64,000 nucleotides of DNA from Verrucomicrobiia bacterium (GTDB lineage: Bacteria > Verrucomicrobiota > Verrucomicrobiia > Verrucomicrobiales > Akkermansiaceae), in contig CANHQJ010000013.1 in NCBI GenBank assembly GCA_947462875.1, positions 1 through 64,000 on the forward strand, given 5' to 3'. Of the stretch, positions 1 to 64,000 are shown piece after piece. The number at the start of each line of letters is the position of its first letter. The first letter of the stretch is position 1. The notes beneath the pieces are model-generated. The model was not told the DNA's origin, made no database searches, and saw only the letters and a list, made by a program, of their open reading frames with translations. A program made the position numbers and the translations under genes.

Positions 1-63
1 AAACAAGGAGTTCCTGACATGAGAGCAATCTGGATCGCACTTTACTACCCTGAGCAAGCTTAG
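1..63 (+). CDS. C-terminal tail of a probable group II intron maturase (partial)
   Basis: Reading frame open from base 1 to a TAG at 61-63, ending in ...YYPEQA. It is too short to identify by itself. It is called a maturase tail only because the next 80 bases fold as group II intron domains V and VI, and in bacterial group II introns the reverse transcriptase ORF ends just upstream of domain V. The rest of the gene lies left of the window. The alternative is an unrelated gene end. Confidence 0.4.
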   Translation, partial: KQGVPDMRAIWIALYYPEQA

Positions 64-146
64 GGAAACTGATTGGAACCGCCCTGTACGGAGCCGTACG
101 CAGGGTGGTGTGGGACCCGGGAGCTAATCACTCCCGGGGACCCGAT
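64..146 (+). mobile_element. 3' end of a group II intron (domains V and VI)
   Basis: Seen in sequence: a domain V-like hairpin at 78-109, with lower stem ACCGCCC/GGGTGGT, an internal bulge, upper stem GTACG/CGTAC and loop GAGC. It is followed by a domain VI-like hairpin, CCCGGGAG (116-123) and CTCCCGGG (131-138), whose loop CTAATCA can supply the branch-point A. The intron then probably ends at CCCGAT (141-146), matching the usual 3'-terminal AY of group II introns. The splice boundary lies about 4 nt from the stop codon of the convergent HEPN-like gene, so the intron inserted just outside that gene. Confidence 0.65.
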
Positions 147-150
147 TCGT

Positions 151-795
151 TTATTTCTTCTTCAGGCGATTTTCGATAATCTGGTCGGCAGCCTTCACAA
201 AATCGTCAAGATCTTTGAATCTCTTCTTCAGTTGCTTGAGGTCGATTGGCATCAAGTTTCCATGGCTGTTCAGATCACCTGTATGGGCAATACTGTGACG
301 CCTCTCTACCAGCTTGGTGATCGAAGAGATCACTGTCATGCGTTTCGTCTTCTTCTCGGCATTCGAAGAGAGATCCTTCAAACCAATCGAGAGAAAGAGC
401 TTATCGATTACCTCGAACCGTTGTGTGGTGTAGTTCTCAAGATGATTCTCCACAAGTGTTCGAATTCGGCGATACGGGCGCATCATTCCTATCGCGATCA
501 ACGCCTCCTTCGTATCGAATCCAGCTTCGGAAAGCATCGCGATCAATCCATCCGTTGGTCCATGCGTCTTCAAAAATGGCACAAGTAGCTCACAAAATCG
601 TCTGGTGAAGTATTGGTCCATCGCGGAAACTCCAAGAACGATTGATGCGCGTCCCATATCGGAAAACCCGTGAAAGTGGCCAGCATCATCAAGCTTCAAC
701 TTTGCTTCATCTGAGAGCAGATATTCAGCAAGGTCACGAAGATCGGTAGCTCTCTTCAAGACGCTTTCGAATCGGGTTAGGCTTTTTGATGGCAT
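151..795 (-). CDS. HEPN-domain-like protein (possible RNase or defence protein)
   Basis: 214 aa, soluble, mostly helical and rich in Lys/Arg. Near residue 165 it carries E-R-R-H-S-I-A-H, which fits the R-x4-6-H signature of HEPN nucleases. The surrounding 'RRxxIAHxG' wording resembles the RiboL-PSP-HEPN group often found in defence or toxin loci. The gene stands alone: no paired MNT antitoxin is seen within the window, and a partner could lie beyond the group II intron on the left. Its A+T content is higher than that of the core genes downstream, which suits acquisition by transfer. The HEPN call is from motif and length only, and the function is inferred. Confidence 0.55.
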   Translation of the reverse strand: MPSKSLTRFESVLKRATDLRDLAEYLLSDEAKLKLDDAGHFHGFSDMGRASIVLGVSAMDQYFTRRFCELLVPFLKTHGPTDGLIAMLSEAGFDTKEALIAIGMMRPYRRIRTLVENHLENYTTQRFEVIDKLFLSIGLKDLSSNAEKKTKRMTVISSITKLVERRHSIAHTGDLNSHGNLMPIDLKQLKKRFKDLDDFVKAADQIIENRLKKK

Positions 796-1081
796 GTCTT
801 TTGTAACGAACAGTATTTATTCGTATCCCATCTGACCGTTATATCAAGTGGGCATTTCAGTAGAAATGCATCAGAATTTCCTTGATAATGCAAGAAAATT
901 GTCAAAATTTCGTGTGTATATCAGGCTGCCTAAACGCTCGGCTCACAGTGGTCGATTCTGTGGCTGATATACGGACGCCGCAGGTATCGCAGTCGATTTT
1001 GGAAAATCCGTAAGAATCAAAAAATCATGAATTGCGTTCATTTGAACAGTTCTTGCTTGCTATGCTCTGGAAAGTTCTGAT
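796..1081. repeat. AT-rich intergenic region with a two-tier inverted repeat (916-972)
   Basis: No gene is seen. GTATATCAG (916-924) is the exact reverse complement of CTGATATAC (964-972), and inside it CACAG (944-948) pairs with CTGTG (958-962). The block lies about 110 bp upstream of an integrase-like fragment. It lacks the conserved core ends of an attC site, so it is recorded only as a cruciform-prone repeat. Confidence 0.5.
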
Positions 1082-1354
1082 TTGATCGCTTTCATCATGA
1101 GTGCAGTCGCCAAAACTCGTTTGTGTTGGAGAAGAGACCTTGCGGAATTCCGGGGCTTGACGGATCGCGAGCGGTCGGGATTTTTGCTGGTGCTGGAATG
1201 GTTCGAGAATTTCCGTTTGCGTCATGATCTGGAAGCGAATCGGGATGCGGCGAAGATTTTCTGGCGTCAGGAAGTGTTGCGCGAAGATCGGCACCGGGAA
1301 AAGTGGCAACTGGATCAGTGGGGCGACGCTGACAAAGGAAGAATTGACGATTGA
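1082..1354 (+). pseudogene. N-terminal fragment resembling an integron-type tyrosine recombinase
   Basis: 90 aa. The central part (LTDRERSGFLLVLEWF..., then an F-W-R-x-E-V-L-R-E-x-R pattern and E-K-W-Q-L-x-Q-W) resembles, from memory, the N-terminal SAM-like core-binding region of integron integrases found in Planctomycetes and Verrucomicrobiota. The similarity stops at Q-W-G-D, after which the frame runs into a stop. No catalytic domain (R...HxxR...Y) follows in any frame, so this would be a truncated relic. A chance ORF remains possible. Confidence 0.45.
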
Positions 1355-1700
1355 TGATCCTACTTCGTCCCGCTCAGCGGGACTACGAAGGACAAGTTGT
1401 TGATTTTGGATTTTTGATTGATGGGGAACAGGGCGCAGTCAAACATGGTCAGCGCATTGAGGCGTCCCGTTAGGACGCGGGGAATTTTTTGTGATGAAAC
1501 CCACGATTAAAATCGTGGGCTCCTTATGAGTCGTCGCGTTGCGACGGGGGAGTTTTTACGAGTAAACGTATGGCCTCATGCGATGAGCTCGTTGCGACGG
1601 GGAGTGGAGGTAGAAGGCAGATGGGAACCGCGAAAGGCGCGAAATTTCGCGAAAAGAAGGCTGGGGTGTTGGTGGTGGCATCGCGTAAAAGCTGTGGTCT
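1355..1700. repeat. Cluster of short palindromes (REP-like)
   Basis: Non-coding stretch with several perfect or near-perfect hairpins: the imperfect palindrome centred on CCCGCTCAGCGGG (about 1359-1392), GCGTCC-N5-GGACGC (1462-1478), CCCACGATTAAAATCGTGGG (1500-1519) and CGTCGC-GTT-GCGACG (1532-1546). Such palindromes directly after recombinase remnants are typical of REP elements mobilised by RAYT transposases. No RAYT gene is present in the window. Confidence 0.55.
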
Positions 1701-1729
1701 TGCGGTTTAGCCTTAGGCGATCAGATCGT

Positions 1730-1765
1730 AAAAAAATACCCCGCATGAGCAGAGTCATGCGGGGT
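1730..1765 (-). terminator. Rho-independent terminator of the minus-strand protease pair
   Basis: A perfect 11-bp stem (ACCCCGCATGA, 1738-1748, with TCATGCGGGGT, 1755-1765) around a 6-nt loop. Read on the minus strand it is followed by a run of Ts (As at 1730-1736 on the plus strand). It lies 20 bp past the stop codon of the gene ending at 1785. Confidence 0.85.
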
Positions 1766-1784
1766 GATGTTTTGGGCAATCTGA

Positions 1785-2537
1785 TTATTTGACCTGGGAA
1801 GCGCTTTCGACGATGTCGGCGGCGGGGAGCAGGACGGAGGAGCCGGTGAGGTTGGCTTCACCAGAGCTCTTCGAGCTGAGGCGGTTGATGCCGATGCCGA
1901 GGAATTTTCCTTCTCCATTGAAGACGGGCATGCCGGTGGCGGGCGTGGTGATTTTGCCGAACATGCGGGGCTTTTTGATCACGGAAATCACTTCGCTGGT
2001 GACGACCATGGGCTCGCGGTTCAGGTCCTTGCCCATGCGGCCGAGGACGATGACGTCATCGAGCATGCCGATCGGAGCGGAGTTTTTCGCGTCGATGGGC
2101 GTGAAGTTGTCGGCCTTTTTGTCGGGCTTCAGGAAGATCAGATCGAGGTCGGCATCCTTGAGCACGACCTTGGCATCGGTCTCGGTGCCATCGGGCATGA
2201 TGATTTTGACTTCCTTGATGTCAGACTTCGCGCTGATGGTGACGGCCCCATTGGGGGTATTGACGGTGCGGCCGTCCATGGCGTTGGCGAGATCGAGCGT
2301 GCTGAGCGGGGCGACGATGAGACCTTCCTTGCTGAGAACGGTGCCGATGATTTCGACTTTTTTCTCTTCCTTTTGTGTCGGATTGCTGCCGGCGGTGAGC
2401 TCGATGTTCACGACGGCGCTGATGAAGAGCGTGGAGTCCTTGTGAGCGGCGCTGAGGGCGTTGGCTTTTTCTTTGAGGGGACCCGATGCGGCGGCAAGGG
2501 GCAGGGCGAGTGCGGCGAGTGCGCTGATGTATTTCAT
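1785..2537 (-). CDS. Secreted trypsin-fold protein lacking the catalytic serine (HtrA-like pseudo-protease)
   Basis: 250 aa with a signal peptide (MKYISALAALALPLAAAS). The trypsin-like order of motifs is recognisable: a G-T-V-L-S strand, then D-L-D-L-I-F-L around residue 130 at the place of the catalytic Asp. Where an active enzyme would have G-N-S-G-G-P it has A-T-G-M-P-V-F, so the nucleophilic Ser is absent, and no N-H-H-V is seen. No PDZ domain follows. It lies 24 bp downstream of an active HtrA-type protease and shares its terminator. It may be a regulator, substrate adaptor or decoy for that enzyme (inference). Confidence 0.65.
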   Translation of the reverse strand: MKYISALAALALPLAAASGPLKEKANALSAAHKDSTLFISAVVNIELTAGSNPTQKEEKKVEIIGTVLSKEGLIVAPLSTLDLANAMDGRTVNTPNGAVTISAKSDIKEVKIIMPDGTETDAKVVLKDADLDLIFLKPDKKADNFTPIDAKNSAPIGMLDDVIVLGRMGKDLNREPMVVTSEVISVIKKPRMFGKITTPATGMPVFNGEGKFLGIGINRLSSKSSGEANLTGSSVLLPAADIVESASQVK

Positions 2538-2561
2538 ATTGCTTGTGGATTATGGGTGAGA

Positions 2562-4571
2562 TTACCAGGTGGGTTCCAATTCGATGAGACGGGTGGTGAT
2601 GCCGCGACGCACGAAGAGAGTGATGTGGGTGGGTTTTTCCTTGTTGATGTCCTCGACCAAGGACTTGAGTGTTTCGATCGAATCAACCGTCTTGCCATTG
2701 ATCGAGCGGAGGATATCGCGATTCTGCAAGCCGCCGAGCGCCGCCCAGCCTGCGTTGGTGACACTGGTGATGAGCACGCCTTTTTCCGACTCGTCCGATT
2801 TATCGCGCAGGCGGTCTTCCTTGCCGACATCGCGCGCATTGAACTCGAGCGTTTCGCACTTGTATTCCTTGAGTTCCGAGGTGGCGGCGGGGGAACGCTC
2901 GAGCGGGACCTTGATGCTGAGGGATTGCTTGTCGCGGCGCAGATCCAGCGTGATTTCCCCACTGATGCTCATCTGACGGATGGCCTCGGCGAGGACATCG
3001 GCGTGCTCGGGGCGGGAGGCGTTGATTTCCTCTCCATCAAGTTTGAGCAGCAAGTCACCTTCCTTGAGGCCGGCTTTTTCGGCCTGGCTGTTCGGATAGA
3101 CTCCCGTGACGCGCATGCCCTTTTGGCCGGGGATGCCGAGGGCCTCGGCGAGATCGGAGGAAATGACCTGGGTGGAAACGCCGAGCCATGCCTTGCGGGC
3201 GAGAGCGGCTTGGTCTTCGTCCGGCTCGATGCCTACTTTGATGACCGTGAGGTAGCTTTTGCCATCGATCTCATAGGTGACCAATGTGGAAACGGGCTCG
3301 GTGGCGTCCTTGGTGATTTTTGCCGTGACTTCCTGCAAGTCATCGACATTGCGGATGGGGGTGTCGTTGACTTTGAGAATGAGGCTGCCGGCGGAGGGGG
3401 CGGGCTTGGCGGCGGCGGTGGGTCCACCGGCACGCACGCTCTGGATCATGATGGCATTCGCATCCGCGCGGCTCATTTCCTTGGCTTGCAGCTTCGTCAT
3501 GTTGCGGGCGGTGATGCCCCAGGAGAGAAATTCCTTTTCGCGCGGCTGCATGGGTTCGCGTTCCTCGGTCAGCACGTTCCAGATCTGAGGCTTGCCATCG
3601 CGCGTGCCTTTGATGGTGAGCGTGGCACCGACGGGGGTTTCCAGGATGATGCGGTTGAAAACCGGCAGGTCCTCCGGAGCGCGGGCGGCGGGGATTTCCT
3701 TGTCGTTGATGGAAGTTATCATGTCACCTGCGACGATGCCAGCCTTGGCGGCGGGGGAATCGGCGATGGTGCCGGCGACGAGGATGCCGGTGCTGTGATG
3801 GCTGGTCTTGAGCAGTGGCTGAACCGAGAGTCCGATGGTGCTGCGTTTGATGCGGCCTTCCTTGATCAGGGTATCGGCGATGTTTTTCGCGAGATTGGCC
3901 GGGATGGCACCGCCGAGCGAGCCGATGCCGACCTCGTTCACGCCGATGATTTCGCCCTGGAGGTTGACGAGCGGGCCGCCGGAATTGCCGGGGAAAATCA
4001 CGGCATCGTGACCGATCCAGCGCACCAATTCACCGACGACTTCGCCATCGAGTGAGAGGCCGCCACCACCGCCCGGGGCGATCATTTCCGTGTTGGCGAC
4101 GACGCCTTTTGTCACGGATTGTGATAGACCGGCAGGGCTGCCCATGGCGAGCACGATGTCGCCGACTTTGAGAGCGTCCGAGTTGCCGAAACGGGCGACG
4201 GGCAAGGCTGCCTTCGGATCGCGCAGGTCCGAGCGATCGATCTTGAGGATGGCGAGATCGGAGAGGGGATCGGTGCCGATGAGCGTGGCGCGGCATTCCT
4301 GACGATCGGCGAGGCGCACCGTCATGCGCGTGGCGCGACCGGCGACGTGGTGATTGGTCAGCACGTAGCCATCGGGATGGATGATCGTTCCCGAGCCCGA
4401 GCCGCGGTTTTTCTGCATGCGGCCGGCGCTGCCGCTTTCGGAGACGACGTGAATGCGAACCAGGGCGGGATAAACGGCATCGAGCGCGGGTTGGATATCC
4501 GTGGGCGTGTCCGCCTGGCTTATGCCGATGCTGATGAGACAGCATAGCAGTGAGTGGAGTATGGATTTCAT
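2562..4571 (-). CDS. HtrA/Deg-type serine protease with multiple PDZ domains
   Basis: 669 aa with an N-terminal signal peptide (cleavage near SQA-DT), so periplasmic. The trypsin-fold triad is intact: His75 (T-N-H-H-V), Asp105 (S-D-L-A-I-L-K) and Ser197 (P-G-N-S-G-G-P). Three or four PDZ-like regions follow, roughly residues 250-340, 350-440, 455-555 (A-W-L-G-V-S start, E-K-A-G-L-K-E-G-D core) and 575-669. Classical DegP is about 450 aa with two PDZs, so this is a long version. Expected role: envelope protein quality control or regulated proteolysis. Cotranscribed with the degenerate homologue downstream. Confidence 0.85.
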   Translation of the reverse strand: MKSILHSLLCCLISIGISQADTPTDIQPALDAVYPALVRIHVVSESGSAGRMQKNRGSGSGTIIHPDGYVLTNHHVAGRATRMTVRLADRQECRATLIGTDPLSDLAILKIDRSDLRDPKAALPVARFGNSDALKVGDIVLAMGSPAGLSQSVTKGVVANTEMIAPGGGGGLSLDGEVVGELVRWIGHDAVIFPGNSGGPLVNLQGEIIGVNEVGIGSLGGAIPANLAKNIADTLIKEGRIKRSTIGLSVQPLLKTSHHSTGILVAGTIADSPAAKAGIVAGDMITSINDKEIPAARAPEDLPVFNRIILETPVGATLTIKGTRDGKPQIWNVLTEEREPMQPREKEFLSWGITARNMTKLQAKEMSRADANAIMIQSVRAGGPTAAAKPAPSAGSLILKVNDTPIRNVDDLQEVTAKITKDATEPVSTLVTYEIDGKSYLTVIKVGIEPDEDQAALARKAWLGVSTQVISSDLAEALGIPGQKGMRVTGVYPNSQAEKAGLKEGDLLLKLDGEEINASRPEHADVLAEAIRQMSISGEITLDLRRDKQSLSIKVPLERSPAATSELKEYKCETLEFNARDVGKEDRLRDKSDESEKGVLITSVTNAGWAALGGLQNRDILRSINGKTVDSIETLKSLVEDINKEKPTHITLFVRRGITTRLIELEPTW

Positions 4572-4648
4572 AAATGATTTGGCTGCGATGGCAGCGACGC
4601 TCTCACAGCGACAGCGTTGTCCGCTTTTGTTTGGCTAATTTTCGAGGA

Positions 4649-5728
4649 CTATTGCCGCAGATGTTCGATCGCTTCGCGCAGGTCATGCGCCCTCAGAGAG
4701 GCGTCCACAAACGCTTCTCCCGCACGGCGGAGCAGGACGAAGCGGATGGAGCCATGGGAAAACTTTTTATCGCGGGAGAGTTTTTCCAGGATGAGTGAGG
4801 TAGGGATGGATTCCTCGAGGAGCAGTGGCAGGTGGAATTTTTCCAACAGCGCGAGGATGGACCGCGCCTCCTCCGGGCCCAGCCCCGCGTGTTTTTCCGA
4901 TAGATACAGTGCCGCGCGGATGCCGAGGGAAATGGCCTCGCCGTGGAGGATTTCGCCATACGGGCGGCTGGCCTCGATGCCGTGACCGATGGTGTGGCCG
5001 AAGTTCAACAAGGCGCGGATGCCGAGGGTCTCGTGTTCATCGGCCTCCACGATGCGAGCCTTGATGGCGATATTGCGCGCGATGAGAGCGGCGGGCACCT
5101 CGCGCGAATCCGGATCCAGCGCGGCGAGGTCGGTGAGCATGCTGGCATCGCGGATGGCGGCGTGCTTGATCGCCTCGGCGAATCCTTCATGGTATTCGCG
5201 GGCGGGGAGGGTGCGCAGCGTGTGCGGATCGATCAGCACCAGACGGGGCTGATGAAAACAACCTACGAGATTTTTTCCCTCGCTGATATTCACGCCGGTC
5301 TTGCCGCCGACGGAGGAATCGACCAGCGAGACGATGGTGGTGGGGATTTGCACAAAAGGAATGCCGCGATAGAAAATGGAGGCGACGAAGCCCGCGAGGT
5401 CGCCGACCACGCCGCCACCGAGCGCGACGACCATCGACTTGCGGTCATGCCCGGCGGCGGCGAGGGCGCTGCAGAGATGCTCCGCGACGCCGAGCGACTT
5501 CGATGCCTCGCCAGCAGGAAAAACGTGCAAGGTGGAGTGCAGACCGGCGGCTTCCAACGAGGCCTGGAGAGTGGCGGCGTGCAGCGGGGCGACGGTGGAA
5601 TCGGAAATGATCGCCACTTTTCCTGTGAGACCTGCGGCGAGAATGTGCCGGCCGGCATGGGCGAGCAATCCTTCCTCAATAAGGACCTGATAGGAGCGTT
5701 CGGCGAGATCAACAGAAACTTCGTGCAC
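4649..5728 (-). CDS. aroB: 3-dehydroquinate synthase
   Basis: Second step of the shikimate pathway: converts DAHP to 3-dehydroquinate using NAD+ and Zn2+ in the cytoplasm. Diagnostic motifs: G-G-G-V-V-G-D-L-A-G-F (NAD binding), I-P-T-T-I-V-S-L-V-D-S-S-V-G-G-K-T, and the Zn ligands in G-F-A-E-A-I-K-H and N-F-G-H-T-I-G-H. The frame is open far upstream, but homology begins at 'HEVSVDLAERSY'. The GTG at 5728 gives 359 aa, the normal family length; a TTG at 5743 is the alternative. Divergent from the serine hydrolase gene. Confidence 0.93.
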   Translation of the reverse strand: MHEVSVDLAERSYQVLIEEGLLAHAGRHILAAGLTGKVAIISDSTVAPLHAATLQASLEAAGLHSTLHVFPAGEASKSLGVAEHLCSALAAAGHDRKSMVVALGGGVVGDLAGFVASIFYRGIPFVQIPTTIVSLVDSSVGGKTGVNISEGKNLVGCFHQPRLVLIDPHTLRTLPAREYHEGFAEAIKHAAIRDASMLTDLAALDPDSREVPAALIARNIAIKARIVEADEHETLGIRALLNFGHTIGHGIEASRPYGEILHGEAISLGIRAALYLSEKHAGLGPEEARSILALLEKFHLPLLLEESIPTSLILEKLSRDKKFSHGSIRFVLLRRAGEAFVDASLRAHDLREAIEHLRQ

Positions 5729-5802
5729 GGGCGGAGCATGCAAGAAATCGCGAATACTGAAAAGAATTGTTTTTTTGTGAGCGGCATCAAATGATGGGGG
5801 CG

Positions 5803-6936
5803 ATGAGCATTTCCCCGGCGTCCCTCGCAGCGGTCGAGCAAGTATTTGAATCCAATTTTGCGCAGCAGCTCGAGTTGGGGGCATCGGTGAGTATTTTTTG
5901 GCGTGGAGCCGAGGTGTTGCACCTGGCTCGGGGATTCGCCGATCGCGAAAAAACGCGTCGTTGGGACGAGCAGACCCTGGTGCCGGTGTATTCCGCGACA
6001 AAAGCTCCCGCCGCGGCCACCTTGCTGCTGGCGCTGGCGCGTCACGGGCTGGACGAGCGCACACCGGTGCGGGAGGTGTGGCCGCATTTTCCGCTGGCAC
6101 AGGCGGAGTTCGCGCACTTGCTCTCGCACCAGTGCGGGCTGGCCGCGCTCGATCAGGCTTGCAGCGTGTGGGATCATGCGAGTGTGGTGCAAGCGATCGA
6201 AGCGCAGGTGCCGGCGTGGCTGCCGGGTCTGGGGCTGGGGTATCATCCGCGCACCTTTGGCGCGCTGCTGGACGAGAGTGTGCGGCGTTTGACGGGTCAT
6301 ACGCTCGGAGAATACTGGCGGCGGGAAATCGCGGGGCCGATGGGGTGGGATTTCTGGATCGGGCTGCCCGAGAGCCAGTGGTCGCGCGTTGCCGAGCTCG
6401 TGCCGGGTCGCGCGGAAAAAGGCGACATCGAGCAGGGATTTTACAAACAATTCATGACGGCCGGCACCATGACGCGGCGGGCGTTTCTCTCGCCCACAGG
6501 TCTGCATGCGGTGCAGGAAATGAATGATACTCGCGCGTGGGCGGCGGGCTTTCCGGCGATGGGCGGGGTGGCGACGGCGCGGTCCCTGGCGCAGTTCTAT
6601 CAAGCGGCGATGGGATTCATCGAGAGCCCGCTGACACCCACGGTGCAGCATGCCCTGCAACACAAACAGGTTCAGGGGGATGATCTGGTGCTCTTGCAGC
6701 CTACGTCCTTTACCTGCGGCTGCCAGCAGGACCCGCTGACGGAGCAAGGGCAAAAGATGAGGACGCTCTATGGTCCGGATCAGCGGGCATTCGGGCATCC
6801 GGGTGCGGGGGGCAGCCATGCCTTCGGCGATCCGGCATCGGGCTTGAGTTTCGCCTACGTGATGAATCAGATGGCGCTCAGTGTCATGCCGGGCCCGCGC
6901 AGCACGGCCATGGTCGAGGCGCTGTTCGCGAGCTGA
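5803..6936 (+). CDS. Serine hydrolase of the beta-lactamase (class C / esterase VIII) family
   Basis: About 377 aa, no signal peptide, so probably cytoplasmic. It has the S-x-x-K nucleophile motif (S-A-T-K, about residue 53 of the start used here), a Tyr motif in L-G-Y-H-P, and an H-P-G-A-G-G segment in place of the KTG box. This is the pattern of family VIII carboxylesterases and penicillin-binding-protein-like esterases rather than true beta-lactamases. Substrate unknown. Clustered ATGs at 5791, 5794 and 5803 make the start uncertain. Ends 3 bp before the convergent DUF4340 gene. Confidence 0.75.
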   Translation: MSISPASLAAVEQVFESNFAQQLELGASVSIFWRGAEVLHLARGFADREKTRRWDEQTLVPVYSATKAPAAATLLLALARHGLDERTPVREVWPHFPLAQAEFAHLLSHQCGLAALDQACSVWDHASVVQAIEAQVPAWLPGLGLGYHPRTFGALLDESVRRLTGHTLGEYWRREIAGPMGWDFWIGLPESQWSRVAELVPGRAEKGDIEQGFYKQFMTAGTMTRRAFLSPTGLHAVQEMNDTRAWAAGFPAMGGVATARSLAQFYQAAMGFIESPLTPTVQHALQHKQVQGDDLVLLQPTSFTCGCQQDPLTEQGQKMRTLYGPDQRAFGHPGAGGSHAFGDPASGLSFAYVMNQMALSVMPGPRSTAMVEALFAS

Positions 6937-6939
6937 CCG

Positions 6940-8895
6940 TCAGTCGCTTTCGGAGAATAGATCGAGCGCCAGGAGCAGCGCCGCATTTCTCTCTAACAGG
7001 AAAAGATCGCTCTCTCCCGTGAGGCGGCCGTAGAAATAATTGCTCTTGCCCTCCTTGGTGACGGGTGTGATTTCCAATGTCTGCATCTTGAGGCCGATTT
7101 GTTCGCCGAATTCATTGAGCTGCCGCGAGACGAGCAGGATCTTCATCGCGGGTTGTTGCAACGCATCGAGCGCCTCGCGGTCATCGGGATTGAGCCAGGT
7201 GGTGACGCGCAGGTCGCCGAGCGTTTCCAACAACTTATTGGCGCGGGCGTTGTTGAGATTGCCTGTGGCATCGGTGCCGTCTTTGGTGGCTTGCCAGCTT
7301 TCCGTGCGGTAATCGTAATTGAGTTTCACGACGGGCTGCTGCAGGAGCGTGCGTTCGAGGTTGACGAAGTCGATGGGCGCGATGGCCAGCAGGCGCGTGT
7401 CTTTCCATTGCTTCATGCGCAGGGGCAGTCTCGCGAGAAAATCCTCCGGCAGCTTGAAGATGGTGTTCATGGTATCGGGATGATTCCAGTGCGCGGTGAT
7501 GACGCCGTCCTTGGTCTTGCCGATTTTCAGGACCATGACCGAGTCGTTTTGAAACAAAAACTTCAGGGTGAGCAGCGGTTTTTTCAGTCCGTAGGTTTCC
7601 AGATCTTTTTCCTCCTCCGTGAGAAAGGCGCTATCGGTGAGGAAGCCCGCCACCTTGGCCTCGGTCATGGTTTTCAAGAATTGATAGAGCGTGATCTCGT
7701 TGAGCGTGGTGATTTGTTTTTCATCGATATGCAAATGCCATTCTCCGCGAGGCGGGCGGGACAACAGGATTTCCTGTGACTGCGCTGGCAGGAAATGGAT
7801 GGCCTGCAGCTTGGTGTGGTCGAAATTGGTGAGGTTTTGCGAGCGCAGTTCGTTGTAATTTTTCAGCGGGAGCTCCGAGAGGGAAATGAGATCCGGATAC
7901 GGGCGCAAGGGCAGTTCGAAGACGGTGGCCGGGCGATCGGACACGGTGGCATAGACCGTGGTCGCTTTGTCATCGACGGGTGGATAGACCTTCAGCGTGG
8001 TGGGGATGGCTTGACCGGCGCATTGGAGCGAGATTTCCAAATAGCCGCCGTCCCCGGTGATGGGCAGGGTCACTTTGTTGCGATCAAGGACGCGCAGGGC
8101 ACGCAGCGAGAACAGCCCGGTTTCGATGAGTTTTTTGACTTCGCTGGTTTCAGTGGCGAGCTTTTGGGGTTTGGTGATGCGCCAGGGGATGCGATCGCCT
8201 TTTCCTTCCAACACAAACTCCGCGGCGGCGGATTTGACCTGGATTTTTTCCAGCTGTGATGGCGCGAACAGGAAGGGTTGGTGATCGCGGAAGTAGCGGA
8301 AGCCGTCTTTGAAAATCGGGCGGATATCGCCTGTGCAGGCGTAGATGTGCGATTTGCGGCTCTTGTCGCGCGGTTGCAAAAACACCGTGTGCACGGGTTC
8401 CTGTGTGTCGGGATCCTTGCTCATCCAGGCGGTGCGGCGGCCGATGACATACTTCGCGCGGGCCTCGCCCTCTTTGTCGCCGAGGCGCACGCTGATCATG
8501 CCATCGGTGAGCCCCGCCTGGGTGTTGTCGATTTTTTCGTTAGGAATCACATCCGCCGCGCGGGTGGCGAGGGTGAAGTCGATGAGTGTTTTCGCCCAGC
8601 GTGGATCCATGCGGTCCTCTACCGGCGAGGTCATCATCCAGATGCCGGAGGCGCGGGAAAAGGTGGCTTTGGCATCATTCGAGCTCAGGGAAATTTCCGT
8701 GATATCCGCAGCAGAAAATCCGGTGTAAAGGCGCTCGCCGATGGGTGTGGGTGGCACGCCGAACAATTCGTTCAGGTTTCCTTTCGCCCACAGCAAGCCG
8801 GCCAGGATCAGCAGGACCGCGGCGATGGCGCATTGGAGAATGGTGGCGGTGATGGATCTCACGGGAAGGTAAGGGAACTCAGGCGCGTCGCGCAT
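6940..8895 (-). CDS. DUF4340-family protein of a Gld-type ABC system
   Basis: 651 aa with one N-terminal membrane helix (about residues 15-35, T-A-T-I-L-Q-C-A-I-A-A-V-L-L) and a long extracytoplasmic part with repeated beta-rich units (L-x-x-Y-G-L-x-x-P), as in DUF4340 proteins. These proteins occur beside GldF/GldG-type permeases in Planctomycetes and Verrucomicrobiota. The start overlaps the end of the GldG-like gene by 17 bp, so translation is probably coupled. Molecular function unknown. Confidence 0.7.
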   Translation of the reverse strand: MRDAPEFPYLPVRSITATILQCAIAAVLLILAGLLWAKGNLNELFGVPPTPIGERLYTGFSAADITEISLSSNDAKATFSRASGIWMMTSPVEDRMDPRWAKTLIDFTLATRAADVIPNEKIDNTQAGLTDGMISVRLGDKEGEARAKYVIGRRTAWMSKDPDTQEPVHTVFLQPRDKSRKSHIYACTGDIRPIFKDGFRYFRDHQPFLFAPSQLEKIQVKSAAAEFVLEGKGDRIPWRITKPQKLATETSEVKKLIETGLFSLRALRVLDRNKVTLPITGDGGYLEISLQCAGQAIPTTLKVYPPVDDKATTVYATVSDRPATVFELPLRPYPDLISLSELPLKNYNELRSQNLTNFDHTKLQAIHFLPAQSQEILLSRPPRGEWHLHIDEKQITTLNEITLYQFLKTMTEAKVAGFLTDSAFLTEEEKDLETYGLKKPLLTLKFLFQNDSVMVLKIGKTKDGVITAHWNHPDTMNTIFKLPEDFLARLPLRMKQWKDTRLLAIAPIDFVNLERTLLQQPVVKLNYDYRTESWQATKDGTDATGNLNNARANKLLETLGDLRVTTWLNPDDREALDALQQPAMKILLVSRQLNEFGEQIGLKMQTLEITPVTKEGKSNYFYGRLTGESDLFLLERNAALLLALDLFSESD

Positions 8896-10420
8896 TCCAG
8901 ATGAAGAGGCTCAGCAAGAGGATGGCGGCAGGGAAGAAAAACAGATTGATGCGATTGATCAGCGTGGCCTGGCTGGCGAGCAAGGGTAACTTGTAGGTGC
9001 TCAGCTTGCGCGGACCGGTGCCCGACATTTCCTCGCGTCCCACCAACCAATTCGCGGAGGCATTGAAAAAATCCACATTTTCCGTGCGCAGGGCGGCGGG
9101 ATCGAGGAAGTTCGCATTGGAAATGACGACCATGCGCGAGGCCTTGGCGGCGAAACGGTCATCCGATGCCGCGCCGCGAATCACCGCCGCGGCGAGTGTC
9201 AGCGGACCCTTGCGGTCTTCTACCTCGCTGAAGCTTGGCTCCTTGGCGGTGGCATTCGTCTCGCCCCAGTAGGCGGCGGAGGACTCCAGCAGCTTGAACG
9301 GCGAGATCCGGCGGTTGATCAAATCCTCCGCGCCCTCACGCACCTCAAGCGAGGAACTCATGCCATCGAAGCTCGTGCTTTTGCTCCAGAAATCGCGCGT
9401 GTATTCGAAGCCCGGTGTGAATGAGGCATCGACCCGATAGACTATGTTTTTGCCCTTGATGGTGACGATTTGATCGCGCCGCGGCGTGACGCCGTGTTCG
9501 CGCAGGAAGGCGCGCAATTGATCGGGCGTCTGCTGGGCGCGCAGAATGACCATGATGTTGCTGGCAGGGCGGTTCCAGTATTCCGTCAGCACCGCAATTT
9601 CCTCTTTGGTGAAATCATAGCGCGGGGCGGCGATGATCAAACCTGCGGCATCGTCCGGAATTTTTTCCAGGTCGCTCATTTTCACAGGCGCGGGCAGGAT
9701 GTTTTGCGAGAGCAGGGAATCGCGCATGACCGTCCAGCTGTTGTTGGTCACCTCCGTCTGGAAGTCGCTCTTGTCGGCGAGGAAATAAACAAGGCGCGGC
9801 TTGCCTTCCAACGCGCTGAGCAGACCGGTGGTGAGCATGTCCTCGCCCCGGAAGGAGTTCATGCGGCGCGCGGTTTTTCCGTCGTTATTTTCATACAATG
9901 CCATCTGTTCCTGCGTGACGAAGCGGATGTGGGCGGAGTCGTCTTTTCCCGCCTGGACACCGGTGTCGGCGCGGGCATCGATGATCACGAGGTCATCGCG
10001 ATTGATCACACCGGCATTCGCGGCGAGGTTGTAGGTTTCCGCGACTTGCAAGGCGCGATCGACATCGCGCACGGGATCGAAGCGTTCGATGACGATTTTC
10101 TGGTTGGAGAGCCGCGCGTATTCATCGGCCAAAACGCGCACCCGCTCGGTGATGGGCGTGGAGCGGCGGAAGGCGACGATGAACTTCACCGGCGTCTTGC
10201 GCGATTGCAGAGACCCGGCCTGCAGCAGACCCTTGGTCCACTGCGAGAGGCTGTAGTCCTCGCCACGGCTGAGATCGCGTTTGACGAAATAATGGCTGCT
10301 GACAAAATTCACAGCGATGGCGATGATCAGCAGCGAGGCGATCTGCAAAATCGACAGGGTGCCGATGCTCCAACGATTCAGGGAGCGTGGCGGGGCAGTA
10401 GCGGCAAGTGGGTCCGACAT
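8879..10420 (-). CDS. GldG-like ABC transporter auxiliary protein
   Basis: 513 aa. N-terminal membrane helix (about residues 24-42), a large periplasmic domain and a C-terminal membrane helix (I-N-L-F-F-F-P-A-A-I-L-L-L-S-L-F-I-W-N). This is the layout of the ABC_transp_aux/GldG family, whose periplasmic domain has a ThuA/GATase-like fold. It lies 18 bp downstream of the permease gene and overlaps the DUF4340 gene. In Bacteroidota GldFG with the GldA ATPase take part in gliding; outside that phylum the substrate is not known. Confidence 0.75.
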   Translation of the reverse strand: MSDPLAATAPPRSLNRWSIGTLSILQIASLLIIAIAVNFVSSHYFVKRDLSRGEDYSLSQWTKGLLQAGSLQSRKTPVKFIVAFRRSTPITERVRVLADEYARLSNQKIVIERFDPVRDVDRALQVAETYNLAANAGVINRDDLVIIDARADTGVQAGKDDSAHIRFVTQEQMALYENNDGKTARRMNSFRGEDMLTTGLLSALEGKPRLVYFLADKSDFQTEVTNNSWTVMRDSLLSQNILPAPVKMSDLEKIPDDAAGLIIAAPRYDFTKEEIAVLTEYWNRPASNIMVILRAQQTPDQLRAFLREHGVTPRRDQIVTIKGKNIVYRVDASFTPGFEYTRDFWSKSTSFDGMSSSLEVREGAEDLINRRISPFKLLESSAAYWGETNATAKEPSFSEVEDRKGPLTLAAAVIRGAASDDRFAAKASRMVVISNANFLDPAALRTENVDFFNASANWLVGREEMSGTGPRKLSTYKLPLLASQATLINRINLFFFPAAILLLSLFIWNARRA

Positions 10421-10438
10421 GGAATGGAGTGAGAGAGA

Positions 10439-11191
10439 TTAACGGCGCCAGCGACGGAAATCGAGCACATGGAAAGTCAGGAAAATGGTCAACAGAGCGA
10501 GGCTCAGGTAAAAGACCGCCACGCGCGAATCCAGCAATCCGCTGCAGAAATAGTGCATGTGCTGTTTGGTGGAAATGAATTGGAACAGCGTGGCTCCGGC
10601 GAAGTTTTCTCCCCAGATCGTGGTGACGAATCCGAGGAAATAATGCAGCACCAGAATGCCGAGCGTGAGGATGGCTGCCACAATCGAATTGGAGGTGAGC
10701 GAGGAGGCGAGGCAGCCGATCGCGAGGAAAAACGCGCCCATCAGGAACAGGATGGAGTAGGTGCCGAGCATGGCTCCCGTGTTCCAGGCCGGCGGTAGCC
10801 CGGTGATCCATGGATAGAGCTGGAACTGCACATAACTGGGAATCCACAGCAGGCAGTAGAATGTGAGAGACGCCGCATACTTCGAGAGCACCACTTGCCA
10901 GGTTTTCACCGGGGCGGTGAGCAGCGTTTCCAGCGTGCCCGAGCGTTGTTCGTCCGCGAACAGCTTCATCGTCAGCAGCGGGAAGATGAACAAAAAGTAA
11001 AACCAGAACACCGGGGTGTGCATGGCGACATAGACCAGGCTGTGGGTCATGGGAGTGTCACTGAAGGCTTTCATCGCCGTGGACAAGGCAACGCCGTTCA
11101 TCACAACGACAAACGCCATCACCATCCAGCCCAGGGGATTGAGCAGGAAGCCGCGCAGTTCTTTGCGATAGAGAATGAAAAAGACACGCAT
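10439..11191 (-). CDS. ABC-2 type permease, GldF-like
   Basis: 250 aa with six predicted membrane helices. The early sequence K-E-L-R-G-F-L-L-N-P-L-G-W and the segment A-D-E-Q-R-S-G-T-L-E-T-L-L-T-A-P-V are hallmarks of ABC-2 permeases of the GldF/NosY type. First gene of a three-gene unit (permease, GldG-like, DUF4340). The ATPase gene that usually precedes it is absent: the neighbour upstream is a GH16 gene. A strong leaderless promoter lies directly before the start. Confidence 0.8.
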   Translation of the reverse strand: MRVFFILYRKELRGFLLNPLGWMVMAFVVVMNGVALSTAMKAFSDTPMTHSLVYVAMHTPVFWFYFLFIFPLLTMKLFADEQRSGTLETLLTAPVKTWQVVLSKYAASLTFYCLLWIPSYVQFQLYPWITGLPPAWNTGAMLGTYSILFLMGAFFLAIGCLASSLTSNSIVAAILTLGILVLHYFLGFVTTIWGENFAGATLFQFISTKQHMHYFCSGLLDSRVAVFYLSLALLTIFLTFHVLDFRRWRR

Positions 11192-11200
11192 GAGCGCGCG

Positions 11201-11229
11201 AGACTAGAGCACAAAAACGCATCTGACAA
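11201..11229 (-). promoter_or_regulatory. Promoter of the GldF-like operon (leaderless type)
   Basis: Minus strand: TTGTCA (11224-11229), 17-nt spacer, TAGTCT (11201-11206), then 9 nt to the ATG at 11191. With a start point 6-8 nt after the -10, the mRNA would begin at or next to the start codon. Confidence 0.7.
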
Positions 11230-11322
11230 GCCCTCATCCTAGGGGCTCATGGCTACGCGGGAGCGGACGGAAAATGTCCATTTGTCCTGAATTGGTGCGT
11301 GGATCCGTATCAGCTTTCCGGC

Positions 11323-12567
11323 TCACTTCCGCTGGTAAACACGGACGTAGTCGATTTCCATGAAGGTGCCGTGGATGGCATCGGTGATTTTTCCGCCCCA
11401 GGGAATGATGGCGAGGCTGAGCCAGATGGGCGCGGGGCTGTGGCAGAAGGAGTTTTTTTCACGACGGATTTCTTTTCCGTTGAAATAGAAGACCAATTCT
11501 TTTTCCGACCACTCGAGACCATAGGTGTGGAAGTCGCGCGCGAAGTTGTATTGGCCGGCTTCGCGATCGAACTGGGCGATGGTCACCCAGCGTTCGCCGT
11601 TGTGGTATTCGATGTGATAGTGTTCCATCGTGCCACGCCACGTTTTTTTGTCCGGCCAGCCCTGGACAAACTGCAGGCAACCGATCTCGCGCTCGCCGGC
11701 GAGGGTGAACTCGATCGACTTGACGCCATCGGTCTGGGTGATCCAGCGCTTGGAGATATCGCCATCCGCGACCAGCGCGGGGCTGTTTCCTTTGGCGGCG
11801 TAGGAGCCGCTGGCGGTGATGCGGGTGCCTTTTTCCCTGACGAAGTTGATCAGGCCCGGTATGTCCTTGTCGGCGGTTTGGGAGCCGGTTCGGGGGTAGC
11901 CTTTCGGCGAAACCGGATAGAGCCGGAATTCACCGAGGTGAAAATGGCTGGCGTTTTTCGAAGTGAGGCGGATGCGTCGGGTTTTGATCGGGATCTCCAG
12001 CGGCAGGTTCACTTCGGGACTGATGCCGTAGGGAAAACTTTTCGAGGAGCTGGGATGCGTCTTTTTCCCGTTCACGATCCTGATATCGGACCAGTTGTGA
12101 ATGTTGGTATTGATTTCATTCGGATAGTGGCCCTCGTTGATATCGATCTCGAAGGCCTTTTTCCCCTCCGGCACCTTGCCCTGGGTCATCAGCCAGAACG
12201 AGTTGTTCGTGCCCTCGGCGGCGGCGTAGCGGTAGCGGCACTCGTAGTAGCCATACTGGAAATGTTGTTTGGTCCAGACATTGCCGGAGGTCCAGTCGTT
12301 GCCACCGCGCGATTCCTTGCGGTTGATGAGTTTCAGGGTGCCGTCCTTGACCACGGCGTTTTCGCGCCAGCGGCTGCTGAGGATGTGCGTGCTGGCGGAG
12401 TTCTGCGATTGCCATTTTTCCTCGAGCCGGGCATCGGGGTAGTCGAACTCATCGCTCCAGAACAGTTGCCATTTCTCCGCGCCGCCGGGGAGCAGCGAGG
12501 GAGTATCCTCGGCCATGAGGGGGCTGATGAGTAGGATGGCAAAAGCAATGAGTCGGTAGGTGGGCAT
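11323..12567 (-). CDS. Secreted GH16 glycoside hydrolase interrupted by a discoidin-like insert
   Basis: 414 aa with a signal peptide (cut near LMA-ED). The GH16 catalytic signature E-x-D-x-x-E is present as E140-I-D142-I-N-E145, with W-S-D-E-F-D at the N-terminus and the C-terminal strand T-Y-G-L-E-W-S. GH16 enzymes cut beta-1,3/1,4-glucans or galactans such as laminarin, agarose or carrageenan. Between the catalytic motif and the C-terminal GH16 strands sits an extra block of about 150 residues (roughly 170-325) with the look of an F5/8-type (discoidin) carbohydrate-binding domain (R-R-I-R-L-T-S, L-V-A-D-G-D, W-I-T-Q). Monocistronic on the minus strand. Confidence 0.8.
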   Translation of the reverse strand: MPTYRLIAFAILLISPLMAEDTPSLLPGGAEKWQLFWSDEFDYPDARLEEKWQSQNSASTHILSSRWRENAVVKDGTLKLINRKESRGGNDWTSGNVWTKQHFQYGYYECRYRYAAAEGTNNSFWLMTQGKVPEGKKAFEIDINEGHYPNEINTNIHNWSDIRIVNGKKTHPSSSKSFPYGISPEVNLPLEIPIKTRRIRLTSKNASHFHLGEFRLYPVSPKGYPRTGSQTADKDIPGLINFVREKGTRITASGSYAAKGNSPALVADGDISKRWITQTDGVKSIEFTLAGEREIGCLQFVQGWPDKKTWRGTMEHYHIEYHNGERWVTIAQFDREAGQYNFARDFHTYGLEWSEKELVFYFNGKEIRREKNSFCHSPAPIWLSLAIIPWGGKITDAIHGTFMEIDYVRVYQRK

Positions 12568-12737
12568 GGGTGACAGCTATGTAGTGTAATACGTCCTGTT
12601 GCGGGGAAATTTGCCGATAAATGGCGCCATCCCGTGATTTTTCGTGACCGGGCGCGGGAGCAGGGTGCGGAAAAATCCGGCATCCGTGCATTTTGCTGTT
12701 TCCCAAACGCCCTTCCTCGCGTAAGTCATTCGCCGCC

Positions 12738-14207
12738 ATGTCTGAAGATGTCACGCACCATTCCACCGAAGCAGAACTGATCGCCGTACGCCGCGCCAAG
12801 TTGGCGAAGCTGCGCGAGCTCGGTGTCGATCCGTTCGGGGCTCGCTTTGAGGTCAGTACGACGCCTGCGGCCCTGCACGCGGATTTCGCCGAGGGCGTGA
12901 AGGTCAAAGTCGCCGGTCGCATCACCGGCCTGCGCGATATGGGCAAGTCGGTCTTTTTCCATCTGGGCGATGTCTTGGGAGCGATCCAGGGCTATGTGGG
13001 CCTGAAAACTCTCTCCGAACAGGACGTGGCGATCTGGCAATGCCTCGATCGCGGCGACTGGATCGGCATCGAAGGGGAAACCTTTCTCACGCGCACGGGC
13101 GAGCCGACCATCAAGGTCGAGTCGTTCACCGTGCTCTCGAAGTCGCTGCGTCCCATGCCCGATAAATGGCACGGTGTGGCGGATCGCGAGATCAAGTACC
13201 GCAAGCGTCACCTCGACCTCATGGGCAATCCGCAGAGTGCGGATGTATTTGTGAAACGCATTTTGATGGTCGCGGAGATCCGTCGGTTTTTCCAAGAGCG
13301 TGGTTTCCTGGAAGTGGAGACGCCGATGCTGCAGGATGTGGCCGGTGGTGCGGCGGCGCGTCCCTTTGAAACCTATCACAATGCGCTGGGCATGCCCTTG
13401 ACTTTGCGCATCGCGCCCGAGCTTTTCCTCAAGCGTCTGCTGGTCGGTGGCTTCACGAAAATTTTCGAACTGAATCGCAACTTCCGCAACGAAGGCATTT
13501 CCCGCAGGCACAATCCCGAGTTCACGATGCTCGAGGCCTATTGGGCGTTTTCGGACTTCGAGGAAATGGCGAATCTGGTGGAGGAACTGACCTGCACGCT
13601 GGCCGAGAAGTTCTGTGGCGGCTTGCAGATCGAGCACAAGGACGAGGAAGGCAATCCCATCCGCACGATCAATCTCCAACGTCCGTGGAAACGCGCGGGC
13701 TATCACGACCTGATCAAGCTGGCTGCGGGCGATGACTTTTTCGACATCACTCCCGAGCAGCGCCGCGAGCGCTGTGCGGAAAAAGGCGTGGAGATTTCCG
13801 CCAACATGGAAGACTACGAGGTGGTGCAGCAGGTGTTCGAAAAACTGGTCGAGGAAAAAACCTTCGATCCGTGTTTTGTCACGCGCGTCGCTTCCGAGCT
13901 GGTGCCATTGGCGAAAGTCACTCCCGGCGGGAAAACGGTGGAGGTCTATGAGCTCATCATCAACGGTCAGGAAATTTCGCCCGGCTATTCCGAGCTGAAC
14001 GATCCCGATGTGCAGCGCGATCGCTTGGAGCACCAGTCAGGCGGCGAGGAGCAGAAAGTGGATTACGAGTTCATCGAAACACTCGAGCACGGCATGCCGC
14101 CGGCGGGTGGAATCGGCATCGGCATCGATCGACTGATCATGATGCTCACCGGCGCGCCGACCATTCGCGATGTGGTCCTTTTCCCACAGCTCAAGAAAAA
14201 GGACTGA
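12738..14207 (+). CDS. lysS: Lysine--tRNA ligase, class II
   Basis: 489 aa from the ATG at 12738. Charges tRNA-Lys in the cytoplasm. N-terminal OB-fold anticodon-binding domain (about 55-160: V-A-G-R-I-T-G-L-R-D-M-G-K) and class II catalytic core with motif 2 (F-R-N-E-G-I-S-R-R-H-N-P-E-F) and motif 3 (G-I-G-I-D-R-L). The length matches bacterial LysS. The in-frame start further upstream is rejected because homology begins after 12738. A weak TAAGTC element lies 10 nt before the ATG. Six bp separate it from the next gene. Confidence 0.96.
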   Translation: MSEDVTHHSTEAELIAVRRAKLAKLRELGVDPFGARFEVSTTPAALHADFAEGVKVKVAGRITGLRDMGKSVFFHLGDVLGAIQGYVGLKTLSEQDVAIWQCLDRGDWIGIEGETFLTRTGEPTIKVESFTVLSKSLRPMPDKWHGVADREIKYRKRHLDLMGNPQSADVFVKRILMVAEIRRFFQERGFLEVETPMLQDVAGGAAARPFETYHNALGMPLTLRIAPELFLKRLLVGGFTKIFELNRNFRNEGISRRHNPEFTMLEAYWAFSDFEEMANLVEELTCTLAEKFCGGLQIEHKDEEGNPIRTINLQRPWKRAGYHDLIKLAAGDDFFDITPEQRRERCAEKGVEISANMEDYEVVQQVFEKLVEEKTFDPCFVTRVASELVPLAKVTPGGKTVEVYELIINGQEISPGYSELNDPDVQRDRLEHQSGGEEQKVDYEFIETLEHGMPPAGGIGIGIDRLIMMLTGAPTIRDVVLFPQLKKKD

Positions 14208-14212
14208 GGGTA

Positions 14213-15085
14213 ATGAGCAGAATGTTCCGAGCGCTATTCGTGATCGCCAGTCTCTTGGCGGTGGCGGATGCGGCGGAACTGAAGCTCACCTTTTCTTCCT
14301 ACAACATCCGCTACCCGGCGCACGAGGACACCGAGTGGCGGTCGTGGCCGAACCGGTTGCATCGGCTCATCGCCACCGTGCGACGCATGAATCCCGATGT
14401 GATGGGGGTGCAGGAAGCCATGCACGCGCAGGTCGCGGACATGCGCTTGTCCTTGCCGGACTATGATTTTTACGGCTACGGGCGCGATGATGGCAAAACG
14501 CACGGCGAGTATTCCGGCATCTTTTTCCGACGCGATCGTTTCCAACTCGATCCTGACGATGCGGGCCAGTTCTGGCTGTCCGCCACGCCCGAGGTGCCAG
14601 GATCGAAAACCTGGGGCAATGAGATTCCCCGCATCACCACGTGGATCCATCTGCTCGATCGTGCGACACAGCGGGGCTTTACGGTCTATAACGCGCACTG
14701 GGATCATCGGCACCAGGGCTCGCGTGTGGAGGCGGCGTTTCTGATCGCGAAACGCATCGATGCCCGCAAGCACGCTACGGAGCCCGTGGTGTTGTTAGGG
14801 GATTTCAATGCGACCGAGGGAAACAATGCCGTCGATTATTTGGCGGGCCGTACGAACAAATGGCCTAACGCTTTGTTGGATCCGTATCACACCTTGCACG
14901 GGGATGTGCGCGCGCGAAGGACCCTGCATTTTTGGCAAAACAACAGGGATGGTTGGGCGAAGGTCGATCACATCCTCGTCTCGCGGCCGGCACGGATGCT
15001 GAAGGCGGAGATTGTGTATGCGGCGGCAGGGGAAAAGCCGGCATCGGATCACTATCCCGTGACCTCCACGATCATCTGGCCGTGA
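14213..15085 (+). CDS. Secreted endonuclease/exonuclease/phosphatase (EEP) family protein
   Basis: 290 aa with a signal peptide (cut near ADA-AE). EEP-fold motifs: S-Y-N-I-R, Q-E-A (metal-binding Glu), Y-N-A-H-W-D-H, L-G-D-F-N-A (Asp/Asn) and the C-terminal S-D-H-Y-P-V catalytic His. The family covers DNases, sphingomyelinases and sugar or inositol phosphatases. With a signal peptide and no other domain, a periplasmic phosphodiesterase role is likely, substrate unknown. It lies 5 bp after lysS, so probably cotranscribed. Confidence 0.85.
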   Translation: MSRMFRALFVIASLLAVADAAELKLTFSSYNIRYPAHEDTEWRSWPNRLHRLIATVRRMNPDVMGVQEAMHAQVADMRLSLPDYDFYGYGRDDGKTHGEYSGIFFRRDRFQLDPDDAGQFWLSATPEVPGSKTWGNEIPRITTWIHLLDRATQRGFTVYNAHWDHRHQGSRVEAAFLIAKRIDARKHATEPVVLLGDFNATEGNNAVDYLAGRTNKWPNALLDPYHTLHGDVRARRTLHFWQNNRDGWAKVDHILVSRPARMLKAEIVYAAAGEKPASDHYPVTSTIIWP

Positions 15086-15091
15086 GTTCGA

Positions 15092-15439
15092 TCACTGGCG
15101 GGAGGTGATGTCATCCAGCAACATCTGCTGCTCTTCCGCACGTTTTTTGAGCGCTTTGGCTTGCAACAGGATCATGAAGACGCCGGCAAAAAACAGCACT
15201 TGGCCAAATGTGGGGAACAAGGCGAAAATCATATAGGTGTAATTCGGCCCGCTGGATAAAGTCGTCAGCCTGCTCATCGCCAGCATGCTGACAGCAACGG
15301 TGACGACCGTGAATACAAGCGATGCGATCATCAGCCAGCCAGCGGTTTTGCTAACTCGCAACGCAATGATCCCCAGAACCAGTTGCGCGATCGGCAACAA
15401 CAGCGAAAAAATCCCGAACATCCCGAATCCGTATGACAT
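15092..15439 (-). CDS. Small integral membrane protein, unknown function
   Basis: 115 aa with about three hydrophobic helices, followed by a charged C-terminus (K-A-L-K-K-R-A-E-E-Q-Q). The reading frame is open further upstream, but the ATG at 15439 starts the hydrophobic protein and has a promoter 6 nt before it. Similar small tetraspan-type proteins of unknown function (DUF4190-like) exist; no firm family is recognised. Divergent from the BON gene. Confidence 0.6.
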   Translation of the reverse strand: MSYGFGMFGIFSLLLPIAQLVLGIIALRVSKTAGWLMIASLVFTVVTVAVSMLAMSRLTTLSSGPNYTYMIFALFPTFGQVLFFAGVFMILLQAKALKKRAEEQQMLLDDITSRQ

Positions 15440-15445
15440 GCTCGT

Positions 15446-15473
15446 ATCATAGCGACAAACCTCTGTATGACAA
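15446..15473 (-). promoter_or_regulatory. Promoter of the small membrane protein gene
   Basis: Minus strand: TTGTCA (15468-15473), 16-nt spacer, TATGAT (15446-15451), then 6 nt to the ATG at 15439, so probably leaderless. Confidence 0.65.
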
Positions 15474-15497
15474 GAACCCTTTGCCTGTCGAAACGCA

Positions 15498-15526
15498 TTG
15501 ACGGCAGGTCCTTGAGGCGGCATGTT
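15498..15526 (+). promoter_or_regulatory. Promoter of the BON-domain gene, fixes its GTG start
   Basis: TTGACG (15498-15503), 17-nt spacer, CATGTT (15521-15526), then 9 nt to the GTG at 15536. The geometry equals other leaderless promoters here and argues against the ATG at 15467. Confidence 0.6.
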
Positions 15527-15535
15527 GCGGGCGAA

Positions 15536-16300
15536 GTGAAACCATCCTATTTCAGCTGCCTGATCCTGTTTCTGCTGTTGTGGTTTGTCGGCGTGGCGCT
15601 GCATTTGCCCGGCATCCAGCGCGACCTGGCGGTGCAGGCCAGGAGCATGTTGGATCGGCCCGAACACGATGGCATTTTTGCCAGGGTCGTCGTTTCGTTC
15701 TCTGGTCAAGAGGCTACGCTCACCGGTGCGGTCGCACGCGAGGAGGAGAAAAAATTGGTAGATAAAATCATCCGCGATGACCTGCGTTTGCGCGATGTTC
15801 AACCCCTGCGCAATCCGGTGACCGCCGTGCACAATCGCGTGGAGGTGAATCCCGAGGCAGCCCCTAGCCGCAACCAAGTGTGGCTCTTGGTCGCGGTGTA
15901 TGGCTCGCAGAAACGCATCGAAGGCGTACTGAAGTCTCCATCGCAGCGCGTGGCTTTGTTGGAAAAAATGGAAGCTCTCTGGCCCGCAGAAGATGCCACC
16001 GCCCGGGAGCGGGCCAATCAGATCATCGTCGATGAACGCGCTTGGCCGGCGGCCGACTGGGACAAAACCCTGGCCAGTGTTCCCGACTTTCCCTCTCTTG
16101 TGAAGAAAGAGGGTAAGCGCTCTCAGATCGCCATCACCACAGGCGATGGTACTTGGCAAACCTTCGCGCCATCCACAGGCGATGAACAGATCGCCGCGGC
16201 ATTGGCAGGTGCAGGGGTGTCCGTACGCGAGGTGACGCTCGCACTGAACGACTTCCGCATCCACCAATCGGCAACACCGTCACCTCAATCACAACCGTAA
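15536..16300 (+). CDS. Membrane-anchored BON-domain protein
   Basis: 254 aa from the GTG at 15536. One N-terminal helix (F-S-C-L-I-L-F-L-L-L-W-F-V-G) and a following BON-like domain: the phrase V-S-F-S-G-Q-E-A-T-L-T-G-A-V and a charged helix after it are typical. BON domains bind phospholipids or surfaces in outer-membrane and envelope proteins. The rest is of unknown fold. An ATG at 15467 would overlap the divergent promoter, so the GTG is preferred. Followed 9 bp later by a 55-aa membrane protein. Confidence 0.6.
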   Translation: MKPSYFSCLILFLLLWFVGVALHLPGIQRDLAVQARSMLDRPEHDGIFARVVVSFSGQEATLTGAVAREEEKKLVDKIIRDDLRLRDVQPLRNPVTAVHNRVEVNPEAAPSRNQVWLLVAVYGSQKRIEGVLKSPSQRVALLEKMEALWPAEDATARERANQIIVDERAWPAADWDKTLASVPDFPSLVKKEGKRSQIAITTGDGTWQTFAPSTGDEQIAAALAGAGVSVREVTLALNDFRIHQSATPSPQSQP

Positions 16301-16309
16301 CTCGACTCT

Positions 16310-16477
16310 ATGGAAGGAAATCTCTGGTTCATCATCAAGCTGCTCCCTTATCTCGGCTTTTGCTGTCTGATCTCGGGGTTTGTCGGCTGGACGCTGCGCG
16401 CGCGTCTCGACACCACCCCCGCGAATGACAAACCCGTAACTGGCATCAAACCCAAGAATCGCAAAAAACGCTCATGA
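16310..16477 (+). CDS. Small single-pass membrane protein (55 aa)
   Basis: ATG at 16310, TGA at 16475-16477. One hydrophobic helix (about residues 6-28) is followed by a basic tail ending K-N-R-K-K-R-S. The stop overlaps the start of the methyltransferase gene (ATGA at 16474-16477), and the gap to the upstream BON gene is 9 bp. This operon-like packing supports it as real. No family recognised. Confidence 0.6.
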   Translation: MEGNLWFIIKLLPYLGFCCLISGFVGWTLRARLDTTPANDKPVTGIKPKNRKKRS

Positions 16478-17067
16478 GTGAGGTCGATTGGGAATCGCGC
16501 TATGGTGCGGCGGACACGCCGTGGGACAAGGGCTTGCCGCATCCGATGCTGTCGCATTGGTTAGGCAAGATCGAGATCGATGGGGCCATCGTCGTGCCCG
16601 GTTGCGGGCGGGGATGGGACCTGCGCGCGTGGGCGGAGGCCTACCCGGAAAACGAAGTGATCGGTATCGATCTCGCGCCATCGGCGGTGGTTTCCGCGCG
16701 TGAGAACTGCGCGGATTTGGCGAATGTTGCCGTGAAAGAGGCGGACTTTTTTGCGTTGGAGCAGTGGTATGACGGGCAGAAGGTCGGGCTGATCTGGGAG
16801 CACACGTGTTTCTGCGCGATCCCGCCGACCTTGCGCGATGCCTACGTGGAAACGGTGGTGAAACTTCTGCCGGGCGGTGCGCATCTGGTGGGTGTTTTTT
16901 TCACCGATCTCGAAGACCCGCACACCGGCCCACCGTGGAATACGACCATGGCGGAAATCGAGAGGCGTTTCGCGCCGCATTTCCTCATCGAGGCCTTCGC
17001 TGGCGAGCATCAGACCTTTCCCGGGCGGGAAGGGGAGGAGCGCACGCTGGTGATGAGGCGGGTGTAG
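16474..17067 (+). CDS. TPMT-family SAM-dependent methyltransferase
   Basis: 197 aa, cytoplasmic. It begins with the thiopurine methyltransferase signature W-E-x-R-Y-x-x-x-x-T-P-W-D-x-G and P-H-P. The SAM motif I reads V-V-P-G-C-G-R-G-W-D, then V-I-G-I-D-L-A and the substrate region P-P-x-x-R-x-x-Y. Bacterial members methylate thiols, selenium or tellurium compounds, or halides; the natural substrate here is unknown. Translationally coupled (ATGA) to the small membrane protein. Confidence 0.85.
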   Translation: MSEVDWESRYGAADTPWDKGLPHPMLSHWLGKIEIDGAIVVPGCGRGWDLRAWAEAYPENEVIGIDLAPSAVVSARENCADLANVAVKEADFFALEQWYDGQKVGLIWEHTCFCAIPPTLRDAYVETVVKLLPGGAHLVGVFFTDLEDPHTGPPWNTTMAEIERRFAPHFLIEAFAGEHQTFPGREGEERTLVMRRV

Positions 17068-17107
17068 TGAGATGTCGTTAGGCATGGGGATGAGTGGATT
17101 GGTTCTT

Positions 17108-17283
17108 GATCCCGGCAGGGATCGGAGATGGTAGCTCCGGGTCGAGGAGCGTGAGCGACGAACACCCGGAGAACACTTCTCGCACGCCCTCCGGGGTGCT
17201 AATCTCCATGAATCATCCTTCTCGGGGTAGTCGTCGTTATCACTCCTCGACCCCGGGCTACCTTCTCTCATCCTTCCAGGATG
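17108..17283. repeat. Palindromic double-hairpin repeat element
   Basis: The 340-bp gap 17068-17406 has no gene. It holds long imperfect arms 17130-17149 and 17243-17262 (18 of 20 pair), an inner pair CACCCGGAG/CTCCGGGGTG (about 17163-17198), and small hairpins at both edges, GATCCC-GGCA-GGGATC (17108-17123) and CATCCT-TCC-AGGATG (17269-17283). The nested symmetry suggests a dispersed REP/MITE-type element; copy number cannot be judged from one window. Confidence 0.6.
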
Positions 17284-17346
17284 GCTGAGGCTGATCTTTT
17301 TCCGTGCGCATCGATCCTCTTTTTTGCTGGCATCGGACTGTAGTGC

Positions 17347-17384
17347 CAAAAAAAATCGCGAAGAAGGAAAGCCTTCTTCGCGAT
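17347..17384 (-). terminator. Rho-independent terminator of the SASA esterase gene
   Basis: A perfect 13-bp stem (17355-17367 with 17372-17384) and loop AAAG. On the minus strand it is followed by eight Ts (As on the plus strand before 17355). It lies 22 bp after the stop codon. Confidence 0.9.
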
Positions 17385-17406
17385 GTGGATGGGAAAATGC
17401 TACGGC

Positions 17407-18522
17407 TTATTTGCCCAGCAACAACTTGTTCATGGCTTCGCCCATGGCCAGGCCCACGCTCATGTAGGTTTTGGCATTGCCGCCGTAGTGACCGTTGCCG
17501 CTACCACCGTTCGCCATCGGATTCGAATACACCGTGGCGACATTGCCTTTGAAGTCAGGATATTTTCCTGATGCGCCGTCGACCGCGAGCATGGCGTCAA
17601 GAATCTTGCCGCTGTTACCCGTGCTGCCTTTGGTGACTTCACCGATGGTCGCCATCACGAACTTCGCATTCGGTGCGTTGAATTCCTTGCGCAGCGCCTT
17701 GATGAGAGTGACGAGATTTTTTTCGTAGTTGGCGGCGTGCGCCTCATTGCCCGCGTCTTTCTCACCCTGCCACCAGAAGAAGCCATCGACTTCGAATTTC
17801 GTGGCCTCCGGGTAATACTTCGCGAGATCCGCGAGGACTTTTTTCGCATTGGCGATGTCGTCATCCCATTGCTTGCCGGCATACCAGTTGACCGGCTTGC
17901 CGTTTTTGTCCAACCATTCCGCAGGTGGTGGAGTGGCGGCACCTTTCGCCGGATCCGCATCCCACATGTCGGGCTTGTCCTTGTAACCGGCCACGACCTT
18001 GGTGGTTTTGACGCCGGCCTTGTCGGCGAATTCGTGAGTGAAGCGCTCGCTTCCCGGGGGCAGCAAGTCCCAACCGAGGCTGCGATTGCCGATGGAGCTT
18101 TTCAGCAGCATCACCGGCTCGCTGATGGCATTCCCGAGTTGGTGGCCGATGCCGATTTCGATGCCGATTTTGTTGCCGCTGATGGTGAGCCAGTCATTGC
18201 GATAGACGTTCATGTTGTCGCCCTTCTGCATCACGCCGACGTTGCGAACGTCCTTGCGAACGGTCCATGCTCCCGTGTCGTCAACGAGGAAGGGATAGAG
18301 GTTTTCTCCTTTGACGGCTTTTTCCAGTGCGCCCTCTTTCTCGCCTTTCACGGCGCCCATTTCGAGAGTGTTCGATTGGCCCATGATGAGGAAGACCTTG
18401 ATGGGCTTGGTCACATCGGCGGGCTTGCCATCGGGATCGGGCAGGTCGGCGGCTTGGAGTGATGAGGTGGTCAGTAACGCCAGACCGCACAAGGCGGCGA
18501 AAGTCGTGGATTTGTGTATCAT
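17407..18522 (-). CDS. Secreted SASA-family carbohydrate esterase (CE6 / sialate O-acetylesterase-like)
   Basis: 371 aa with a signal peptide (cut near LQA-AD). The catalytic Ser lies in M-G-Q-S-N and the Asp/His block in G-N-G-H-Y-G-G-N near the C-terminus. A conserved G-F-F-W-W-Q-G-E-K-D segment is typical of SASA/DUF303 proteins, which remove acetyl groups from xylan or sialic acids. It contains a sizeable insert (about 170-245) between blocks. Single gene with a TATAAT element 8 nt before the ATG. Confidence 0.85.
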   Translation of the reverse strand: MIHKSTTFAALCGLALLTTSSLQAADLPDPDGKPADVTKPIKVFLIMGQSNTLEMGAVKGEKEGALEKAVKGENLYPFLVDDTGAWTVRKDVRNVGVMQKGDNMNVYRNDWLTISGNKIGIEIGIGHQLGNAISEPVMLLKSSIGNRSLGWDLLPPGSERFTHEFADKAGVKTTKVVAGYKDKPDMWDADPAKGAATPPPAEWLDKNGKPVNWYAGKQWDDDIANAKKVLADLAKYYPEATKFEVDGFFWWQGEKDAGNEAHAANYEKNLVTLIKALRKEFNAPNAKFVMATIGEVTKGSTGNSGKILDAMLAVDGASGKYPDFKGNVATVYSNPMANGGSGNGHYGGNAKTYMSVGLAMGEAMNKLLLGK

Positions 18523-18530
18523 AACAACAG

Positions 18531-18536
18531 ATTATA
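18531..18536 (-). promoter_or_regulatory. -10 element of the SASA esterase gene
   Basis: A perfect TATAAT on the minus strand, 8 nt before the ATG at 18522. No convincing -35 is seen at the proper distance. Compatible with a leaderless transcript. Confidence 0.5.
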
Positions 18537-18635
18537 CCGCTCACGGTGAACGATTCTTTCATGACAGATTTTTGTGAATGGGCGGTCCGGGGGTGTTAGG
18601 GACGAGAATCATGCCGCGAATTTTTTGCAATTCAC

Positions 18636-18664
18636 TTGGTTTGGTCGTGGGGCGATGCTAGCAT
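18636..18664 (+). promoter_or_regulatory. Promoter of pgi (leaderless type)
   Basis: TTGGTT (18636-18641), 17-nt spacer, TAGCAT (18659-18664), 9 nt to the ATG at 18674. Confidence 0.6.
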
Positions 18665-18673
18665 TCCGCCGTT

Positions 18674-20227
18674 ATGGCATTTGATCGTTTTTCTCAGGAA
18701 CTGCTTCGTTATCCCGCTTTTGGATTTTCTCTGGATACCTCGCGCATGGACATGGCGGCGGATTTTTGCGAGCAGATGAAGCCTAAAATCGACCGCGCGT
18801 TTGCGGACATGGTGGCGTTGGAGGGTGGCGCGATTGCCAATCCCGATGAAGGTCGCATGGTCGGTCACTACTGGTTGCGCACGCCTGACCTCGCTCCGAG
18901 CGCCGTGCTGCGCGCGCAGATCACCGAGCCTCTCGCGGCATTGAAGGACTTCGCCCGCAAGATCCACTCGGCGGAAATCAAAACGCCCGCAGGCGGGGAG
19001 TTCCGCCGCGTGCTGCTGATCGGCATCGGCGGCTCGGCCCTGGGTCCGCAGTTGGTATCGGAGGCATTGGGTCATGGCTCGCGCCTGCCGCTGTGTTTTT
19101 TCGATAACACCGATCCCGATGGCATGGACCGCGTGTTGGCATCGATCGGGGAAAAGAATTTGTCCTCCACGCTGGTGCTGGTGATTTCCAAATCCGGAGG
19201 CACTCCCGAAACCCGCAACGGCATGATCGAGGCAAAAGCCGCGTATGATGCGGCGGGTCTGTCTTTTGGCAAGCATGCGGTGGCGATCACGGGCCATGGC
19301 TCGAAGCTGGACCAGTATGCGACCGAACAAGGTTTCCTCATGCGTTTTCCGATGGAAGACTGGGTCGGTGGCCGCACCAGTGTGCTTTCGACGGTGGGTC
19401 TCGTTCCCGCCGCCTTGCAGGGGATCGATGTGGATGCGATGCTCGCCGGTGCCGCGGCGATGGATGCCGAGACGCGCAAGCAGGACGTGAAGCACAATGC
19501 CGCGATGCGACTGGCGCTGGCCTGGTATCACGGCTGCAATGGCAAGGGAGAAAAGGACATGGTCGTTCTGCCCTACAAGGATTCGCTTTGCCTGATGTCG
19601 AAGTACTTGCAGCAGCTCGTGATGGAGTCGCTGGGCAAGGAGCATGATCTTGATGGCAAGCAGGTGTTTCAGGGAATCGCGGTCTATGGCAACAAAGGAT
19701 CGACCGACCAACATGCCTATGTGCAGCAGCTCCGCGACGGGGTGCCGAACTTTTTCGCCACGTTCATCGAGGTGCGGAAAGGTCGCGACGGCGATACCAT
19801 CGAGGTCGAGCCGGGCAATACCAGCGCGGATTACCTGCAAGGATTTTTGCGCGGAACACGCAGCGCCTTGTATCAATCCGGCCGCAAGTCGATCACCATT
19901 TCGCTGCCGGAAGTTTCGCCGTTTCAGGTGGGTGTGTTGATCGCCCTGTATGAGCGCGCGGTGTCGTTCTACGCTTCCCTGGTCAACATCAATGCCTATC
20001 ACCAACCCGGTGTGGAAGCGGGGAAAAAAGCGGCGGCCACCTTCCTGGACACGCTCAATGGCGTGCGCGGTCGCCTCACGGCATCGCCGAAAACGGCATC
20101 CGATATCGCCCGTGAGATCGATGCCGATGCGGAGGATGTCTATCATTGCCTGACGCACCTGAGCGCGAACGGCGAGGCGCAGTGCAACCTCGGCGCGAAT
20201 CCGGCGGAGGATACCTTCGGTCTGTGA
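18674..20227 (+). CDS. pgi: Glucose-6-phosphate isomerase
   Basis: 517 aa, cytoplasmic; interconverts glucose-6-P and fructose-6-P. Conserved SIS-fold motifs: G-I-G-G-S-A-L-G-P (about 117), S-K-S-G-G-T-P-E-T (phosphate binding), G-G-R-T-S-V-L-S, the catalytic Glu in [18 protein letters not shown], and the catalytic Lys in Q-P-G-V-E-A-G-K-K. The C-terminal 60 residues after this Lys ([16 protein letters not shown]-x-x-L) look like a small winged-helix-type extension, which some bacterial long Pgi forms have. Confidence 0.95.
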
Positions 20228-20237
20228 TCGCGGGGAT

Positions 20238-21131
20238 CTAACGGATGGTTGCGAATCGCGTGCCCATGCGGGCGTATGTTTCCGTGCACTGCTGGCTGCG
20301 TTCGAGAAGATCGGGCGCGATCTCGATGCGTCCGGGTTCGAACAAGAGAATCGTCGATGAGCCGCCGAAGGCGAAGTAGCCCTTTTCCCCGCCCTTGGCG
20401 ACGGCTTGGCCGGGGTTGAACGTCTGGTGGATGGAGCCGACACAGGTCGCGCCGATCTCTAACAACAACACCGTGCCGCAGCGCTCGGTGGCGAGCGCGG
20501 TGATGCTGCGTTTGTTTTGCCAGAAGTAGGAGAGATTGTTCCGCAGTGCGATGGGCGAGACGGAAAACAGCGGGCCATTGATGACATGCGCGGCCTGTGG
20601 AATGCCTGCCGCGGGGAAATGGAAGCGGTGGTAATCCACGGGGCAGAGGCGCGAGAGCAGGAGCGCGCCCTTGGCGTAGCGCGCGGCGATCTCTTCCGAA
20701 CCTAACAGCTTTGCGAGATCGAAGGACTGGCCTTTGACAAAGACAGAGGAAATGTCGGCGGCATTGGCAAACGCGAGATGCCGGCCATCGGCGGGAAACA
20801 CCAGCGAGGCGGGGTCGCTGTCGATAGGCCGCGCGCTGGGTTTCAGTTTCCGATAGAAAAACTCGTTGAAGCTGCGGTAGCTCGCGGTGTCATCGGCGAA
20901 TTCCAGCGGATCGAGTCCGTATTGGGCGAGAAACGGTGCGATTTTTTCGCGCGACTGCGGCTGATTCATGCGCCAGCCGTACCAGTGTGAGAAGAACGGG
21001 CGCTTGATGAACAGATGCAGCGCCAGTTGACCTAACGGATTTCCATAGGCGAAACGCAAAAAAGACTCACCATAGACCTGCTCGGTTTCGATCGCGCCAG
21101 TGAGGCTGTTGTAAAATTGAATCGCGGACAC
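20238..21131 (-). CDS. psd: Phosphatidylserine decarboxylase proenzyme
   Basis: 297 aa, GTG start. Makes phosphatidylethanolamine at the inner membrane. Motifs: F-F-Y-R-K-L-K-P-x-A-R-P-I near residue 90, P-A-D-G-R, the central V-D-Y-H-R-F-H-F-P, G-A-T-C-V-G-S-I, and the self-cleavage site near the end, F-G-G-S-S-T, where the Ser becomes the pyruvoyl group. The GGSS form is that of the longer type II class. Convergent with pgi (10 bp gap). Confidence 0.92.
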   Translation of the reverse strand: MSAIQFYNSLTGAIETEQVYGESFLRFAYGNPLGQLALHLFIKRPFFSHWYGWRMNQPQSREKIAPFLAQYGLDPLEFADDTASYRSFNEFFYRKLKPSARPIDSDPASLVFPADGRHLAFANAADISSVFVKGQSFDLAKLLGSEEIAARYAKGALLLSRLCPVDYHRFHFPAAGIPQAAHVINGPLFSVSPIALRNNLSYFWQNKRSITALATERCGTVLLLEIGATCVGSIHQTFNPGQAVAKGGEKGYFAFGGSSTILLFEPGRIEIAPDLLERSQQCTETYARMGTRFATIR

Positions 21132-21188
21132 GGAACAGCTTTGCGCAGTTTGAGGGGAGGGGAAAGAAAAAATCGTTTCCCTGTTGTT

Positions 21189-22052
21189 TCAAATCTCCGC
21201 GTCCGCCTTGTGTTCGAAGTGGCCCACGACCGCCCCCGTGCCGAGACCGACGACGAAGCCGCAAACGTGGCCGAGCACATCGGTCTGCGGATCCTTGCCA
21301 CTGCCGAGCATGCCTAACAGGACCACGCCCGCGAGCAAGGGCGCGGCGATTTTCGACCACGATCCGAGCGGGCGCATGTGCCAGTTTTCGCTGATGCCAC
21401 TGCCCGAGAGCAATCCCAGAGCGGCAAAAACAGCAGTGGACGCACCCAGCGAATAAAACGCTTCAGGGTATTGGATCCACGCATTGAGAGCATTGCCCAA
21501 GGCACCGCAGAGCAGGATGAGAGTCCATGCCTTCCAGGCCCCGAAACTGCGCGCCACGAAGATGGTGAAGCCGAGACCGACGAACAGATTTCCGACCAAA
21601 TGCGGCACATCGGCATGCAGAAACAGCGAGGTGAAGGGACGCCACCACTGATGACCTTCGATCAAATCCACGCTGGAGGAGACGAAGCGCCTGACATCGG
21701 TATCGGGACCATTTTGCCAATAAAAAACGGCGATCAAGGCGCAGGCCCATGCCACATACCATGTCCATCCCGCGGGATACAGAGGACGCAGGGGAGTGGG
21801 GACAACGGCGCGGGCGGATGCCATTTCTTCCTCAAACGCGTCGAGCTCTTTTTCCAACTTGGGCGTCGGTTCGGTTTCGGTTTGCAGCAAAAAGGCCTCT
21901 TGCTGCGGCTCCAGCTCGACCCGGCAGTCCGCACCCATGGCGAGAGCGACGAGGCCGTGATCGTTGGCTTCTTCGAGCGAGGAAAACGTCCTCACGGTGA
22001 CCCACGAATCGTCATCGTCGGAAGTTTCTGTGGTGTCGGCTGTTCTGGTCAT
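21189..22052 (-). CDS. Rhomboid intramembrane serine protease with DUF2007-like N-terminus
   Basis: 287 aa. A soluble N-terminal 70 residues (V-R-T-F-S-S-L-E-E-A-N-D-H-G-L) resemble the DUF2007 'signal transducing' fold. About six membrane helices follow from residue 97. Rhomboid motifs: H-L-V-G-N-L in helix 2, the nucleophile in L-G-A-S-T-A-V-F (GxS), and the general-base His in V-L-G-H-V-C-G-F of the last helix. Cleaves membrane proteins within the bilayer; substrate unknown. The second residue of the active-site loop is Thr rather than the common Gly (GAST for GxSG). Confidence 0.83.
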   Translation of the reverse strand: MTRTADTTETSDDDDSWVTVRTFSSLEEANDHGLVALAMGADCRVELEPQQEAFLLQTETEPTPKLEKELDAFEEEMASARAVVPTPLRPLYPAGWTWYVAWACALIAVFYWQNGPDTDVRRFVSSSVDLIEGHQWWRPFTSLFLHADVPHLVGNLFVGLGFTIFVARSFGAWKAWTLILLCGALGNALNAWIQYPEAFYSLGASTAVFAALGLLSGSGISENWHMRPLGSWSKIAAPLLAGVVLLGMLGSGKDPQTDVLGHVCGFVVGLGTGAVVGHFEHKADAEI

Positions 22053-22127
22053 GAGGCGTGTTCGATGGAGTAGCTTCCCTCAGATTTCGCATCCGTCAAC
22101 CCGCGATGCAAAATCTGTTACCCGCAC

Positions 22128-22155
22128 TTGTGAGACGCGGCGCCCGTGGTATGCT
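22128..22155 (+). promoter_or_regulatory. Promoter of menC, fixes its GTG start
   Basis: TTGTGA (22128-22133), 16-nt spacer, TATGCT (22150-22155), then 6 nt to the GTG at 22162. Confidence 0.6.
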
Positions 22156-22161
22156 GGCGAC

Positions 22162-23082
22162 GTGCTGGAAAACATCTACGGTTGGAAATATCGCATGGCG
22201 GGTCGTCATGCGCTCAATCGTCGTAGCGCGCAATCGGAGGTGGAAGGATTTCTGATTTTTCATCACGGTGGATACGGCTGTGTGCAACCGTGGCCGGTGT
22301 TTGGTCATCCTTCGTTAGAGGAGCACTGGCAGGCGCTGGAGGCCGGACACTCGCTGCCATTGGTAGAGCAGGCGCTGCGTTGCGCGCGGCTGGATGGAGA
22401 AGCGCGGGCGCGGCGGGTATCGTGGTGGTCGCAGTGTGTGGTGCCGCGGAGTCACGCGACTCTGACGGGTTTCTCCGAGCACGAGGACGATGCCGCGCTC
22501 ATGGCTTTTACGCATGTGAAAGCCAAGATGTCGGTGGCGCAAAACGAGGAACTGATCTCCTGGGCGCAGCGGCACCCGGGCCCGCGCATCCGCTTGGATT
22601 TCAATGAAGTGCCGACGCAACCTGAGTTCGAGGCCTGGTGGCACGCATTGCCCGCTTCGCTGCAAGCGCGCATCGATTGGATCGAGGATCCGTTTCTGTT
22701 TGAGGCAAGGGAATGGCGTTCTTTTCAAGAACGTACGGGCGTGACACTGGCTCTCGATCGCGCGTTGTCCGATGACACGGTCTCGCCGGACTGGCTTTCC
22801 GTTTGGAAACCCGCCTGGCAGGAAATGCCGCCTTCTGTGGCGAAGGAGTCGCTGGTGGTGACATCGGCGATGGATCATCCGGTCGGTCAGGCGTGGGCCG
22901 CCTTTTGCGCGGCGCAGGCCGGGGTTACGCAGGTGTGTGGCCTGCGCACGGATCATTTGTTCGCACGAGATGCCTTCACGGAGGCGATGGGCGAGTGGTC
23001 GCCGGAGTGGCCTGCTCTGGAGGGAACGGGCATGGGCTTTGATGAATTGTTAGATAATATTCCATGGACCCGCATTCGTTAG
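22162..23082 (+). CDS. menC: o-Succinylbenzoate synthase (menaquinone pathway)
   Basis: 306 aa from the GTG at 22162; enolase superfamily. Dehydrates SHCHC to o-succinylbenzoate. The catalytic pattern is visible: K-A-K-M (second Lys), metal ligands Asp in R-L-D-F-N, Glu in W-I-E-D-P and Asp in A-L-D-R-A, and the later Lys in V-W-K-P. The sequence is divergent, as MenC usually is, but the 19-bp overlap with menE downstream makes the assignment firm. The frame is open to 21964, but the family N-terminus (Y-G-W-K-Y-R) begins right at this GTG. Confidence 0.85.
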   Translation: MLENIYGWKYRMAGRHALNRRSAQSEVEGFLIFHHGGYGCVQPWPVFGHPSLEEHWQALEAGHSLPLVEQALRCARLDGEARARRVSWWSQCVVPRSHATLTGFSEHEDDAALMAFTHVKAKMSVAQNEELISWAQRHPGPRIRLDFNEVPTQPEFEAWWHALPASLQARIDWIEDPFLFEAREWRSFQERTGVTLALDRALSDDTVSPDWLSVWKPAWQEMPPSVAKESLVVTSAMDHPVGQAWAAFCAAQAGVTQVCGLRTDHLFARDAFTEAMGEWSPEWPALEGTGMGFDELLDNIPWTRIR

Positions 23083-24170
23083 TTTCCACTTCCTTTTGGC
23101 AGAGTGAGGAATCACTGCATCTGTCTCCGCAGTGTCTCACTCCGGTGCCGGATTTGCCCTGCCCGTCGTTGGTGTTTGCCACGTCGGGCTCGACGGGGAA
23201 GCCGCGGCACATCGTCCTATCGAAAGCGAGTTTGCTCCTTTCCGCGAAGGTGGTGAATGCGCATTTGCAAGTCGATGCAAGCAGCGTGTGGGGGCTGTGT
23301 TTGCCCTGGTGGCACGTGGGAGGCATGGGGGTGATCGCTCGCGCGTATCAAGCAGGTGCGGTTCTTTCGATCTATCGCGAACGATGGCAGGCCGATGCCT
23401 GTATGCGCTGGCTGAGAGAGAACGCCGTGACGCATCTTTCACTGGTGCCGACGCAAGTGCATGATCTCGTGGAGGCGGGGCACCGTGCGCCGTCATCGCT
23501 GCGTGCGGTGGTGGTGGGGGGAGGACGACTGGAACTGGATCTCGGGCGCAGAGCGCGGGAGCTGGGGTGGCCGGTGCTCGCCAGCTACGGCATGACGGAA
23601 GCCGGATCGCAGATCGCGACGCAAGGCTTGTCAGTTCTGCAACATTCCTACACGAGCGAACCGCTGCCCATTTTGCCCTGTTGGAAGGTGCGGGCGACGG
23701 AGGTGGGGACCTTGGAAATTTCCGGCCCGGTTTTGTTCCACGGAGAAATGATCGGGGAGCCGGGGGCCTGGCACTATGAGCCGCGTCTGGCTGAGTGGTA
23801 TCAGACGCAGGATTGTGGGGAAGTGATTGACGGGCAGTTGCGATTGCGGCATCGAGCCGATGCGCTCGTCAAGGTGTTGGGCGAACTGGTGGATCCCACG
23901 GCGATCGAATCCGCGCTGACTGATGCGGGCTTGCCTGCGGGGCGCTTTGCGGTCATCGCTGTGCCCGATACGCGGAAAGAGCATCGGCTGGTGCTGGCGC
24001 ATGAACATCTCGATGCCACCATGCTCGCCTCTATTCTCGATGCCTATCATCAGCATTGCCAGGGCTACGCCCGCATCGAGAGTCAGCAGGCGATTGCACT
24101 TTTCCCGCGCAGTGATTTGGGGAAAATCCTGCGACGGGAGCTGGCGGAGCGAATCGGATCGTGCGGTTGA
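23064..24170 (+). CDS. menE: o-Succinylbenzoate--CoA ligase (MenE)
   Basis: 368 aa, shorter than the usual 450-480 because the N-terminal ANL subdomain is trimmed. Activates OSB to OSB-CoA via an adenylate. ANL motifs: the A3 P-loop F-A-T-S-G-S-T-G-K-P-R, A5 A-S-Y-G-M-T-E-A-G, A7-like Y-Q-T-Q-D-C-G-E, A8-like R-H-R-A-D-A-L-V-K-V-L-G-E-L-V-D, and the catalytic Lys near the end (L-G-K-I-L-R-R-E-L). Translation is coupled to menC by a 19-bp overlap. Convergent with the next gene, gap 3 bp. Confidence 0.9.
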   Translation: MDPHSLVSTSFWQSEESLHLSPQCLTPVPDLPCPSLVFATSGSTGKPRHIVLSKASLLLSAKVVNAHLQVDASSVWGLCLPWWHVGGMGVIARAYQAGAVLSIYRERWQADACMRWLRENAVTHLSLVPTQVHDLVEAGHRAPSSLRAVVVGGGRLELDLGRRARELGWPVLASYGMTEAGSQIATQGLSVLQHSYTSEPLPILPCWKVRATEVGTLEISGPVLFHGEMIGEPGAWHYEPRLAEWYQTQDCGEVIDGQLRLRHRADALVKVLGELVDPTAIESALTDAGLPAGRFAVIAVPDTRKEHRLVLAHEHLDATMLASILDAYHQHCQGYARIESQQAIALFPRSDLGKILRRELAERIGSCG

Positions 24171-24173
24171 GCT

Positions 24174-26744
24174 TTATCGCCTCCTTCGCAGGCAGGCCAT
24201 CATCGTGCCCAGCAGGACCAGTAGTGCTGTCGATGGCTCCGGCACATTCGGAACGGCGGGCGTGGTGGCGGCATCGACGGGTGTCAAGCCATGTCGCTCG
24301 TATTGTTCCATCGTTTCCAACACGACGGCACCGGAGACATAGCTCACCAACTGGTAGTTCACCGCCAGCTTGCCGTTCTTGGTTTTTGCCACTTCATCCA
24401 TCGCCCAGAGCCGCGCGAGCTGATCGCTGACTTTGTTTTCTGTCAGGTTGGTGGCGTCCGCCTGACGCGACCACTGCCAGGAAAACTTCTCTTCGCCTTT
24501 TTGCAAGCGGTCCATCCACGCGGCGAGTCCGGCTTCACTAGCGGCATCGCTCGGAGCCGATGACATCATGCCACTGCGGCCCAGTGCCTCGAACAAACGG
24601 TTCGGACCATCGACCACGGGCAGTGCGAAAAATTTCGGACGATTGCTGCCACGCTCTAACAACTGCAACAATCGTTCGCTCTGGCACAGCAGCACCGGTT
24701 GCGGGCCATGCAGCCAGACGACGGCGGCATGGGCGGACTCCTTGGCCTGGCGCAGGGCTTCGTAGAGCGCGGGTTCGTTATCGCATCCGCCGCGGAAGTC
24801 GTGTTTGGCGATTTCTTCCGCGCTGATCCTGGTGGCGGCTTCATTGGCGAGCAGGATGCTAACGGATTTTCCTTGCAAGGCTCTGGCCAGCCATTCGCGG
24901 TGGTCTTGCAGTGCCTGGGAGCCATCGATGACCACGATGACTTTTTCCATTGCGGGTGTCGCTGCGGAGTGGGGGGTGCCGATGAGGAAACGCTGTCCGT
25001 TATCGGCGAAACGATCCTCACACCAGACGGCGGTCGGCTCTTTCGACAGGCCGTTCACTTTCATGCGCAGCTTCATGGTCTGGCTGCCGAAACTGATCGA
25101 CTGCATGTCGCCATCGGCGTGGGAGCTGTGCGGGGCATCGATGCACGAAAAAGCGCTGTCCGCCTGCATCCACAGGGCGTGTTCCAACTGCGCGGTGTCG
25201 CCGAAATTTTTCTCGGTGATGTAGGGCAAGCGCCAGGTATCGCCCTCCAGCGGCGCGGTGATGCCGATGCGGATTTTCATTTCGCCTTGTGCCGGAACCG
25301 GGAAACACTGGACCATGATGGTATCGGGGCCGACCATGTTCACCAGCACCGGATCGCGGCGCTGCACAACGGCGACTTCCTTGTAGGCGGCCTTCACTTG
25401 AGCGACCGAGCCGAAGGCCGCTTCGCGTGGCTCGCCATTGATCCAGAGAGTAAGACGGCTGACCTGTCCGCCGCTGGGCAGGCGCATTTGGCAGCGCGCC
25501 TCCTTGGCGATCATGGAGGTGTTTTGAAATACCAAGGTCCACTCGCCGTAGCCGATGCGCGCCTTGGCATCGAGATGGCCATCAAAGCGCGATTCCTTGC
25601 AATCGAGATGTTTCACCTTGCCCGCCACCACATCGCCGCCGAGGTCGGTATCAATCTCCTCGCGCTCCCAGAATTCTCTGCCACCGTCGGAAGCGAGACT
25701 GCTGCCCTTGGCCCAGTGCGGTGGTTTCTTTGCATTGAAAGGCACGCCCGTGACGCGGAAATACAAATCGCGCATTTTGTTGGCATCGGTGGATGGACGA
25801 AAACTTTCGCTGACCATCACGCCTATCGAATTCCATGCCTTGTCCGAGATCCAGGCACTGATATCGGCCCCTCTGCGGAAGTTGCTGTTTTCGTAACACA
25901 TGCCTAACAATGTTTTCGACGAATGGAACGTGCGCAGTGATTCCAGTGCCTCTTGGGAGACCGTTTCGTCGTCATCGGCATTGTGGTAGAGCGCGACTTG
26001 GTGGCGCGTCCACAGTGCAGGCACTTCATGCAGGCATAGCACGCTGAAGCCGAGCACGAATGCCGCGAGCCAGAAGCGCTTGTAGTGTGGCATCCCTGCT
26101 GCGGCGGCCCGGTTTTTTTCGCCAAAGAAAAGACGCAGCGAGCAGATCCAGGTCAAAATGGGTGAGAGTGACAACATTCCCATGCCGAAAAAAATCAGCG
26201 CAAGAAGCGAGGCCGGCACCAGCGGCAGAAACAAAAACGCGTAAAACAAACTCACGCCAAAACTCCAGCCCGCCGCCAGGGCGCGCCATTTCCATGGTTT
26301 GCTTCCAGGGCGTTCCATGGTGTGAAGCAGCCACCAATGCAGCACCGGTACGGAAAGCAATGCCAGTCCGTGGGCCACGGTGGGGATCGTTTCGAAAAAT
26401 TCCGAGCCGCAGAAATTCGTCGCCCATTCAAATAGGACAATGAACAAGGGAAAATACACCCCGAAAAACCACAGGCGCTTTGATGACTGATTTTTCTTCT
26501 CGGAACGGGTCGCGGCGCGGGAGGACTGCTGCGGCGTGTACCCGGCATCGAGCCTACCTAACGTATTTTCCAACTCCATCAGACCACATGTGCCGATCTG
26601 ATTCTGGCTGATTTCCTCATGGATGTGCCGGCGCAGGTCATCCTTCAGTTCGGCGGCTTCCTCGCCGTGCATTTGCTCGCGCTCGACGCGCTCCTGCAAG
26701 TATTGCTCCAATCGCATCTCTGCTGCTTCCGTCCACTGTTTCAT
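24174..26744 (-). CDS. Membrane VIT-domain protein with HAAS-like N-terminus and PEP-CTERM tail
   Basis: 856 aa. Order: residues 1-70 charged and helical, resembling a HAAS region (E-Q-Y-L-Q-E-R-V-E-R...L-x-D-D-L-R-R-H-I); about 90-260 several membrane helices; about 400-520 a VIT domain (L-V-F-Q-N-T-S, V-K-A-A-Y-K-E-V-A, R-I-G-I-T-A-P-L); then a von Willebrand A-like region with a degraded MIDAS (V-I-D-G-S-Q-A); finally V-P-E-P-S-T plus a hydrophobic helix and R-R-R-R, a PEP-CTERM sorting signal read by an exosortase. It overlaps padR by 4 bp (ATGA). HAAS proteins are typically encoded next to PadR regulators, which fits. Function unknown. Confidence 0.7.
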   Translation of the reverse strand: MKQWTEAAEMRLEQYLQERVEREQMHGEEAAELKDDLRRHIHEEISQNQIGTCGLMELENTLGRLDAGYTPQQSSRAATRSEKKNQSSKRLWFFGVYFPLFIVLFEWATNFCGSEFFETIPTVAHGLALLSVPVLHWWLLHTMERPGSKPWKWRALAAGWSFGVSLFYAFLFLPLVPASLLALIFFGMGMLSLSPILTWICSLRLFFGEKNRAAAAGMPHYKRFWLAAFVLGFSVLCLHEVPALWTRHQVALYHNADDDETVSQEALESLRTFHSSKTLLGMCYENSNFRRGADISAWISDKAWNSIGVMVSESFRPSTDANKMRDLYFRVTGVPFNAKKPPHWAKGSSLASDGGREFWEREEIDTDLGGDVVAGKVKHLDCKESRFDGHLDAKARIGYGEWTLVFQNTSMIAKEARCQMRLPSGGQVSRLTLWINGEPREAAFGSVAQVKAAYKEVAVVQRRDPVLVNMVGPDTIMVQCFPVPAQGEMKIRIGITAPLEGDTWRLPYITEKNFGDTAQLEHALWMQADSAFSCIDAPHSSHADGDMQSISFGSQTMKLRMKVNGLSKEPTAVWCEDRFADNGQRFLIGTPHSAATPAMEKVIVVIDGSQALQDHREWLARALQGKSVSILLANEAATRISAEEIAKHDFRGGCDNEPALYEALRQAKESAHAAVVWLHGPQPVLLCQSERLLQLLERGSNRPKFFALPVVDGPNRLFEALGRSGMMSSAPSDAASEAGLAAWMDRLQKGEEKFSWQWSRQADATNLTENKVSDQLARLWAMDEVAKTKNGKLAVNYQLVSYVSGAVVLETMEQYERHGLTPVDAATTPAVPNVPEPSTALLVLLGTMMACLRRRR

Positions 26745-27121
26745 GCTGTTGTTTTGGTGATTTGTTTGTGTTTGCCCAGGGTTTCGACGCCCCGTATCAT
26801 GGTTTCAAAATAAACGGCCATCTCTTCCGCTTGCTGGCGACCTTGCGGCGTGAGGCGGTAGTACTTGCGTGCGGGGCCTTCGTTCGATTCCTCCAGGCGC
26901 GTGTCCACCAGTCCCTGTTTTTTCAGGCGCGAGAGCAGGGGATAGATCGATCCCTCCGCCACGCCGATGCCCGGAATGCCGACCAGTGCCTTAACGAGCG
27001 CATAGCCATACCACTCGCCCTCCTTCAATGCGCGCAGGATGCAGAAATCCAACAGACCCTTGCGCATCTGCACGGCCCAGTTGTCAAACCAATCTCCTGT
27101 CGCATTACCCTCGTCGCTCAT
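26741..27121 (-). CDS. PadR-family transcriptional regulator
   Basis: 126 aa winged-helix protein with the PadR pattern: L-L-D-F-C-I-L-R-A-L near residue 25, W-Y-G-Y-A-L-V-K, G-S-I-Y-P-L-L-S-R-L-K-K-Q-G-L-V, and K-Y-Y-R-L-T-P-Q-G. Short C-terminal dimer helix. It overlaps the HAAS/VIT membrane gene by ATGA and probably controls its own two-gene operon. Confidence 0.92.
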   Translation of the reverse strand: MSDEGNATGDWFDNWAVQMRKGLLDFCILRALKEGEWYGYALVKALVGIPGIGVAEGSIYPLLSRLKKQGLVDTRLEESNEGPARKYYRLTPQGRQQAEEMAVYFETMIRGVETLGKHKQITKTTA

Positions 27122-27130
27122 GACAAGCTA

Positions 27131-27159
27131 GGTATCTTGCATAAAAAGGTAGTTGTCAA
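27131..27159 (-). promoter_or_regulatory. padR promoter with overlapping inverted repeat
   Basis: Minus strand: a perfect TTGACA (27154-27159), 17-nt spacer, GATACC (27131-27136), 9 nt to the ATG at 27121. TGACAA (27121-27126) and TTGTCA (27153-27158) form an inverted repeat that brackets the promoter and could be an autoregulatory operator (inference). Confidence 0.55.
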
Positions 27160-27431
27160 TGAGTTTTTTTCGTTTTTTTATGAATCGAGGAAAAGCTGTC
27201 TAGTTTACTGGCTTGCGAGCAACTGTGTTCTTTGCTCTGCGCGGCAGGAACTGTGGGGTTTTGTGTCATGCGACTGTCTGGATTTTTTTGGGAAATTCTT
27301 GCAAAATCCTGCTAACCTCATAAATCCATGTCTGCAAGATTGTGCCGCCCTCAGCGTGACCCACTTGCTTATTACCTATACCACCCCTTAGCAACAATCA
27401 TTTTCAACCGCTAACCAAAACCATCACAATC
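27160..27431. other. Intergenic region upstream of the sugar isomerase gene
   Basis: About 270 bp without a credible gene. T-rich at the left, then a weak TTGCAA-N16-TAAATC pair (27299-27326) that could be a promoter with a leader of about 105 nt. No palindrome or riboswitch was recognised. The leader ends C-A-C-A-A-T-C-ATG without a Shine-Dalgarno sequence. Confidence 0.35.
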
Positions 27432-28436
27432 ATGAAACTACACAACGCCATGTGGCCCGGTCTCGTTGGAAAAGAGCCAGGCACCGATCATCCGCCGATC
27501 TCCCTCGATCACATGCTCGAACTCACCGCCGCCGCCGAGGTGGATGGTCAGAAGTTTGACGGTGTCGATCTGTTCTTGTTCCACCCGCACACTGATCCGG
27601 ATATTTCGGAAGATGATCTGAAAGCGATGGCTGATAAGATCGCCGCGAAAAACCTGTCCGTCGGTTCCCTCGTGGCGCCGATCTGGCCGGGCACGGTGGG
27701 GGATTCCTCCATGGGCACGGATGAGCAGCAGGCGAAGTTTTTGCTGTCGATCGAAAAAGCCTGCCGCATCGCGAAGTTGTTCAACGAGCACGGCGTCCGC
27801 AAGTATGGCGTGATCCGCGTGGACTCCGCGGAATTCGGTGTGCAGAAGTGGGCGGAGGATCCGGTGAAAAATACCGCACGCATCGTCGATACCTTCCAAA
27901 AGGCCGCCAAGATCGCCGCCGATCATGGCGAGCGCATCGCCGCCGAAGGCGAAATCTGCTGGGCGGGCATGCACTCGTGGGAAGTGATGCTGCGCACGCT
28001 CGAAGGCGTGGGCATGCCGGGCGTGTTCGGTTTCCAGGCCGACCTCGCGCACACCTACCTCTATCTGATGGGCTACAATGCTCCGGAGTCCGCCTTGCTG
28101 CAACCGGGCTACACCGATGAGGAGTTCTGGCCTGCCTACGAAAAAATGGTCAGCGCGCTGCGTCCGTGGACCATCGATTTCCACGTCGCGCAAAACGACG
28201 GCACCGTGCACGGCACCGGCTCGCACGAGAAAACCGGCCGCCACTGCCAGGCTGACGATCCGAACGGCAAGCTCGACATCGCCAAGTGTTCGGCCCTCTG
28301 GCTGCAAGGCGCAGCCGAACGCGGCATCCAGCACATCTGCTGGGACGGTTGCATGTTCCCCAATGCCGTGCTCGAAAACCCCGCCACCTGGAACACCATC
28401 CTCAAGGCGATGATTTCCGTGAAGAAGGCTCTCTAA
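27432..28436 (+). CDS. TIM-barrel sugar isomerase/epimerase (AP endonuclease 2 superfamily)
   Basis: 334 aa, cytoplasmic. TIM-barrel pattern with likely metal ligands Glu in A-A-E-G-E-I-C-W, Asp/His in F-Q-A-D-L-A-H and His in I-D-F-H-V-A-Q. Such proteins isomerise or epimerise sugars, sugar acids or inositols. It is paired, 18 bp apart, with a Gfo/Idh/MocA dehydrogenase, as is common in catabolic modules for modified sugars or inositol. Exact substrate unknown. Confidence 0.75.
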
Positions 28437-28454
28437 CACATCACTCATCCACTT

Positions 28455-29603
28455 ATGAAAAAACAACTGAACGTCGGCGTTATTGGTTACGGCTTTATGG
28501 GCCGCACGCACTCGAATGCACTGTCCCAGGTATCGCATTTCTTCGATACCGAATACGTCCCCGTGCGCAAAGCGATTTGCGGACGCGATGAAGCCAAGGT
28601 GAAAGCCTTTGCGGAAAAGTGGGGCTATGAGTCCTACGAAACCGATTGGCGCAAGCTGGTCGCGCGTCCGGACATCGATGCCGTGGACATCTGCACGCCC
28701 AACGATTCGCATGCCGAGATCGCTCTCGAGTGCATCAAGCACGGCAAGATGATCCTTTGCGAAAAGCCGCTCGCTCTCAATGGCGAACAAGGCGAAGCGA
28801 TGGTCGCTGCCGTGGAAGCCTCCGGTCTGCCGAACCTCGTGTGGTACAACTACCGTTTCCTCCCCGCCGTGACGCATGCGAAAAACATCGTCGCCGCTGG
28901 TGAACTCGGTCGCATTTTCCACTATCGTGCGAACTTCCTGCAAGACTGGACGATTTCCTCCGAGCTGCCCCAGGGCGGTGCCGGCCTCTGGCGTCTCGAT
29001 GCCGCTGCGGCGGGTTCGGGCGTGACTGGTGACTTGCTCGCGCATTGCATCGATACCGCACGCTGGATCAACGGCAACATCGTTTCCGTGAGCGCCATGA
29101 CCGAGACCTTCATCAAGGAGCGCGTGCATACCGCCACCGGTGAAAAAATGCCCGTCACCATCGATGACGCCTGCGCTTTCCTCGCACGTTTCGAGAACGG
29201 TTCGCTGGCGATTTTCGAATCGACCCGCTACGCCCGCGGTCACAAGGCGCTCTACACTTTTGAGATCAACGGCGAGAACAAGTCGCTGGCCTGGGATCTG
29301 CACGACCTGAATCGTCTCGATTACTTCGATCACGGCGTTCCCGGCGACCGTCGCGGCTGGAGCAGCATCCATTGCTCCGATGGTGATCAGCCTTACGCGG
29401 GCAACTGGTGGGTGCCCGGTCTGTGCCTCGGCTACGAACACAGCTTCACCCATGAGCTCTATGAGTTCCTCAAGTCGCTGGAAAATCCATCGGCTCCGAA
29501 AAACTACCCCGATTTCCGTCACGCCCTCGGCACGCAGTATGTGTGCGATGCGGTCCTGGAATCCGCCAAAACCAAGCAGTGGGTGGACGTCAAGCAGTCG
29601 TAA
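28455..29603 (+). CDS. Gfo/Idh/MocA-family NAD(P)-dependent oxidoreductase
   Basis: 382 aa, no signal peptide. N-terminal Rossmann fold ([13 protein letters not shown]), D-I-C-T-P-N-D-S-H and the catalytic E-K-P-L-A motif near residue 100, then the C-terminal alpha/beta domain (N-Y-R-F-L-P-A). It forms an operon with the isomerase upstream and ends at a strong terminator. Probably oxidises the sugar or inositol handled by that isomerase. Confidence 0.85.
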
Positions 29604-29623
29604 TTTCTCACGCATTTTCACCA

Positions 29624-29657
29624 ACGGGCGATGGCAAGACCATCGCCCGTTTTTTTT
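29624..29657 (+). terminator. Rho-independent terminator of the isomerase-dehydrogenase operon
   Basis: A perfect 11-bp stem ACGGGCGATGG (29624-29634) with CCATCGCCCGT (29640-29650), loop CAAGA, then seven more Ts. It is 21 bp after the stop codon. Confidence 0.92.
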
Positions 29658-29730
29658 GGCAGGGACCGTCTCTTCCCGCTGAGGGGGATCCGCTGGGGTG
29701 GCTATCGGCTACTGAAAAATACCCTGCCGC

Positions 29731-30927
29731 TTACAACAAATACTTGCTCGCTTGTTCCACGTCCTTGTCGCCGCGGCCGGAGAGGTTGGCGATGATGATG
29801 TCGGTCTTGGGCAGGAGCGGGGCGATTTTGTGGACGTAGGCCATGGCGTGGGAGCTTTCCAGCGCGGGCAGAATCCCTTCGGTGGTGGCGAGGGTTTTGA
29901 AGGCGGCCAGGGCTTCGGTGTCGGTGGCGTAGGTGTATTCGACGCGACCGATGCTTTGCAGGTAGGCGTGCTCCGGTCCGATGGCAGCGTAGTCGAGGCC
30001 GGCGCTGACGGAGTGGGTGAGCTCGATCTGGCCGTCGTCATTCGCGAGCAACCAGGTTTTGGTGCCTTGCAGCACGCCGAGTTTGCCGCCTTGGAAGCGG
30101 GCGGCGTGGCGCTCGGGGATGATGCCATCGCCTCCGGCCTCGACGCCGACCATGCGGACATCGGGGTCGTTGAGGAAAGGATGAAACAGGCCCATGGCGT
30201 TCGAGCCACCGCCGACGCAGGCGACGAGCATGCTGGGCAGACGGCCTTCTTTTTCGAGGATTTGCTGACGCGCCTCGATGCCGATCACGCGATGGAAATC
30301 ACGCACCATCATGGGAAAGGGATGCGAGCCGAGGGCGGAGCCGATGATGTAGTGGGTGTTTTCCACGGAGCCTACCCAGTCGCGCATGGCTTCATTGACC
30401 GCTTCCTTGAGGGTGGCTTGTCCGGCGGTGACGGCCACGACCTTTGCACCCATCAGGCGCATGCGGGCAACGTTGAGCGCCTGGCGTTCCATATCGACGG
30501 CACCCATGTAAACGACACACTCCATGCCGAATCGCGCGCAGACCGTGGCGGTGGCGACGCCGTGCTGGCCGGCTCCGGTTTCGGCGATGATGCGGGATTT
30601 TCCGAGGCGCTTGGCGAGGAGGATCTGGCCGAGGGCGTTGTTGATCTTGTGTGCGCCGGTGTGGAGCAGGTCCTCGCGTTTCAGATAGATTTTGGCCCCG
30701 CCGAGTTGTTCGGTCCAGCGCTCGGCGAAATACAGCGGCGTCGGGCGGCCGACGTAGTTGTGCAGCAGGGAATCGAGCTCGATTTGAAATGCCGGATCCT
30801 GCCGCGCCTGCTCGTAGGCGATGGCGAGGTCCTGCAAGGGAGTCATCAATGTTTCCGGCACGAACATCCCGCCGAAGGGACCAAAGTGACCGGTGGCATC
30901 AGGAACAGTCGGGAGCAGATCAGGCAT
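29731..30927 (-). CDS. trpB: Tryptophan synthase beta chain
   Basis: 398 aa. Condenses indole and serine with PLP. Motifs: [12 protein letters not shown] at the N-terminus, the PLP Lys in [21 protein letters not shown], the glycine-rich [10 protein letters not shown], and H-S-V-S-A-G-L-D-Y. Length and motifs fit the TrpB1 class that works with TrpA, but no trpA or other trp gene is adjacent. Confidence 0.96.
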
Positions 30928-30935
30928 CGCGCAGA

Positions 30936-30964
30936 CAATGAAACAGATTCGCGCCTGATGTCAA
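30936..30964 (-). promoter_or_regulatory. trpB promoter (leaderless type)
   Basis: Minus strand: TTGACA (30959-30964), 17-nt spacer, weak TCATTG (30936-30941), 8 nt to the ATG at 30927. No leader peptide or attenuator can fit. Confidence 0.55.
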
Positions 30965-31050
30965 AAGCGATTTTGCAGGCAACATCGTTCGCGGCGGGAG
31001 AAAGTGCATTTTCCTTGAGTCGGCGGCATGGCTGTGACACGTTGTAAAAA

Positions 31051-31557
31051 ATGTCCGCCCGCTCTTCCCAAAGTCCTGGTCACGTCATCGCGCCGAGCTT
31101 GTTGATCGGCACGATGGCGGTGGGGCTTGCGGTGGGGATGGATTCGTTAGGTTTTTGGAACGGGCTCGATGAGCGGGCTACGGCGTGGACGGCGCGGCTG
31201 GGAGATGGCATGCGTGATGTGCCGGTGGTGTGGGTATTGGTTCTGACATTGGTGTGTGCCTATGCCTTGCCTTTGTTGATGCTGTCATCGCCGCAGTGGT
31301 GGCGCAGGGTGGTCTTGTGGTGCAGTCTGCTGATGGTAACGCTGGCATGGCTGCCGGTACTGGCTCTCGCAAGCTGGAAGCTACCGCCGTGCATGCCTCT
31401 TGTCGCGCTGGTGTGGAGCGGGCTGTGCGCGTTGATTTATGCGCAACGGCATAGCCTCCCCTGCGAAATGCCTGCCGTTCCCCCCCAACGCCCCGCGCGC
31501 AAGGTGAAGGAAGTGGGGGTGGTGAGTGCGCCGGAGAAGTCGGCTAGCGAATCGTGA
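31051..31557 (+). CDS. Integral membrane protein, unknown function
   Basis: 168 aa with four hydrophobic segments (about 12-30, 58-80, 88-108, 112-130) and a basic cytoplasmic tail (R-P-A-R-K-V-K). No recognised family. Its TGA overlaps a GTG (GTGA, 31554-31557) just before recR, so the two are probably coupled. Confidence 0.6.
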   Translation: MSARSSQSPGHVIAPSLLIGTMAVGLAVGMDSLGFWNGLDERATAWTARLGDGMRDVPVVWVLVLTLVCAYALPLLMLSSPQWWRRVVLWCSLLMVTLAWLPVLALASWKLPPCMPLVALVWSGLCALIYAQRHSLPCEMPAVPPQRPARKVKEVGVVSAPEKSASES

Positions 31558-31559
31558 TT

Positions 31560-32165
31560 ATGGCAAAAGTCGATTATCCCCAGGCGGTGCAGGAATTGGT
31601 GGCGGAGCTGAAGCGGCTGCCGGGTGTAGGTCCGCGCAGTGCCGAGCGCATGGCGCTGTGGCTATTGCAGCACAAGCGCGCCGAGCCACTGGCGCTCGCG
31701 CGTGCGCTGGAGCGGGCCGAGAGCGAACTTTGCCTGTGCGAAACGTGTGGATTTTTTGCGACCAGCGAGGCCTGCCCGGCCTGCGATGAAAACCAGCGCG
31801 ATGGCTCGGTGATTTGTGTGGTGGAGCAGCCGACGGATGTGCTGCCGATGGAGCGCTCCGGATCCTTTCGCGGCGTCTATCACTGTCTCGGTGGCAGGCT
31901 TTCCCCGCTGGATCATGTGACGCCGGATGACCTGCGCATCGCTCCGTTGTTGCAGCGGGCGCGGGACGGTGTGGAAATCATTCTCGCGCTGGGATCGGAC
32001 GTGGAGGGAGAAACCACGGCGCACTATCTGGCCAGCGAATTGCGCGGACGCGGGTGTCGCATCACTCGCATCGCGCAGGGTCTTCCCGCGGGCGGCGGGC
32101 TGGAGCATGCCGATGAATTAACCTTACTGCGGGCGATGCAAGGACGCCGTGAACTGAGTGAATAG
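31560..32165 (+). CDS. recR: Recombination mediator RecR
   Basis: 201 aa from the ATG at 31560 (a GTG at 31554 is possible). RecFOR partner that helps load RecA on SSB-coated gaps. Helix-hairpin-helix near the N-terminus (L-K-R-L-P-G-V-G-P-R-S-A-E-R-M-A), zinc finger C-E-T-C...C-P-A-C, Toprim domain (V-V-E-Q-P-T-D, G-G-R-L-S-P-L-D) and the C-terminal T-R-I-A-Q-G-L-P-A-G-G-x-L-E. Length is normal. Confidence 0.95.
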   Translation: MAKVDYPQAVQELVAELKRLPGVGPRSAERMALWLLQHKRAEPLALARALERAESELCLCETCGFFATSEACPACDENQRDGSVICVVEQPTDVLPMERSGSFRGVYHCLGGRLSPLDHVTPDDLRIAPLLQRARDGVEIILALGSDVEGETTAHYLASELRGRGCRITRIAQGLPAGGGLEHADELTLLRAMQGRRELSE

Positions 32166-32171
32166 CAAGCC

Positions 32172-33089
32172 ATGAAATCGAATCGAAATTCCGAAGATCC
32201 CTCCAGCAACCGCAAAGGCGGCACACCGTTTTGGGAAAAAATGAAACCCAAAGCACCCTCGCGCCCGGCCGCGCGTCCGGCTTCTCCTGAGAAGCGCTCC
32301 TCGCAGCGCCATGCTCCCGAAAAAGGCTGGGACCAGGTGGCGCAGTGGTATGATCAATTGGTCGGCGATGAAGGTTCCGACTATCATAAAAACGTCATCG
32401 TGCCCGCCGTGATGAAACGCCTCGAGCCTTGTTTGGAAGGAGCGCGGGTGATTGATGTTTGTTGCGGGCAGGGCTTTGTGGGGAAATTGCTGCGACAAGC
32501 GGGCGCCGCGCGTGTGCATGGGGTCGATGCCAGTCCGCAGCTGATCAGCGCCGCGCAAAAGCGCAATGCCGCCGATGACAAGCTCACCTACGAAGTCGCG
32601 GATGCCTGCCAGCTTGGAGCGTGGGCGAATGGATCGTACGATGTGGCGCTGTGCCTGATGGCGGTGCACGATGTGCCGGATCTGACGGGGCTGTTCCAAA
32701 ACATCGCCCGCTCGCTTGGCGATCGCGGACGCGCCTTGTTCGTTTTCATGCATCCCTGCTTTCGTATGCCGAAACACTCGCACTGGGGTTGGGACGCGGA
32801 GCAGAAAATCCAATACCGACGCATGGATCGCTATGGCTCGGAGGCAAAAATCGAGATCACGACCCATCCGGGCCGCAAGAGCAGCGAGCACACGATTTTT
32901 TATCACCGGCCCCTGCCTTCCTATGTGACATCACTCAGCGCCGCCGGCCTGGCCATCACCGGCTGCGAGGAACTTTTCAGCCATCGCCGTTCCCAGGTAG
33001 GTCCCCGCAGCAAGGCGGAACATTTCGCCGCCGAGGAGTTCCCGATGTTTCTGCTGTGGGAGCTGCGCAAGTGCCCGGCGCTTCAGTAG
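32172..33089 (+). CDS. Class I SAM-dependent methyltransferase
   Basis: 305 aa. The first 55 residues are low-complexity (P, R, S, K rich). The methyltransferase core has motif I V-I-D-V-C-C-G-Q-G-F-V-G, motif II V-H-G-V-D-A-S, and Y-D-V-A-L-C-L-M-A-V-H-D-V. A late H-P-C-F-R-M-P segment is shared with small-molecule methyltransferases. Substrate unknown. Starts 6 bp after recR and overlaps the convergent Nudix gene by 7 bp. Confidence 0.8.
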   Translation: MKSNRNSEDPSSNRKGGTPFWEKMKPKAPSRPAARPASPEKRSSQRHAPEKGWDQVAQWYDQLVGDEGSDYHKNVIVPAVMKRLEPCLEGARVIDVCCGQGFVGKLLRQAGAARVHGVDASPQLISAAQKRNAADDKLTYEVADACQLGAWANGSYDVALCLMAVHDVPDLTGLFQNIARSLGDRGRALFVFMHPCFRMPKHSHWGWDAEQKIQYRRMDRYGSEAKIEITTHPGRKSSEHTIFYHRPLPSYVTSLSAAGLAITGCEELFSHRRSQVGPRSKAEHFAAEEFPMFLLWELRKCPALQ

Positions 33090-33706
33090 GCGTGCTCGGC
33101 GAGGTGCGCGATGCAGTGCTGCGACCATGTTTCCAGTCGCTCGAAGGCCTCGCCGCGAAGGTCCGACAGCGAGCTGAAACTCAGATCTGTCAGAGCGTCC
33201 TCGCGCGAGGCGACGTCCTCGCTATCGAGATCGACCAGATGAACGATGCCGAGGTGGACCTGACCCACGGGATTGCTGTCGTCATTGAGCAAAGCGATGA
33301 TGCGGCTGGTGCGTTTGCTGCCGATGATCAACTCCTCCTCCAGCTCGCGCGATACGGCGGCGAAATAGGCTTCGGGACCGACGCGGCCCTCGCCGGTATC
33401 GATCGGATTGATGTGCCCGCCCACGCCGACGGAAATTTTCGCATGCAGGCGGCTCTCGCCCCCGGCCTTGCCACGGGTGTAGTGAAGGATGCGGTCACCG
33501 CAGCGGAAAACGCAGTAGGGGATCAGTTGCTTGTGGCTGGGGTCCTCCTCGGCAGCGGCGCGATCCATGAAAAAATGATGCGTCGGATCCAGCAAACGGG
33601 CGATGACCGGATCGATCTGCTCGGTGAGGATGCCATGAAACGAACCCATTTCATCGAGCAGGGCACGACGAACCACCAACACTTCTTCTCCGGCATACTT
33701 GGACAT
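33083..33706 (-). CDS. Nudix-type hydrolase/phosphoesterase
   Basis: 207 aa. A Nudix box is visible with an insert: G-G-H-I-N-P-I-D ... E-A-Y-F-A-A-V-S-R-E-L-E-E-E-L, matching G-x5-E-x7-R-E-U-x-E-E. Residues 1-60 form an extra N-terminal domain (V-R-R-A-L-L-D-E-M-G). Nudix enzymes hydrolyse nucleoside diphosphates linked to other groups; the substrate cannot be told here. Confidence 0.75.
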   Translation of the reverse strand: MSKYAGEEVLVVRRALLDEMGSFHGILTEQIDPVIARLLDPTHHFFMDRAAAEEDPSHKQLIPYCVFRCGDRILHYTRGKAGGESRLHAKISVGVGGHINPIDTGEGRVGPEAYFAAVSRELEEELIIGSKRTSRIIALLNDDSNPVGQVHLGIVHLVDLDSEDVASREDALTDLSFSSLSDLRGEAFERLETWSQHCIAHLAEHAY

Positions 33707-33833
33707 GATACTACAGGCGCGGAGGCTTCATCGCGCGCTGGGCTGACGCTAGGCAAAGTGCGTTCCTGCGGCAAGAGACATTTGCGGCTGTTTCCGTCGC
33801 GGGGAGAAATCGGAAATTTTTGCAAGAAATGCC

Positions 33834-33861
33834 TTTACAAATCCGATGAGGCGGCTAGTTT
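33834..33861 (+). promoter_or_regulatory. rpmJ promoter
   Basis: TTTACA (33834-33839), 16-nt spacer, TAGTTT (33856-33861). The 10-nt stretch TAGTTTCGCC recurs exactly in the rpmI promoter. Here a leader of about 20 nt without Shine-Dalgarno precedes the ATG at 33889. Confidence 0.6.
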
Positions 33862-33888
33862 CGCCCTCCCAATTCACCACTCACCATC

Positions 33889-34053
33889 ATGAAAGTTCTC
33901 TCTTCACTCAATTCCGCCAAACGCCGCCACGCCGATTGCCAAGTGGTCAAACGCGGTGGAACGCTTTATGTGATCTGCAAAAGCAACCCGAAATTCAAGG
34001 CCCGCCAAGGTGCTACCAAAGGCACCCGCCTCTCCAAAAAGGGCGTGAAATAA
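33889..34053 (+). CDS. rpmJ: 50S ribosomal protein L36, zinc-free (C-) form
   Basis: 54 aa: starts [14 protein letters not shown] and contains C-Q-V-V-K-R and [15 protein letters not shown]. It has only two Cys and lacks the four-ligand zinc ribbon of standard L36, so it is the C- paralogue type (YkgO-like). In some bacteria that form is made under zinc limitation, but it may also be the only copy. A 13-residue basic C-terminal extension follows the family core. Monocistronic with its own promoter and terminator. Confidence 0.93.
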
Positions 34054-34081
34054 TTTCACGGACGATCCCGATACAAAAAGA

Positions 34082-34112
34082 GCCGCCGGATTCATCCGGC
34101 GGCCTTTTTTTT
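34082..34112. terminator. Bidirectional terminator between rpmJ and the desulfurase gene
   Basis: A GCCGCCGGAT/ATCCGGCGGC stem (34082-34103) flanked by AAAAAG on the left and CTTTTTTTT on the right. Works for rpmJ (plus) and, with the A-run, for the minus-strand desulfurase gene ending at 34121. Confidence 0.9.
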
Positions 34113-34120
34113 GGCGTGAC

Positions 34121-35344
34121 TCAGCGTAGCATGCGCACGGCGCGGCGGGTGGCGTTGCCGAAAGCGGCGATTTCTTCGAGGGTGTTGTAGAGGGCGAAGG
34201 AGGCGCGGGTGGTGCCGGAGATGCCGAAGCGCGCCATGAGCGGTTGGCAGCAGTGATGACCCGTGCGAACGGCCACGCCCATTTGGTCGAGAAAGGTGCC
34301 GAGGTCGTAGGCGTGGACCCCGTCGATGGCGAAGGACAATGCCCCGCAGCGATCATCAGGTCCGAAAAGGCGGATGCCGTCGATCTGTTGCAGTTCTTTT
34401 TCCGCCGCGCGGATGAGTTCGGTTTCGTGGTGATGGATGGCGTCTTTTCCGATGGAATCGACAAAGTTCACCGCCGCAGCGAGTGCGATGGCCCCCTCGA
34501 TGTTCGGTGTGCCGGCTTCGTACTTGAAAGGGATCTCATTGTAGGTGGTGCCGGAAAAACTCACTTCCTTGATCATTTCGCCGCCGCCGCGATAGGGAGG
34601 CAGTTTTTCCAACAACTCGCGCTTGCCCCAAAGCGCGCCGATACCGGTGGGGGCATAGACTTTGTGGCCGGAAAAGGCGAGCAGGTCGCAGCCGAGAGCT
34701 TTCACATCGATGGCGAGATGCGGCACGGCCTGCGCGGCATCGATGAGCACAACGGTGCCGAATTTTTTGGCGGTGGCGATCATTTCCACGATGGGATGCA
34801 CGGTGCCGAAAGCATTGGAGATCCAGCCGAGGGCGAGGACCTTGGTGCGCTCGCTGAGAAGCGCGCGGAAGGCCTCTTGATCGAGCACTCCGTTTTCATC
34901 GCAGGGGATGACTTTCAGGATCGCGCCACTGCGTTCGCAGGCCATTTGCCACGGGACGATGTTCGAGTGATGTTCGAGTGTGGAGAGCAGAATTTCATCA
35001 CCGGGCTGAAGGCTGGCACTGAGGCAGTGAGCCGCGAGGTTGATGGCATCGGTGCAGCCCGACGTGAAAATCAACTCATCGGGATCGGTGCAGCCGAGGT
35101 GGGCGGCTACCGTTTTTCTGGCATCCTCGTAGGCGGCGGTTGCGGCGCGTGCGAGCGCGTGGGTGCCGCGGTGGATGTTGGCATTGATCGTTTCGTAATA
35201 GGCGCGCGAGGCATCGAGCACGGCCAGTGGTTTTTGCGTGGTGGCGGCATTGTCCAGGTAGATCAAGGGCTGACCGTTGACGTCTTGATGAAGGATGGGA
35301 AAAAGCTCGCGTGCTGGCAGTGGAAGGCTCACGGCGGAGAGCAT
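34121..35344 (-). CDS. sufS: Cysteine desulfurase, SufS-like
   Basis: 407 aa from the ATG at 35344 (the frame is open upstream, but homology starts at F-P-I-L-H-Q-D-V-N-G). PLP enzyme that releases sulfur from cysteine for Fe-S clusters. Motifs: Y-L-D-N-A-A-T-T-Q-K-P, E-H-H-S-N-I-V-P-W, the PLP Lys in F-S-G-H-K-V-Y-A-P-T-G-I-G, and R-T-G-H-H-C-C-Q-P with the persulfide Cys. No sufBCD/sufU/sufE is beside it, so its acceptor is not known from context. Confidence 0.88.
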   Translation of the reverse strand: MLSAVSLPLPARELFPILHQDVNGQPLIYLDNAATTQKPLAVLDASRAYYETINANIHRGTHALARAATAAYEDARKTVAAHLGCTDPDELIFTSGCTDAINLAAHCLSASLQPGDEILLSTLEHHSNIVPWQMACERSGAILKVIPCDENGVLDQEAFRALLSERTKVLALGWISNAFGTVHPIVEMIATAKKFGTVVLIDAAQAVPHLAIDVKALGCDLLAFSGHKVYAPTGIGALWGKRELLEKLPPYRGGGEMIKEVSFSGTTYNEIPFKYEAGTPNIEGAIALAAAVNFVDSIGKDAIHHHETELIRAAEKELQQIDGIRLFGPDDRCGALSFAIDGVHAYDLGTFLDQMGVAVRTGHHCCQPLMARFGISGTTRASFALYNTLEEIAAFGNATRRAVRMLR

Positions 35345-35453
35345 GCCACGGTTCCGCTGTTTTTCCACTCTGTTTCTTCTCGTCATGAAGGAAATTGATA
35401 AAAGATGCACGATGTTGAGCAAGGGAAGCAGAGCCAGAGAGGGCGGGAGGCGC

Positions 35454-35459
35454 TAGTCT
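35454..35459 (+). promoter_or_regulatory. -10 element of the CBS-protein gene
   Basis: TAGTCT, 9 nt before the ATG at 35469, the same hexamer and spacing as the GldF promoter. No good -35 at 16-18 nt. Confidence 0.45.
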
Positions 35460-35468
35460 GACGGTGTT

Positions 35469-35888
35469 ATGAGAAAGAACGAACCCATACGCAAATTGAT
35501 GTCCACCAGTGTGATCAGCATTCATCACGGTGAGCCTGTATCGCAAGCCCGCAAAATCATGGTCGAGAGCGGCGTGCACCATCTCCCGGTGGTGAGCGGC
35601 GACGCCTTGAAGGGGATCATTTCCTGGAGCGATCTGCTCCGCATCAGCTTTGGCGATGCCTTCGGTGCCGATGAACGCGCCGTGGATGCCACGCTGGATC
35701 ACACCTTTACGTTAGAGCAGGTCATGTCGGCCGATGTCATCACGGTGACACCACAGACGACGGTGCACGAAGCGGCTGAAATCCTCTGCAAAGGCGACTT
35801 CCACTGCCTGCCCGTGGTGGAAGGCGGCAAGCTCGTCGGCATGGTGACCAGCAGTGACCTGCTGAAGTATCTGGCCGAACTCTACTGA
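35469..35888 (+). CDS. Two-CBS-domain protein
   Basis: 139 aa made up of two CBS repeats (about 8-60 and 80-137) with the usual marks: I-R-K-L-M-S-T-S-V-I-S-I, H-H-L-P-V-V, G-I-I-S-W-S-D-L-L in the first and V-M-S-A-D-V-I-T-V, H-C-L-P-V-V, G-M-V-T-S-S-D-L-L in the second. Stand-alone CBS pairs bind adenine nucleotides and act as energy or ligand sensors; partner unknown. Confidence 0.88.
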   Translation: MRKNEPIRKLMSTSVISIHHGEPVSQARKIMVESGVHHLPVVSGDALKGIISWSDLLRISFGDAFGADERAVDATLDHTFTLEQVMSADVITVTPQTTVHEAAEILCKGDFHCLPVVEGGKLVGMVTSSDLLKYLAELY

Positions 35889-35915
35889 AGAAATTCTTCC
35901 CCTCCCCAACCTCAG

Positions 35916-35957
35916 CACCCGTTGTCATCTCCCCTGGCAGCGGGTGTTTATTTTTTC
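35916..35957 (+). terminator. Terminator after the CBS-protein gene
   Basis: CACCCGTTG (35916-35924) pairs with CAGCGGGTG (one G-U) and is followed by TTTATTTTTT. It overlaps the 3' end of the convergent fusion gene. Confidence 0.65.
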
Positions 35958-37063
35958 CTCGTGAGCGACTTCGCCAGCGCGGGTAGTTCGGAAAACTCCG
36001 TGATGAAATGCGCGGCCTTTTGTTTGACGGCATTGCGGGCGATGACGCCGCCAAAGCCGATGAAGAGATCGACTTCGCTGGAAGACTCGAGATCGGAGAT
36101 GCCATCGCCGACCATGATCGTGGTTTTGGGCAGCATCGCGTTTTTCCACTCGCGGATGATTTGCGGTTTGCCGCCGTTGCGGGTGGTGGGGTAGTCCGCA
36201 CCGTAGCCGGTGTAGTTGCCATCGGCATCGTGATGGATGGGCACGGCTTCGACGAAGGAAATGCCGAGGTCGCGCGCCAGTGGTTCGATCAGTGGGGCGA
36301 ATCCGCCGCTGAGAATGACGATGGTCCAGTCTTCGTCGCGCAAGGCCTGGAAGGTCTCGCGCACGCCGGGGACGACGGTTTCCCTGTAGCGCCGGGCGAC
36401 GGCATCGCAGGTGGCTTTGTCAGGGCGCAGGATGTCCATGCGGCGGGGGAAGACTTCGTGCAAGGGAATCTCTCCATTCATCGCGGCATTGGTCAGGGCG
36501 ACGATTTCCCGGAAAACGGCATCGCCGCGTTCGCGCGCGAGTTCATCAATGCCCTCGATGCTGGACAGCGTGGAGTCACAATCGAAGAACGCGATTTTCC
36601 CGCGCTTGCGGGTGGGTGGTTCGATAAAGACTTCGGTATCGAGCGGGGTGAGGTCGAAGAGTTCGACGATGTCGATGTTCGACAAACGGATGCAACCATG
36701 GCTGGCGGGGACGCCGATGAGTTCCTCCTGATTGGTGCCGTGGATGTAGATGCAGCGCTCCAACGTATTTTTGTTTTGCGCGTCCATGCCATCGAGCCGC
36801 AGGATGCGCGAAGTGATGAGATCGCCCTCCGTGGTATCGCCGGGCGTCCAGAGTCCCACGGGTTCGCGCTTCTGAAAAACCGTGCCGAGCGGTTGTTCGT
36901 AGCCGATTTTTTCGCAGATGCGGAATTGTCCCGTGGGCGTGCGATAGCTGTCTTTCGTGAAGCCCACGCCCTTCGCTCCCGAGGAAATGGGATATTCGCG
37001 GATCACTTCATCGCCATCGGACAAAGTGAGCCATTGGTCATCGATCGAGATGTGAATGTTCAT
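35948..37063 (-). CDS. L,D-transpeptidase (YkuD) domain fused to a SerB-like HAD phosphatase
   Basis: 371 aa. Residues 1-150: YkuD fold with the catalytic signature H108...S121-H-G-C124-I-R-L-S-N. Residues 155-371: HAD-IB phosphatase with D161-C-D163-S-T (motif I), S-G-G-F (motif II), and M-V-G-D-G-I-S-D-L-E (motif III), as in phosphoserine phosphatase. There is no signal peptide, although YkuD enzymes act on peptidoglycan outside the membrane, while SerB is cytoplasmic. It lies 21 bp downstream of a class V aminotransferase, which favours a serine-pathway role for the HAD half. A sequencing fusion is unlikely because one frame reads through both domains with an 8-residue linker (P-P-T-R-K-R-G-K). 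Confidence 0.85.
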   Translation of the reverse strand: MNIHISIDDQWLTLSDGDEVIREYPISSGAKGVGFTKDSYRTPTGQFRICEKIGYEQPLGTVFQKREPVGLWTPGDTTEGDLITSRILRLDGMDAQNKNTLERCIYIHGTNQEELIGVPASHGCIRLSNIDIVELFDLTPLDTEVFIEPPTRKRGKIAFFDCDSTLSSIEGIDELARERGDAVFREIVALTNAAMNGEIPLHEVFPRRMDILRPDKATCDAVARRYRETVVPGVRETFQALRDEDWTIVILSGGFAPLIEPLARDLGISFVEAVPIHHDADGNYTGYGADYPTTRNGGKPQIIREWKNAMLPKTTIMVGDGISDLESSSEVDLFIGFGGVIARNAVKQKAAHFITEFSELPALAKSLTRKK

Positions 37064-37084
37064 TTGTCAGATCGAAAAAATCCG

Positions 37085-38155
37085 TTAGCCTAACACATCG
37101 TCCATGGCGGCGATCAGTTCGTTCATGGTGGCGGAGGTTTCGTTGCCCATGTTCGAGATGCGGAAGGTGATGCCTTTGATTTTGCCGTAGCCGCCGTTGA
37201 TGAGGAAGTTGTGCTTGGTCTTGAGATTCTTGATGAACGCGGATTGATCGAAGCCCTCGGGCGTGTGGAAGCAGCTGAGTGACACGGAACGGAAGCCTTC
37301 CGGGGCGAAGTGCTGGAAGCCGTGGCGCGCGGCCCAGTCGTGGATGAGCCGGTTGTTTTCGCGATGGCGGGCAAAGCGGTTTTCCAGGCCCTCGGCGGCG
37401 ATGGTCTCGAGGATGTGTTGCAGGCCGAAAATCAGCGAGATCGCCGGAGTGGACGGCGTGTTGTTCGCGGCGGCGTTCTTTTCGAATTCGACAAAGTCAA
37501 AGTAGTAGCCGCGGTCTTTGCTGGCCTTCGAGCGCTCCAGCGCCGCTTCGGAAATGGCGAAAACCGTTAGGCCGGGAGGCAGCGCCATGGCTTTCTGCAC
37601 ACCGGCGAGCAGGACATCGATGCCGAGCTCGTCCATGGCATGCGGCACGGCGGAAAAGGAGGAAACGGTATCGACGATGAGCAGCACGTCAGGGAACGAT
37701 TTCACGACGGCGGCAATCGCGGCGAGATCGCTCATCACGCCGGTGGAGGTCTCGTTATGGATGAAGGTGACGGTATCAAATCCTCCCTCGGCGAGTTTCG
37801 TGCGCACTTGGGCAGGGTCGATCGGTTGACCCCATTCGTATTGGAGTTTCTCGACTTCTTTGCCGCATTTTTTGGCGACATCGAACCACTTGTCGGAAAA
37901 CGCGCCATTGCAGAGGGTGAGGACTTTTTTCTGCGTGAGATTGCGCAGTGCGGCTTCCATCACGCCCCAGGCGGAGGAAGTGGAGAGAAAGACCGGGCGC
38001 TTGGTGCCGGCGAGTTGTTGCAGGCCGGGCTGGGTGGAGGCGTAGAGTGCCTCGAACTCGGAACCGCGGTGGCCGATCATGGGACGCGACATCGCCGCGT
38101 AGGTGGCATGAGAAACGTCGATCGGACCAGGGATGAAAAGTTTGGGTGTAGGCAT
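37085..38155 (-). CDS. Class V aminotransferase (phosphoserine or serine-glyoxylate type)
   Basis: 356 aa from the ATG at 38155. PLP fold type I: K-L-F-I-P-G-P-I at the start, G-H-R-G-S-E-F, L-S-T-S-S-A-W-G-V-M-E-A, V-D-T-V-S-S-F, and the PLP Lys in A-G-V-Q-K-A-M-A-L-P-P-G. Sequence style is that of alanine-glyoxylate/serine-pyruvate enzymes. Some bacteria and archaea use this group as the phosphoserine aminotransferase in place of classical SerC. The next gene carries a SerB-like phosphatase, so a 3-phosphohydroxypyruvate to phosphoserine step is likely (inference). Confidence 0.85.
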   Translation of the reverse strand: MPTPKLFIPGPIDVSHATYAAMSRPMIGHRGSEFEALYASTQPGLQQLAGTKRPVFLSTSSAWGVMEAALRNLTQKKVLTLCNGAFSDKWFDVAKKCGKEVEKLQYEWGQPIDPAQVRTKLAEGGFDTVTFIHNETSTGVMSDLAAIAAVVKSFPDVLLIVDTVSSFSAVPHAMDELGIDVLLAGVQKAMALPPGLTVFAISEAALERSKASKDRGYYFDFVEFEKNAAANNTPSTPAISLIFGLQHILETIAAEGLENRFARHRENNRLIHDWAARHGFQHFAPEGFRSVSLSCFHTPEGFDQSAFIKNLKTKHNFLINGGYGKIKGITFRISNMGNETSATMNELIAAMDDVLG

Positions 38156-38169
38156 AGGAGTGGACGCCC

Positions 38170-38198
38170 AGTGTGCGAGGGGAAGGCTCACTTGTCAA
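38170..38198 (-). promoter_or_regulatory. Promoter of the aminotransferase-fusion operon
   Basis: Minus strand: a perfect TTGACA (38193-38198), 17-nt spacer, CACACT (38170-38175), 14 nt to the ATG at 38155. Confidence 0.55.
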
Positions 38199-38256
38199 AG
38201 CGGGAAGCAGGGCATGACGGGAATTTTCCGCACAGAGGGGCTGCGCGCCGCGAGGG

Positions 38257-39363
38257 TTACTCGGAGGCGCCGGGCGTGGTATTCCAGTAGCGGTGCATTT
38301 CCTCCAGCGTGGGCGTTTTCAGCGGGCGCACGACGCGGAAGCCGAGGAAAGGGGCATCGGTGAAGTACCAGATCGACTTCGGGATTTGCGGATCGCGGAC
38401 TTTCCAATCGGGCGTGCTGCCGATGCGCGCGGCGCTGCGGAGTTGATCGGCATCGGCATCCCAATGGCCGCCACGCACGGTGGTGGGGTAGCGGTTGGTG
38501 GGGAAGGTCAGCGGATTGCTCGCACCGTCTTTGTAGTTTTCGTAGGCGTTGGCCAGGTACTGATCGAGCACGAGCTCGGCGGCATTGCCGTGCATGTCAT
38601 GGAGGCCCCAGGGGTTCGGTTTTTTCGAGCCGACTTTTTGATACTGGAATTCCGAATTTTCGGCATACCACGCGTGGTCCTTGATCTGGCTGACATCATT
38701 GCCCCATGAGTAGGCGGTGGTGGTGCCGGCGCGGCAGGCGTATTCCCACTCGGCTTCGGTGGGCAGGCGATAGAAGTGGCCGGTCTGCGCGCTGAGCCAC
38801 TGGCAAAACTGATTCGCGGCATGCTGTGTGACACCGACAGCGGGGTATTCCTTCGAGTAGCCGTCGCCCATCGAGAAGTGCATGGGCACGTAGGGTGGCG
38901 TCGGCTGGGTGACGGTGTCCACGAGAGTCTCACCCTCTTTGACCTCTGGTGCTTCGGTGGTGGTGAGATTCGAGTCGCGGTTGAGCGTGCCGTCCTTGTT
39001 GCGGTTCTTGCCGTTTTCCATGAACGGACGATAGAGGTTCCAGGTGGTCTCCACCTTTGCCATCCAGAACGCATCGACCTTGAGCTTGCGTTGCGGGCCT
39101 TCATCGGCATCGCGTTTTTCCTCGTTTGCAGGAGACCCGATCGTGAACTCTCCGCCGGGGATGGGCACGAGCGAAATTTCGCCATTGTCCGCGAGTGGCA
39201 CCTGGGCGGTGTAGGCCTTCATGTCCTTCGCTTCGGCATCGGCCTTTTTGCGAATCAATTCGTAAATCGCTTTGGTGGTCGGGAGAAGGTTCGCGTTAGG
39301 AAGGGCTTCCTCGGCGGTGGCGATGAAACAGGAGGTGAGAAGGAGTGCGGTGGAGCGTAGCAT
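38257..39363 (-). CDS. Secreted SUMF1/FGE-sulfatase domain protein
   Basis: 368 aa with a signal peptide (cut near ATA-EE). Formylglycine-generating-enzyme fold from about residue 65: I-P-G-G-E-F-T-I-G-S, V-G-V-T-Q-H-A-A-N-Q-F-C-Q-W-L-S, R-L-P-T-E-A-E-W-E-Y-A-C-R-A-G, G-L-H-D-M-H-G-N-A-A-E-L-V-L-D, R-G-G-H-W, and G-F-R-V-V. True FGEs have an active-site Cys pair near the C-terminus that is not evident here, so it is probably a non-FGE family member (binding protein or other enzyme). No sulfatase gene is nearby. Confidence 0.8.
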   Translation of the reverse strand: MLRSTALLLTSCFIATAEEALPNANLLPTTKAIYELIRKKADAEAKDMKAYTAQVPLADNGEISLVPIPGGEFTIGSPANEEKRDADEGPQRKLKVDAFWMAKVETTWNLYRPFMENGKNRNKDGTLNRDSNLTTTEAPEVKEGETLVDTVTQPTPPYVPMHFSMGDGYSKEYPAVGVTQHAANQFCQWLSAQTGHFYRLPTEAEWEYACRAGTTTAYSWGNDVSQIKDHAWYAENSEFQYQKVGSKKPNPWGLHDMHGNAAELVLDQYLANAYENYKDGASNPLTFPTNRYPTTVRGGHWDADADQLRSAARIGSTPDWKVRDPQIPKSIWYFTDAPFLGFRVVRPLKTPTLEEMHRYWNTTPGASE

Positions 39364-39451
39364 GGTGGACGGCGTGTGGCGGGAAAAATGTTAGGGAAGC
39401 GGACTTCCTGCTTGGCCGAGGCAATGCCGGCCAGGGAAATTCCGCGCTCCG

Positions 39452-40732
39452 TTAGATGAGTTTGTAGGTTCCGGGCACGGGCACCGCTTGCGTCGGGTTC
39501 TTGTCGCCCATTTGCAGGGAGTCCGGTGCGAAGTCTTGTTTCGCATTCCACAGATCAGCCCAGGTGACGCGCTGACCGCTGTGCGCGGCTTCGCGACCGA
39601 GGATGGCGAGCATGGTGCTGTTTGCCATGTATTCGCCGGTGTTGAGGGCTTCGCCTTTGCGGATGGCGGCGAACCATTCATTGTGGCACACCTGATACAT
39701 ATTCGTATTGTCGCCGCGATAGGCCCAGTTCACCTTGCCGGTGGGGTCCTTGGTGAGAACGCGGTCGGGCGCTTCCATGCTGCCTTTTTCGCAGAGAACA
39801 CGATCTTTCACCTCGCTGAAGCAATTGGCCATCTGACGCTGGTTGATGTGGCAGAAAACCTCATTCGGGTATTCAAAAGTCACTTCGTAGTGATCCCACA
39901 CATTGCCGTCATCCGAGCGCTGCGCACGACCGCCACCGCCGCGGGCGGCGATGGGCGCCACGTCGTTCATCGCCCATGCGATTTTGTCCACGGTGTGGAT
40001 CGCTTGTTCCAGCAGCGGGCCGCCGGAAAGCCACTCGTGCGCCATCCAGTTGCGTACCTGCCACTCGACATCGCCCAGTTTCGGGTCGCGGTCTTTCACG
40101 GCGGTCGATGGTTTCGGCACGCCGCCCATGTAAGTGCCGTAAACGGAAATGACGCGGCCCATTTCACCACTGTGCACCTTGCCGTAGCCAGCGCGGGTAT
40201 TGGGGGAGAAACGCCAGCAAAATCCATGCTGCAGCGTGAGGTTCTTTTCTTTCGCGATGCGAGCGGACTCCAGCACCGACTTCACGCCAGCGACGTCCAC
40301 GGCCATCGGCTTTTCGGCAAAGACGTGCTTGCCGGCATCCACCGCGGCGCGCAGGTGCAGCGGGCGGAAACCCGGAGGCGTGGCGAGCAAGACCACGTCC
40401 ACGCCGCTATCGAGCAGTTTTTGATAGGCATCCAGACCGCTGAATTGGCGGGCTTCGGGCACTTCGACCTTGGCACCGAATTTTTTCGACAGATAGCCGA
40501 GACTGTTGGTGATCTGGCTGCTGAAGGCATCCGCGATGGCCCACAGGACCACGTTGGGATCGGCGGAAAGGGCTTGATCGGCCGCGCCCGTACCACGACC
40601 ACCGCATCCGATCAGTCCGATCTTCAGCTTGGCGCCATTGCCCTGAGCGCGGAGGATGTTGGGAAATCCTGCTATCAAGGTGGTGGCGGCAGCAGAACGG
40701 AGAAACAAGCGGCGATTGGTGAGTGGATTCAT
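39452..40732 (-). CDS. Tat-exported Gfo/Idh/MocA-family oxidoreductase
   Basis: 426 aa. The N-terminus has a twin-arginine signal (T-N-R-R-L-F-L-R-S-A-A-A, cut near LRA-QG), so the folded protein with bound cofactor is exported. Rossmann motif I-G-L-I-G-C-G-G-R-G-T-G, catalytic A-E-K-P-M-A. Exported members include GH109-type NAD-dependent glycosidases as well as dehydrogenases. Divergent from a Tat-exported sugar isomerase. Confidence 0.83.
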   Translation of the reverse strand: MNPLTNRRLFLRSAAATTLIAGFPNILRAQGNGAKLKIGLIGCGGRGTGAADQALSADPNVVLWAIADAFSSQITNSLGYLSKKFGAKVEVPEARQFSGLDAYQKLLDSGVDVVLLATPPGFRPLHLRAAVDAGKHVFAEKPMAVDVAGVKSVLESARIAKEKNLTLQHGFCWRFSPNTRAGYGKVHSGEMGRVISVYGTYMGGVPKPSTAVKDRDPKLGDVEWQVRNWMAHEWLSGGPLLEQAIHTVDKIAWAMNDVAPIAARGGGGRAQRSDDGNVWDHYEVTFEYPNEVFCHINQRQMANCFSEVKDRVLCEKGSMEAPDRVLTKDPTGKVNWAYRGDNTNMYQVCHNEWFAAIRKGEALNTGEYMANSTMLAILGREAAHSGQRVTWADLWNAKQDFAPDSLQMGDKNPTQAVPVPGTYKLI

Positions 40733-40827
40733 ATGAAAAAAAGTCAGTTTGGCTACGAACAGAGTAAGTACAATCTTTCAGGGAGCGAGCCATTTTTGTG
40801 CGTAATTTGCTGAAATATGAAAATTTC

Positions 40828-40844
40828 TGTATCGTAATGATACA
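40828..40844 (+). promoter_or_regulatory. Perfect palindrome before the exported isomerase (candidate operator)
   Basis: TGTATC-GTAAT-GATACA, 6-bp arms around a 5-nt centre, ending 3 nt before the ATG at 40848 and lying in the divergent interval with the oxidoreductase gene. The position suits a repressor site controlling one or both genes. Confidence 0.5.
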
Positions 40845-40847
40845 CAC

Positions 40848-41741
40848 ATGATCACCTCTCGCCGCCAATTTATCCACTCGTCCGCGCTGGCCACTCTCGG
40901 GCTGGGTTTTTCTCTTCACGCGCAAGAAACCAAACCGCTGCCGATCAAGCTCTCGTTGAAGTACAACATGGTGAAATTCGATGCCGACCTCGCCAAGAGT
41001 TTCGCCATGCTCAAGGAAATCGGCTACGATGGCGTGGAGCTGGATTCCCCCGGCGGACAGGACAAAAAGGCAGCGCTTGCGGCCTCGAAAAGCACCGGAC
41101 TGCCCATTCACGGCGTCGTCGACTCCATCCACTGGCGCACCCGTTTGTCGGATCCTGACGAAGCGGTGCGCGAAAAGGCCCTGCAAGGCCTGCTCACGGC
41201 CATGCGCGAATCCAAGGAGGTCGGCGGCACCAGTGTCTTGCTCGTGCCTGCGGTGGTCGATGACAAGACCACGCACGATCAGGCCTGGCAGCGCTCCATC
41301 GAGCAAATCCGCAAGGCCCTGCCGCTGGCGAAAGAGCTGAACATCCACATCCTCATCGAGAACGTGTGGAATCAGTTCCTCTACGATCCCAAGGGCTCGA
41401 ATCAACAGGATGCGAAATTGCTCTGCGACTACCTCGATGAGATCGACTCACCCTTCGTCGGTTCGTATTTCGACATCGGCAATCATCAGAAATTCGGCAA
41501 GCCCGCCGAGTGGATCCGCCAGCTCGGAAAACGCATCGTGAAGCTCGATTGCAAAGACTGGGGGGTGAAGGGCGGCTTCGGGAAAATCGGCGAGGGCGAT
41601 GTTGCCTGGGCGGATGTGCGCGTGGCTCTGCGCGAGATCCGATACGAGGGCTGGGCCACCGCCGAAGTCTCCGGCGGCGGACCCGATGTGTTGAAGGAAA
41701 TTTTCCAACAAATGCGCAAGCATCTTCTCGGCATCGCCTGA
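40848..41741 (+). CDS. Tat-exported sugar phosphate isomerase/epimerase (TIM barrel)
   Basis: 297 aa. Twin-arginine signal S-R-R-Q-F-I-H-S-S, cut near LHA-QE. TIM-barrel metal-site pattern: V-E-L-D-S-P near the first strand, I-L-I-E-N-V-W (Glu), Y-F-D-I-G-N-H (Asp/His), L-D-C-K-D-W and W-A-T-A-E-V-S-G-G (final Glu). Exported members are common in Planctomycetes and Verrucomicrobiota and may act on sugars released outside the cytoplasm. Confidence 0.8.
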   Translation: MITSRRQFIHSSALATLGLGFSLHAQETKPLPIKLSLKYNMVKFDADLAKSFAMLKEIGYDGVELDSPGGQDKKAALAASKSTGLPIHGVVDSIHWRTRLSDPDEAVREKALQGLLTAMRESKEVGGTSVLLVPAVVDDKTTHDQAWQRSIEQIRKALPLAKELNIHILIENVWNQFLYDPKGSNQQDAKLLCDYLDEIDSPFVGSYFDIGNHQKFGKPAEWIRQLGKRIVKLDCKDWGVKGGFGKIGEGDVAWADVRVALREIRYEGWATAEVSGGGPDVLKEIFQQMRKHLLGIA

Positions 41742-41812
41742 TGCCAGACTTTCCCATTGCGAAAATCCATTCTGCTTCTACCGTTCCGTAGATTTTCCCA
41801 CTCCTGTAACTC

Positions 41813-43195
41813 ATGAAACCACTGCCACGCCGATCATTTTTGAAGGGAACCGGAGCCTCGCTCGCTCTGCCTTGGCTCGAGGCCATGATGCCGGCGAAGG
41901 CCGCCACGGCGGGCGCTTCCGTGCCTCAGCGCATTGCGTTTCTCTACATGCCCAATGGCGTGCGTCCGGATCGCTGGACGCCGGAGGGCGATGGCGGTCG
42001 CTTCAAACTCTCGCCCATCCTGAGTCCGCTGGAAAAACATCGTGATGATCTGTTGGTCTTCACCGGCTTGCAGAACAAGGCTTCGTTCAGCGGTGACGGC
42101 CACTACGTGAAAACGGGCGGCTGGCTCACCGGCACCACGATTACGAAAACCACGGGCTCGGACATCAACGCGGGCGGCATTTCGATGGACCAGATCGCCG
42201 CCGCGCAGTTGGGGCAATTCACCCGTCTGCCCTCGCTGGAGCTGGGCACCGAGCGCACCGCTACCGGGGTGGATACGAATGTCAATTACACCCGCTTATA
42301 CGCATCGCACATCGCATGGAAAACGCCCACCGTGCCCTTGCCCTGTGAGATCAACCCGCGTGTGGCATTTGATCGCTTGTTCCGCAACAAAGCGGGCGCT
42401 GGTCCCAAAACGCAGGATGACCAGCAATCGGTCCTGGACCTCGTGCGCGATGATGCCAAACGCCTGCATGCCAAACTCGGCACGGCGGATCGACAGAAAC
42501 TCGATCAGTATCTCGAATCGATCCGCGAGGTGGAGCGTCGCATCGAGCAGGAAGCGCAGTCGCTCGGCGCTGGCATCAATGTCTCGCCCGAGGTGCTGAA
42601 GGAAATGGATGCTCTCGACAAACGGATTTCCAAGCTCATGGGCAAGGCCTCGCGCGAGGAGGAGCTGAACGCCGTGCCGCGTTTCGATTTCAGCGAACAC
42701 GTGAAACTCATGCTCGATATCATGGTGCTCGCCTTCTGGTCGGATACCACCCGCGTGTCCACCTTCATGTTTGGCAACGATGTCACCAACCGCAATTTTT
42801 CCTTCCTCGAGGGCGTCAATGGCGGACATCACTCGATTTCCCATCACCAGAACAACAAGGATCAGCTTGATCAGTATGAGGCGATCAACCGCTGGCACGT
42901 GCAGCAATACGCCTACATGCTCGATCGCATGAAAGGCATCCGCGAAGGTGAGGGGACATTGCTCGATCACTCGATGATCGCCTTTGGCAGCCCCATCCGC
43001 GATGGCAACGCCCACGCGCCGCAGAACGTGCCCATCGTCGTCGCCGGCAAGGCGAGCGGCAAGTTGCGCACGGGCCGACATCTGGTCTACGATCCCGGCA
43101 CTCCGCTGTGCTCGCTGTGGCTGACCATGCTCGAAGCCGCGGGGGTGAAATCCACCAAACTCGGCGACGCCAGCACGGGACTTCGCGGCGTGTGA
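41813..43195 (+). CDS. Tat-exported DUF1552 protein
   Basis: 460 aa. Classic Tat signal P-R-R-S-F-L-K-G-T-G. Conserved DUF1552 segments: F-L-Y-M-P-N-G-V near residue 42, L-L-V-F-T-G-L, S-L-E-L-G-T-E-R, a helical middle (D-A-K-R-L-H-A-K-L-G), and G-G-H-H-S-I-S-H-H. DUF1552 genes usually sit beside DUF1587/1592 cytochrome-like genes in Planctomycetes and Verrucomicrobiota; here none is adjacent. Function unknown, possibly an alkaline-phosphatase-superfamily fold. Confidence 0.85.
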   Translation: MKPLPRRSFLKGTGASLALPWLEAMMPAKAATAGASVPQRIAFLYMPNGVRPDRWTPEGDGGRFKLSPILSPLEKHRDDLLVFTGLQNKASFSGDGHYVKTGGWLTGTTITKTTGSDINAGGISMDQIAAAQLGQFTRLPSLELGTERTATGVDTNVNYTRLYASHIAWKTPTVPLPCEINPRVAFDRLFRNKAGAGPKTQDDQQSVLDLVRDDAKRLHAKLGTADRQKLDQYLESIREVERRIEQEAQSLGAGINVSPEVLKEMDALDKRISKLMGKASREEELNAVPRFDFSEHVKLMLDIMVLAFWSDTTRVSTFMFGNDVTNRNFSFLEGVNGGHHSISHHQNNKDQLDQYEAINRWHVQQYAYMLDRMKGIREGEGTLLDHSMIAFGSPIRDGNAHAPQNVPIVVAGKASGKLRTGRHLVYDPGTPLCSLWLTMLEAAGVKSTKLGDASTGLRGV

Positions 43196-43227
43196 GTGAC
43201 AGGCATTTCGTCCGGCCAAGTGGAAAG

Positions 43228-43261
43228 AAAAACACCGCACGGCGAACCGGGCGGTGTTTTT
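43228..43261. terminator. Bidirectional terminator between the DUF1552 gene and rplT
   Basis: AAAAACACCGC (43228-43238) and GCGGTGTTTTT (43251-43261) are perfect complements with a 12-nt loop, giving U-tracts on both strands. The genes on both sides converge here. Confidence 0.85.
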
Positions 43262-43301
43262 GGTTTGAGTGCTATGTTACTCGAAAGAGAGCGGCTGCGT
43301 A

Positions 43302-43673
43302 TCAGGCAGCGGCTTTGTCTTCCAGAGCTTTCTTGGCTTGCGCAACGATGGCACTGAAAGCGGCGGCATCGGTGATCGCCAGATCCGAGAGGATCTTGCG
43401 GTCGGCTTCGATACCAGCAGCCTTGAGACCCTCGATGAAACGCGAGTAGGTAAGACCTTCGTTGCGGGTGGCGGCGCTGATACGCGCGATCCACAGACGA
43501 CGGAATTGACCCTTGCGCTTCTTACGGTCGCGATATTCGTAAGTTTGTGCCTTACGAACGGCGTCTTTTGCATAGCGGAAAAGCTTCGAACGGAAACCGC
43601 GGAAACCTTTCGCACGGAGCAACGTACGCTTGCGGCGTTTGCGGCTGGCCGGGGAATTGGTGGCTCTTGACAT
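43302..43673 (-). CDS. rplT: 50S ribosomal protein L20
   Basis: 123 aa. Typical L20: [30 protein letters not shown]-like segment, [15 protein letters not shown], and L-S-D-L-A-I. Assembles early on 23S rRNA and in several bacteria represses its own operon. Lies 139 bp downstream of rpmI with a structured spacer. Confidence 0.97.
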
Positions 43674-43712
43674 GTGTGTGTGTTTTCTATCGGCAGGCTG
43701 TTTGTTTACTTA

Positions 43713-43768
43713 ACTCCCACAGTCTCGCCTGACGAGTGACCCGTGTGACCGGGCAGGCTGTGTGGAGT
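43713..43768 (-). promoter_or_regulatory. Large hairpin in the rpmI-rplT spacer (candidate L20 autoregulatory site)
   Basis: On the mRNA strand ACTCC-A-CACAG (43758-43768) pairs with CTGTG-GGAGT (43713-43722) with a single bulge, and an inner CCCG/CGGG stem can form. A further hairpin CACCCG/CGGGTG lies at about 43770-43786. In E. coli and Bacillus L20 represses by binding a 23S-like RNA structure in this operon; here that role is inferred from position only. Confidence 0.45.
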
Positions 43769-43812
43769 CCACCCGAACCGCGGGTGGGTGCGCAGATGTC
43801 ACTGCGACTCAA

Positions 43813-44022
43813 TTAACCGAAAGGCAGGTTCTCTTTGACATTTTTGATGTCAGCATCGGAAACCAGACCGGCGCGCCCGAGAGCACGCTTGCGCTTCGAA
43901 CTCTTCTTTTGAAGAATGTGGCGCTTGCCTTGTTTACGACGTAGAACTTTGCCTGTGCCGGTGATCTTGAATCGTTTGGCGACAGCTTTTCTTGTTTTGG
44001 ATGTGCCTGAAGGACCTGGCAT
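43813..44022 (-). CDS. rpmI: 50S ribosomal protein L35
   Basis: 69 aa, strongly basic: S-K-T-R-K-A-V-A-K-R-F-K-I-T-G-T-G-K-V-L-R-R-K-Q-type core, H-I-L-Q-K-K-S-S-K-R-K-R, ending in a D-I-K-N-V-K tail. Start ATG at 44022, 9 nt from a strong -10. The usual upstream partner infC is not here. Confidence 0.95.
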   Translation of the reverse strand: MPGPSGTSKTRKAVAKRFKITGTGKVLRRKQGKRHILQKKSSKRKRALGRAGLVSDADIKNVKENLPFG

Positions 44023-44031
44023 GGGACGGCG

Positions 44032-44059
44032 AAACTAGAAGACTCGTGCGTTTTGACAA
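44032..44059 (-). promoter_or_regulatory. rpmI promoter (leaderless type)
   Basis: Minus strand: TTGTCA (44054-44059), 16-nt spacer, TAGTTT (44032-44037), 9 nt to the ATG at 44022. TAGTTTCGCC is identical to the rpmJ promoter core. Confidence 0.7.
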
Positions 44060-44328
44060 GTAAAAAATGAGTCGCACGACCGATTTTTTTCGATTTTTCC
44101 CCACGATCCTCCCATTTTCGAAAAAAAGCGCATAAAATTCCGGCGACCGGGCTCTGATGATCCGCTTCCCATCGCTCGTCCGCTGCGCTTTTGCGCTCCT
44201 CGCGCTGTGGGGCCCGTTTTGCCGAACTACCTGCGATCCATCCCTCCGGACCACTCTGTTGGCTTTCGTTCCGTGCCGCGAAGGGAGACAACACTTGCGT
44301 TTTGGCGTGGATGTGGTGGAGTGGCGAT

Positions 44329-44796
44329 GTGCGAACGGGTTGTTGTGGATTGCTGTTTCTGATGCTGGCCGCGTGTGCGACTAAGGAGAAAAACGCCGCG
44401 GAGCCGGCGAAGGCGGAGGTGGACATGATGCGATTGGTCGCGCGGGTGCAGTCGCGCCCGGGCAACAAGGACTTCGTCCTGCTGGAGGCGTATGGCAAGT
44501 GGACGGTGGAAGAGGGGGTGAACCTGTATGCCTATGGTAGCGATGGCCGCACCGCGATCCTTGTGACCAGCGGCGAAAAGCTGGGTCAGTTCGTGGCAGC
44601 GGATGTGAAATCCGGACAAGTCGAAATCGGAGATGCCGTCTATCATCGCACCAAGGGACCAAGCCAGGCACCTGCCGGACCCAATGCCGCGAATCCGCCC
44701 CCTGCGCCTGCCGCCCCACCCGCAGCGGCGCCATCGCCAGAGCCTAAACCAGTGGATCCTTCCAAGATCGAGCCCGTTCCCTTGCCCTCGTATTGA
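44329..44796 (+). CDS. Small lipoprotein with proline-rich tail
   Basis: 155 aa from the GTG at 44329, giving M-R-T-G-C-C-G-L-L-F-L-M-L-A-A-C, a good lipobox (L-A-A-C). An ATG at 44311 is the alternative. A small beta-rich domain (about 35-100: Y-G-K-W-T-V-E, L-Y-A-Y-G-S-D-G-R) resembles short ribosome/SH3-like barrels. It is followed by a long P/A-rich tail ending P-L-P-S-Y. Function unknown. Confidence 0.6.
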   Translation: MRTGCCGLLFLMLAACATKEKNAAEPAKAEVDMMRLVARVQSRPGNKDFVLLEAYGKWTVEEGVNLYAYGSDGRTAILVTSGEKLGQFVAADVKSGQVEIGDAVYHRTKGPSQAPAGPNAANPPPAPAAPPAAAPSPEPKPVDPSKIEPVPLPSY

Positions 44797-44820
44797 GGGA
44801 AGATTTTCCCATTCATGATC

Positions 44821-45219
44821 CTAGGGCAGAAGCCGTGCCGCAAGCTGCGCATCGGGCAGGGCGCAGGCATCGGCATGGCCGAACCAGCGGATGCGGTTGC
44901 GGGCGATGAAGCGATACGCGGCTTCACGCCAGGAGCGGGGTAGAATTTTCGCGATGAGAAAGCAGCGCCAGAAACCTCCCAGTGCCCGGCAGAGTTCCAT
45001 CACGGAATCCGAGCGCAGGAAGGTGCTGCCGTCCGCCTCGCGCCACACGACCATGCTGCCTTCGGTGAGCGAGGCGTAGCGGCTGAGCTCGCGTTGTTTC
45101 GCGGTCTCACCCTGCAAGGGGGCGAATTGCAAATGCTGCCGGTGATCGGCATGGGCGAGAAAACGGACCGAGCGGGAGCAGAGACCGCACTCTCCATCAA
45201 AAAATACGATCCATTTCAT
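44821..45219 (-). CDS. DCC-family thiol-disulfide oxidoreductase-like protein (DUF393)
   Basis: 132 aa. Signature F-F-D-G-E-C-G-L-C near the N-terminus (D-x-x-C-x-x-C), then a helical body with W-x-x-R and the C-terminal basic Y-R-F-I-A-R-N-R. YuxK/DCC proteins are thought to be redox-active. A paralogue lies at 61979-62488. It is 12 bp downstream of the DUF4407 gene, so one operon. Confidence 0.85.
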   Translation of the reverse strand: MKWIVFFDGECGLCSRSVRFLAHADHRQHLQFAPLQGETAKQRELSRYASLTEGSMVVWREADGSTFLRSDSVMELCRALGGFWRCFLIAKILPRSWREAAYRFIARNRIRWFGHADACALPDAQLAARLLP

Positions 45220-45231
45220 CGTACGATGAGG

Positions 45232-46917
45232 TTAGCTCGCCTGCGGCTGGAAGAAGCACTGCATGCGGCGGTGAAGATCATCGTAGAAACTTTTTTTCAT
45301 GGCCTCCAGCGCGGCGATCTGCTCGGGCGTGGACTGCTCGCGCAGGGCTTCCTGTTGACGCATTTTCTCGGCAAAGGCCTGCTCCATTTCGATCAGGCTG
45401 TCGAGAAACTCGCGCGCGGCGCGGGAGTGCTCCACGCCATCGACGAGCGCGGCCTCCAGGCGTTTGTTGCGAGTGACGCCGAAGAGATTGCTGGTGGAGT
45501 TCTGCGCCATGTAGCGTTTGTGATTTTGCAGGAAATTTTTGTGTTCGCCCGCGAAGTGGACTTCCTCGCGATCGAGCAGGGTATCGTAGGGACCGGACTT
45601 GGTGAAAAATTTTACGATCAGGGGAATGGTGTCCACCAGCATGAACAGGGCGGTAAGAATCAGGTAGGTGAAGTAGGCGAACTGACCGCCCTTGTTGCCA
45701 TCTTCGAAGAGCTGGTGCAGGGCGAGCGTCTGGGTGAGCACGTCCTTGCGGGGCTCGGCGCGGATGGAGTCGATCGTAGCACGCTCATCGGCGGCGACGC
45801 GGGCGAGTTCTTCCTGCACGCGGGCGAGTTCCGCGAGGCGTGTGTCGATTTGTTGTTTGATGGTTTCGCGCAGGGCGTTTTGCTGGGCGGTAAAGGAGGC
45901 GGCCTGGTCGTTTTCCACCTTGCGCTTGAGTTCGGCGACGCGTTCCTGCTCGGCCTGGTTGGCGAGTTCGATCTCCTTGAGTTTGGTTTCAAAGGCGGCG
46001 ATGGCGGTGGCCTCGGCGGCGCGGATCTGGCTTTCCAGGGCTTTTTTCTCGGTGGTGAGATGCTCTAACAGACCGCCGAGACGCTTCGATTCCTCACGAC
46101 GCGGATCGAGCTGATCCGAGCGGATCGAGCGGGCGCGGGGGCCTTCGCCGGAGAGGCCCGAGCGTTGGCCGTTCAGCTCGCGTTCGAACTCCGCCTGCCA
46201 AAAGCCGAGCTCGGTTTGCAGCTTGGTGTATTGCGGGGTGAGTTCCGTCGATTGCGCCTCAATGGCGGCGAGTCGATCGGTGAAAGGCTTGGTGGCCTCA
46301 TCGGTGGCTTTTTTCAATTCCGCCTGTTGTGCGGCGGTGAGGCCGGGAATGGCGGAGGAGGCGTCCTCGTTTTCCTGGATGATGAATTTCGCCTGGAACG
46401 ATTCGTTCCATTTCTGGCGTTGATCGGCGATGTTTGTCTCCAGCGCGGTCACTTGCTGGCGCACGGTGTTTTTCGATTTCTCGAACTGCGAGCGGGTGGT
46501 CTCGATCATTGCCGCGCGATCCGCCTCGATCACGGTGGAAATGGTATCGCGGAAAAGCAGGAGCACCATGGGGTGGGCGATGGTGATGCCCATCAGCATG
46601 GCGACGACAAAACGCAGCGCGAATTGGCCGATCTTGCGGAAGAACGACATGAAGGGTCGATAGGAAGCGAGCAGGGCGCGGTCGATGCTGAGAATGATGA
46701 AGGCCCACACGGTGGCGACGCCGTAGATCACGAGCGGTTTGTCCGTCAGGGTGGAAAGGGCGTAGGCACAGGCGATGAAGGCGAAGGCGCAGGGCACGAG
46801 CACGGTGCAGCCGAAGGCGACATACTTGCGCTGCTCCCAGCTCGGGCATTGTTCGAGTGTCTCGGTGCCGGCGCCGGAAAGCCAGAAAAAGAGGCGTTTG
46901 AGAGAGGAAGATTTCAT
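45232..46917 (-). CDS. DUF4407 membrane protein with long coiled coil
   Basis: 561 aa from the ATG at 46917. Two pairs of membrane helices near the N-terminus (about 30-60 and 70-120), a coiled-coil region of about 250 residues rich in E, K, Q and A (about 140-390), and a further membrane helix pair (about 405-435: F-A-Y-F-T-Y-L-I-L-T-A-L-F-M-L-V-D). This is the DUF4407 layout. Function unknown; such proteins may sense or shape the envelope. Confidence 0.8.
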   Translation of the reverse strand: MKSSSLKRLFFWLSGAGTETLEQCPSWEQRKYVAFGCTVLVPCAFAFIACAYALSTLTDKPLVIYGVATVWAFIILSIDRALLASYRPFMSFFRKIGQFALRFVVAMLMGITIAHPMVLLLFRDTISTVIEADRAAMIETTRSQFEKSKNTVRQQVTALETNIADQRQKWNESFQAKFIIQENEDASSAIPGLTAAQQAELKKATDEATKPFTDRLAAIEAQSTELTPQYTKLQTELGFWQAEFERELNGQRSGLSGEGPRARSIRSDQLDPRREESKRLGGLLEHLTTEKKALESQIRAAEATAIAAFETKLKEIELANQAEQERVAELKRKVENDQAASFTAQQNALRETIKQQIDTRLAELARVQEELARVAADERATIDSIRAEPRKDVLTQTLALHQLFEDGNKGGQFAYFTYLILTALFMLVDTIPLIVKFFTKSGPYDTLLDREEVHFAGEHKNFLQNHKRYMAQNSTSNLFGVTRNKRLEAALVDGVEHSRAAREFLDSLIEMEQAFAEKMRQQEALREQSTPEQIAALEAMKKSFYDDLHRRMQCFFQPQAS

Positions 46918-46991
46918 AATCTGACCACTACGCGGGTCAGAACCCGGCTTGTTCAATCAATCGCAAAGAATTTTTCCGATGAGGGATTTCT

Positions 46992-47663
46992 TTACGGTTT
47001 GAGGGTTTTGGCGAGGGGCTTGAGCACCTCGGCGGCAGCCTTGGCCATCAGCGCCGCGCCCTCGGTATTGGGATGCACGCGATCCGGCAGGAATTCCGGA
47101 TGATCCTTGAGTGCGGCATGCATGTCGATGATGGGCAGATTTTTTTCTTTCGCCAGTTTATCGACGTGCTGGATGACGACCTGGAGGTTCGCGTCGTTGA
47201 TACCGAAATTTCCTTTTCCGGGAACGGGGCAGGGGCGGCAGACAAACACGATGGGCTTGCAGGGCAGGTCCTGGAAGGATTTCACCAGCTCCGCATAGTC
47301 GGCATAGAACTCCTGCTCGAATTTCCAGTTCTGCGGTTTGGTGTCGTTGGTGCCGAGCATGATGATCACCACGTGCGGCTTCACGGAGAGAGCGCTTTTG
47401 TAGGCTTTCTCGTTCCAGTAGGGATGGTCGCCTTTTTTCAGCAAGGTGCGGCCGCTGACACCGCAATTGCTCACATCCCAGTCCTTGCCTAACAATTCCT
47501 TGAGCTGGCTGGGGTAGGACTTGCCGCGGGCGGCACCGCTGCCCTGGGTGATACTGTCGCCCACGCAGACCACGCGGAACTTGGGGCTTTCCTGCACGCT
47601 TGGCTGGGCTGGGGCGGTGAGGGGGCCGAGGGCGGCGATGACGGAGACGAGGAGTTTTTTCAT
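46992..47663 (-). CDS. Secreted SGNH/GDSL hydrolase
   Basis: 223 aa with a signal peptide. Block I V-C-V-G-D-S-I-T-Q-G (catalytic Ser), block II Asn/Gly in C-G-V-S-G-R-T, block III L-G-T-N-D, and the C-terminal D-R-V-H-P-N dyad. Close in style to secreted acetyl-sugar esterases or lysophospholipase-like SGNH enzymes. It is 22 bp downstream of the MoxR gene, so probably at the end of that operon. Confidence 0.85.
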   Translation of the reverse strand: MKKLLVSVIAALGPLTAPAQPSVQESPKFRVVCVGDSITQGSGAARGKSYPSQLKELLGKDWDVSNCGVSGRTLLKKGDHPYWNEKAYKSALSVKPHVVIIMLGTNDTKPQNWKFEQEFYADYAELVKSFQDLPCKPIVFVCRPCPVPGKGNFGINDANLQVVIQHVDKLAKEKNLPIIDMHAALKDHPEFLPDRVHPNTEGAALMAKAAAEVLKPLAKTLKP

Positions 47664-47685
47664 GACAGATGGGTGCGATATGTTG

Positions 47686-48693
47686 TTAGGAATTCACCAT
47701 GGTGCGCGGTGTGGCATTGGCCTGGAAGGGGACTTCTTCGAGAATCGTGCGCACCAGGTCGTTTGCCGTGAGGCCCTCGATGCGGGCATTGTATTCCAGC
47801 ACGATGCGGTGGCGCAGCACGGCTCCCGCGACGAAACGCACATCTTCAAACGAAGCGTGAGGACGCTCGTTGATGAGCGCGCGTGCCTTCGCCGCCGAGG
47901 CGAGGGACAGCGCCGCACGGGGCGAGGCTCCGTAGCGGATGCCGCGTGCCGCCGTTGACTGCCCGGGGTGGGTGGCATCGACGAGACGCGCGATGTAGTT
48001 CGCGACGGGGGTGGGGAGGAAAATACGACGCACGAGACCGAGGATCTGATCCAGGGTTTCGGATGTCATGATGGCCTCCACGACCGGATCGGTGCCGAGC
48101 TCGCGGTGATTGACGATGCGTTCCAGCGTGGAGACGTTGTTGCGCGTGACCTCCAGTTTGAAGAGGAAGCGGTCGAGCTGCGCCTCGGGCAGGGGATAGG
48201 TTCCTTCGAGTTCGATGGGGTTTTGCGTGGCGAGAACGAAGAATGGTTTCGGCAGGTCATGGGTGTGTCCCAGCACCGTCACGCGGCGCTCCTGCATGGC
48301 CTCGAGCAGGGCGGACTGGGTCTTGGGCGAGGCTCGGTTGATTTCGTCGGCTAACAGAATGTTGGTGAAAAGCGGGCCGGGCTGGAAGACGAATTCGCGT
48401 TTGCCATTGACCTCTTGCAGCACGGGGTTGCCCGTGATGTCGCCGGGCAGCAGGTCCGGCGTGAACTGCACGCGTTTGGTATCGAGGCGGAGCGAGCGCG
48501 AGAGGCCTTTGACCAGCTCGGTTTTGCCCAGGCCCGGCAGGCCTTCCAGCAAAATGTGGCCGCGGGCGAGGACGCCGGTGATGACCAGATCGATGAGTTC
48601 TTCTTGGCCGAAGAGGACTTGATTGAGCGCTTGGTTGAGAGAGCGGATGTGCTTGGCGGCATCGGCGACTTCGGTTTCGGTGGCGTGTGACAT
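47686..48693 (-). CDS. MoxR-family AAA+ ATPase
   Basis: 335 aa. Walker A G-L-P-G-L-G-K-T-E, Walker B L-L-A-D-E-I-N-R, sensor 1 A-T-Q-N-P-I-E, the R-R-V-T-V region, and sensor 2 in Y-G-A-S-P-R-A. MoxR ATPases act as chaperones for metal insertion or complex assembly, usually beside DUF58 and BatA-like genes. Here the partner is a membrane protein encoded 9 bp upstream, and no DUF58 gene is present. Confidence 0.93.
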   Translation of the reverse strand: MSHATETEVADAAKHIRSLNQALNQVLFGQEELIDLVITGVLARGHILLEGLPGLGKTELVKGLSRSLRLDTKRVQFTPDLLPGDITGNPVLQEVNGKREFVFQPGPLFTNILLADEINRASPKTQSALLEAMQERRVTVLGHTHDLPKPFFVLATQNPIELEGTYPLPEAQLDRFLFKLEVTRNNVSTLERIVNHRELGTDPVVEAIMTSETLDQILGLVRRIFLPTPVANYIARLVDATHPGQSTAARGIRYGASPRAALSLASAAKARALINERPHASFEDVRFVAGAVLRHRIVLEYNARIEGLTANDLVRTILEEVPFQANATPRTMVNS

Positions 48694-48702
48694 GATGGAA
48701 GG

Positions 48703-50076
48703 TTATTCGAAAAATTTCTTGAGAGCTTTTTGTTCCTGCGGGTCGAGCGATTCTTTCCAGACGCGATCGCCGCCCTTGCCGGTATCGGAAACATCGCCGC
48801 CGGCGCTGGCTTTGCTGGCGCTTTGATCGACATCGTGCTTGCCGTCCTGCAGTTCTAACAAATCACCGGGCAGGGACTTGGAAAGATCGGTGGCCTTGAG
48901 GCCCTGCATGTCGCCGGTCTCGAGTTCCTGGGAGGCTTTGCCTAACAGATTCGGGTCATGGCCGGGACCGCGGTTGACACCGCCTTTGCCGGGGCCTTCA
49001 CCCTCTCCTTCGCCTTCACCCTCGCCTTCCCCCTGGCCCTGGCCTTGTCCTTTGTCGCCGGGGTGGGAACCGTCGGCCAGCAATTCATCCAGCCATTCCT
49101 CGCCTTGTCCGCCCTCGCCCTGCTGGCCTTCGCCTTGCAGTTGTTCGGCGCTTTTTTTGAGATTTTGTTGCAGTTGCTGCATTTGCTCTGGCGTGAGTTT
49201 GCCGAGGTCTTTGGGGTCCAGTCCCTTGAGTTGCTCCATGAGTGCCGGATTCGGCTTCATGGCTCCGTTTTTCATGCCCTCCATGGCCTGCTCGAACTCG
49301 TTGGCGAGCCGTGCTTTTTCCTTGTCGCCGAGCTGCGGATTTTGCTGCAGCGTCTCGAGCGTTTTGGCGGCCTGGTTCATTTCGCGCTCGAGTCGTTTGG
49401 TCTCGGACTTGTGTTCCTTGCGCATGTTATCGGTGGCTTCCATGGAGGCATGGCTGAACCACTCTTCCGGATCCTGGGCACGCAGGTCTTCGATTTTTTT
49501 GCGCACTTCCTCAATGTATTCTTCATCGACGACTTTTTCTTCCTCGAGCTTGGCGAGTTCTGATTCCGTGCGTTCCCAGGCCTGAGGTTCGTCGGGCGGG
49601 AGTTTGGGGGGCAAAAGACGATGCAGCGGGATCAGCAGACCGGCGGCGAGCAGAAGCAGAGCAGCGACGGGCGGGATCCACACGCGTTGCCAATGCCAGC
49701 GCAGACCGGCGTGCACGCGATCCGGCAGCGCGGGCCAGGGGCTGACGCCTGCGAGAGCCGCCGAGAGCCCGCTGCGCAGGCGCATGGCCGCTTCCATGCG
49801 AACCAACGATTGGGCGGGAGTCTCAAAATTCTTCCGGGCGATCAGCCAGCTAATCAGCGCGATCAGACAAAGGACACCAGCGATGGCCAGCAGGCAGGGT
49901 GCCGTGCCAATTTGCGGGTATTGCCGACGAAACCACAGCAGAAGCGCGGTTCCCACCAGGCTGCTCAGCAGCAATGGCGCGGAAAAACGTTGCAGCCACC
50001 AGGCGAAATTCACCTTGCGGGCGACGTGGCGCGCCTGGGCCGTCCATGCGTCTTGTGCTGACAATCCTTGTGGCAT
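48703..50076 (-). CDS. Membrane protein with coiled coil and Gly-Glu repeats, MoxR partner
   Basis: 457 aa from the ATG at 50076 (another ATG at 50094). Three hydrophobic helices in residues 30-165, then charged helices, then a repetitive stretch of alternating G-Q and G-E dipeptides (about residues 340-365; C/T-rich repeat near 48985-49055) that can vary in length by slippage, and a conserved C-terminus rich in acidic residues. TAGAAT lies 8 nt before the ATG at 50076. No family is recognised; the tight link to MoxR suggests a client or partner. Confidence 0.6.
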   Translation of the reverse strand: MPQGLSAQDAWTAQARHVARKVNFAWWLQRFSAPLLLSSLVGTALLLWFRRQYPQIGTAPCLLAIAGVLCLIALISWLIARKNFETPAQSLVRMEAAMRLRSGLSAALAGVSPWPALPDRVHAGLRWHWQRVWIPPVAALLLLAAGLLIPLHRLLPPKLPPDEPQAWERTESELAKLEEEKVVDEEYIEEVRKKIEDLRAQDPEEWFSHASMEATDNMRKEHKSETKRLEREMNQAAKTLETLQQNPQLGDKEKARLANEFEQAMEGMKNGAMKPNPALMEQLKGLDPKDLGKLTPEQMQQLQQNLKKSAEQLQGEGQQGEGGQGEEWLDELLADGSHPGDKGQGQGQGEGEGEGEGEGEGPGKGGVNRGPGHDPNLLGKASQELETGDMQGLKATDLSKSLPGDLLELQDGKHDVDQSASKASAGGDVSDTGKGGDRVWKESLDPQEQKALKKFFE

Positions 50077-50177
50077 CTCCCCGAATTCTAGCATCTCTCT
50101 GGCGGAGGGAAAGCAGGAAATCGAGCCGATGCATTTCTCCTTGGTTGACGAAATGCTGAAAAAAGTGCATTTTGTGG

Positions 50178-50206
50178 TTGACGGTGGTCAGATTAAATGC
50201 TGTTTT
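50178..50206 (+). promoter_or_regulatory. Promoter of the 300-aa lipoprotein gene
   Basis: TTGACG (50178-50183), 17-nt spacer, TGTTTT (50201-50206), 9 nt to the ATG at 50216. Confidence 0.5.
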
Positions 50207-50215
50207 TGCAGCACT

Positions 50216-51118
50216 ATGAAATTGATAGTCATACGAGAGTTGGTGCTTCGCTTGCGGAGCAAGGGTTTTTTGATCGCTGCCAGCGGTGCGATGGGCCTGG
50301 TGATTTCCTCCTGCACGACGGGTGGTGTGGCTTATAAGCCCGTTGATTCATCGCGGATGCCGAGCAATGCGCCAGAGACGAGCGCGGAGTTCGGCGGGAC
50401 CATGCAACGGGCGAAGATCAAGCCGCAAGCATTCGGCTCCGTTGATTCCGCCGAAGCCTTCGCCAAGCCCGCGAAGGAACGCCCCGGCCTGGCGACGACC
50501 TGGGGCAAGATGGTCAATTCACCGCTCGGTGATCTGCGTTTCACCCGTGCCAGCTCCGGACCTGTGGGAGTGGATGCCATTTTTTACAACAACCGTGAGG
50601 GGCTCGCGGCGATGGATGCCATGGACCTGAAAGTGGACGCGTTGCAAACGGCGGCGGGAGGCATCATCCAGTGGGGCATCAAGGGCGGCATCGGCTATCT
50701 GCCCGCGTATAAATCCTGGACCACCGGAGGCTATCGTCGCTTCGCCCAAGGTGCCCACGGCGGCACGTATAGCATCGTCATCAAGAATGTCTGCAAATGC
50801 CGCGTGCAAGTGGTGGCGAGTGTGGATGGTCTGGACGTGCTCGATGGCAAGCCCGCCAGCGTATCGCGTCCCGGCTATGTGATCGATCCGGGGAAAACTC
50901 TGGAAATCAAAGGATTCCGCACGAGCTATGAGGCGGTGGCTGCTTTTCAATTCAGCAGCGTCTCGGAATCATACGCGAATCTTCGACACGGCGATACGCG
51001 CAACGTGGGCGTGATCGGCATCGCTGTCTATACCGAAAAAGGCGCGGATCCCTGGACGTGGATGCCGCGGGAGGTGCAGCAACGTCAAACGGCGAATCCC
51101 TTTGCCACCGCTCGCTAA
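50216..51118 (+). CDS. Lipoprotein of unknown function
   Basis: 300 aa from the ATG at 50216. Lipoprotein signal with G-L-V-I-S-S-C as lipobox. The mature part holds F-Y-N-N-R-E-G-L and a beta-rich C-terminal half (T-Y-S-I-V-I-K-N-V, V-V-A-S-V-D-G-L-D-V-L-D-G-K-P-A), a pattern seen in exported proteins of unknown function. Followed 19 bp later by a second small lipoprotein. Confidence 0.65.
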   Translation: MKLIVIRELVLRLRSKGFLIAASGAMGLVISSCTTGGVAYKPVDSSRMPSNAPETSAEFGGTMQRAKIKPQAFGSVDSAEAFAKPAKERPGLATTWGKMVNSPLGDLRFTRASSGPVGVDAIFYNNREGLAAMDAMDLKVDALQTAAGGIIQWGIKGGIGYLPAYKSWTTGGYRRFAQGAHGGTYSIVIKNVCKCRVQVVASVDGLDVLDGKPASVSRPGYVIDPGKTLEIKGFRTSYEAVAAFQFSSVSESYANLRHGDTRNVGVIGIAVYTEKGADPWTWMPREVQQRQTANPFATAR

Positions 51119-51137
51119 CATCTAACAAAAATCGGTC

Positions 51138-51419
51138 ATGCGCCAGATTCTATTGCTAATGATGTGTGGTGTTTTGTCGTCGTGTTGGTGGATTTCCCGG
51201 CCCGCGAAGACGTTTGATCAAGCGCCCGTGCCTCCTTGCAAACCGCCTCCCGTTCCCTCCGTCGAGGTGCCCGTTGCCCAGCCTGTGCCCGGGCGCGATG
51301 GCTATGTCTTCAGTCCGTATGGCAATCGCGTGGTCGATTGCCAGGGACTTGCGAGCGGCACGCTGGTCTATGACCCGTACGACACGGAAGAGCCGCGCCG
51401 GAAATTCCGCGTGCCGTGA
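51138..51419 (+). CDS. Small lipoprotein, unknown function
   Basis: 93 aa. Signal M-R-Q-I-L-L-L-M-M-C-G-V-L-S-S-C with lipobox L-S-S-C. Proline-rich middle (P-P-C-K-P-P-P-V-P) and a short conserved-looking end G-N-R-V-V-D-C-Q-G. Probably in an operon with the preceding lipoprotein. Ends 9 bp before the convergent hppA. Confidence 0.6.
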   Translation: MRQILLLMMCGVLSSCWWISRPAKTFDQAPVPPCKPPPVPSVEVPVAQPVPGRDGYVFSPYGNRVVDCQGLASGTLVYDPYDTEEPRRKFRVP

Positions 51420-51428
51420 GCGGAGTTG

Positions 51429-53495
<2,067 letters not shown>

Positions 53496-53604
53496 AAGAC
53501 TTGGTAACGTGGATTTGGGTCAGGTCAGCATTCACGATGCAGTTATTCTGGCAAGAAAATTTTTGGCTTGTCTCGAGAGGACTCATGAGCCGCGCAAATC
53601 GGGA

Positions 53605-53634
53605 TTGCCAGTGTGGCTGGGGGCGTGCTAGGTT
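53605..53634 (+). promoter_or_regulatory. Promoter of the ABC exporter gene
   Basis: TTGCCA (53605-53610), 18-nt spacer, TAGGTT (53629-53634), 6 nt to the GTG at 53641. Confidence 0.55.
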
Positions 53635-53640
53635 CCGGCG

Positions 53641-55440
53641 GTGAAACAAACTGGCTTACGACGCTATTATTCCCTGCTGTGGGAGGCACGATTGACTTTC
53701 GGAGGGGGGATTCTGGCCGGGATTTTGTATGGTCTGGCGAGCGGGCTGGGCCTGCCGACACTGGTAAAGTATGTGTTTCCGATCCTGTTTCGCGATACCA
53801 AGGGGATGAATCAGGTGCCGGCCTGGTTGATCGAGTTCAAGGAGGCATACCTCAACAACTCGGTGGAATCGATGACGATGCTGGTGTGCGCTTTCATTCC
53901 GTTGATTTTTCTGGCACGGGGCTTGTTCGGGTATTTGAATACCTTGCTGATCAACAAGACGGGCTACATCGTGCTGGAGAAAGTGCGGTTGATGGCGTTT
54001 TCCAAGCTGCAGCGTTTGCCGATGAGTTACTACCACGGCAACAAGTCCGGCGATCTTCTCTCGCGGCTGACCTATGATGCGGAGGTGATCCGCAGTGCGA
54101 TCGCGCAGGGGAGCAATGACCTGATCAAGCAGCCAGCCACGCTGATCGCGGCGAGTGCCTATTTGATCTCGGAAGCGATGAAACAGGGTAGCATGGCGAT
54201 GGCGATGATAGGACTGTTCACCATCCCCCTGTGTGTGCTGCCGATCTCGCGGGCCGGCAAACGCATCGCGCGCCGCAGCAAGGCTGTGCAGCGTCAGATG
54301 GGGGAAACGTCTTCCACGATCAATGAGACGCTGCAATCTCCGCTGGAAGTGCGGGTGTATCAATTGGAAAAACGCCAGATGGATGTCTATGGCGGCCAGG
54401 TGCGCGAGATTTTGCGGTTGTTGCTGAAGGTCGTGAAATACAAGGCGATGATTTCTCCCGCGATCGAGTTGGTGGCATCGGTGGGTTTTGCTTTCGCTCT
54501 CTATCTGGGCGTGCAGCGCGGCATGTCTCTGGAGCAATTCATGTCGGTGGGGGCCGCGCTGTTCATGGCCTATGAGCCGGTGAAAAAATTGGGTGCCGTG
54601 AATGCCCTGTTGCGTCAGGGAAGCGCGGCGGCGGAGCGATTGGAAATGATCATGCAGGCGGAGGAGACGGTCACCGAGCCGTCGCCGTCCGAGATCCGCG
54701 CGAGCGGGGTGATCCATGGCAAGGTCGAGTGGTGCGATGTGAGTTTTTCCTACGGCGAGGAGCCCGTGTTGAGCGAGGTGTCCCTGACCGTGGAAAAAGG
54801 GGAAATGGTCGCGTTTGTAGGGCCCAGTGGTTCTGGAAAAACGACTATGGTGAATTTGTTGCCGCGTCTGTTCGATCCCCTGCAGGGGCGGGTGGAGATC
54901 GATGGTTGTGACCTGCGGCATTGGTCGTTGCGGGACCTGCGGCGCAATATCGCGGTGGTGCCGCAGATGCCGGTGCTGTTCCAGGCCAGTATCATCGATA
55001 ACATCCGTGTAGGACGGGAAGATGCCACTGATGCGGAGGTGGTGGCCGCGGCGGAAAAAGCGCATGCGCATGAATTCATCCAACGCTTACCGGAGGGATA
55101 TCAGACGGTCGTCGGCGAACGCGGCTCCAGTCTGTCGGGTGGACAAAGGCAGCGCATCGCGATGGCGCGGGCGTTTCTGAAAAACGCGCCGATTTTGATC
55201 CTCGATGAAGCCACCAGCGCGCTGGATGCGGAGAGCGAGGCGGCTGTGGCGGAGTCCTTGCAGATCCTGTGTGAGGGACGCACGACGTTTCTCATCGCGC
55301 ATCGTTTTTCCACCATTCGCATGGCGAAACGCATCGTCGTGCTCGAGCGTGGGCGCATCGTGGCGAGCGGCACCTTCGAAGAGTTGCAATCGCAGCCCGG
55401 CACCTTCCGCAAATTGCTGGAAGCGGCGGGTGAGGCGTGA
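53641..55440 (+). CDS. ABC exporter, MsbA/lipid-type half transporter
   Basis: 599 aa, GTG start. N-terminal exporter membrane domain with six helices (about 18-330) and C-terminal nucleotide-binding domain: Walker A G-P-S-G-S-G-K-T-T, Q-loop V-V-P-Q, signature L-S-G-G-Q-R-Q, Walker B I-L-I-L-D-E-A-T-S-A-L-D, and the H-loop I-A-H-R. The fused half-transporter form works as a homodimer. Best guess is a lipid A or lipid-linked substrate flippase; drug export is possible. Single gene. Confidence 0.88.
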   Translation: MKQTGLRRYYSLLWEARLTFGGGILAGILYGLASGLGLPTLVKYVFPILFRDTKGMNQVPAWLIEFKEAYLNNSVESMTMLVCAFIPLIFLARGLFGYLNTLLINKTGYIVLEKVRLMAFSKLQRLPMSYYHGNKSGDLLSRLTYDAEVIRSAIAQGSNDLIKQPATLIAASAYLISEAMKQGSMAMAMIGLFTIPLCVLPISRAGKRIARRSKAVQRQMGETSSTINETLQSPLEVRVYQLEKRQMDVYGGQVREILRLLLKVVKYKAMISPAIELVASVGFAFALYLGVQRGMSLEQFMSVGAALFMAYEPVKKLGAVNALLRQGSAAAERLEMIMQAEETVTEPSPSEIRASGVIHGKVEWCDVSFSYGEEPVLSEVSLTVEKGEMVAFVGPSGSGKTTMVNLLPRLFDPLQGRVEIDGCDLRHWSLRDLRRNIAVVPQMPVLFQASIIDNIRVGREDATDAEVVAAAEKAHAHEFIQRLPEGYQTVVGERGSSLSGGQRQRIAMARAFLKNAPILILDEATSALDAESEAAVAESLQILCEGRTTFLIAHRFSTIRMAKRIVVLERGRIVASGTFEELQSQPGTFRKLLEAAGEA

Positions 55441-55494
55441 GTCTTCGGATTTCCTCATGCAAGTTTTCGCCCGTTCTCCGCGTATGGAAAAGAT

Positions 55495-57282
55495 ATGCGT
55501 TTATGGGGACGAGTGATGATGGGTGTGATTGCTGTGGCGCTCACTCCGATGGCAGTGGCACGGCCTTCCGACCATCCGCACCCGCGGTTGTTGTTTCCCG
55601 CATCGATGGAAGCTGCGGTGAAGCAGCGCATCGCGACCGATCCGTTGGCGGCCGCGTTGCAAAAAAACATCCTTCAGCTGGCTGATGCCGTATTGCGCCA
55701 GCGGACCTGTCGGTTTGAAAAATCAGATGGCAGGCGTCTGCTGCCGGAGTCGCGTGATGCCTTGCATCGCGTCATTCACTGCGCGTGGGCCTGGCGCATG
55801 ACGGGGGATCAGAAATACAAACAACGTGCTCTGGCGGAAATGGATGCCGCCTGCGCGATGCCGAGCTGGAATCCGGATCATTTCCTCGATACCGCGGAAA
55901 TGGCCACGGCCATGGCGATCGGCTATGACTGGCTCCATGCCAGTCTCACTCCCGAACAGCGCAAAAAGTATGCCGATGCCATCGATGAAAAAGGCCTGCT
56001 CGCGCTGGTGAACCACAAACACAAATGGTGGAAATCGCCAACCAACAACTGGTCGCAAGTGTGCGGCACGGGCATGGAATTCGCCGCGATCGTGCTCGAT
56101 GAAGTGCAGCCGCAGCGCTGCGCGGAGGTGCTGGCGGAAAGTCATCAGCTGGTGGAAGACTGCGTGCGGTTTTATCAACCCGATGGCGCCTATCCCGAGG
56201 GACCCGGCTACTGGCACTATGGGAGCAATTATCAAATCATGCACTTCGCCGCTAACCAGGCACTCGCGGGGAAAAAGCCGGTGGCGGACATTTGGAAACA
56301 AACGGCGGAATTCATGATCCATCAGAGCGGGCCCACGGGTATGTCATTCAATTACGCTGACAGTGGCACGCGAGGATTGCATATCACACCGGCGCAGACA
56401 TGGATCGCGGGGCAATTTCCCCGGAGCGCCCTGCCGCGCTGGGTCCGCGATGCATTGGGAACTTTGCTGAAGCAATGGCAGGCGGGCGTCACTCCCGGTG
56501 AAGCGCGCTTTCATCCGCTGCATTTGCTGTGGTTGCCGCCGCCCGCGGAACAGGCACCGGCATTCTCACTCACGGCCCGATTCGGCGGCGAGCAGGAAAT
56601 CGCATTGGCCCGCACATCGTGGAATGCCGATGCCGCCTGGCTCGCCATCAAGGGCGGCACGGGGGCGGCGAGCCACGGGCATCTGGATGCCGGATCGTTT
56701 GTCTATGAAGCGGGTGGTGTGCGCTGGTTCTCTGATCTTGGCTCGGACAATTACAATATGCCCGGCTATTTCGGCAAACAGCGCTGGGAGTATTTCCGCT
56801 TGAACAATCGTTCGCACAACACCTTGGTCATCGGCGATGCGTTGCAGGCGGCACCCATGCCCGGTTGTCCCGTGTCACCATGGAGCGAGGAAAAAGGGCA
56901 GCTGTCGAGTTGCACCATCGATCTCACACGCGCATACGCGCAGCAGTGTGCGCTGGCCAAGCGTTTGGTGACATTTGATCGCGGCACGGGCGGTGTGACC
57001 TTGGAGGATCGCATCGAAAAACCGATAGGCGAGGTGCGCTGGGCGGTGGTGACCGATGCCAGCATCAAGATCCAAGGTCGTGAAGTGCTGCTTCAGAAAA
57101 AAGGCAAAACGCTCGTGCTGCGGCGCGATGATATCATGGGCGGCGATTGGCAGGAGTTTTCCCTGAAGCCTCCCACCGCGGAGGAAAATCAGAACGAAGG
57201 CTATCGGATCATCGGCTTCTGTGTCGCTCAAAGCGATCAAGTCAAGGTTCGCGTGCAATGGCAACCGGCCCCTAACAAATAA
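55495..57282 (+). CDS. Secreted heparinase II/III-like polysaccharide lyase
   Basis: 595 aa with a signal peptide (cut near AVA-RP). An N-terminal alpha/alpha toroid (about 60-330: N-N-W-S-Q-V-C-G-T-G, Y-P-E-G-P-G-Y-W-H-Y-G) and C-terminal beta-sandwich with the heparinase II/III pattern G-A-A-S-H-G-H-L-D-A-G-S-F and N-R-S-H-N-T-L. The Asn/Tyr/His set fits PL12/PL15/PL17/PL21-type catalysis on acidic polysaccharides. TATGGA lies 6 nt before the ATG. Confidence 0.83.
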   Translation: MRLWGRVMMGVIAVALTPMAVARPSDHPHPRLLFPASMEAAVKQRIATDPLAAALQKNILQLADAVLRQRTCRFEKSDGRRLLPESRDALHRVIHCAWAWRMTGDQKYKQRALAEMDAACAMPSWNPDHFLDTAEMATAMAIGYDWLHASLTPEQRKKYADAIDEKGLLALVNHKHKWWKSPTNNWSQVCGTGMEFAAIVLDEVQPQRCAEVLAESHQLVEDCVRFYQPDGAYPEGPGYWHYGSNYQIMHFAANQALAGKKPVADIWKQTAEFMIHQSGPTGMSFNYADSGTRGLHITPAQTWIAGQFPRSALPRWVRDALGTLLKQWQAGVTPGEARFHPLHLLWLPPPAEQAPAFSLTARFGGEQEIALARTSWNADAAWLAIKGGTGAASHGHLDAGSFVYEAGGVRWFSDLGSDNYNMPGYFGKQRWEYFRLNNRSHNTLVIGDALQAAPMPGCPVSPWSEEKGQLSSCTIDLTRAYAQQCALAKRLVTFDRGTGGVTLEDRIEKPIGEVRWAVVTDASIKIQGREVLLQKKGKTLVLRRDDIMGGDWQEFSLKPPTAEENQNEGYRIIGFCVAQSDQVKVRVQWQPAPNK

Positions 57283-57287
57283 TCACC

Positions 57288-57611
57288 ATGAGAGAAATTT
57301 TCGGCAGTCGTGACGGATCGATGGTAGGTCACTACCAATCGATTTTGCAGCAAGCGGGCGTTCCGTCCTTCATCCGCAATGAGCATGCGGCCGCCTTGAG
57401 CGAGCTCCAGGGTCCGGCGTTTTATCCGGTGCTGTGCGTGGATGACGAAAATTATGAAATCGCCATGGAGCTCTTGCAGCCCTACTACCAACAAGCGAAG
57501 CAGGCGGTGGAGCAGGTGGATTGGGTCTGCCCGCAGTGCGGCGAAACCGTGCCGGGGACCTTTGAGATTTGCTGGAACTGCCAGTATGCGAAAGAGGCGA
57601 CACCGCTGTGA
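57288..57611 (+). CDS. DUF2007-type protein with C-terminal zinc ribbon
   Basis: 107 aa, cytoplasmic. The first 70 residues match the DUF2007 'putative signal transducing' fold (Y-Q-S-I-L-Q-Q-A-G-V-P, V-C/V-D-D-E-N-Y-E-I-A). The end holds C-P-Q-C...C-W-N-C, a zinc ribbon. Starts 5 bp after the lyase gene, probably cotranscribed. A similar DUF2007-like part heads the rhomboid protease at 21189-22052. Confidence 0.75.
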   Translation: MREIFGSRDGSMVGHYQSILQQAGVPSFIRNEHAAALSELQGPAFYPVLCVDDENYEIAMELLQPYYQQAKQAVEQVDWVCPQCGETVPGTFEICWNCQYAKEATPL

Positions 57612-57621
57612 GGAGAACGGT

Positions 57622-58581
57622 TTACGCACCGCGCTTCGCCTTTTGCCGCGCATTCCATAAAAACGCCACACCAGCCAGAATCATGAAGAGCGAGTAAAAC
57701 TGGCCTTTCGTCAGAGCGCCGATCATCGCGGAATCGGGTTCGCGGTAGTGCTCCACGAGAGTTCGGAACACCCCGTAGAGAATGAAAAAGATGCCGGTGA
57801 TCATCCCGTGCGGTGCCTTGGGATAGCGGAAACGCAGGAACCACATCAGTGCGAACAGCACCACTCCCTCGAGCAGGCCTTCATACAATTGCGAGGGATG
57901 CCGCGCGGTGAGATGTTCGGCGGCGATTTGTTTGACCTCGGGCGAGAGGCGCACGGCTTCGGTGAGCCCGTGCGGGGTGGCCACCATCTCGGCAAACTCC
58001 GGCGCGCGATCCGCGCAGGCGATGAGGATGCTCTCCTGCACGGTATAACTTTCGGTGGCGAGTGCTTGGGGAAATTTCACGCCCCAGGCGAGATCGGGTG
58101 CCACGCGGCCATAGAGCTCGCCGTTGATGAAATTCGCCAAGCGCCCGAACAACAATCCCAGCGGCGCGACGATGCAGATGCCATCGCCGATGCCCGTCCA
58201 CGAGAGATTGTGCTTGCTCGCATAGTAGTAGGTGAAAAGGGCGACGCCCAGAAAGCCGCCGTGACTGGCCATGCCGCCGTCCCAGACGCGCAGGATGGAA
58301 AGCGGGTCCTCGCGCAACAATTTCACACCTTCCGTGGGCAGCATGTAAAAGAACACATAGCCCAGCCTGCCGCCGATGAAGACGCCGATCATCGCCAGCA
58401 GCGCGATGAAGTCGCCGATGTTTTTTTCCGCAATGACCCACAGCTTGCGGCGCGAAAGGTAGCAGAGCAGGTAGTAGGCGACGACGAAGGCTAACAGATA
58501 GGAGAGCCCATACCAACGCAGCTTGATGCCGCGCCAGATATCGATGATGACAGGATCCCAGTCGTGGACGTATGCTAGCAC
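57622..58581 (-). CDS. lgt: Prolipoprotein diacylglyceryl transferase
   Basis: 319 aa, GTG start, about seven membrane helices. Adds diacylglycerol to the lipobox Cys of prolipoproteins. Motifs: R-W-Y-G-L-S-Y, G-G-R-L-G-Y-V, M-A-S-H-G-G-F-L-G-V, the Lgt signature G-R-L-A-N-F-I-N-G-E-L-Y-G-R, H-P-S-Q-L-Y-E, and E-H-Y-R-E-P-D at the end. A loop insert of about 40 residues (I-A-C-A-D-R-A-P-E-F-A) lengthens it beyond the usual 270-290 aa. Confidence 0.95.
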   Translation of the reverse strand: MLAYVHDWDPVIIDIWRGIKLRWYGLSYLLAFVVAYYLLCYLSRRKLWVIAEKNIGDFIALLAMIGVFIGGRLGYVFFYMLPTEGVKLLREDPLSILRVWDGGMASHGGFLGVALFTYYYASKHNLSWTGIGDGICIVAPLGLLFGRLANFINGELYGRVAPDLAWGVKFPQALATESYTVQESILIACADRAPEFAEMVATPHGLTEAVRLSPEVKQIAAEHLTARHPSQLYEGLLEGVVLFALMWFLRFRYPKAPHGMITGIFFILYGVFRTLVEHYREPDSAMIGALTKGQFYSLFMILAGVAFLWNARQKAKRGA

Positions 58582-58587
58582 GTGCTG

Positions 58588-58616
58588 AAGACACTACAAA
58601 GCCTCACCCAGGTCAA
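58588..58616 (-). promoter_or_regulatory. lgt promoter
   Basis: Minus strand: TTGACC (58611-58616), 17-nt spacer, TGTCTT (58588-58593), 6 nt to the GTG at 58581. Confidence 0.5.
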
Positions 58617-58661
58617 GCATGCGTCACGGCCATTCGCAGATTTTGCGATCAGCCGTGCGGG

Positions 58662-60101
58662 TCAACCGTTTGGTTCCTGAGCGGGCGGGCCGGTTTCGAA
58701 ACGCATCAGCGGGGCGATGAATGTCAGTGGCACCTCTCCCGTTTCGCCGTTACGGTTCTTCGCCAGGTTGAGGATAGCGCGGCCTTCTTCTTCTTTGCGC
58801 TCCTCCTCGTTTTCGGCGTAGTAGGCGCTGCGGTAGAGCAGGCCCACCATGTCGGCATCCTGCTCGATCGAGCCGGATTCGCGGAGGTCGGACATGCGCG
58901 GGGTGCCGCCACTGCGACCTTCCGGACCGCGGTTGAGCTGCGCCAGCACGATCACGGGAATGCCCAGCTCTTTGGCCAGTCCCTTGAGACCGGAGGAAAT
59001 TTCGGCAATCTCCCGCTCGCGCGAGTTCGCCGCCTGTTTGCTGAGCGAGCGCATGAGCTGCAAGTAGTCCACGGCGATCAATTGGATGTCTTCATCGCGT
59101 TTCTTGCGTCGCGCCTTGGCCCGCAGGTCGTTGATGGTGATGCCGGGGGTGTCGTCGATGAACAATTTCGCGTTGGCGATTTCTTCCGAGGCGCGCTTGA
59201 TGCTGAGCAGGTCTTTTTTCTGTGGTAGCAGGCCTTTGCTCAGGTCGGAGAGCTTGTAACGGGCGCGGGAAAACACCAGACGTTGCACGATTTGGAAAGT
59301 GGTCATCTCGCAGGAAAACACCATCGCGGGCTTGTTTTGATCGAGGCAGATGTGCTCCACGATGTTCATCATGAACGAGGTTTTTCCCATCGACGGACGG
59401 GCGGCGATGATGAACATCTCGCCCGGCTTGAGGCCGCCGCACATGCGGTCCAGCACTTCGTAGCCGGTCATGAAGCCCTGGGATTTTTTCTCCTGACTGC
59501 ACAGCGCGGCGAAATATTCCATCACCTCCTTCACGGCGGACTGGATGGTAACCGCGCGATTGACCTCGGAATTTTCGCGGATCGCGAGGACCGCCGTTTC
59601 CACGCTATCGAGCAGTTGCGGCACGTCTTCGGGATTGTCGAAGGCATTGGCGATCGCCTCGTTGCAGGAGTTGATGATGGAGCGCAGGGTGAATTTGTCT
59701 TTGACGAAATTCAGGTGGGCGATGAAATGCCCGGAATTCGGCGCGTAGGAATAGAGCTCGGTGAGGGCCGCGGGGCCGCCCACACTCTCGAGCAGTCCTT
59801 TGTCGATGAGTTTCTGCACCAGCGACACGAGTTCGACCTCGATGCCTTTTTCGAAAAATTCCAGCAGCAGCTCAAAAACAATGCCGTGAGCGGGTAGGTA
59901 AAAGTGCTGTTTGGTCAGCTTTTCCTCAATGGCCGTGCTGATGTTTTCGAGCGGGTTTTGCAGCATGGAGCTGAGAATCGACTTCTCCGGTCCGAGGGCG
60001 TGGGGCATGGCGCGCATGACATCATCGACCTTCGCTTCGTTGCCTTGTTGCAGCGAAAATTTGCTTTTGTCGGAAGTGCTTGCTTGTTCGGCGGCGATCA
60101 T
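58662..60101 (-). CDS. dnaB: Replicative DNA helicase
   Basis: 479 aa from the ATG at 60101. Hexameric helicase of the replication fork. N-terminal helical collar domain (P-H-A-L-G-P-E-K-S-I-L-S-S-M-L) and a RecA-type ATPase: Walker A A-R-P-S-M-G-K-T-S, Walker B L-I-A-V-D-Y-L-Q-L-M, and the Q-L-N-R arginine region; R-E-S-G-S-I-E-Q-D-A-D near the end. No intein is present. Length normal. Confidence 0.96.
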   Translation of the reverse strand: MIAAEQASTSDKSKFSLQQGNEAKVDDVMRAMPHALGPEKSILSSMLQNPLENISTAIEEKLTKQHFYLPAHGIVFELLLEFFEKGIEVELVSLVQKLIDKGLLESVGGPAALTELYSYAPNSGHFIAHLNFVKDKFTLRSIINSCNEAIANAFDNPEDVPQLLDSVETAVLAIRENSEVNRAVTIQSAVKEVMEYFAALCSQEKKSQGFMTGYEVLDRMCGGLKPGEMFIIAARPSMGKTSFMMNIVEHICLDQNKPAMVFSCEMTTFQIVQRLVFSRARYKLSDLSKGLLPQKKDLLSIKRASEEIANAKLFIDDTPGITINDLRAKARRKKRDEDIQLIAVDYLQLMRSLSKQAANSREREIAEISSGLKGLAKELGIPVIVLAQLNRGPEGRSGGTPRMSDLRESGSIEQDADMVGLLYRSAYYAENEEERKEEEGRAILNLAKNRNGETGEVPLTFIAPLMRFETGPPAQEPNG

Positions 60102-60110
60102 GCGGTGCGC

Positions 60111-60140
60111 AGGATGGCAAATTGTGCCCCCGCTCGTCAA
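60111..60140 (-). promoter_or_regulatory. dnaB promoter
   Basis: Minus strand: TTGACG (60135-60140), 18-nt spacer, weak CATCCT (60111-60116), 9 nt to the ATG at 60101. Confidence 0.45.
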
Positions 60141-60289
60141 TGCTGCCGAGCGGTTCGCGTGCATTTTGTCGGCGAGCCCTTGTCGGGAAAAGGGAAGGGG
60201 AGAGGCCGCCCGGTGAGTTGCGGCGAAAATTTTCTCGAAAAAGACTTGTTCGCCCCGTAGCTTGCCACAAGTTTGTTGCCGCGCCCGTC

Positions 60290-60982
60290 ATGATACCTAC
60301 GATCTTTTCCTGTGAACACGCCACCTGTGCCGTGCCAGATGCTTACAAAGAAGCGCTGAGCCAGGACATGGAGCGTATCACCTCGCCTGAGGGCTGGGAT
60401 CTCGGCGCGCTGAATCTGGCGCAGGCCTTGTCGATGAAATTCCGCACGCCGCTGGTGCATTGCGAGATTACCCGGCTCATCATCGATTGCTACTTGCAGG
60501 ATCCCACACCTGAGCGCTGGAGCGATTTATCGATGAAGCTGACCGAGCAGCAGCGCGAAAAACTCCACGAACGCCAGCTCGTGACGCACCTCAGCGCCCT
60601 GCGCCAGCGGATCTCGACGGAACTGGAGCGGAATGCCTCCGTGCTGCATGTCTCGGTGCATACCTTTGACCCGGCTCTCCATCCGGATCTGCACGTCTGC
60701 TTGCTCTACAGCGAAGGTCGCGTGGGCGAGTCATCGCTGGCCCTGCAATGGCTGCAAGCGATGCAGGAAAAACTTCCCGCTCTCACCATCAAGGGCAATC
60801 AGGTGTTTTATCCCGAGCAGACCAAAACCATTCTCGACACATTGCGTAAGGAGCGCTCCTCCGCGCAGTATCAAGGCATCGAACTGCAAGTCAGCAATCA
60901 GATGTTTCTCGAAGCCCAGCCGATGCGCTGGGATGCGTTCAAGAATGGCTTGATCGAGTCCCTGCGCACCGTGGTCGTGTGA
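60290..60982 (+). CDS. N-formylglutamate amidohydrolase-family protein
   Basis: 230 aa from the ATG at 60290. Begins with F-S-C-E-H-A-T-C-A-V-P, equal to the metal-binding 'CEHASNxVP' start of this family, then W-D-L-G-A-L-N-L-A-x-x-L and I-T-R-L-I-I-D in the expected order. Known members hydrolyse N-formylglutamate in histidine breakdown, but many homologues have other roles. No hut genes are nearby. Divergent from dnaB. Confidence 0.75.
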   Translation: MIPTIFSCEHATCAVPDAYKEALSQDMERITSPEGWDLGALNLAQALSMKFRTPLVHCEITRLIIDCYLQDPTPERWSDLSMKLTEQQREKLHERQLVTHLSALRQRISTELERNASVLHVSVHTFDPALHPDLHVCLLYSEGRVGESSLALQWLQAMQEKLPALTIKGNQVFYPEQTKTILDTLRKERSSAQYQGIELQVSNQMFLEAQPMRWDAFKNGLIESLRTVVV

Positions 60983-60986
60983 TGCC

Positions 60987-61982
60987 TCAGGTCGCCGTGG
61001 CCCACACGCGGGCCCCCATGGCGCGGCGTTCTTTGGTGGCGAAAAATCCCTCCAACCCCGGCCGCGCGAGTAGGTCGGCGATCATCGTGTTCGGTGTGCG
61101 ATAGCGCCAGCGGAAACCTTCTTCCTCCAGTCGCAGCGGTCGCACCCAGCGGCTCTTGAGAACCAGCTCGGCCTCCGTGCGCAGCATCCATGCGCCCAGT
61201 TTGACAAGTGGTGCGGGTGCGTGCAATCCCACGGGCATCGCCAGTTCCTCACGCAGCGATTGTTGCAGATTCCGGTTGGTGCAGGCCTCGGGCACGGTGA
61301 GGTTGAAGACGCCGTCCAGCAGCGGATTGCCGACGAGAAAATCCAGTGCCGCCAGCCAGTCCTGCATGTGGATCCAGCTCACGCGCTGGCGTCCAGTTCC
61401 CTGCGCGCCGCCCAGTCCCCAACGGGTGAGGCGAGCCAGCACATCGAATGCCGAGCGGCGTTCGTTCGCCATGACGATGCCCGTGCGCAAGGCGATCTTG
61501 CGTGTTTCCGCTGGTGTTTTTTCGCGGAAAAAGGTCTCCTCCCACGCCCGCGCCACGCCCACCGAGAAGCCCTCGCCCATCTCGCCGCGCCATTCGTCCT
61601 GCGGCCCATCCTCGGCATGCCGATACCACGTCGCCGTGCTGGCATTCATCCACAGAGCGGGTGGTTTTTTGCACTGACGGATGGCCCGGGCGATCGCGCG
61701 TGTGCTATCGACGCGCGAGTCGAAAATCTGATTGCGGTTCCGCTCGTTGTAGCGGCAATCGACCGAGCGACCGCTGAGATTCAACACCACGGCGGCACCC
61801 TCCAGCGCGAGCTCCCAGGGACCGCTGTTTTTTCCATCCCACGGCAAGAACATGCCATCGCCACTCCACCCTTCACGATGGCGTGCGATGGCGACAATTT
61901 CATATCCCTTGCGCGCCCAGTGACGGCTAAGATAGCGACCTAAAAATCCATTGGCTCCGAAAATGACTGCGATTGGTTTCAT
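60987..61982 (-). CDS. TIGR01777-family SDR epimerase (YfcH-like)
   Basis: 331 aa from the ATG at 61982. NAD(P)-binding I-F-G-A-N-G-F-L-G near the start, L-N-L-S-G-R-S-V-D-C-R-Y (the family's 'NLSG' mark), and W-I-H-M-Q-D-W late in the fold. YfcH/SulA-type proteins lack a firm activity. The first codons overlap the end of the DCC gene (ATGA, 61979-61982), and it is convergent with the amidohydrolase-like gene. Confidence 0.85.
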   Translation of the reverse strand: MKPIAVIFGANGFLGRYLSRHWARKGYEIVAIARHREGWSGDGMFLPWDGKNSGPWELALEGAAVVLNLSGRSVDCRYNERNRNQIFDSRVDSTRAIARAIRQCKKPPALWMNASTATWYRHAEDGPQDEWRGEMGEGFSVGVARAWEETFFREKTPAETRKIALRTGIVMANERRSAFDVLARLTRWGLGGAQGTGRQRVSWIHMQDWLAALDFLVGNPLLDGVFNLTVPEACTNRNLQQSLREELAMPVGLHAPAPLVKLGAWMLRTEAELVLKSRWVRPLRLEEEGFRWRYRTPNTMIADLLARPGLEGFFATKERRAMGARVWATAT

Positions 61983-62488
61983 GATGGTAGTGTGTGAGTG
62001 GTTGTGTTGATTTTTGCTTGGGCAAGATAGGGAAGGGCGGGTGGTTTGATGGGAGGTAGTTGGCAGCTGCCGTCCGCACAACTTTCCTCCCGCAGCTGGG
62101 AAACGGCGTTCCAGAGTTGGCCCTCGCTTCTCAGGCCCATCAGCTGGGAAATTTTATGCCGCCTGGTCGAGAGCGCATGCACCACGCGTTTCACCATCGG
62201 CTGCCATTGGGGAGCGGCGAGGCGGAAGGACCAGTCGCGGTATTCGAATGTCGTCCACAGGCAGACGATCCAAGCCGCGCTGCCCTGCCACCAACGGCCA
62301 TCGTCGGCGAGGACGATGATGTCCTGGTCGGCGTGGAGCTGGCGTATGTTCGGCATGCGTTGCTCGGCCTGCTGGCTGGAGTAGCCGATGAATTCCACGC
62401 GCACGGATTTTTTCTGCCGCTCCAACCACAGCCGGAAGGTGGTGCACAGTCCGCAGTGCGGATCGTAGAATATCGTGAGCGTGTTCAT
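61979..62488 (-). CDS. DCC-family thiol-disulfide oxidoreductase-like protein (DUF393), paralogue 2
   Basis: 169 aa. F-Y-D-P-H-C-G-L-C at the N-terminus (D-x-x-C-x-x-C), W-W-Q-G-S-A-A-W in the middle, and an added C-rich tail (E-S-C-A-D-G-S-C-Q). DCC and TIGR01777 epimerase genes often occur together. Sits between the membrane protein gene and the epimerase gene in a minus-strand operon. Confidence 0.85.
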   Translation of the reverse strand: MNTLTIFYDPHCGLCTTFRLWLERQKKSVRVEFIGYSSQQAEQRMPNIRQLHADQDIIVLADDGRWWQGSAAWIVCLWTTFEYRDWSFRLAAPQWQPMVKRVVHALSTRRHKISQLMGLRSEGQLWNAVSQLREESCADGSCQLPPIKPPALPYLAQAKINTTTHTLPS

Positions 62489-62507
62489 GGTCGTGAATAG
62501 AGAGAGT

Positions 62508-62912
62508 TTAGCGGGCGAGCGTTCCGGTGGGTTCGACAGGTGGTCCCATTTTTTCCCATGCCGCGCGTTTTCTCGTGCGGGTCAGGATGTAGAGATTGAA
62601 AAAGTGCATCACGCCGAGAATGAGCATCACCACGCCGAGCTTGCCGCTGCACGCCTCGAAGATGCCCTTGGTGTTGGCGACCTCGAGATCGAGTTTCATG
62701 TAAAGGGCCACGAAGCCGATGTTGACGAGGTAAAAACCGACGACCAGCAGATGATTCACGCTGTCGGCGAGTTGTTCATTGCCGTGGAAGCAGTCCACGA
62801 GAAAGATGCGGCCGCTCTTGTGCAGCGTCCGTGCGACCCAGATGGTGAGCGGAATGGCGATGCCGAGATAGATGCCGTAGGCGATGACTGTTTGTGGGAT
62901 GGTGTCGTTCAT
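62508..62912 (-). CDS. Integral membrane protein, unknown, likely under GbsR-like control
   Basis: 134 aa with three hydrophobic helices (about 10-28, 55-75, 92-112) and the phrase V-D-C-F-H-G-N-E-Q-L-A-D-S-V-N-H. No family name is recalled with confidence. A TTTTCA-N8-TGAAAA palindrome lies 49 nt upstream of its ATG. It heads an operon with the DCC and epimerase genes (gaps 19 and -4 bp). Confidence 0.65.
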   Translation of the reverse strand: MNDTIPQTVIAYGIYLGIAIPLTIWVARTLHKSGRIFLVDCFHGNEQLADSVNHLLVVGFYLVNIGFVALYMKLDLEVANTKGIFEACSGKLGVVMLILGVMHFFNLYILTRTRKRAAWEKMGPPVEPTGTLAR

Positions 62913-62961
62913 GGTGTTCGGTTCTTTGGTTGTGTTTTCTGTAGTTTCTGTTGTTTTCTTT

Positions 62962-62981
62962 TTTTCAGTAAAAAATGAAAA
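62962..62981 (-). promoter_or_regulatory. Operator copy 2, TTTTCA-N8-TGAAAA
   Basis: A perfect 6-bp inverted repeat with an 8-nt centre in the short interval between the regulator's stop codon and the membrane protein gene. Its arms and spacer length are identical to copy 1 at 63552-63571. Confidence 0.6.
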
Positions 62982-63006
62982 TATGAAGTAAAAAAAAGGA
63001 TTGGGG

Positions 63007-63558
63007 TCAGCCGAGAAGTTTGGCGGCGAGTTGCACGGCGAAACCGTGTTTCATGCTGGAAACCTGATCGGCGACTTTCGAGGCGAAGCTGACAAACTCT
63101 TCCAACTGGCGCATTTGTTTGTGAAAGGCCTTGGCCTCGGCACTGTCCCACTCGCGGCTTTTTTCCACACATTCGCGTAACACGCCCAGCGCCGGCTCGA
63201 TTTCGCGTCGCTTGCGCTCGCGGGCGACGGTCCGGGCGATTTCCCACACATCCTTCTCCGCTTCGAAGTATTCCTTGCGTTCGCCGCGGATCACCACCGT
63301 GCGCACCAGACCCCAGGCGATGAGTTCCTTGACATTCGAGTGGGCATTGCCGCGGCTGATTTCCAATTGCTCCATCAGGTCATCGGTGGTCATGGGCTGA
63401 TCGACGGTCATGAGTAGCGCGTGGATTTGTGCCATCGTGCGATTGATACCCCACTGTGAACCGAGCGCCCCCCACTGCGAGACAAACTCATCGCGAGCCG
63501 CTTTCAGGGCGGCCATCTCGGCGTTGGTTTGTTCGCTTTTGCTGCTCACGATTTTCAT
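63007..63558 (-). CDS. GbsR/MarR-family transcriptional regulator
   Basis: 183 aa from the ATG at 63558 (frame open upstream). Winged-helix core: S-Q-W-G-I-N-R-T-M-A-Q-I-H-A-L-L, T-T-D-D-L-M-E-Q-L-E-I-S-R-G-N-A-H-S-N-V-K-type recognition helix, W-G-L-V-R-T-V, and a coiled C-terminal helix for dimerisation. The same group includes choline/betaine-responsive GbsR. One operator covers its own start codon and a second precedes the next operon, so autorepression plus control of 62912-60987 is likely. Confidence 0.88.
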   Translation of the reverse strand: MKIVSSKSEQTNAEMAALKAARDEFVSQWGALGSQWGINRTMAQIHALLMTVDQPMTTDDLMEQLEISRGNAHSNVKELIAWGLVRTVVIRGERKEYFEAEKDVWEIARTVARERKRREIEPALGVLRECVEKSREWDSAEAKAFHKQMRQLEEFVSFASKVADQVSSMKHGFAVQLAAKLLG

Positions 63559-63571
63559 TTTATTCTGAAAA
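63552..63571 (-). promoter_or_regulatory. Operator copy 1, TTTTCA-N8-TGAAAA
   Basis: A perfect inverted repeat overlapping the ATG (63556-63558) of the GbsR-type gene, in an A+T-rich stretch. Bound repressor would block its own leader or promoter. Confidence 0.6.
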
Positions 63572-63698
63572 TTAAATAAATCAACGATTATTTTTGTTTT
63601 TTTTGATGGGGTGGCCAAGGCATCAGCAATCGTGACAAACCCGTCACACCGCATCTCTCGCCAATTCTCTCTTGCACACGCTTCATCCGTCGCGACAC

Positions 63699-64000
63699 AT
63701 GGAGCTCTTCCTCATCGATGCCATCGGGCCGTTTTTCCGGAACTATCAGAAAAACCGGATCAACTGGTCGAAGATTCCTTTTTCGCATCTTCTCACCGAT
63801 GGTCCGGAGGCCGCGGAACAATGGCAACAGATCCACCGGGATATGCGCGATTTTGCGCACGAAGTCACCGCTCTGGGTTACAACGCCGTCACGCTCGATG
63901 ACCTCGCCCACCTCGCGAGCCATCCGCTGCACGAGCCGGAAATCGCCGCGCGCATTGCGTTTTTTCGGACACAATTCGCCTCGCTGTTCGATCTGCTCAC
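63699..64000 (+). CDS. Unknown protein, N-terminal part only (cut by the window end)
   Basis: About 100 residues visible from the ATG at 63699: starts M-E-L-F-L-I-D-A-I-G-P-F-F, later V-T-A-L-G-Y-N-A-V-T-L-D-D-L-A-H. No signal peptide. The 'GYNAVTLDDLA' strand-turn resembles the first strands of TIM-barrel glycoside hydrolases, but this is too little to name it. Divergent from the GbsR-type regulator, 140 bp apart, so possibly a target. Confidence 0.6.
   Translation, partial: MELFLIDAIGPFFRNYQKNRINWSKIPFSHLLTDGPEAAEQWQQIHRDMRDFAHEVTALGYNAVTLDDLAHLASHPLHEPEIAARIAFFRTQFASLFDLL

Follow-up and report, generated by a model that had tools for sequence, protein, structure and literature searches.

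The fused gene and its two domains

The window, i.e., the whole stretch of 64,000 nucleotides analysed here (Verrucomicrobiia bacterium, family Akkermansiaceae; assembly GCA_947462875.1, contig CANHQJ010000013.1), carries on its minus strand a gene (35948..37063) that begins with ATG and encodes a 371-aa protein composed of a YkuD half and a phosphoserine-phosphatase-like HAD half, and full-length fused homologues exist. The YkuD domain (residues 3-147; 36623..37057) matches Pfam PF03734 (7.8e-19; 69.1 bits vs. a cut-off of 23.4) and, structurally, 4a1i; its catalytic histidine and S-x-G-C motif, which mark members of the YkuD superfamily, are found at H108 (36740-36742) and S121-H-G-C124 (36692..36703, containing the catalytic cysteine). 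Beyond a short linker (residues 148-155; 36599..36622) lies the HAD-IB phosphoserine-phosphatase-like domain (residues 156-371; 35951..36598), with matches to TIGR01488 (75 bits, above the cut-off of 45), TIGR00338, and the structure 6q6j, and with a Pfam HAD match at residues 158-326 (50 bits vs. a cut-off of 27). This domain contains the nucleophile motif D161-C-D163 (36575..36583), motif II (S252-G-G-F255; 36299..36310), and motif IV (G319-D-G-I-S-D324; 36092..36109), all on the minus strand. An earlier note, made from the letters of the sequence, had proposed two domains in a single frame with catalytic signatures in both, and the 371-aa open reading frame, its Pfam YkuD and HAD matches, and the presence of every motif agree with that description. 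Upstream on the same strand, with 21 bp between its stop and the start of the fused gene, is a class V aminotransferase gene (37085..38191), a SerC3-like candidate phosphoserine aminotransferase according to its profiles, its relatives, and a published SerC3 prediction. Antisense to the fused gene there is a 361-aa open frame (window 36008-37093, plus strand) that is probably a shadow of codon bias.

Both halves of the fused protein are under constraint. The alignment comprised 44 intact proteins from 46 fused loci, leaving out G088, which is cut by a contig end, and treating the degenerate G053 apart. H108, G109, S121, G123, and C124 of the YkuD half are invariant (44/44), as are D161, D163, E170, M195, G197, R208, S252-F255, K299, D320, and D324 of the HAD half; motif IV is also invariant at G319, G321, and S323. 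The second position of the cysteine motif is variable, H122 being histidine in 20/44 intact homologues. Nei-Gojobori estimates gave dN lower than dS in each of the eight within-genus pairs, for the YkuD as well as the HAD half, with several dS values close to saturation or past it. The linker is free of indels in 44/44 aligned rows, and its length was considered as a mark of fixed domain geometry; this idea was set aside because indels within the aligned residues 5-359 are confined to residues 74-79, and therefore, in a protein that is nearly indel-free throughout, a constant linker length is not special.

A structure predicted from an alignment of 39 fused sequences was of high confidence (mean pLDDT 94.9, pTM 0.91) and was compared with known structures using Foldseek and VIA-align, the VIA-align rows being mostly from the HAD half. 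Residues 154-362 superimpose on human phosphoserine phosphatase (PSPH, 6q6j) with Z 29.1 and an rmsd of 1.7 A across 205 residues (34% identity), and residues 1-149 on B. subtilis YkuD (4a1i) with Z 17.9 and an rmsd of 1.4 A across 109 residues. Sequence comparison leads to the same two proteins, with 2.6e-31 for the C-terminal half and human phosphoserine phosphatase, and 3.5e-7 for the N-terminal half and B. subtilis YkuD.

A single origin of the fusion in three genera

Among 145 genomes of the family Akkermansiaceae, HAD-bearing loci were classed in 104. The fused state was found in 46 genomes belonging to three genera (g1: 10, g7: 18, g13: 18), 30 genomes carry YkuD as an unfused gene upstream of the HAD gene on the same strand, and in 28 the HAD gene stands without a YkuD gene in the upstream flank examined, a flank that spans only 225 to 1,005 bp at four of these "unlinked" loci. 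The gap between the unfused neighbours ranges from -26 to 43 bp in 29/30 pairs, and in the remaining pair (G009) a metallophosphatase-like gene lies in between. Two g13 genomes (G013 and G104) have neither half of the fused protein and one weaker YkuD match each. G140 was considered as a YkuD-only genome that might have lost the HAD gene, but it was not counted, given that its YkuD matches are at contig ends.

The earlier note had named an assembly error, or the lack of any fused homologue, as what would undo its reading. Recurrence in 46/145 family genomes refutes the view that a sequencing or assembly error joined two genes. The length of the linker, conserved across fused rows, argues in the same direction, as do ten named MAG records (L009-L018) that carry the fusion, nine of them whole or almost whole and one truncated at a contig end; several of these coincide with genomes of the family sample, providing names for, rather than additions to, the 46. 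We regard the probability of such an artefact as negligible.

The same note had suggested looking for conservation across Verrucomicrobiota, and this was not seen: in a search of 387 sampled genomes of the phylum (E 1e-15), all 11 full-length matches among the strongest ones listed belonged to the family Akkermansiaceae. A pattern scan of one genome per species (84,980 species) returned 15 loci, and those with both halves bear the names Akkermansiaceae, Verrucomicrobiaceae, Verrucomicrobiae, or Akkermansia.

A tree of 106 HAD domains, built without G053 and including three rows from other families, requires one change to the fused state (support 99/96), and one change was also obtained in 99% of 200 bootstrap trees, showing that the fusion, spread over three genera of one Verrucomicrobiota family, has a single origin. 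Every intact HAD sequence of the fused clade (45) is fused, and no fission is seen on the tree. The adjacent and unlinked states require five and six changes, respectively. Because unlinked genes, from g2, g5, and other families, make up the rows nearest to the fused clade, the tree leaves the linkage before fusion unsettled. Nonetheless, the same gene order occurs unfused in 30 related genomes, and fusions do arise by read-through in this gene row, as indicated by an apparent triple fusion of YkuD, HAD, and a helix-turn-helix-like 105-aa neighbour (518 aa, recognised by eye) in the g13 genomes G143 (L106:1491-3047) and G036 (L110:993-2549). Thus, the best reading is that the fused gene derived from two neighbouring, co-directional genes.

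One fused gene has decayed. G053 (L074:5177-6313) lacks the D161-position residue, the SGG motif, and the GDGxSD motif of the HAD half, which has stayed on as a domain open over some 220 residues, and its YkuD half retains H108 and C124 with S121 replaced by G. The genome of G053 encodes SerA and has no SerB-like match.

The HAD half as a candidate phosphoserine phosphatase

Profile scores place the HAD half close to, and outside, the SerB equivalog family: TIGR00338 gave 116-118 bits vs. a cut-off of 144.15, a threshold passed in 0/145 family genomes. Besides the TIGR01488 match, the positions aligned to PSPH are invariant in 44/44 fused proteins, and the human enzyme is identical at those aligned to E170, M195, G197, R208, S252, K299, D320, and D324 (N196 is G in human PSPH); we take these residues to be catalytic or phosphoserine-contacting. 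The best PDB matches of the C-terminal half, by sequence as well as by fold, are phosphoserine phosphatases. Leaving aside a partial match of 34 bits within a frame of 921 aa, the fused protein is the only SerB-like protein of its genome at E 0.01 (118 bits).

The other steps of serine synthesis were also searched for in the source genome. SerA is present (608 bits). A search for canonical SerC (TIGR01364) scored one candidate and found none, but it also missed the window aminotransferase (52 bits on this model), so the absence of canonical SerC is weak, even though a genuine SerC would be expected to reach a far higher score. The aminotransferase itself exceeds no NCBIfam equivalog cut-off (best: BhcA, 216 of 650 bits), and it has relatives in 131/145 family genomes (E 1e-40). 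From genome context in gut bacteria, a published study predicted SerC3, a phosphoserine aminotransferase of PF00266, in serA operons and named Akkermansia (PMC9026213). Two g3 genomes have SerA in one row with a DUF1015 gene and an aminotransferase of 37% identity, and we infer that g3 corresponds to Akkermansia and that the window aminotransferase is SerC3. The earlier note's phosphoserine-making aminotransferase stands as a SerC-like neighbour in the window, but its placement is confined to genus g1, where it lies upstream of the fused gene in 7/10 genomes (once with about 0.7 kb between them) and where one of the other three genomes is cut by a contig end.

Within the g3 rows (G047, L167:4197-8334; G118, L171:3891-8126), the DUF1015 gene (PF06245) sits between the SerC3-like aminotransferase and SerA, and these genomes have no SerB-like HAD match. 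This gene could account for the missing phosphoserine phosphatase activity, or it may encode a different serine enzyme.

Loss of SerA had been expected where the HAD gene is absent. However, no SerB-like match was found at E 1e-10 in 42/145 family genomes, and SerA is present in 37 of these at E 1e-100 (g3 SerA scores below the model cut-off). The family must therefore contain further phosphoserine phosphatases. Co-occurrence with SerA is no proof of role and was dropped as support.

A different substrate for the HAD half would be a sugar phosphate of cell-wall recycling. MupP, the MurNAc-6-phosphate phosphatase, is a known recycling factor, and a MupP-like HAD half would turn the whole protein into one recycling enzyme, giving the fusion a simple metabolic sense. 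We consider this very improbable in view of the conserved PSPH-aligned residues, the best-matching folds, which are phosphoserine phosphatases with Z up to 29, a genome without another SerB, and the adjoining SerC3-like gene; in addition, none of the 13 matched NCBIfam families is named MupP, a point that counts only if that library includes a MupP model. Phosphoserine phosphatase remains our preferred assignment for the HAD half.

A predicted cytosolic YkuD and its relation to known systems

YkuD domains of the transpeptidase type work outside the cytoplasm, and the earlier note had remarked that no export signal is visible here. An in-frame TGA (37067..37069, minus strand) two codons 5' of the ATG bears this out: it excludes an in-frame N-terminal extension and hence a signal peptide, and the YkuD domain begins at residue 3. 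On these sequence features the window protein is predicted to be cytosolic, as ElsL is known to be. Three relatives (G033, G042, and G023) have an equally tight upstream stop, and 34/45 fused loci have no alternative in-frame upstream start. The other 11, all in g7 and none in g1 or g13, have one or more such starts in an open upstream frame that overlies a ketoacyl-synthase-like gene, and for this reason the sequence rules out export of the window protein and its near relatives rather than of every homologue.

A second YkuD gene of the source genome (L002, 1417-2040; 207 aa, 42% identity across the domain) is signal-like at its N-terminus and contains the motif SYGC together with a lipobox-like cysteine. 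Lipoprotein-like YkuD genes with a signal-like N-terminal stretch ending in a lipobox-like cysteine, and with SYGC, were found in 15/15 genomes including the source (L002, L192-L205); these were hand-picked from weaker YkuD matches and their signals were read by eye. SYGC is fixed in these paralogues (15/15 genomes), whereas the cytosolic YkuDs vary at that position.

A published YkuD enzyme of the cytosol is ElsL of A. baumannii, an L,D-carboxypeptidase of cell-wall recycling, which depends on the cysteine of its YkuD domain, acts on M4 while leaving M5 uncleaved, and feeds tripeptide to Mpl (PMC8649774). The same work reports ElsL orthologues in all orders of Verrucomicrobia from a list limited to proteins of 105-200 aa, a survey that would have dropped the 371-aa fusion because it excluded anything above 200 aa (PMC8649774). 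The ElsL profile (NF040925) assigns the fused protein 102 bits against a cut-off of 270. We rejected this score as proof of role, given that the exported, lipoprotein-like paralogue scores as high (109 bits); since the profile does not discriminate, an ElsL role rests on location and context. Regarding context, Mpl is present in the source genome (432 bits vs. a cut-off of 389), and LdcA (PF02016) was found in 3/145 family genomes only (G010, G082, and G130, all with the fused gene), that is, neither in the source genome nor in the 141 others. An AmpG-family importer was not found in the source genome in a search that scored one candidate and whose control was positive in 5/14 genomes. Tripeptides and glycine-tetrapeptides are among the major muropeptides of Verrucomicrobium spinosum (PMC12283558), which fits the occurrence of L,D-enzymes in the phylum and says nothing about the fused protein.

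Outside g1, the linked genes lie in another row. A bioB or ketoacyl-synthase-like gene lies upstream of YkuD at 64/66 linked loci (36/36 fused, 28/30 neighbours). All 36 fused genes of g7 and g13 follow the ketoacyl-synthase-like gene, most flanks being too short to reach bioB. Among the neighbour pairs, bioB is upstream in g9 (17/17), g11 (4/4), g6 (3/3), g8 (1/1), g10 (3/4), and g15 (0/1), and in g10 pairs the ketoacyl-synthase-like gene stands between bioB and YkuD. Neither gene was found near YkuD at 19 other loci (17 from other families, two from g3) with flanks of up to about 6 kb, less at contig ends. An initial guess from gene sizes, that murU and amgK precede the split pairs, was discarded when family scans gave BioB, a ketoacyl-synthase-like gene, and an unmatched third gene.

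With such neighbours and no AmpG found, the YkuD half could be cytosolic and yet act as an acyl transferase or hydrolase on a substrate other than a recycled peptide, for example in the biotin gene row. The bioB link is, however, unseen at the 19 other YkuD loci, and the fused gene of g1 stands outside that row in the loci seen while both halves are kept, and we hold this reading to be distinctly improbable.

The gene between bioB and YkuD in some genera is a FabF-like ketoacyl-synthase relative (L016:4826-5986, L073:3845-4918) that is possibly an unusual pimelate or biotin gene, and it overlaps the YkuD start by 4 bp in many fused genomes. Conserved 5' of bioB is a protein of 223 aa (L072:6962-7633) that starts with what resembles a signal peptide and matches no Pfam family.

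We regard it as more likely than not that the fused gene encodes a cytosolic protein with two enzymes that work independently, one an L,D-carboxypeptidase resembling ElsL and the other a phosphoserine phosphatase, brought together from adjacent genes. The cysteine of the YkuD half would attack the mDAP-D-Ala bond of imported cell-wall tetrapeptides, with water in place of the acceptor, and the resulting tripeptide would pass to Mpl for reuse. The HAD half would convert L-phosphoserine to L-serine, the final step after SerA and the SerC3-like aminotransferase. The two reactions are most likely independent, and the shared chain would bring co-expression and perhaps stability.

The main challenge to independence is that the halves are functionally coupled, with the serine or phosphoserine level setting the rate of peptide trimming, or with the HAD fold acting as a scaffold for YkuD. 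All 45 intact HADs of the clade are fused without fission, the two-domain model is confident (pTM 0.91), and in G053 the HAD half stays on without catalytic residues next to a YkuD half that keeps its His and Cys. Against coupling, the HAD gene is unfused in 58/104 genomes (28 of them without YkuD in the flank examined), the 105-aa neighbour is also fused in two genomes, so read-through fusions happen, the constancy of the linker is not special, and G053 is one genome. These points make coupling unlikely. Many SerB proteins carry ACT regulatory domains where YkuD sits here, and a bolder version is that a peptide-trimming YkuD replaced the ACT domain, so that serine status and peptidoglycan recycling are cross-read in one folded unit and YkuD needs the HAD fold even without HAD chemistry, as in G053; we offer this as speculation with a slim chance of being correct. 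Beyond the shared polypeptide, nothing supports the earlier note's idea of tying serine supply to changes in the cell wall: the aminotransferase is upstream in g1 only, and the HAD half of G053 is dead.

The fused protein supplies this branch of Verrucomicrobiota with a candidate for each of two functions: a cytosolic L,D-carboxypeptidase, where searches found no LdcA in 142/145 family genomes, and the final step of serine synthesis. The unlinked, neighbouring, fused, and decayed states provide a clean case for asking whether a fusion across unrelated pathways carries function.

Our literature search found no paper on a pairing of YkuD or ElsL with a phosphoserine phosphatase or SerB, and the protein is a new architecture made from known parts. 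Compared to SerB and PSPH (TIGR00338; human 6hyy, M. jannaschii 1f5s), the HAD half shares the fold and the presumed catalytic and phosphoserine-contacting residues, whereas the fused protein has an N-terminal YkuD domain and, at 116 bits, falls under the cut-off of 144. B. subtilis YkuD and other L,D-transpeptidases share the catalytic fold and the His/Ser-x-Gly-Cys site with the N-terminal half; unlike them, it matches no wall-binding domain, lacks export, and would presumably take water, instead of a peptide, as its acceptor. ElsL of A. baumannii (NF040925; PMC8649774) shares the following with the fused protein: a YkuD without an export signal, a separate exported YkuD, no LdcA found, and Mpl present. 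The fused protein differs from ElsL in its attachment to a phosphoserine-phosphatase-like domain, its 102 of 270 bits, the lack of an AmpG match, and an activity that is predicted. LdtAb and ElsL coexist in Acinetobacter (PMC8649774), a division of labour similar to that between the lipoprotein-like YkuD and the fused, putatively cytosolic YkuD described here.
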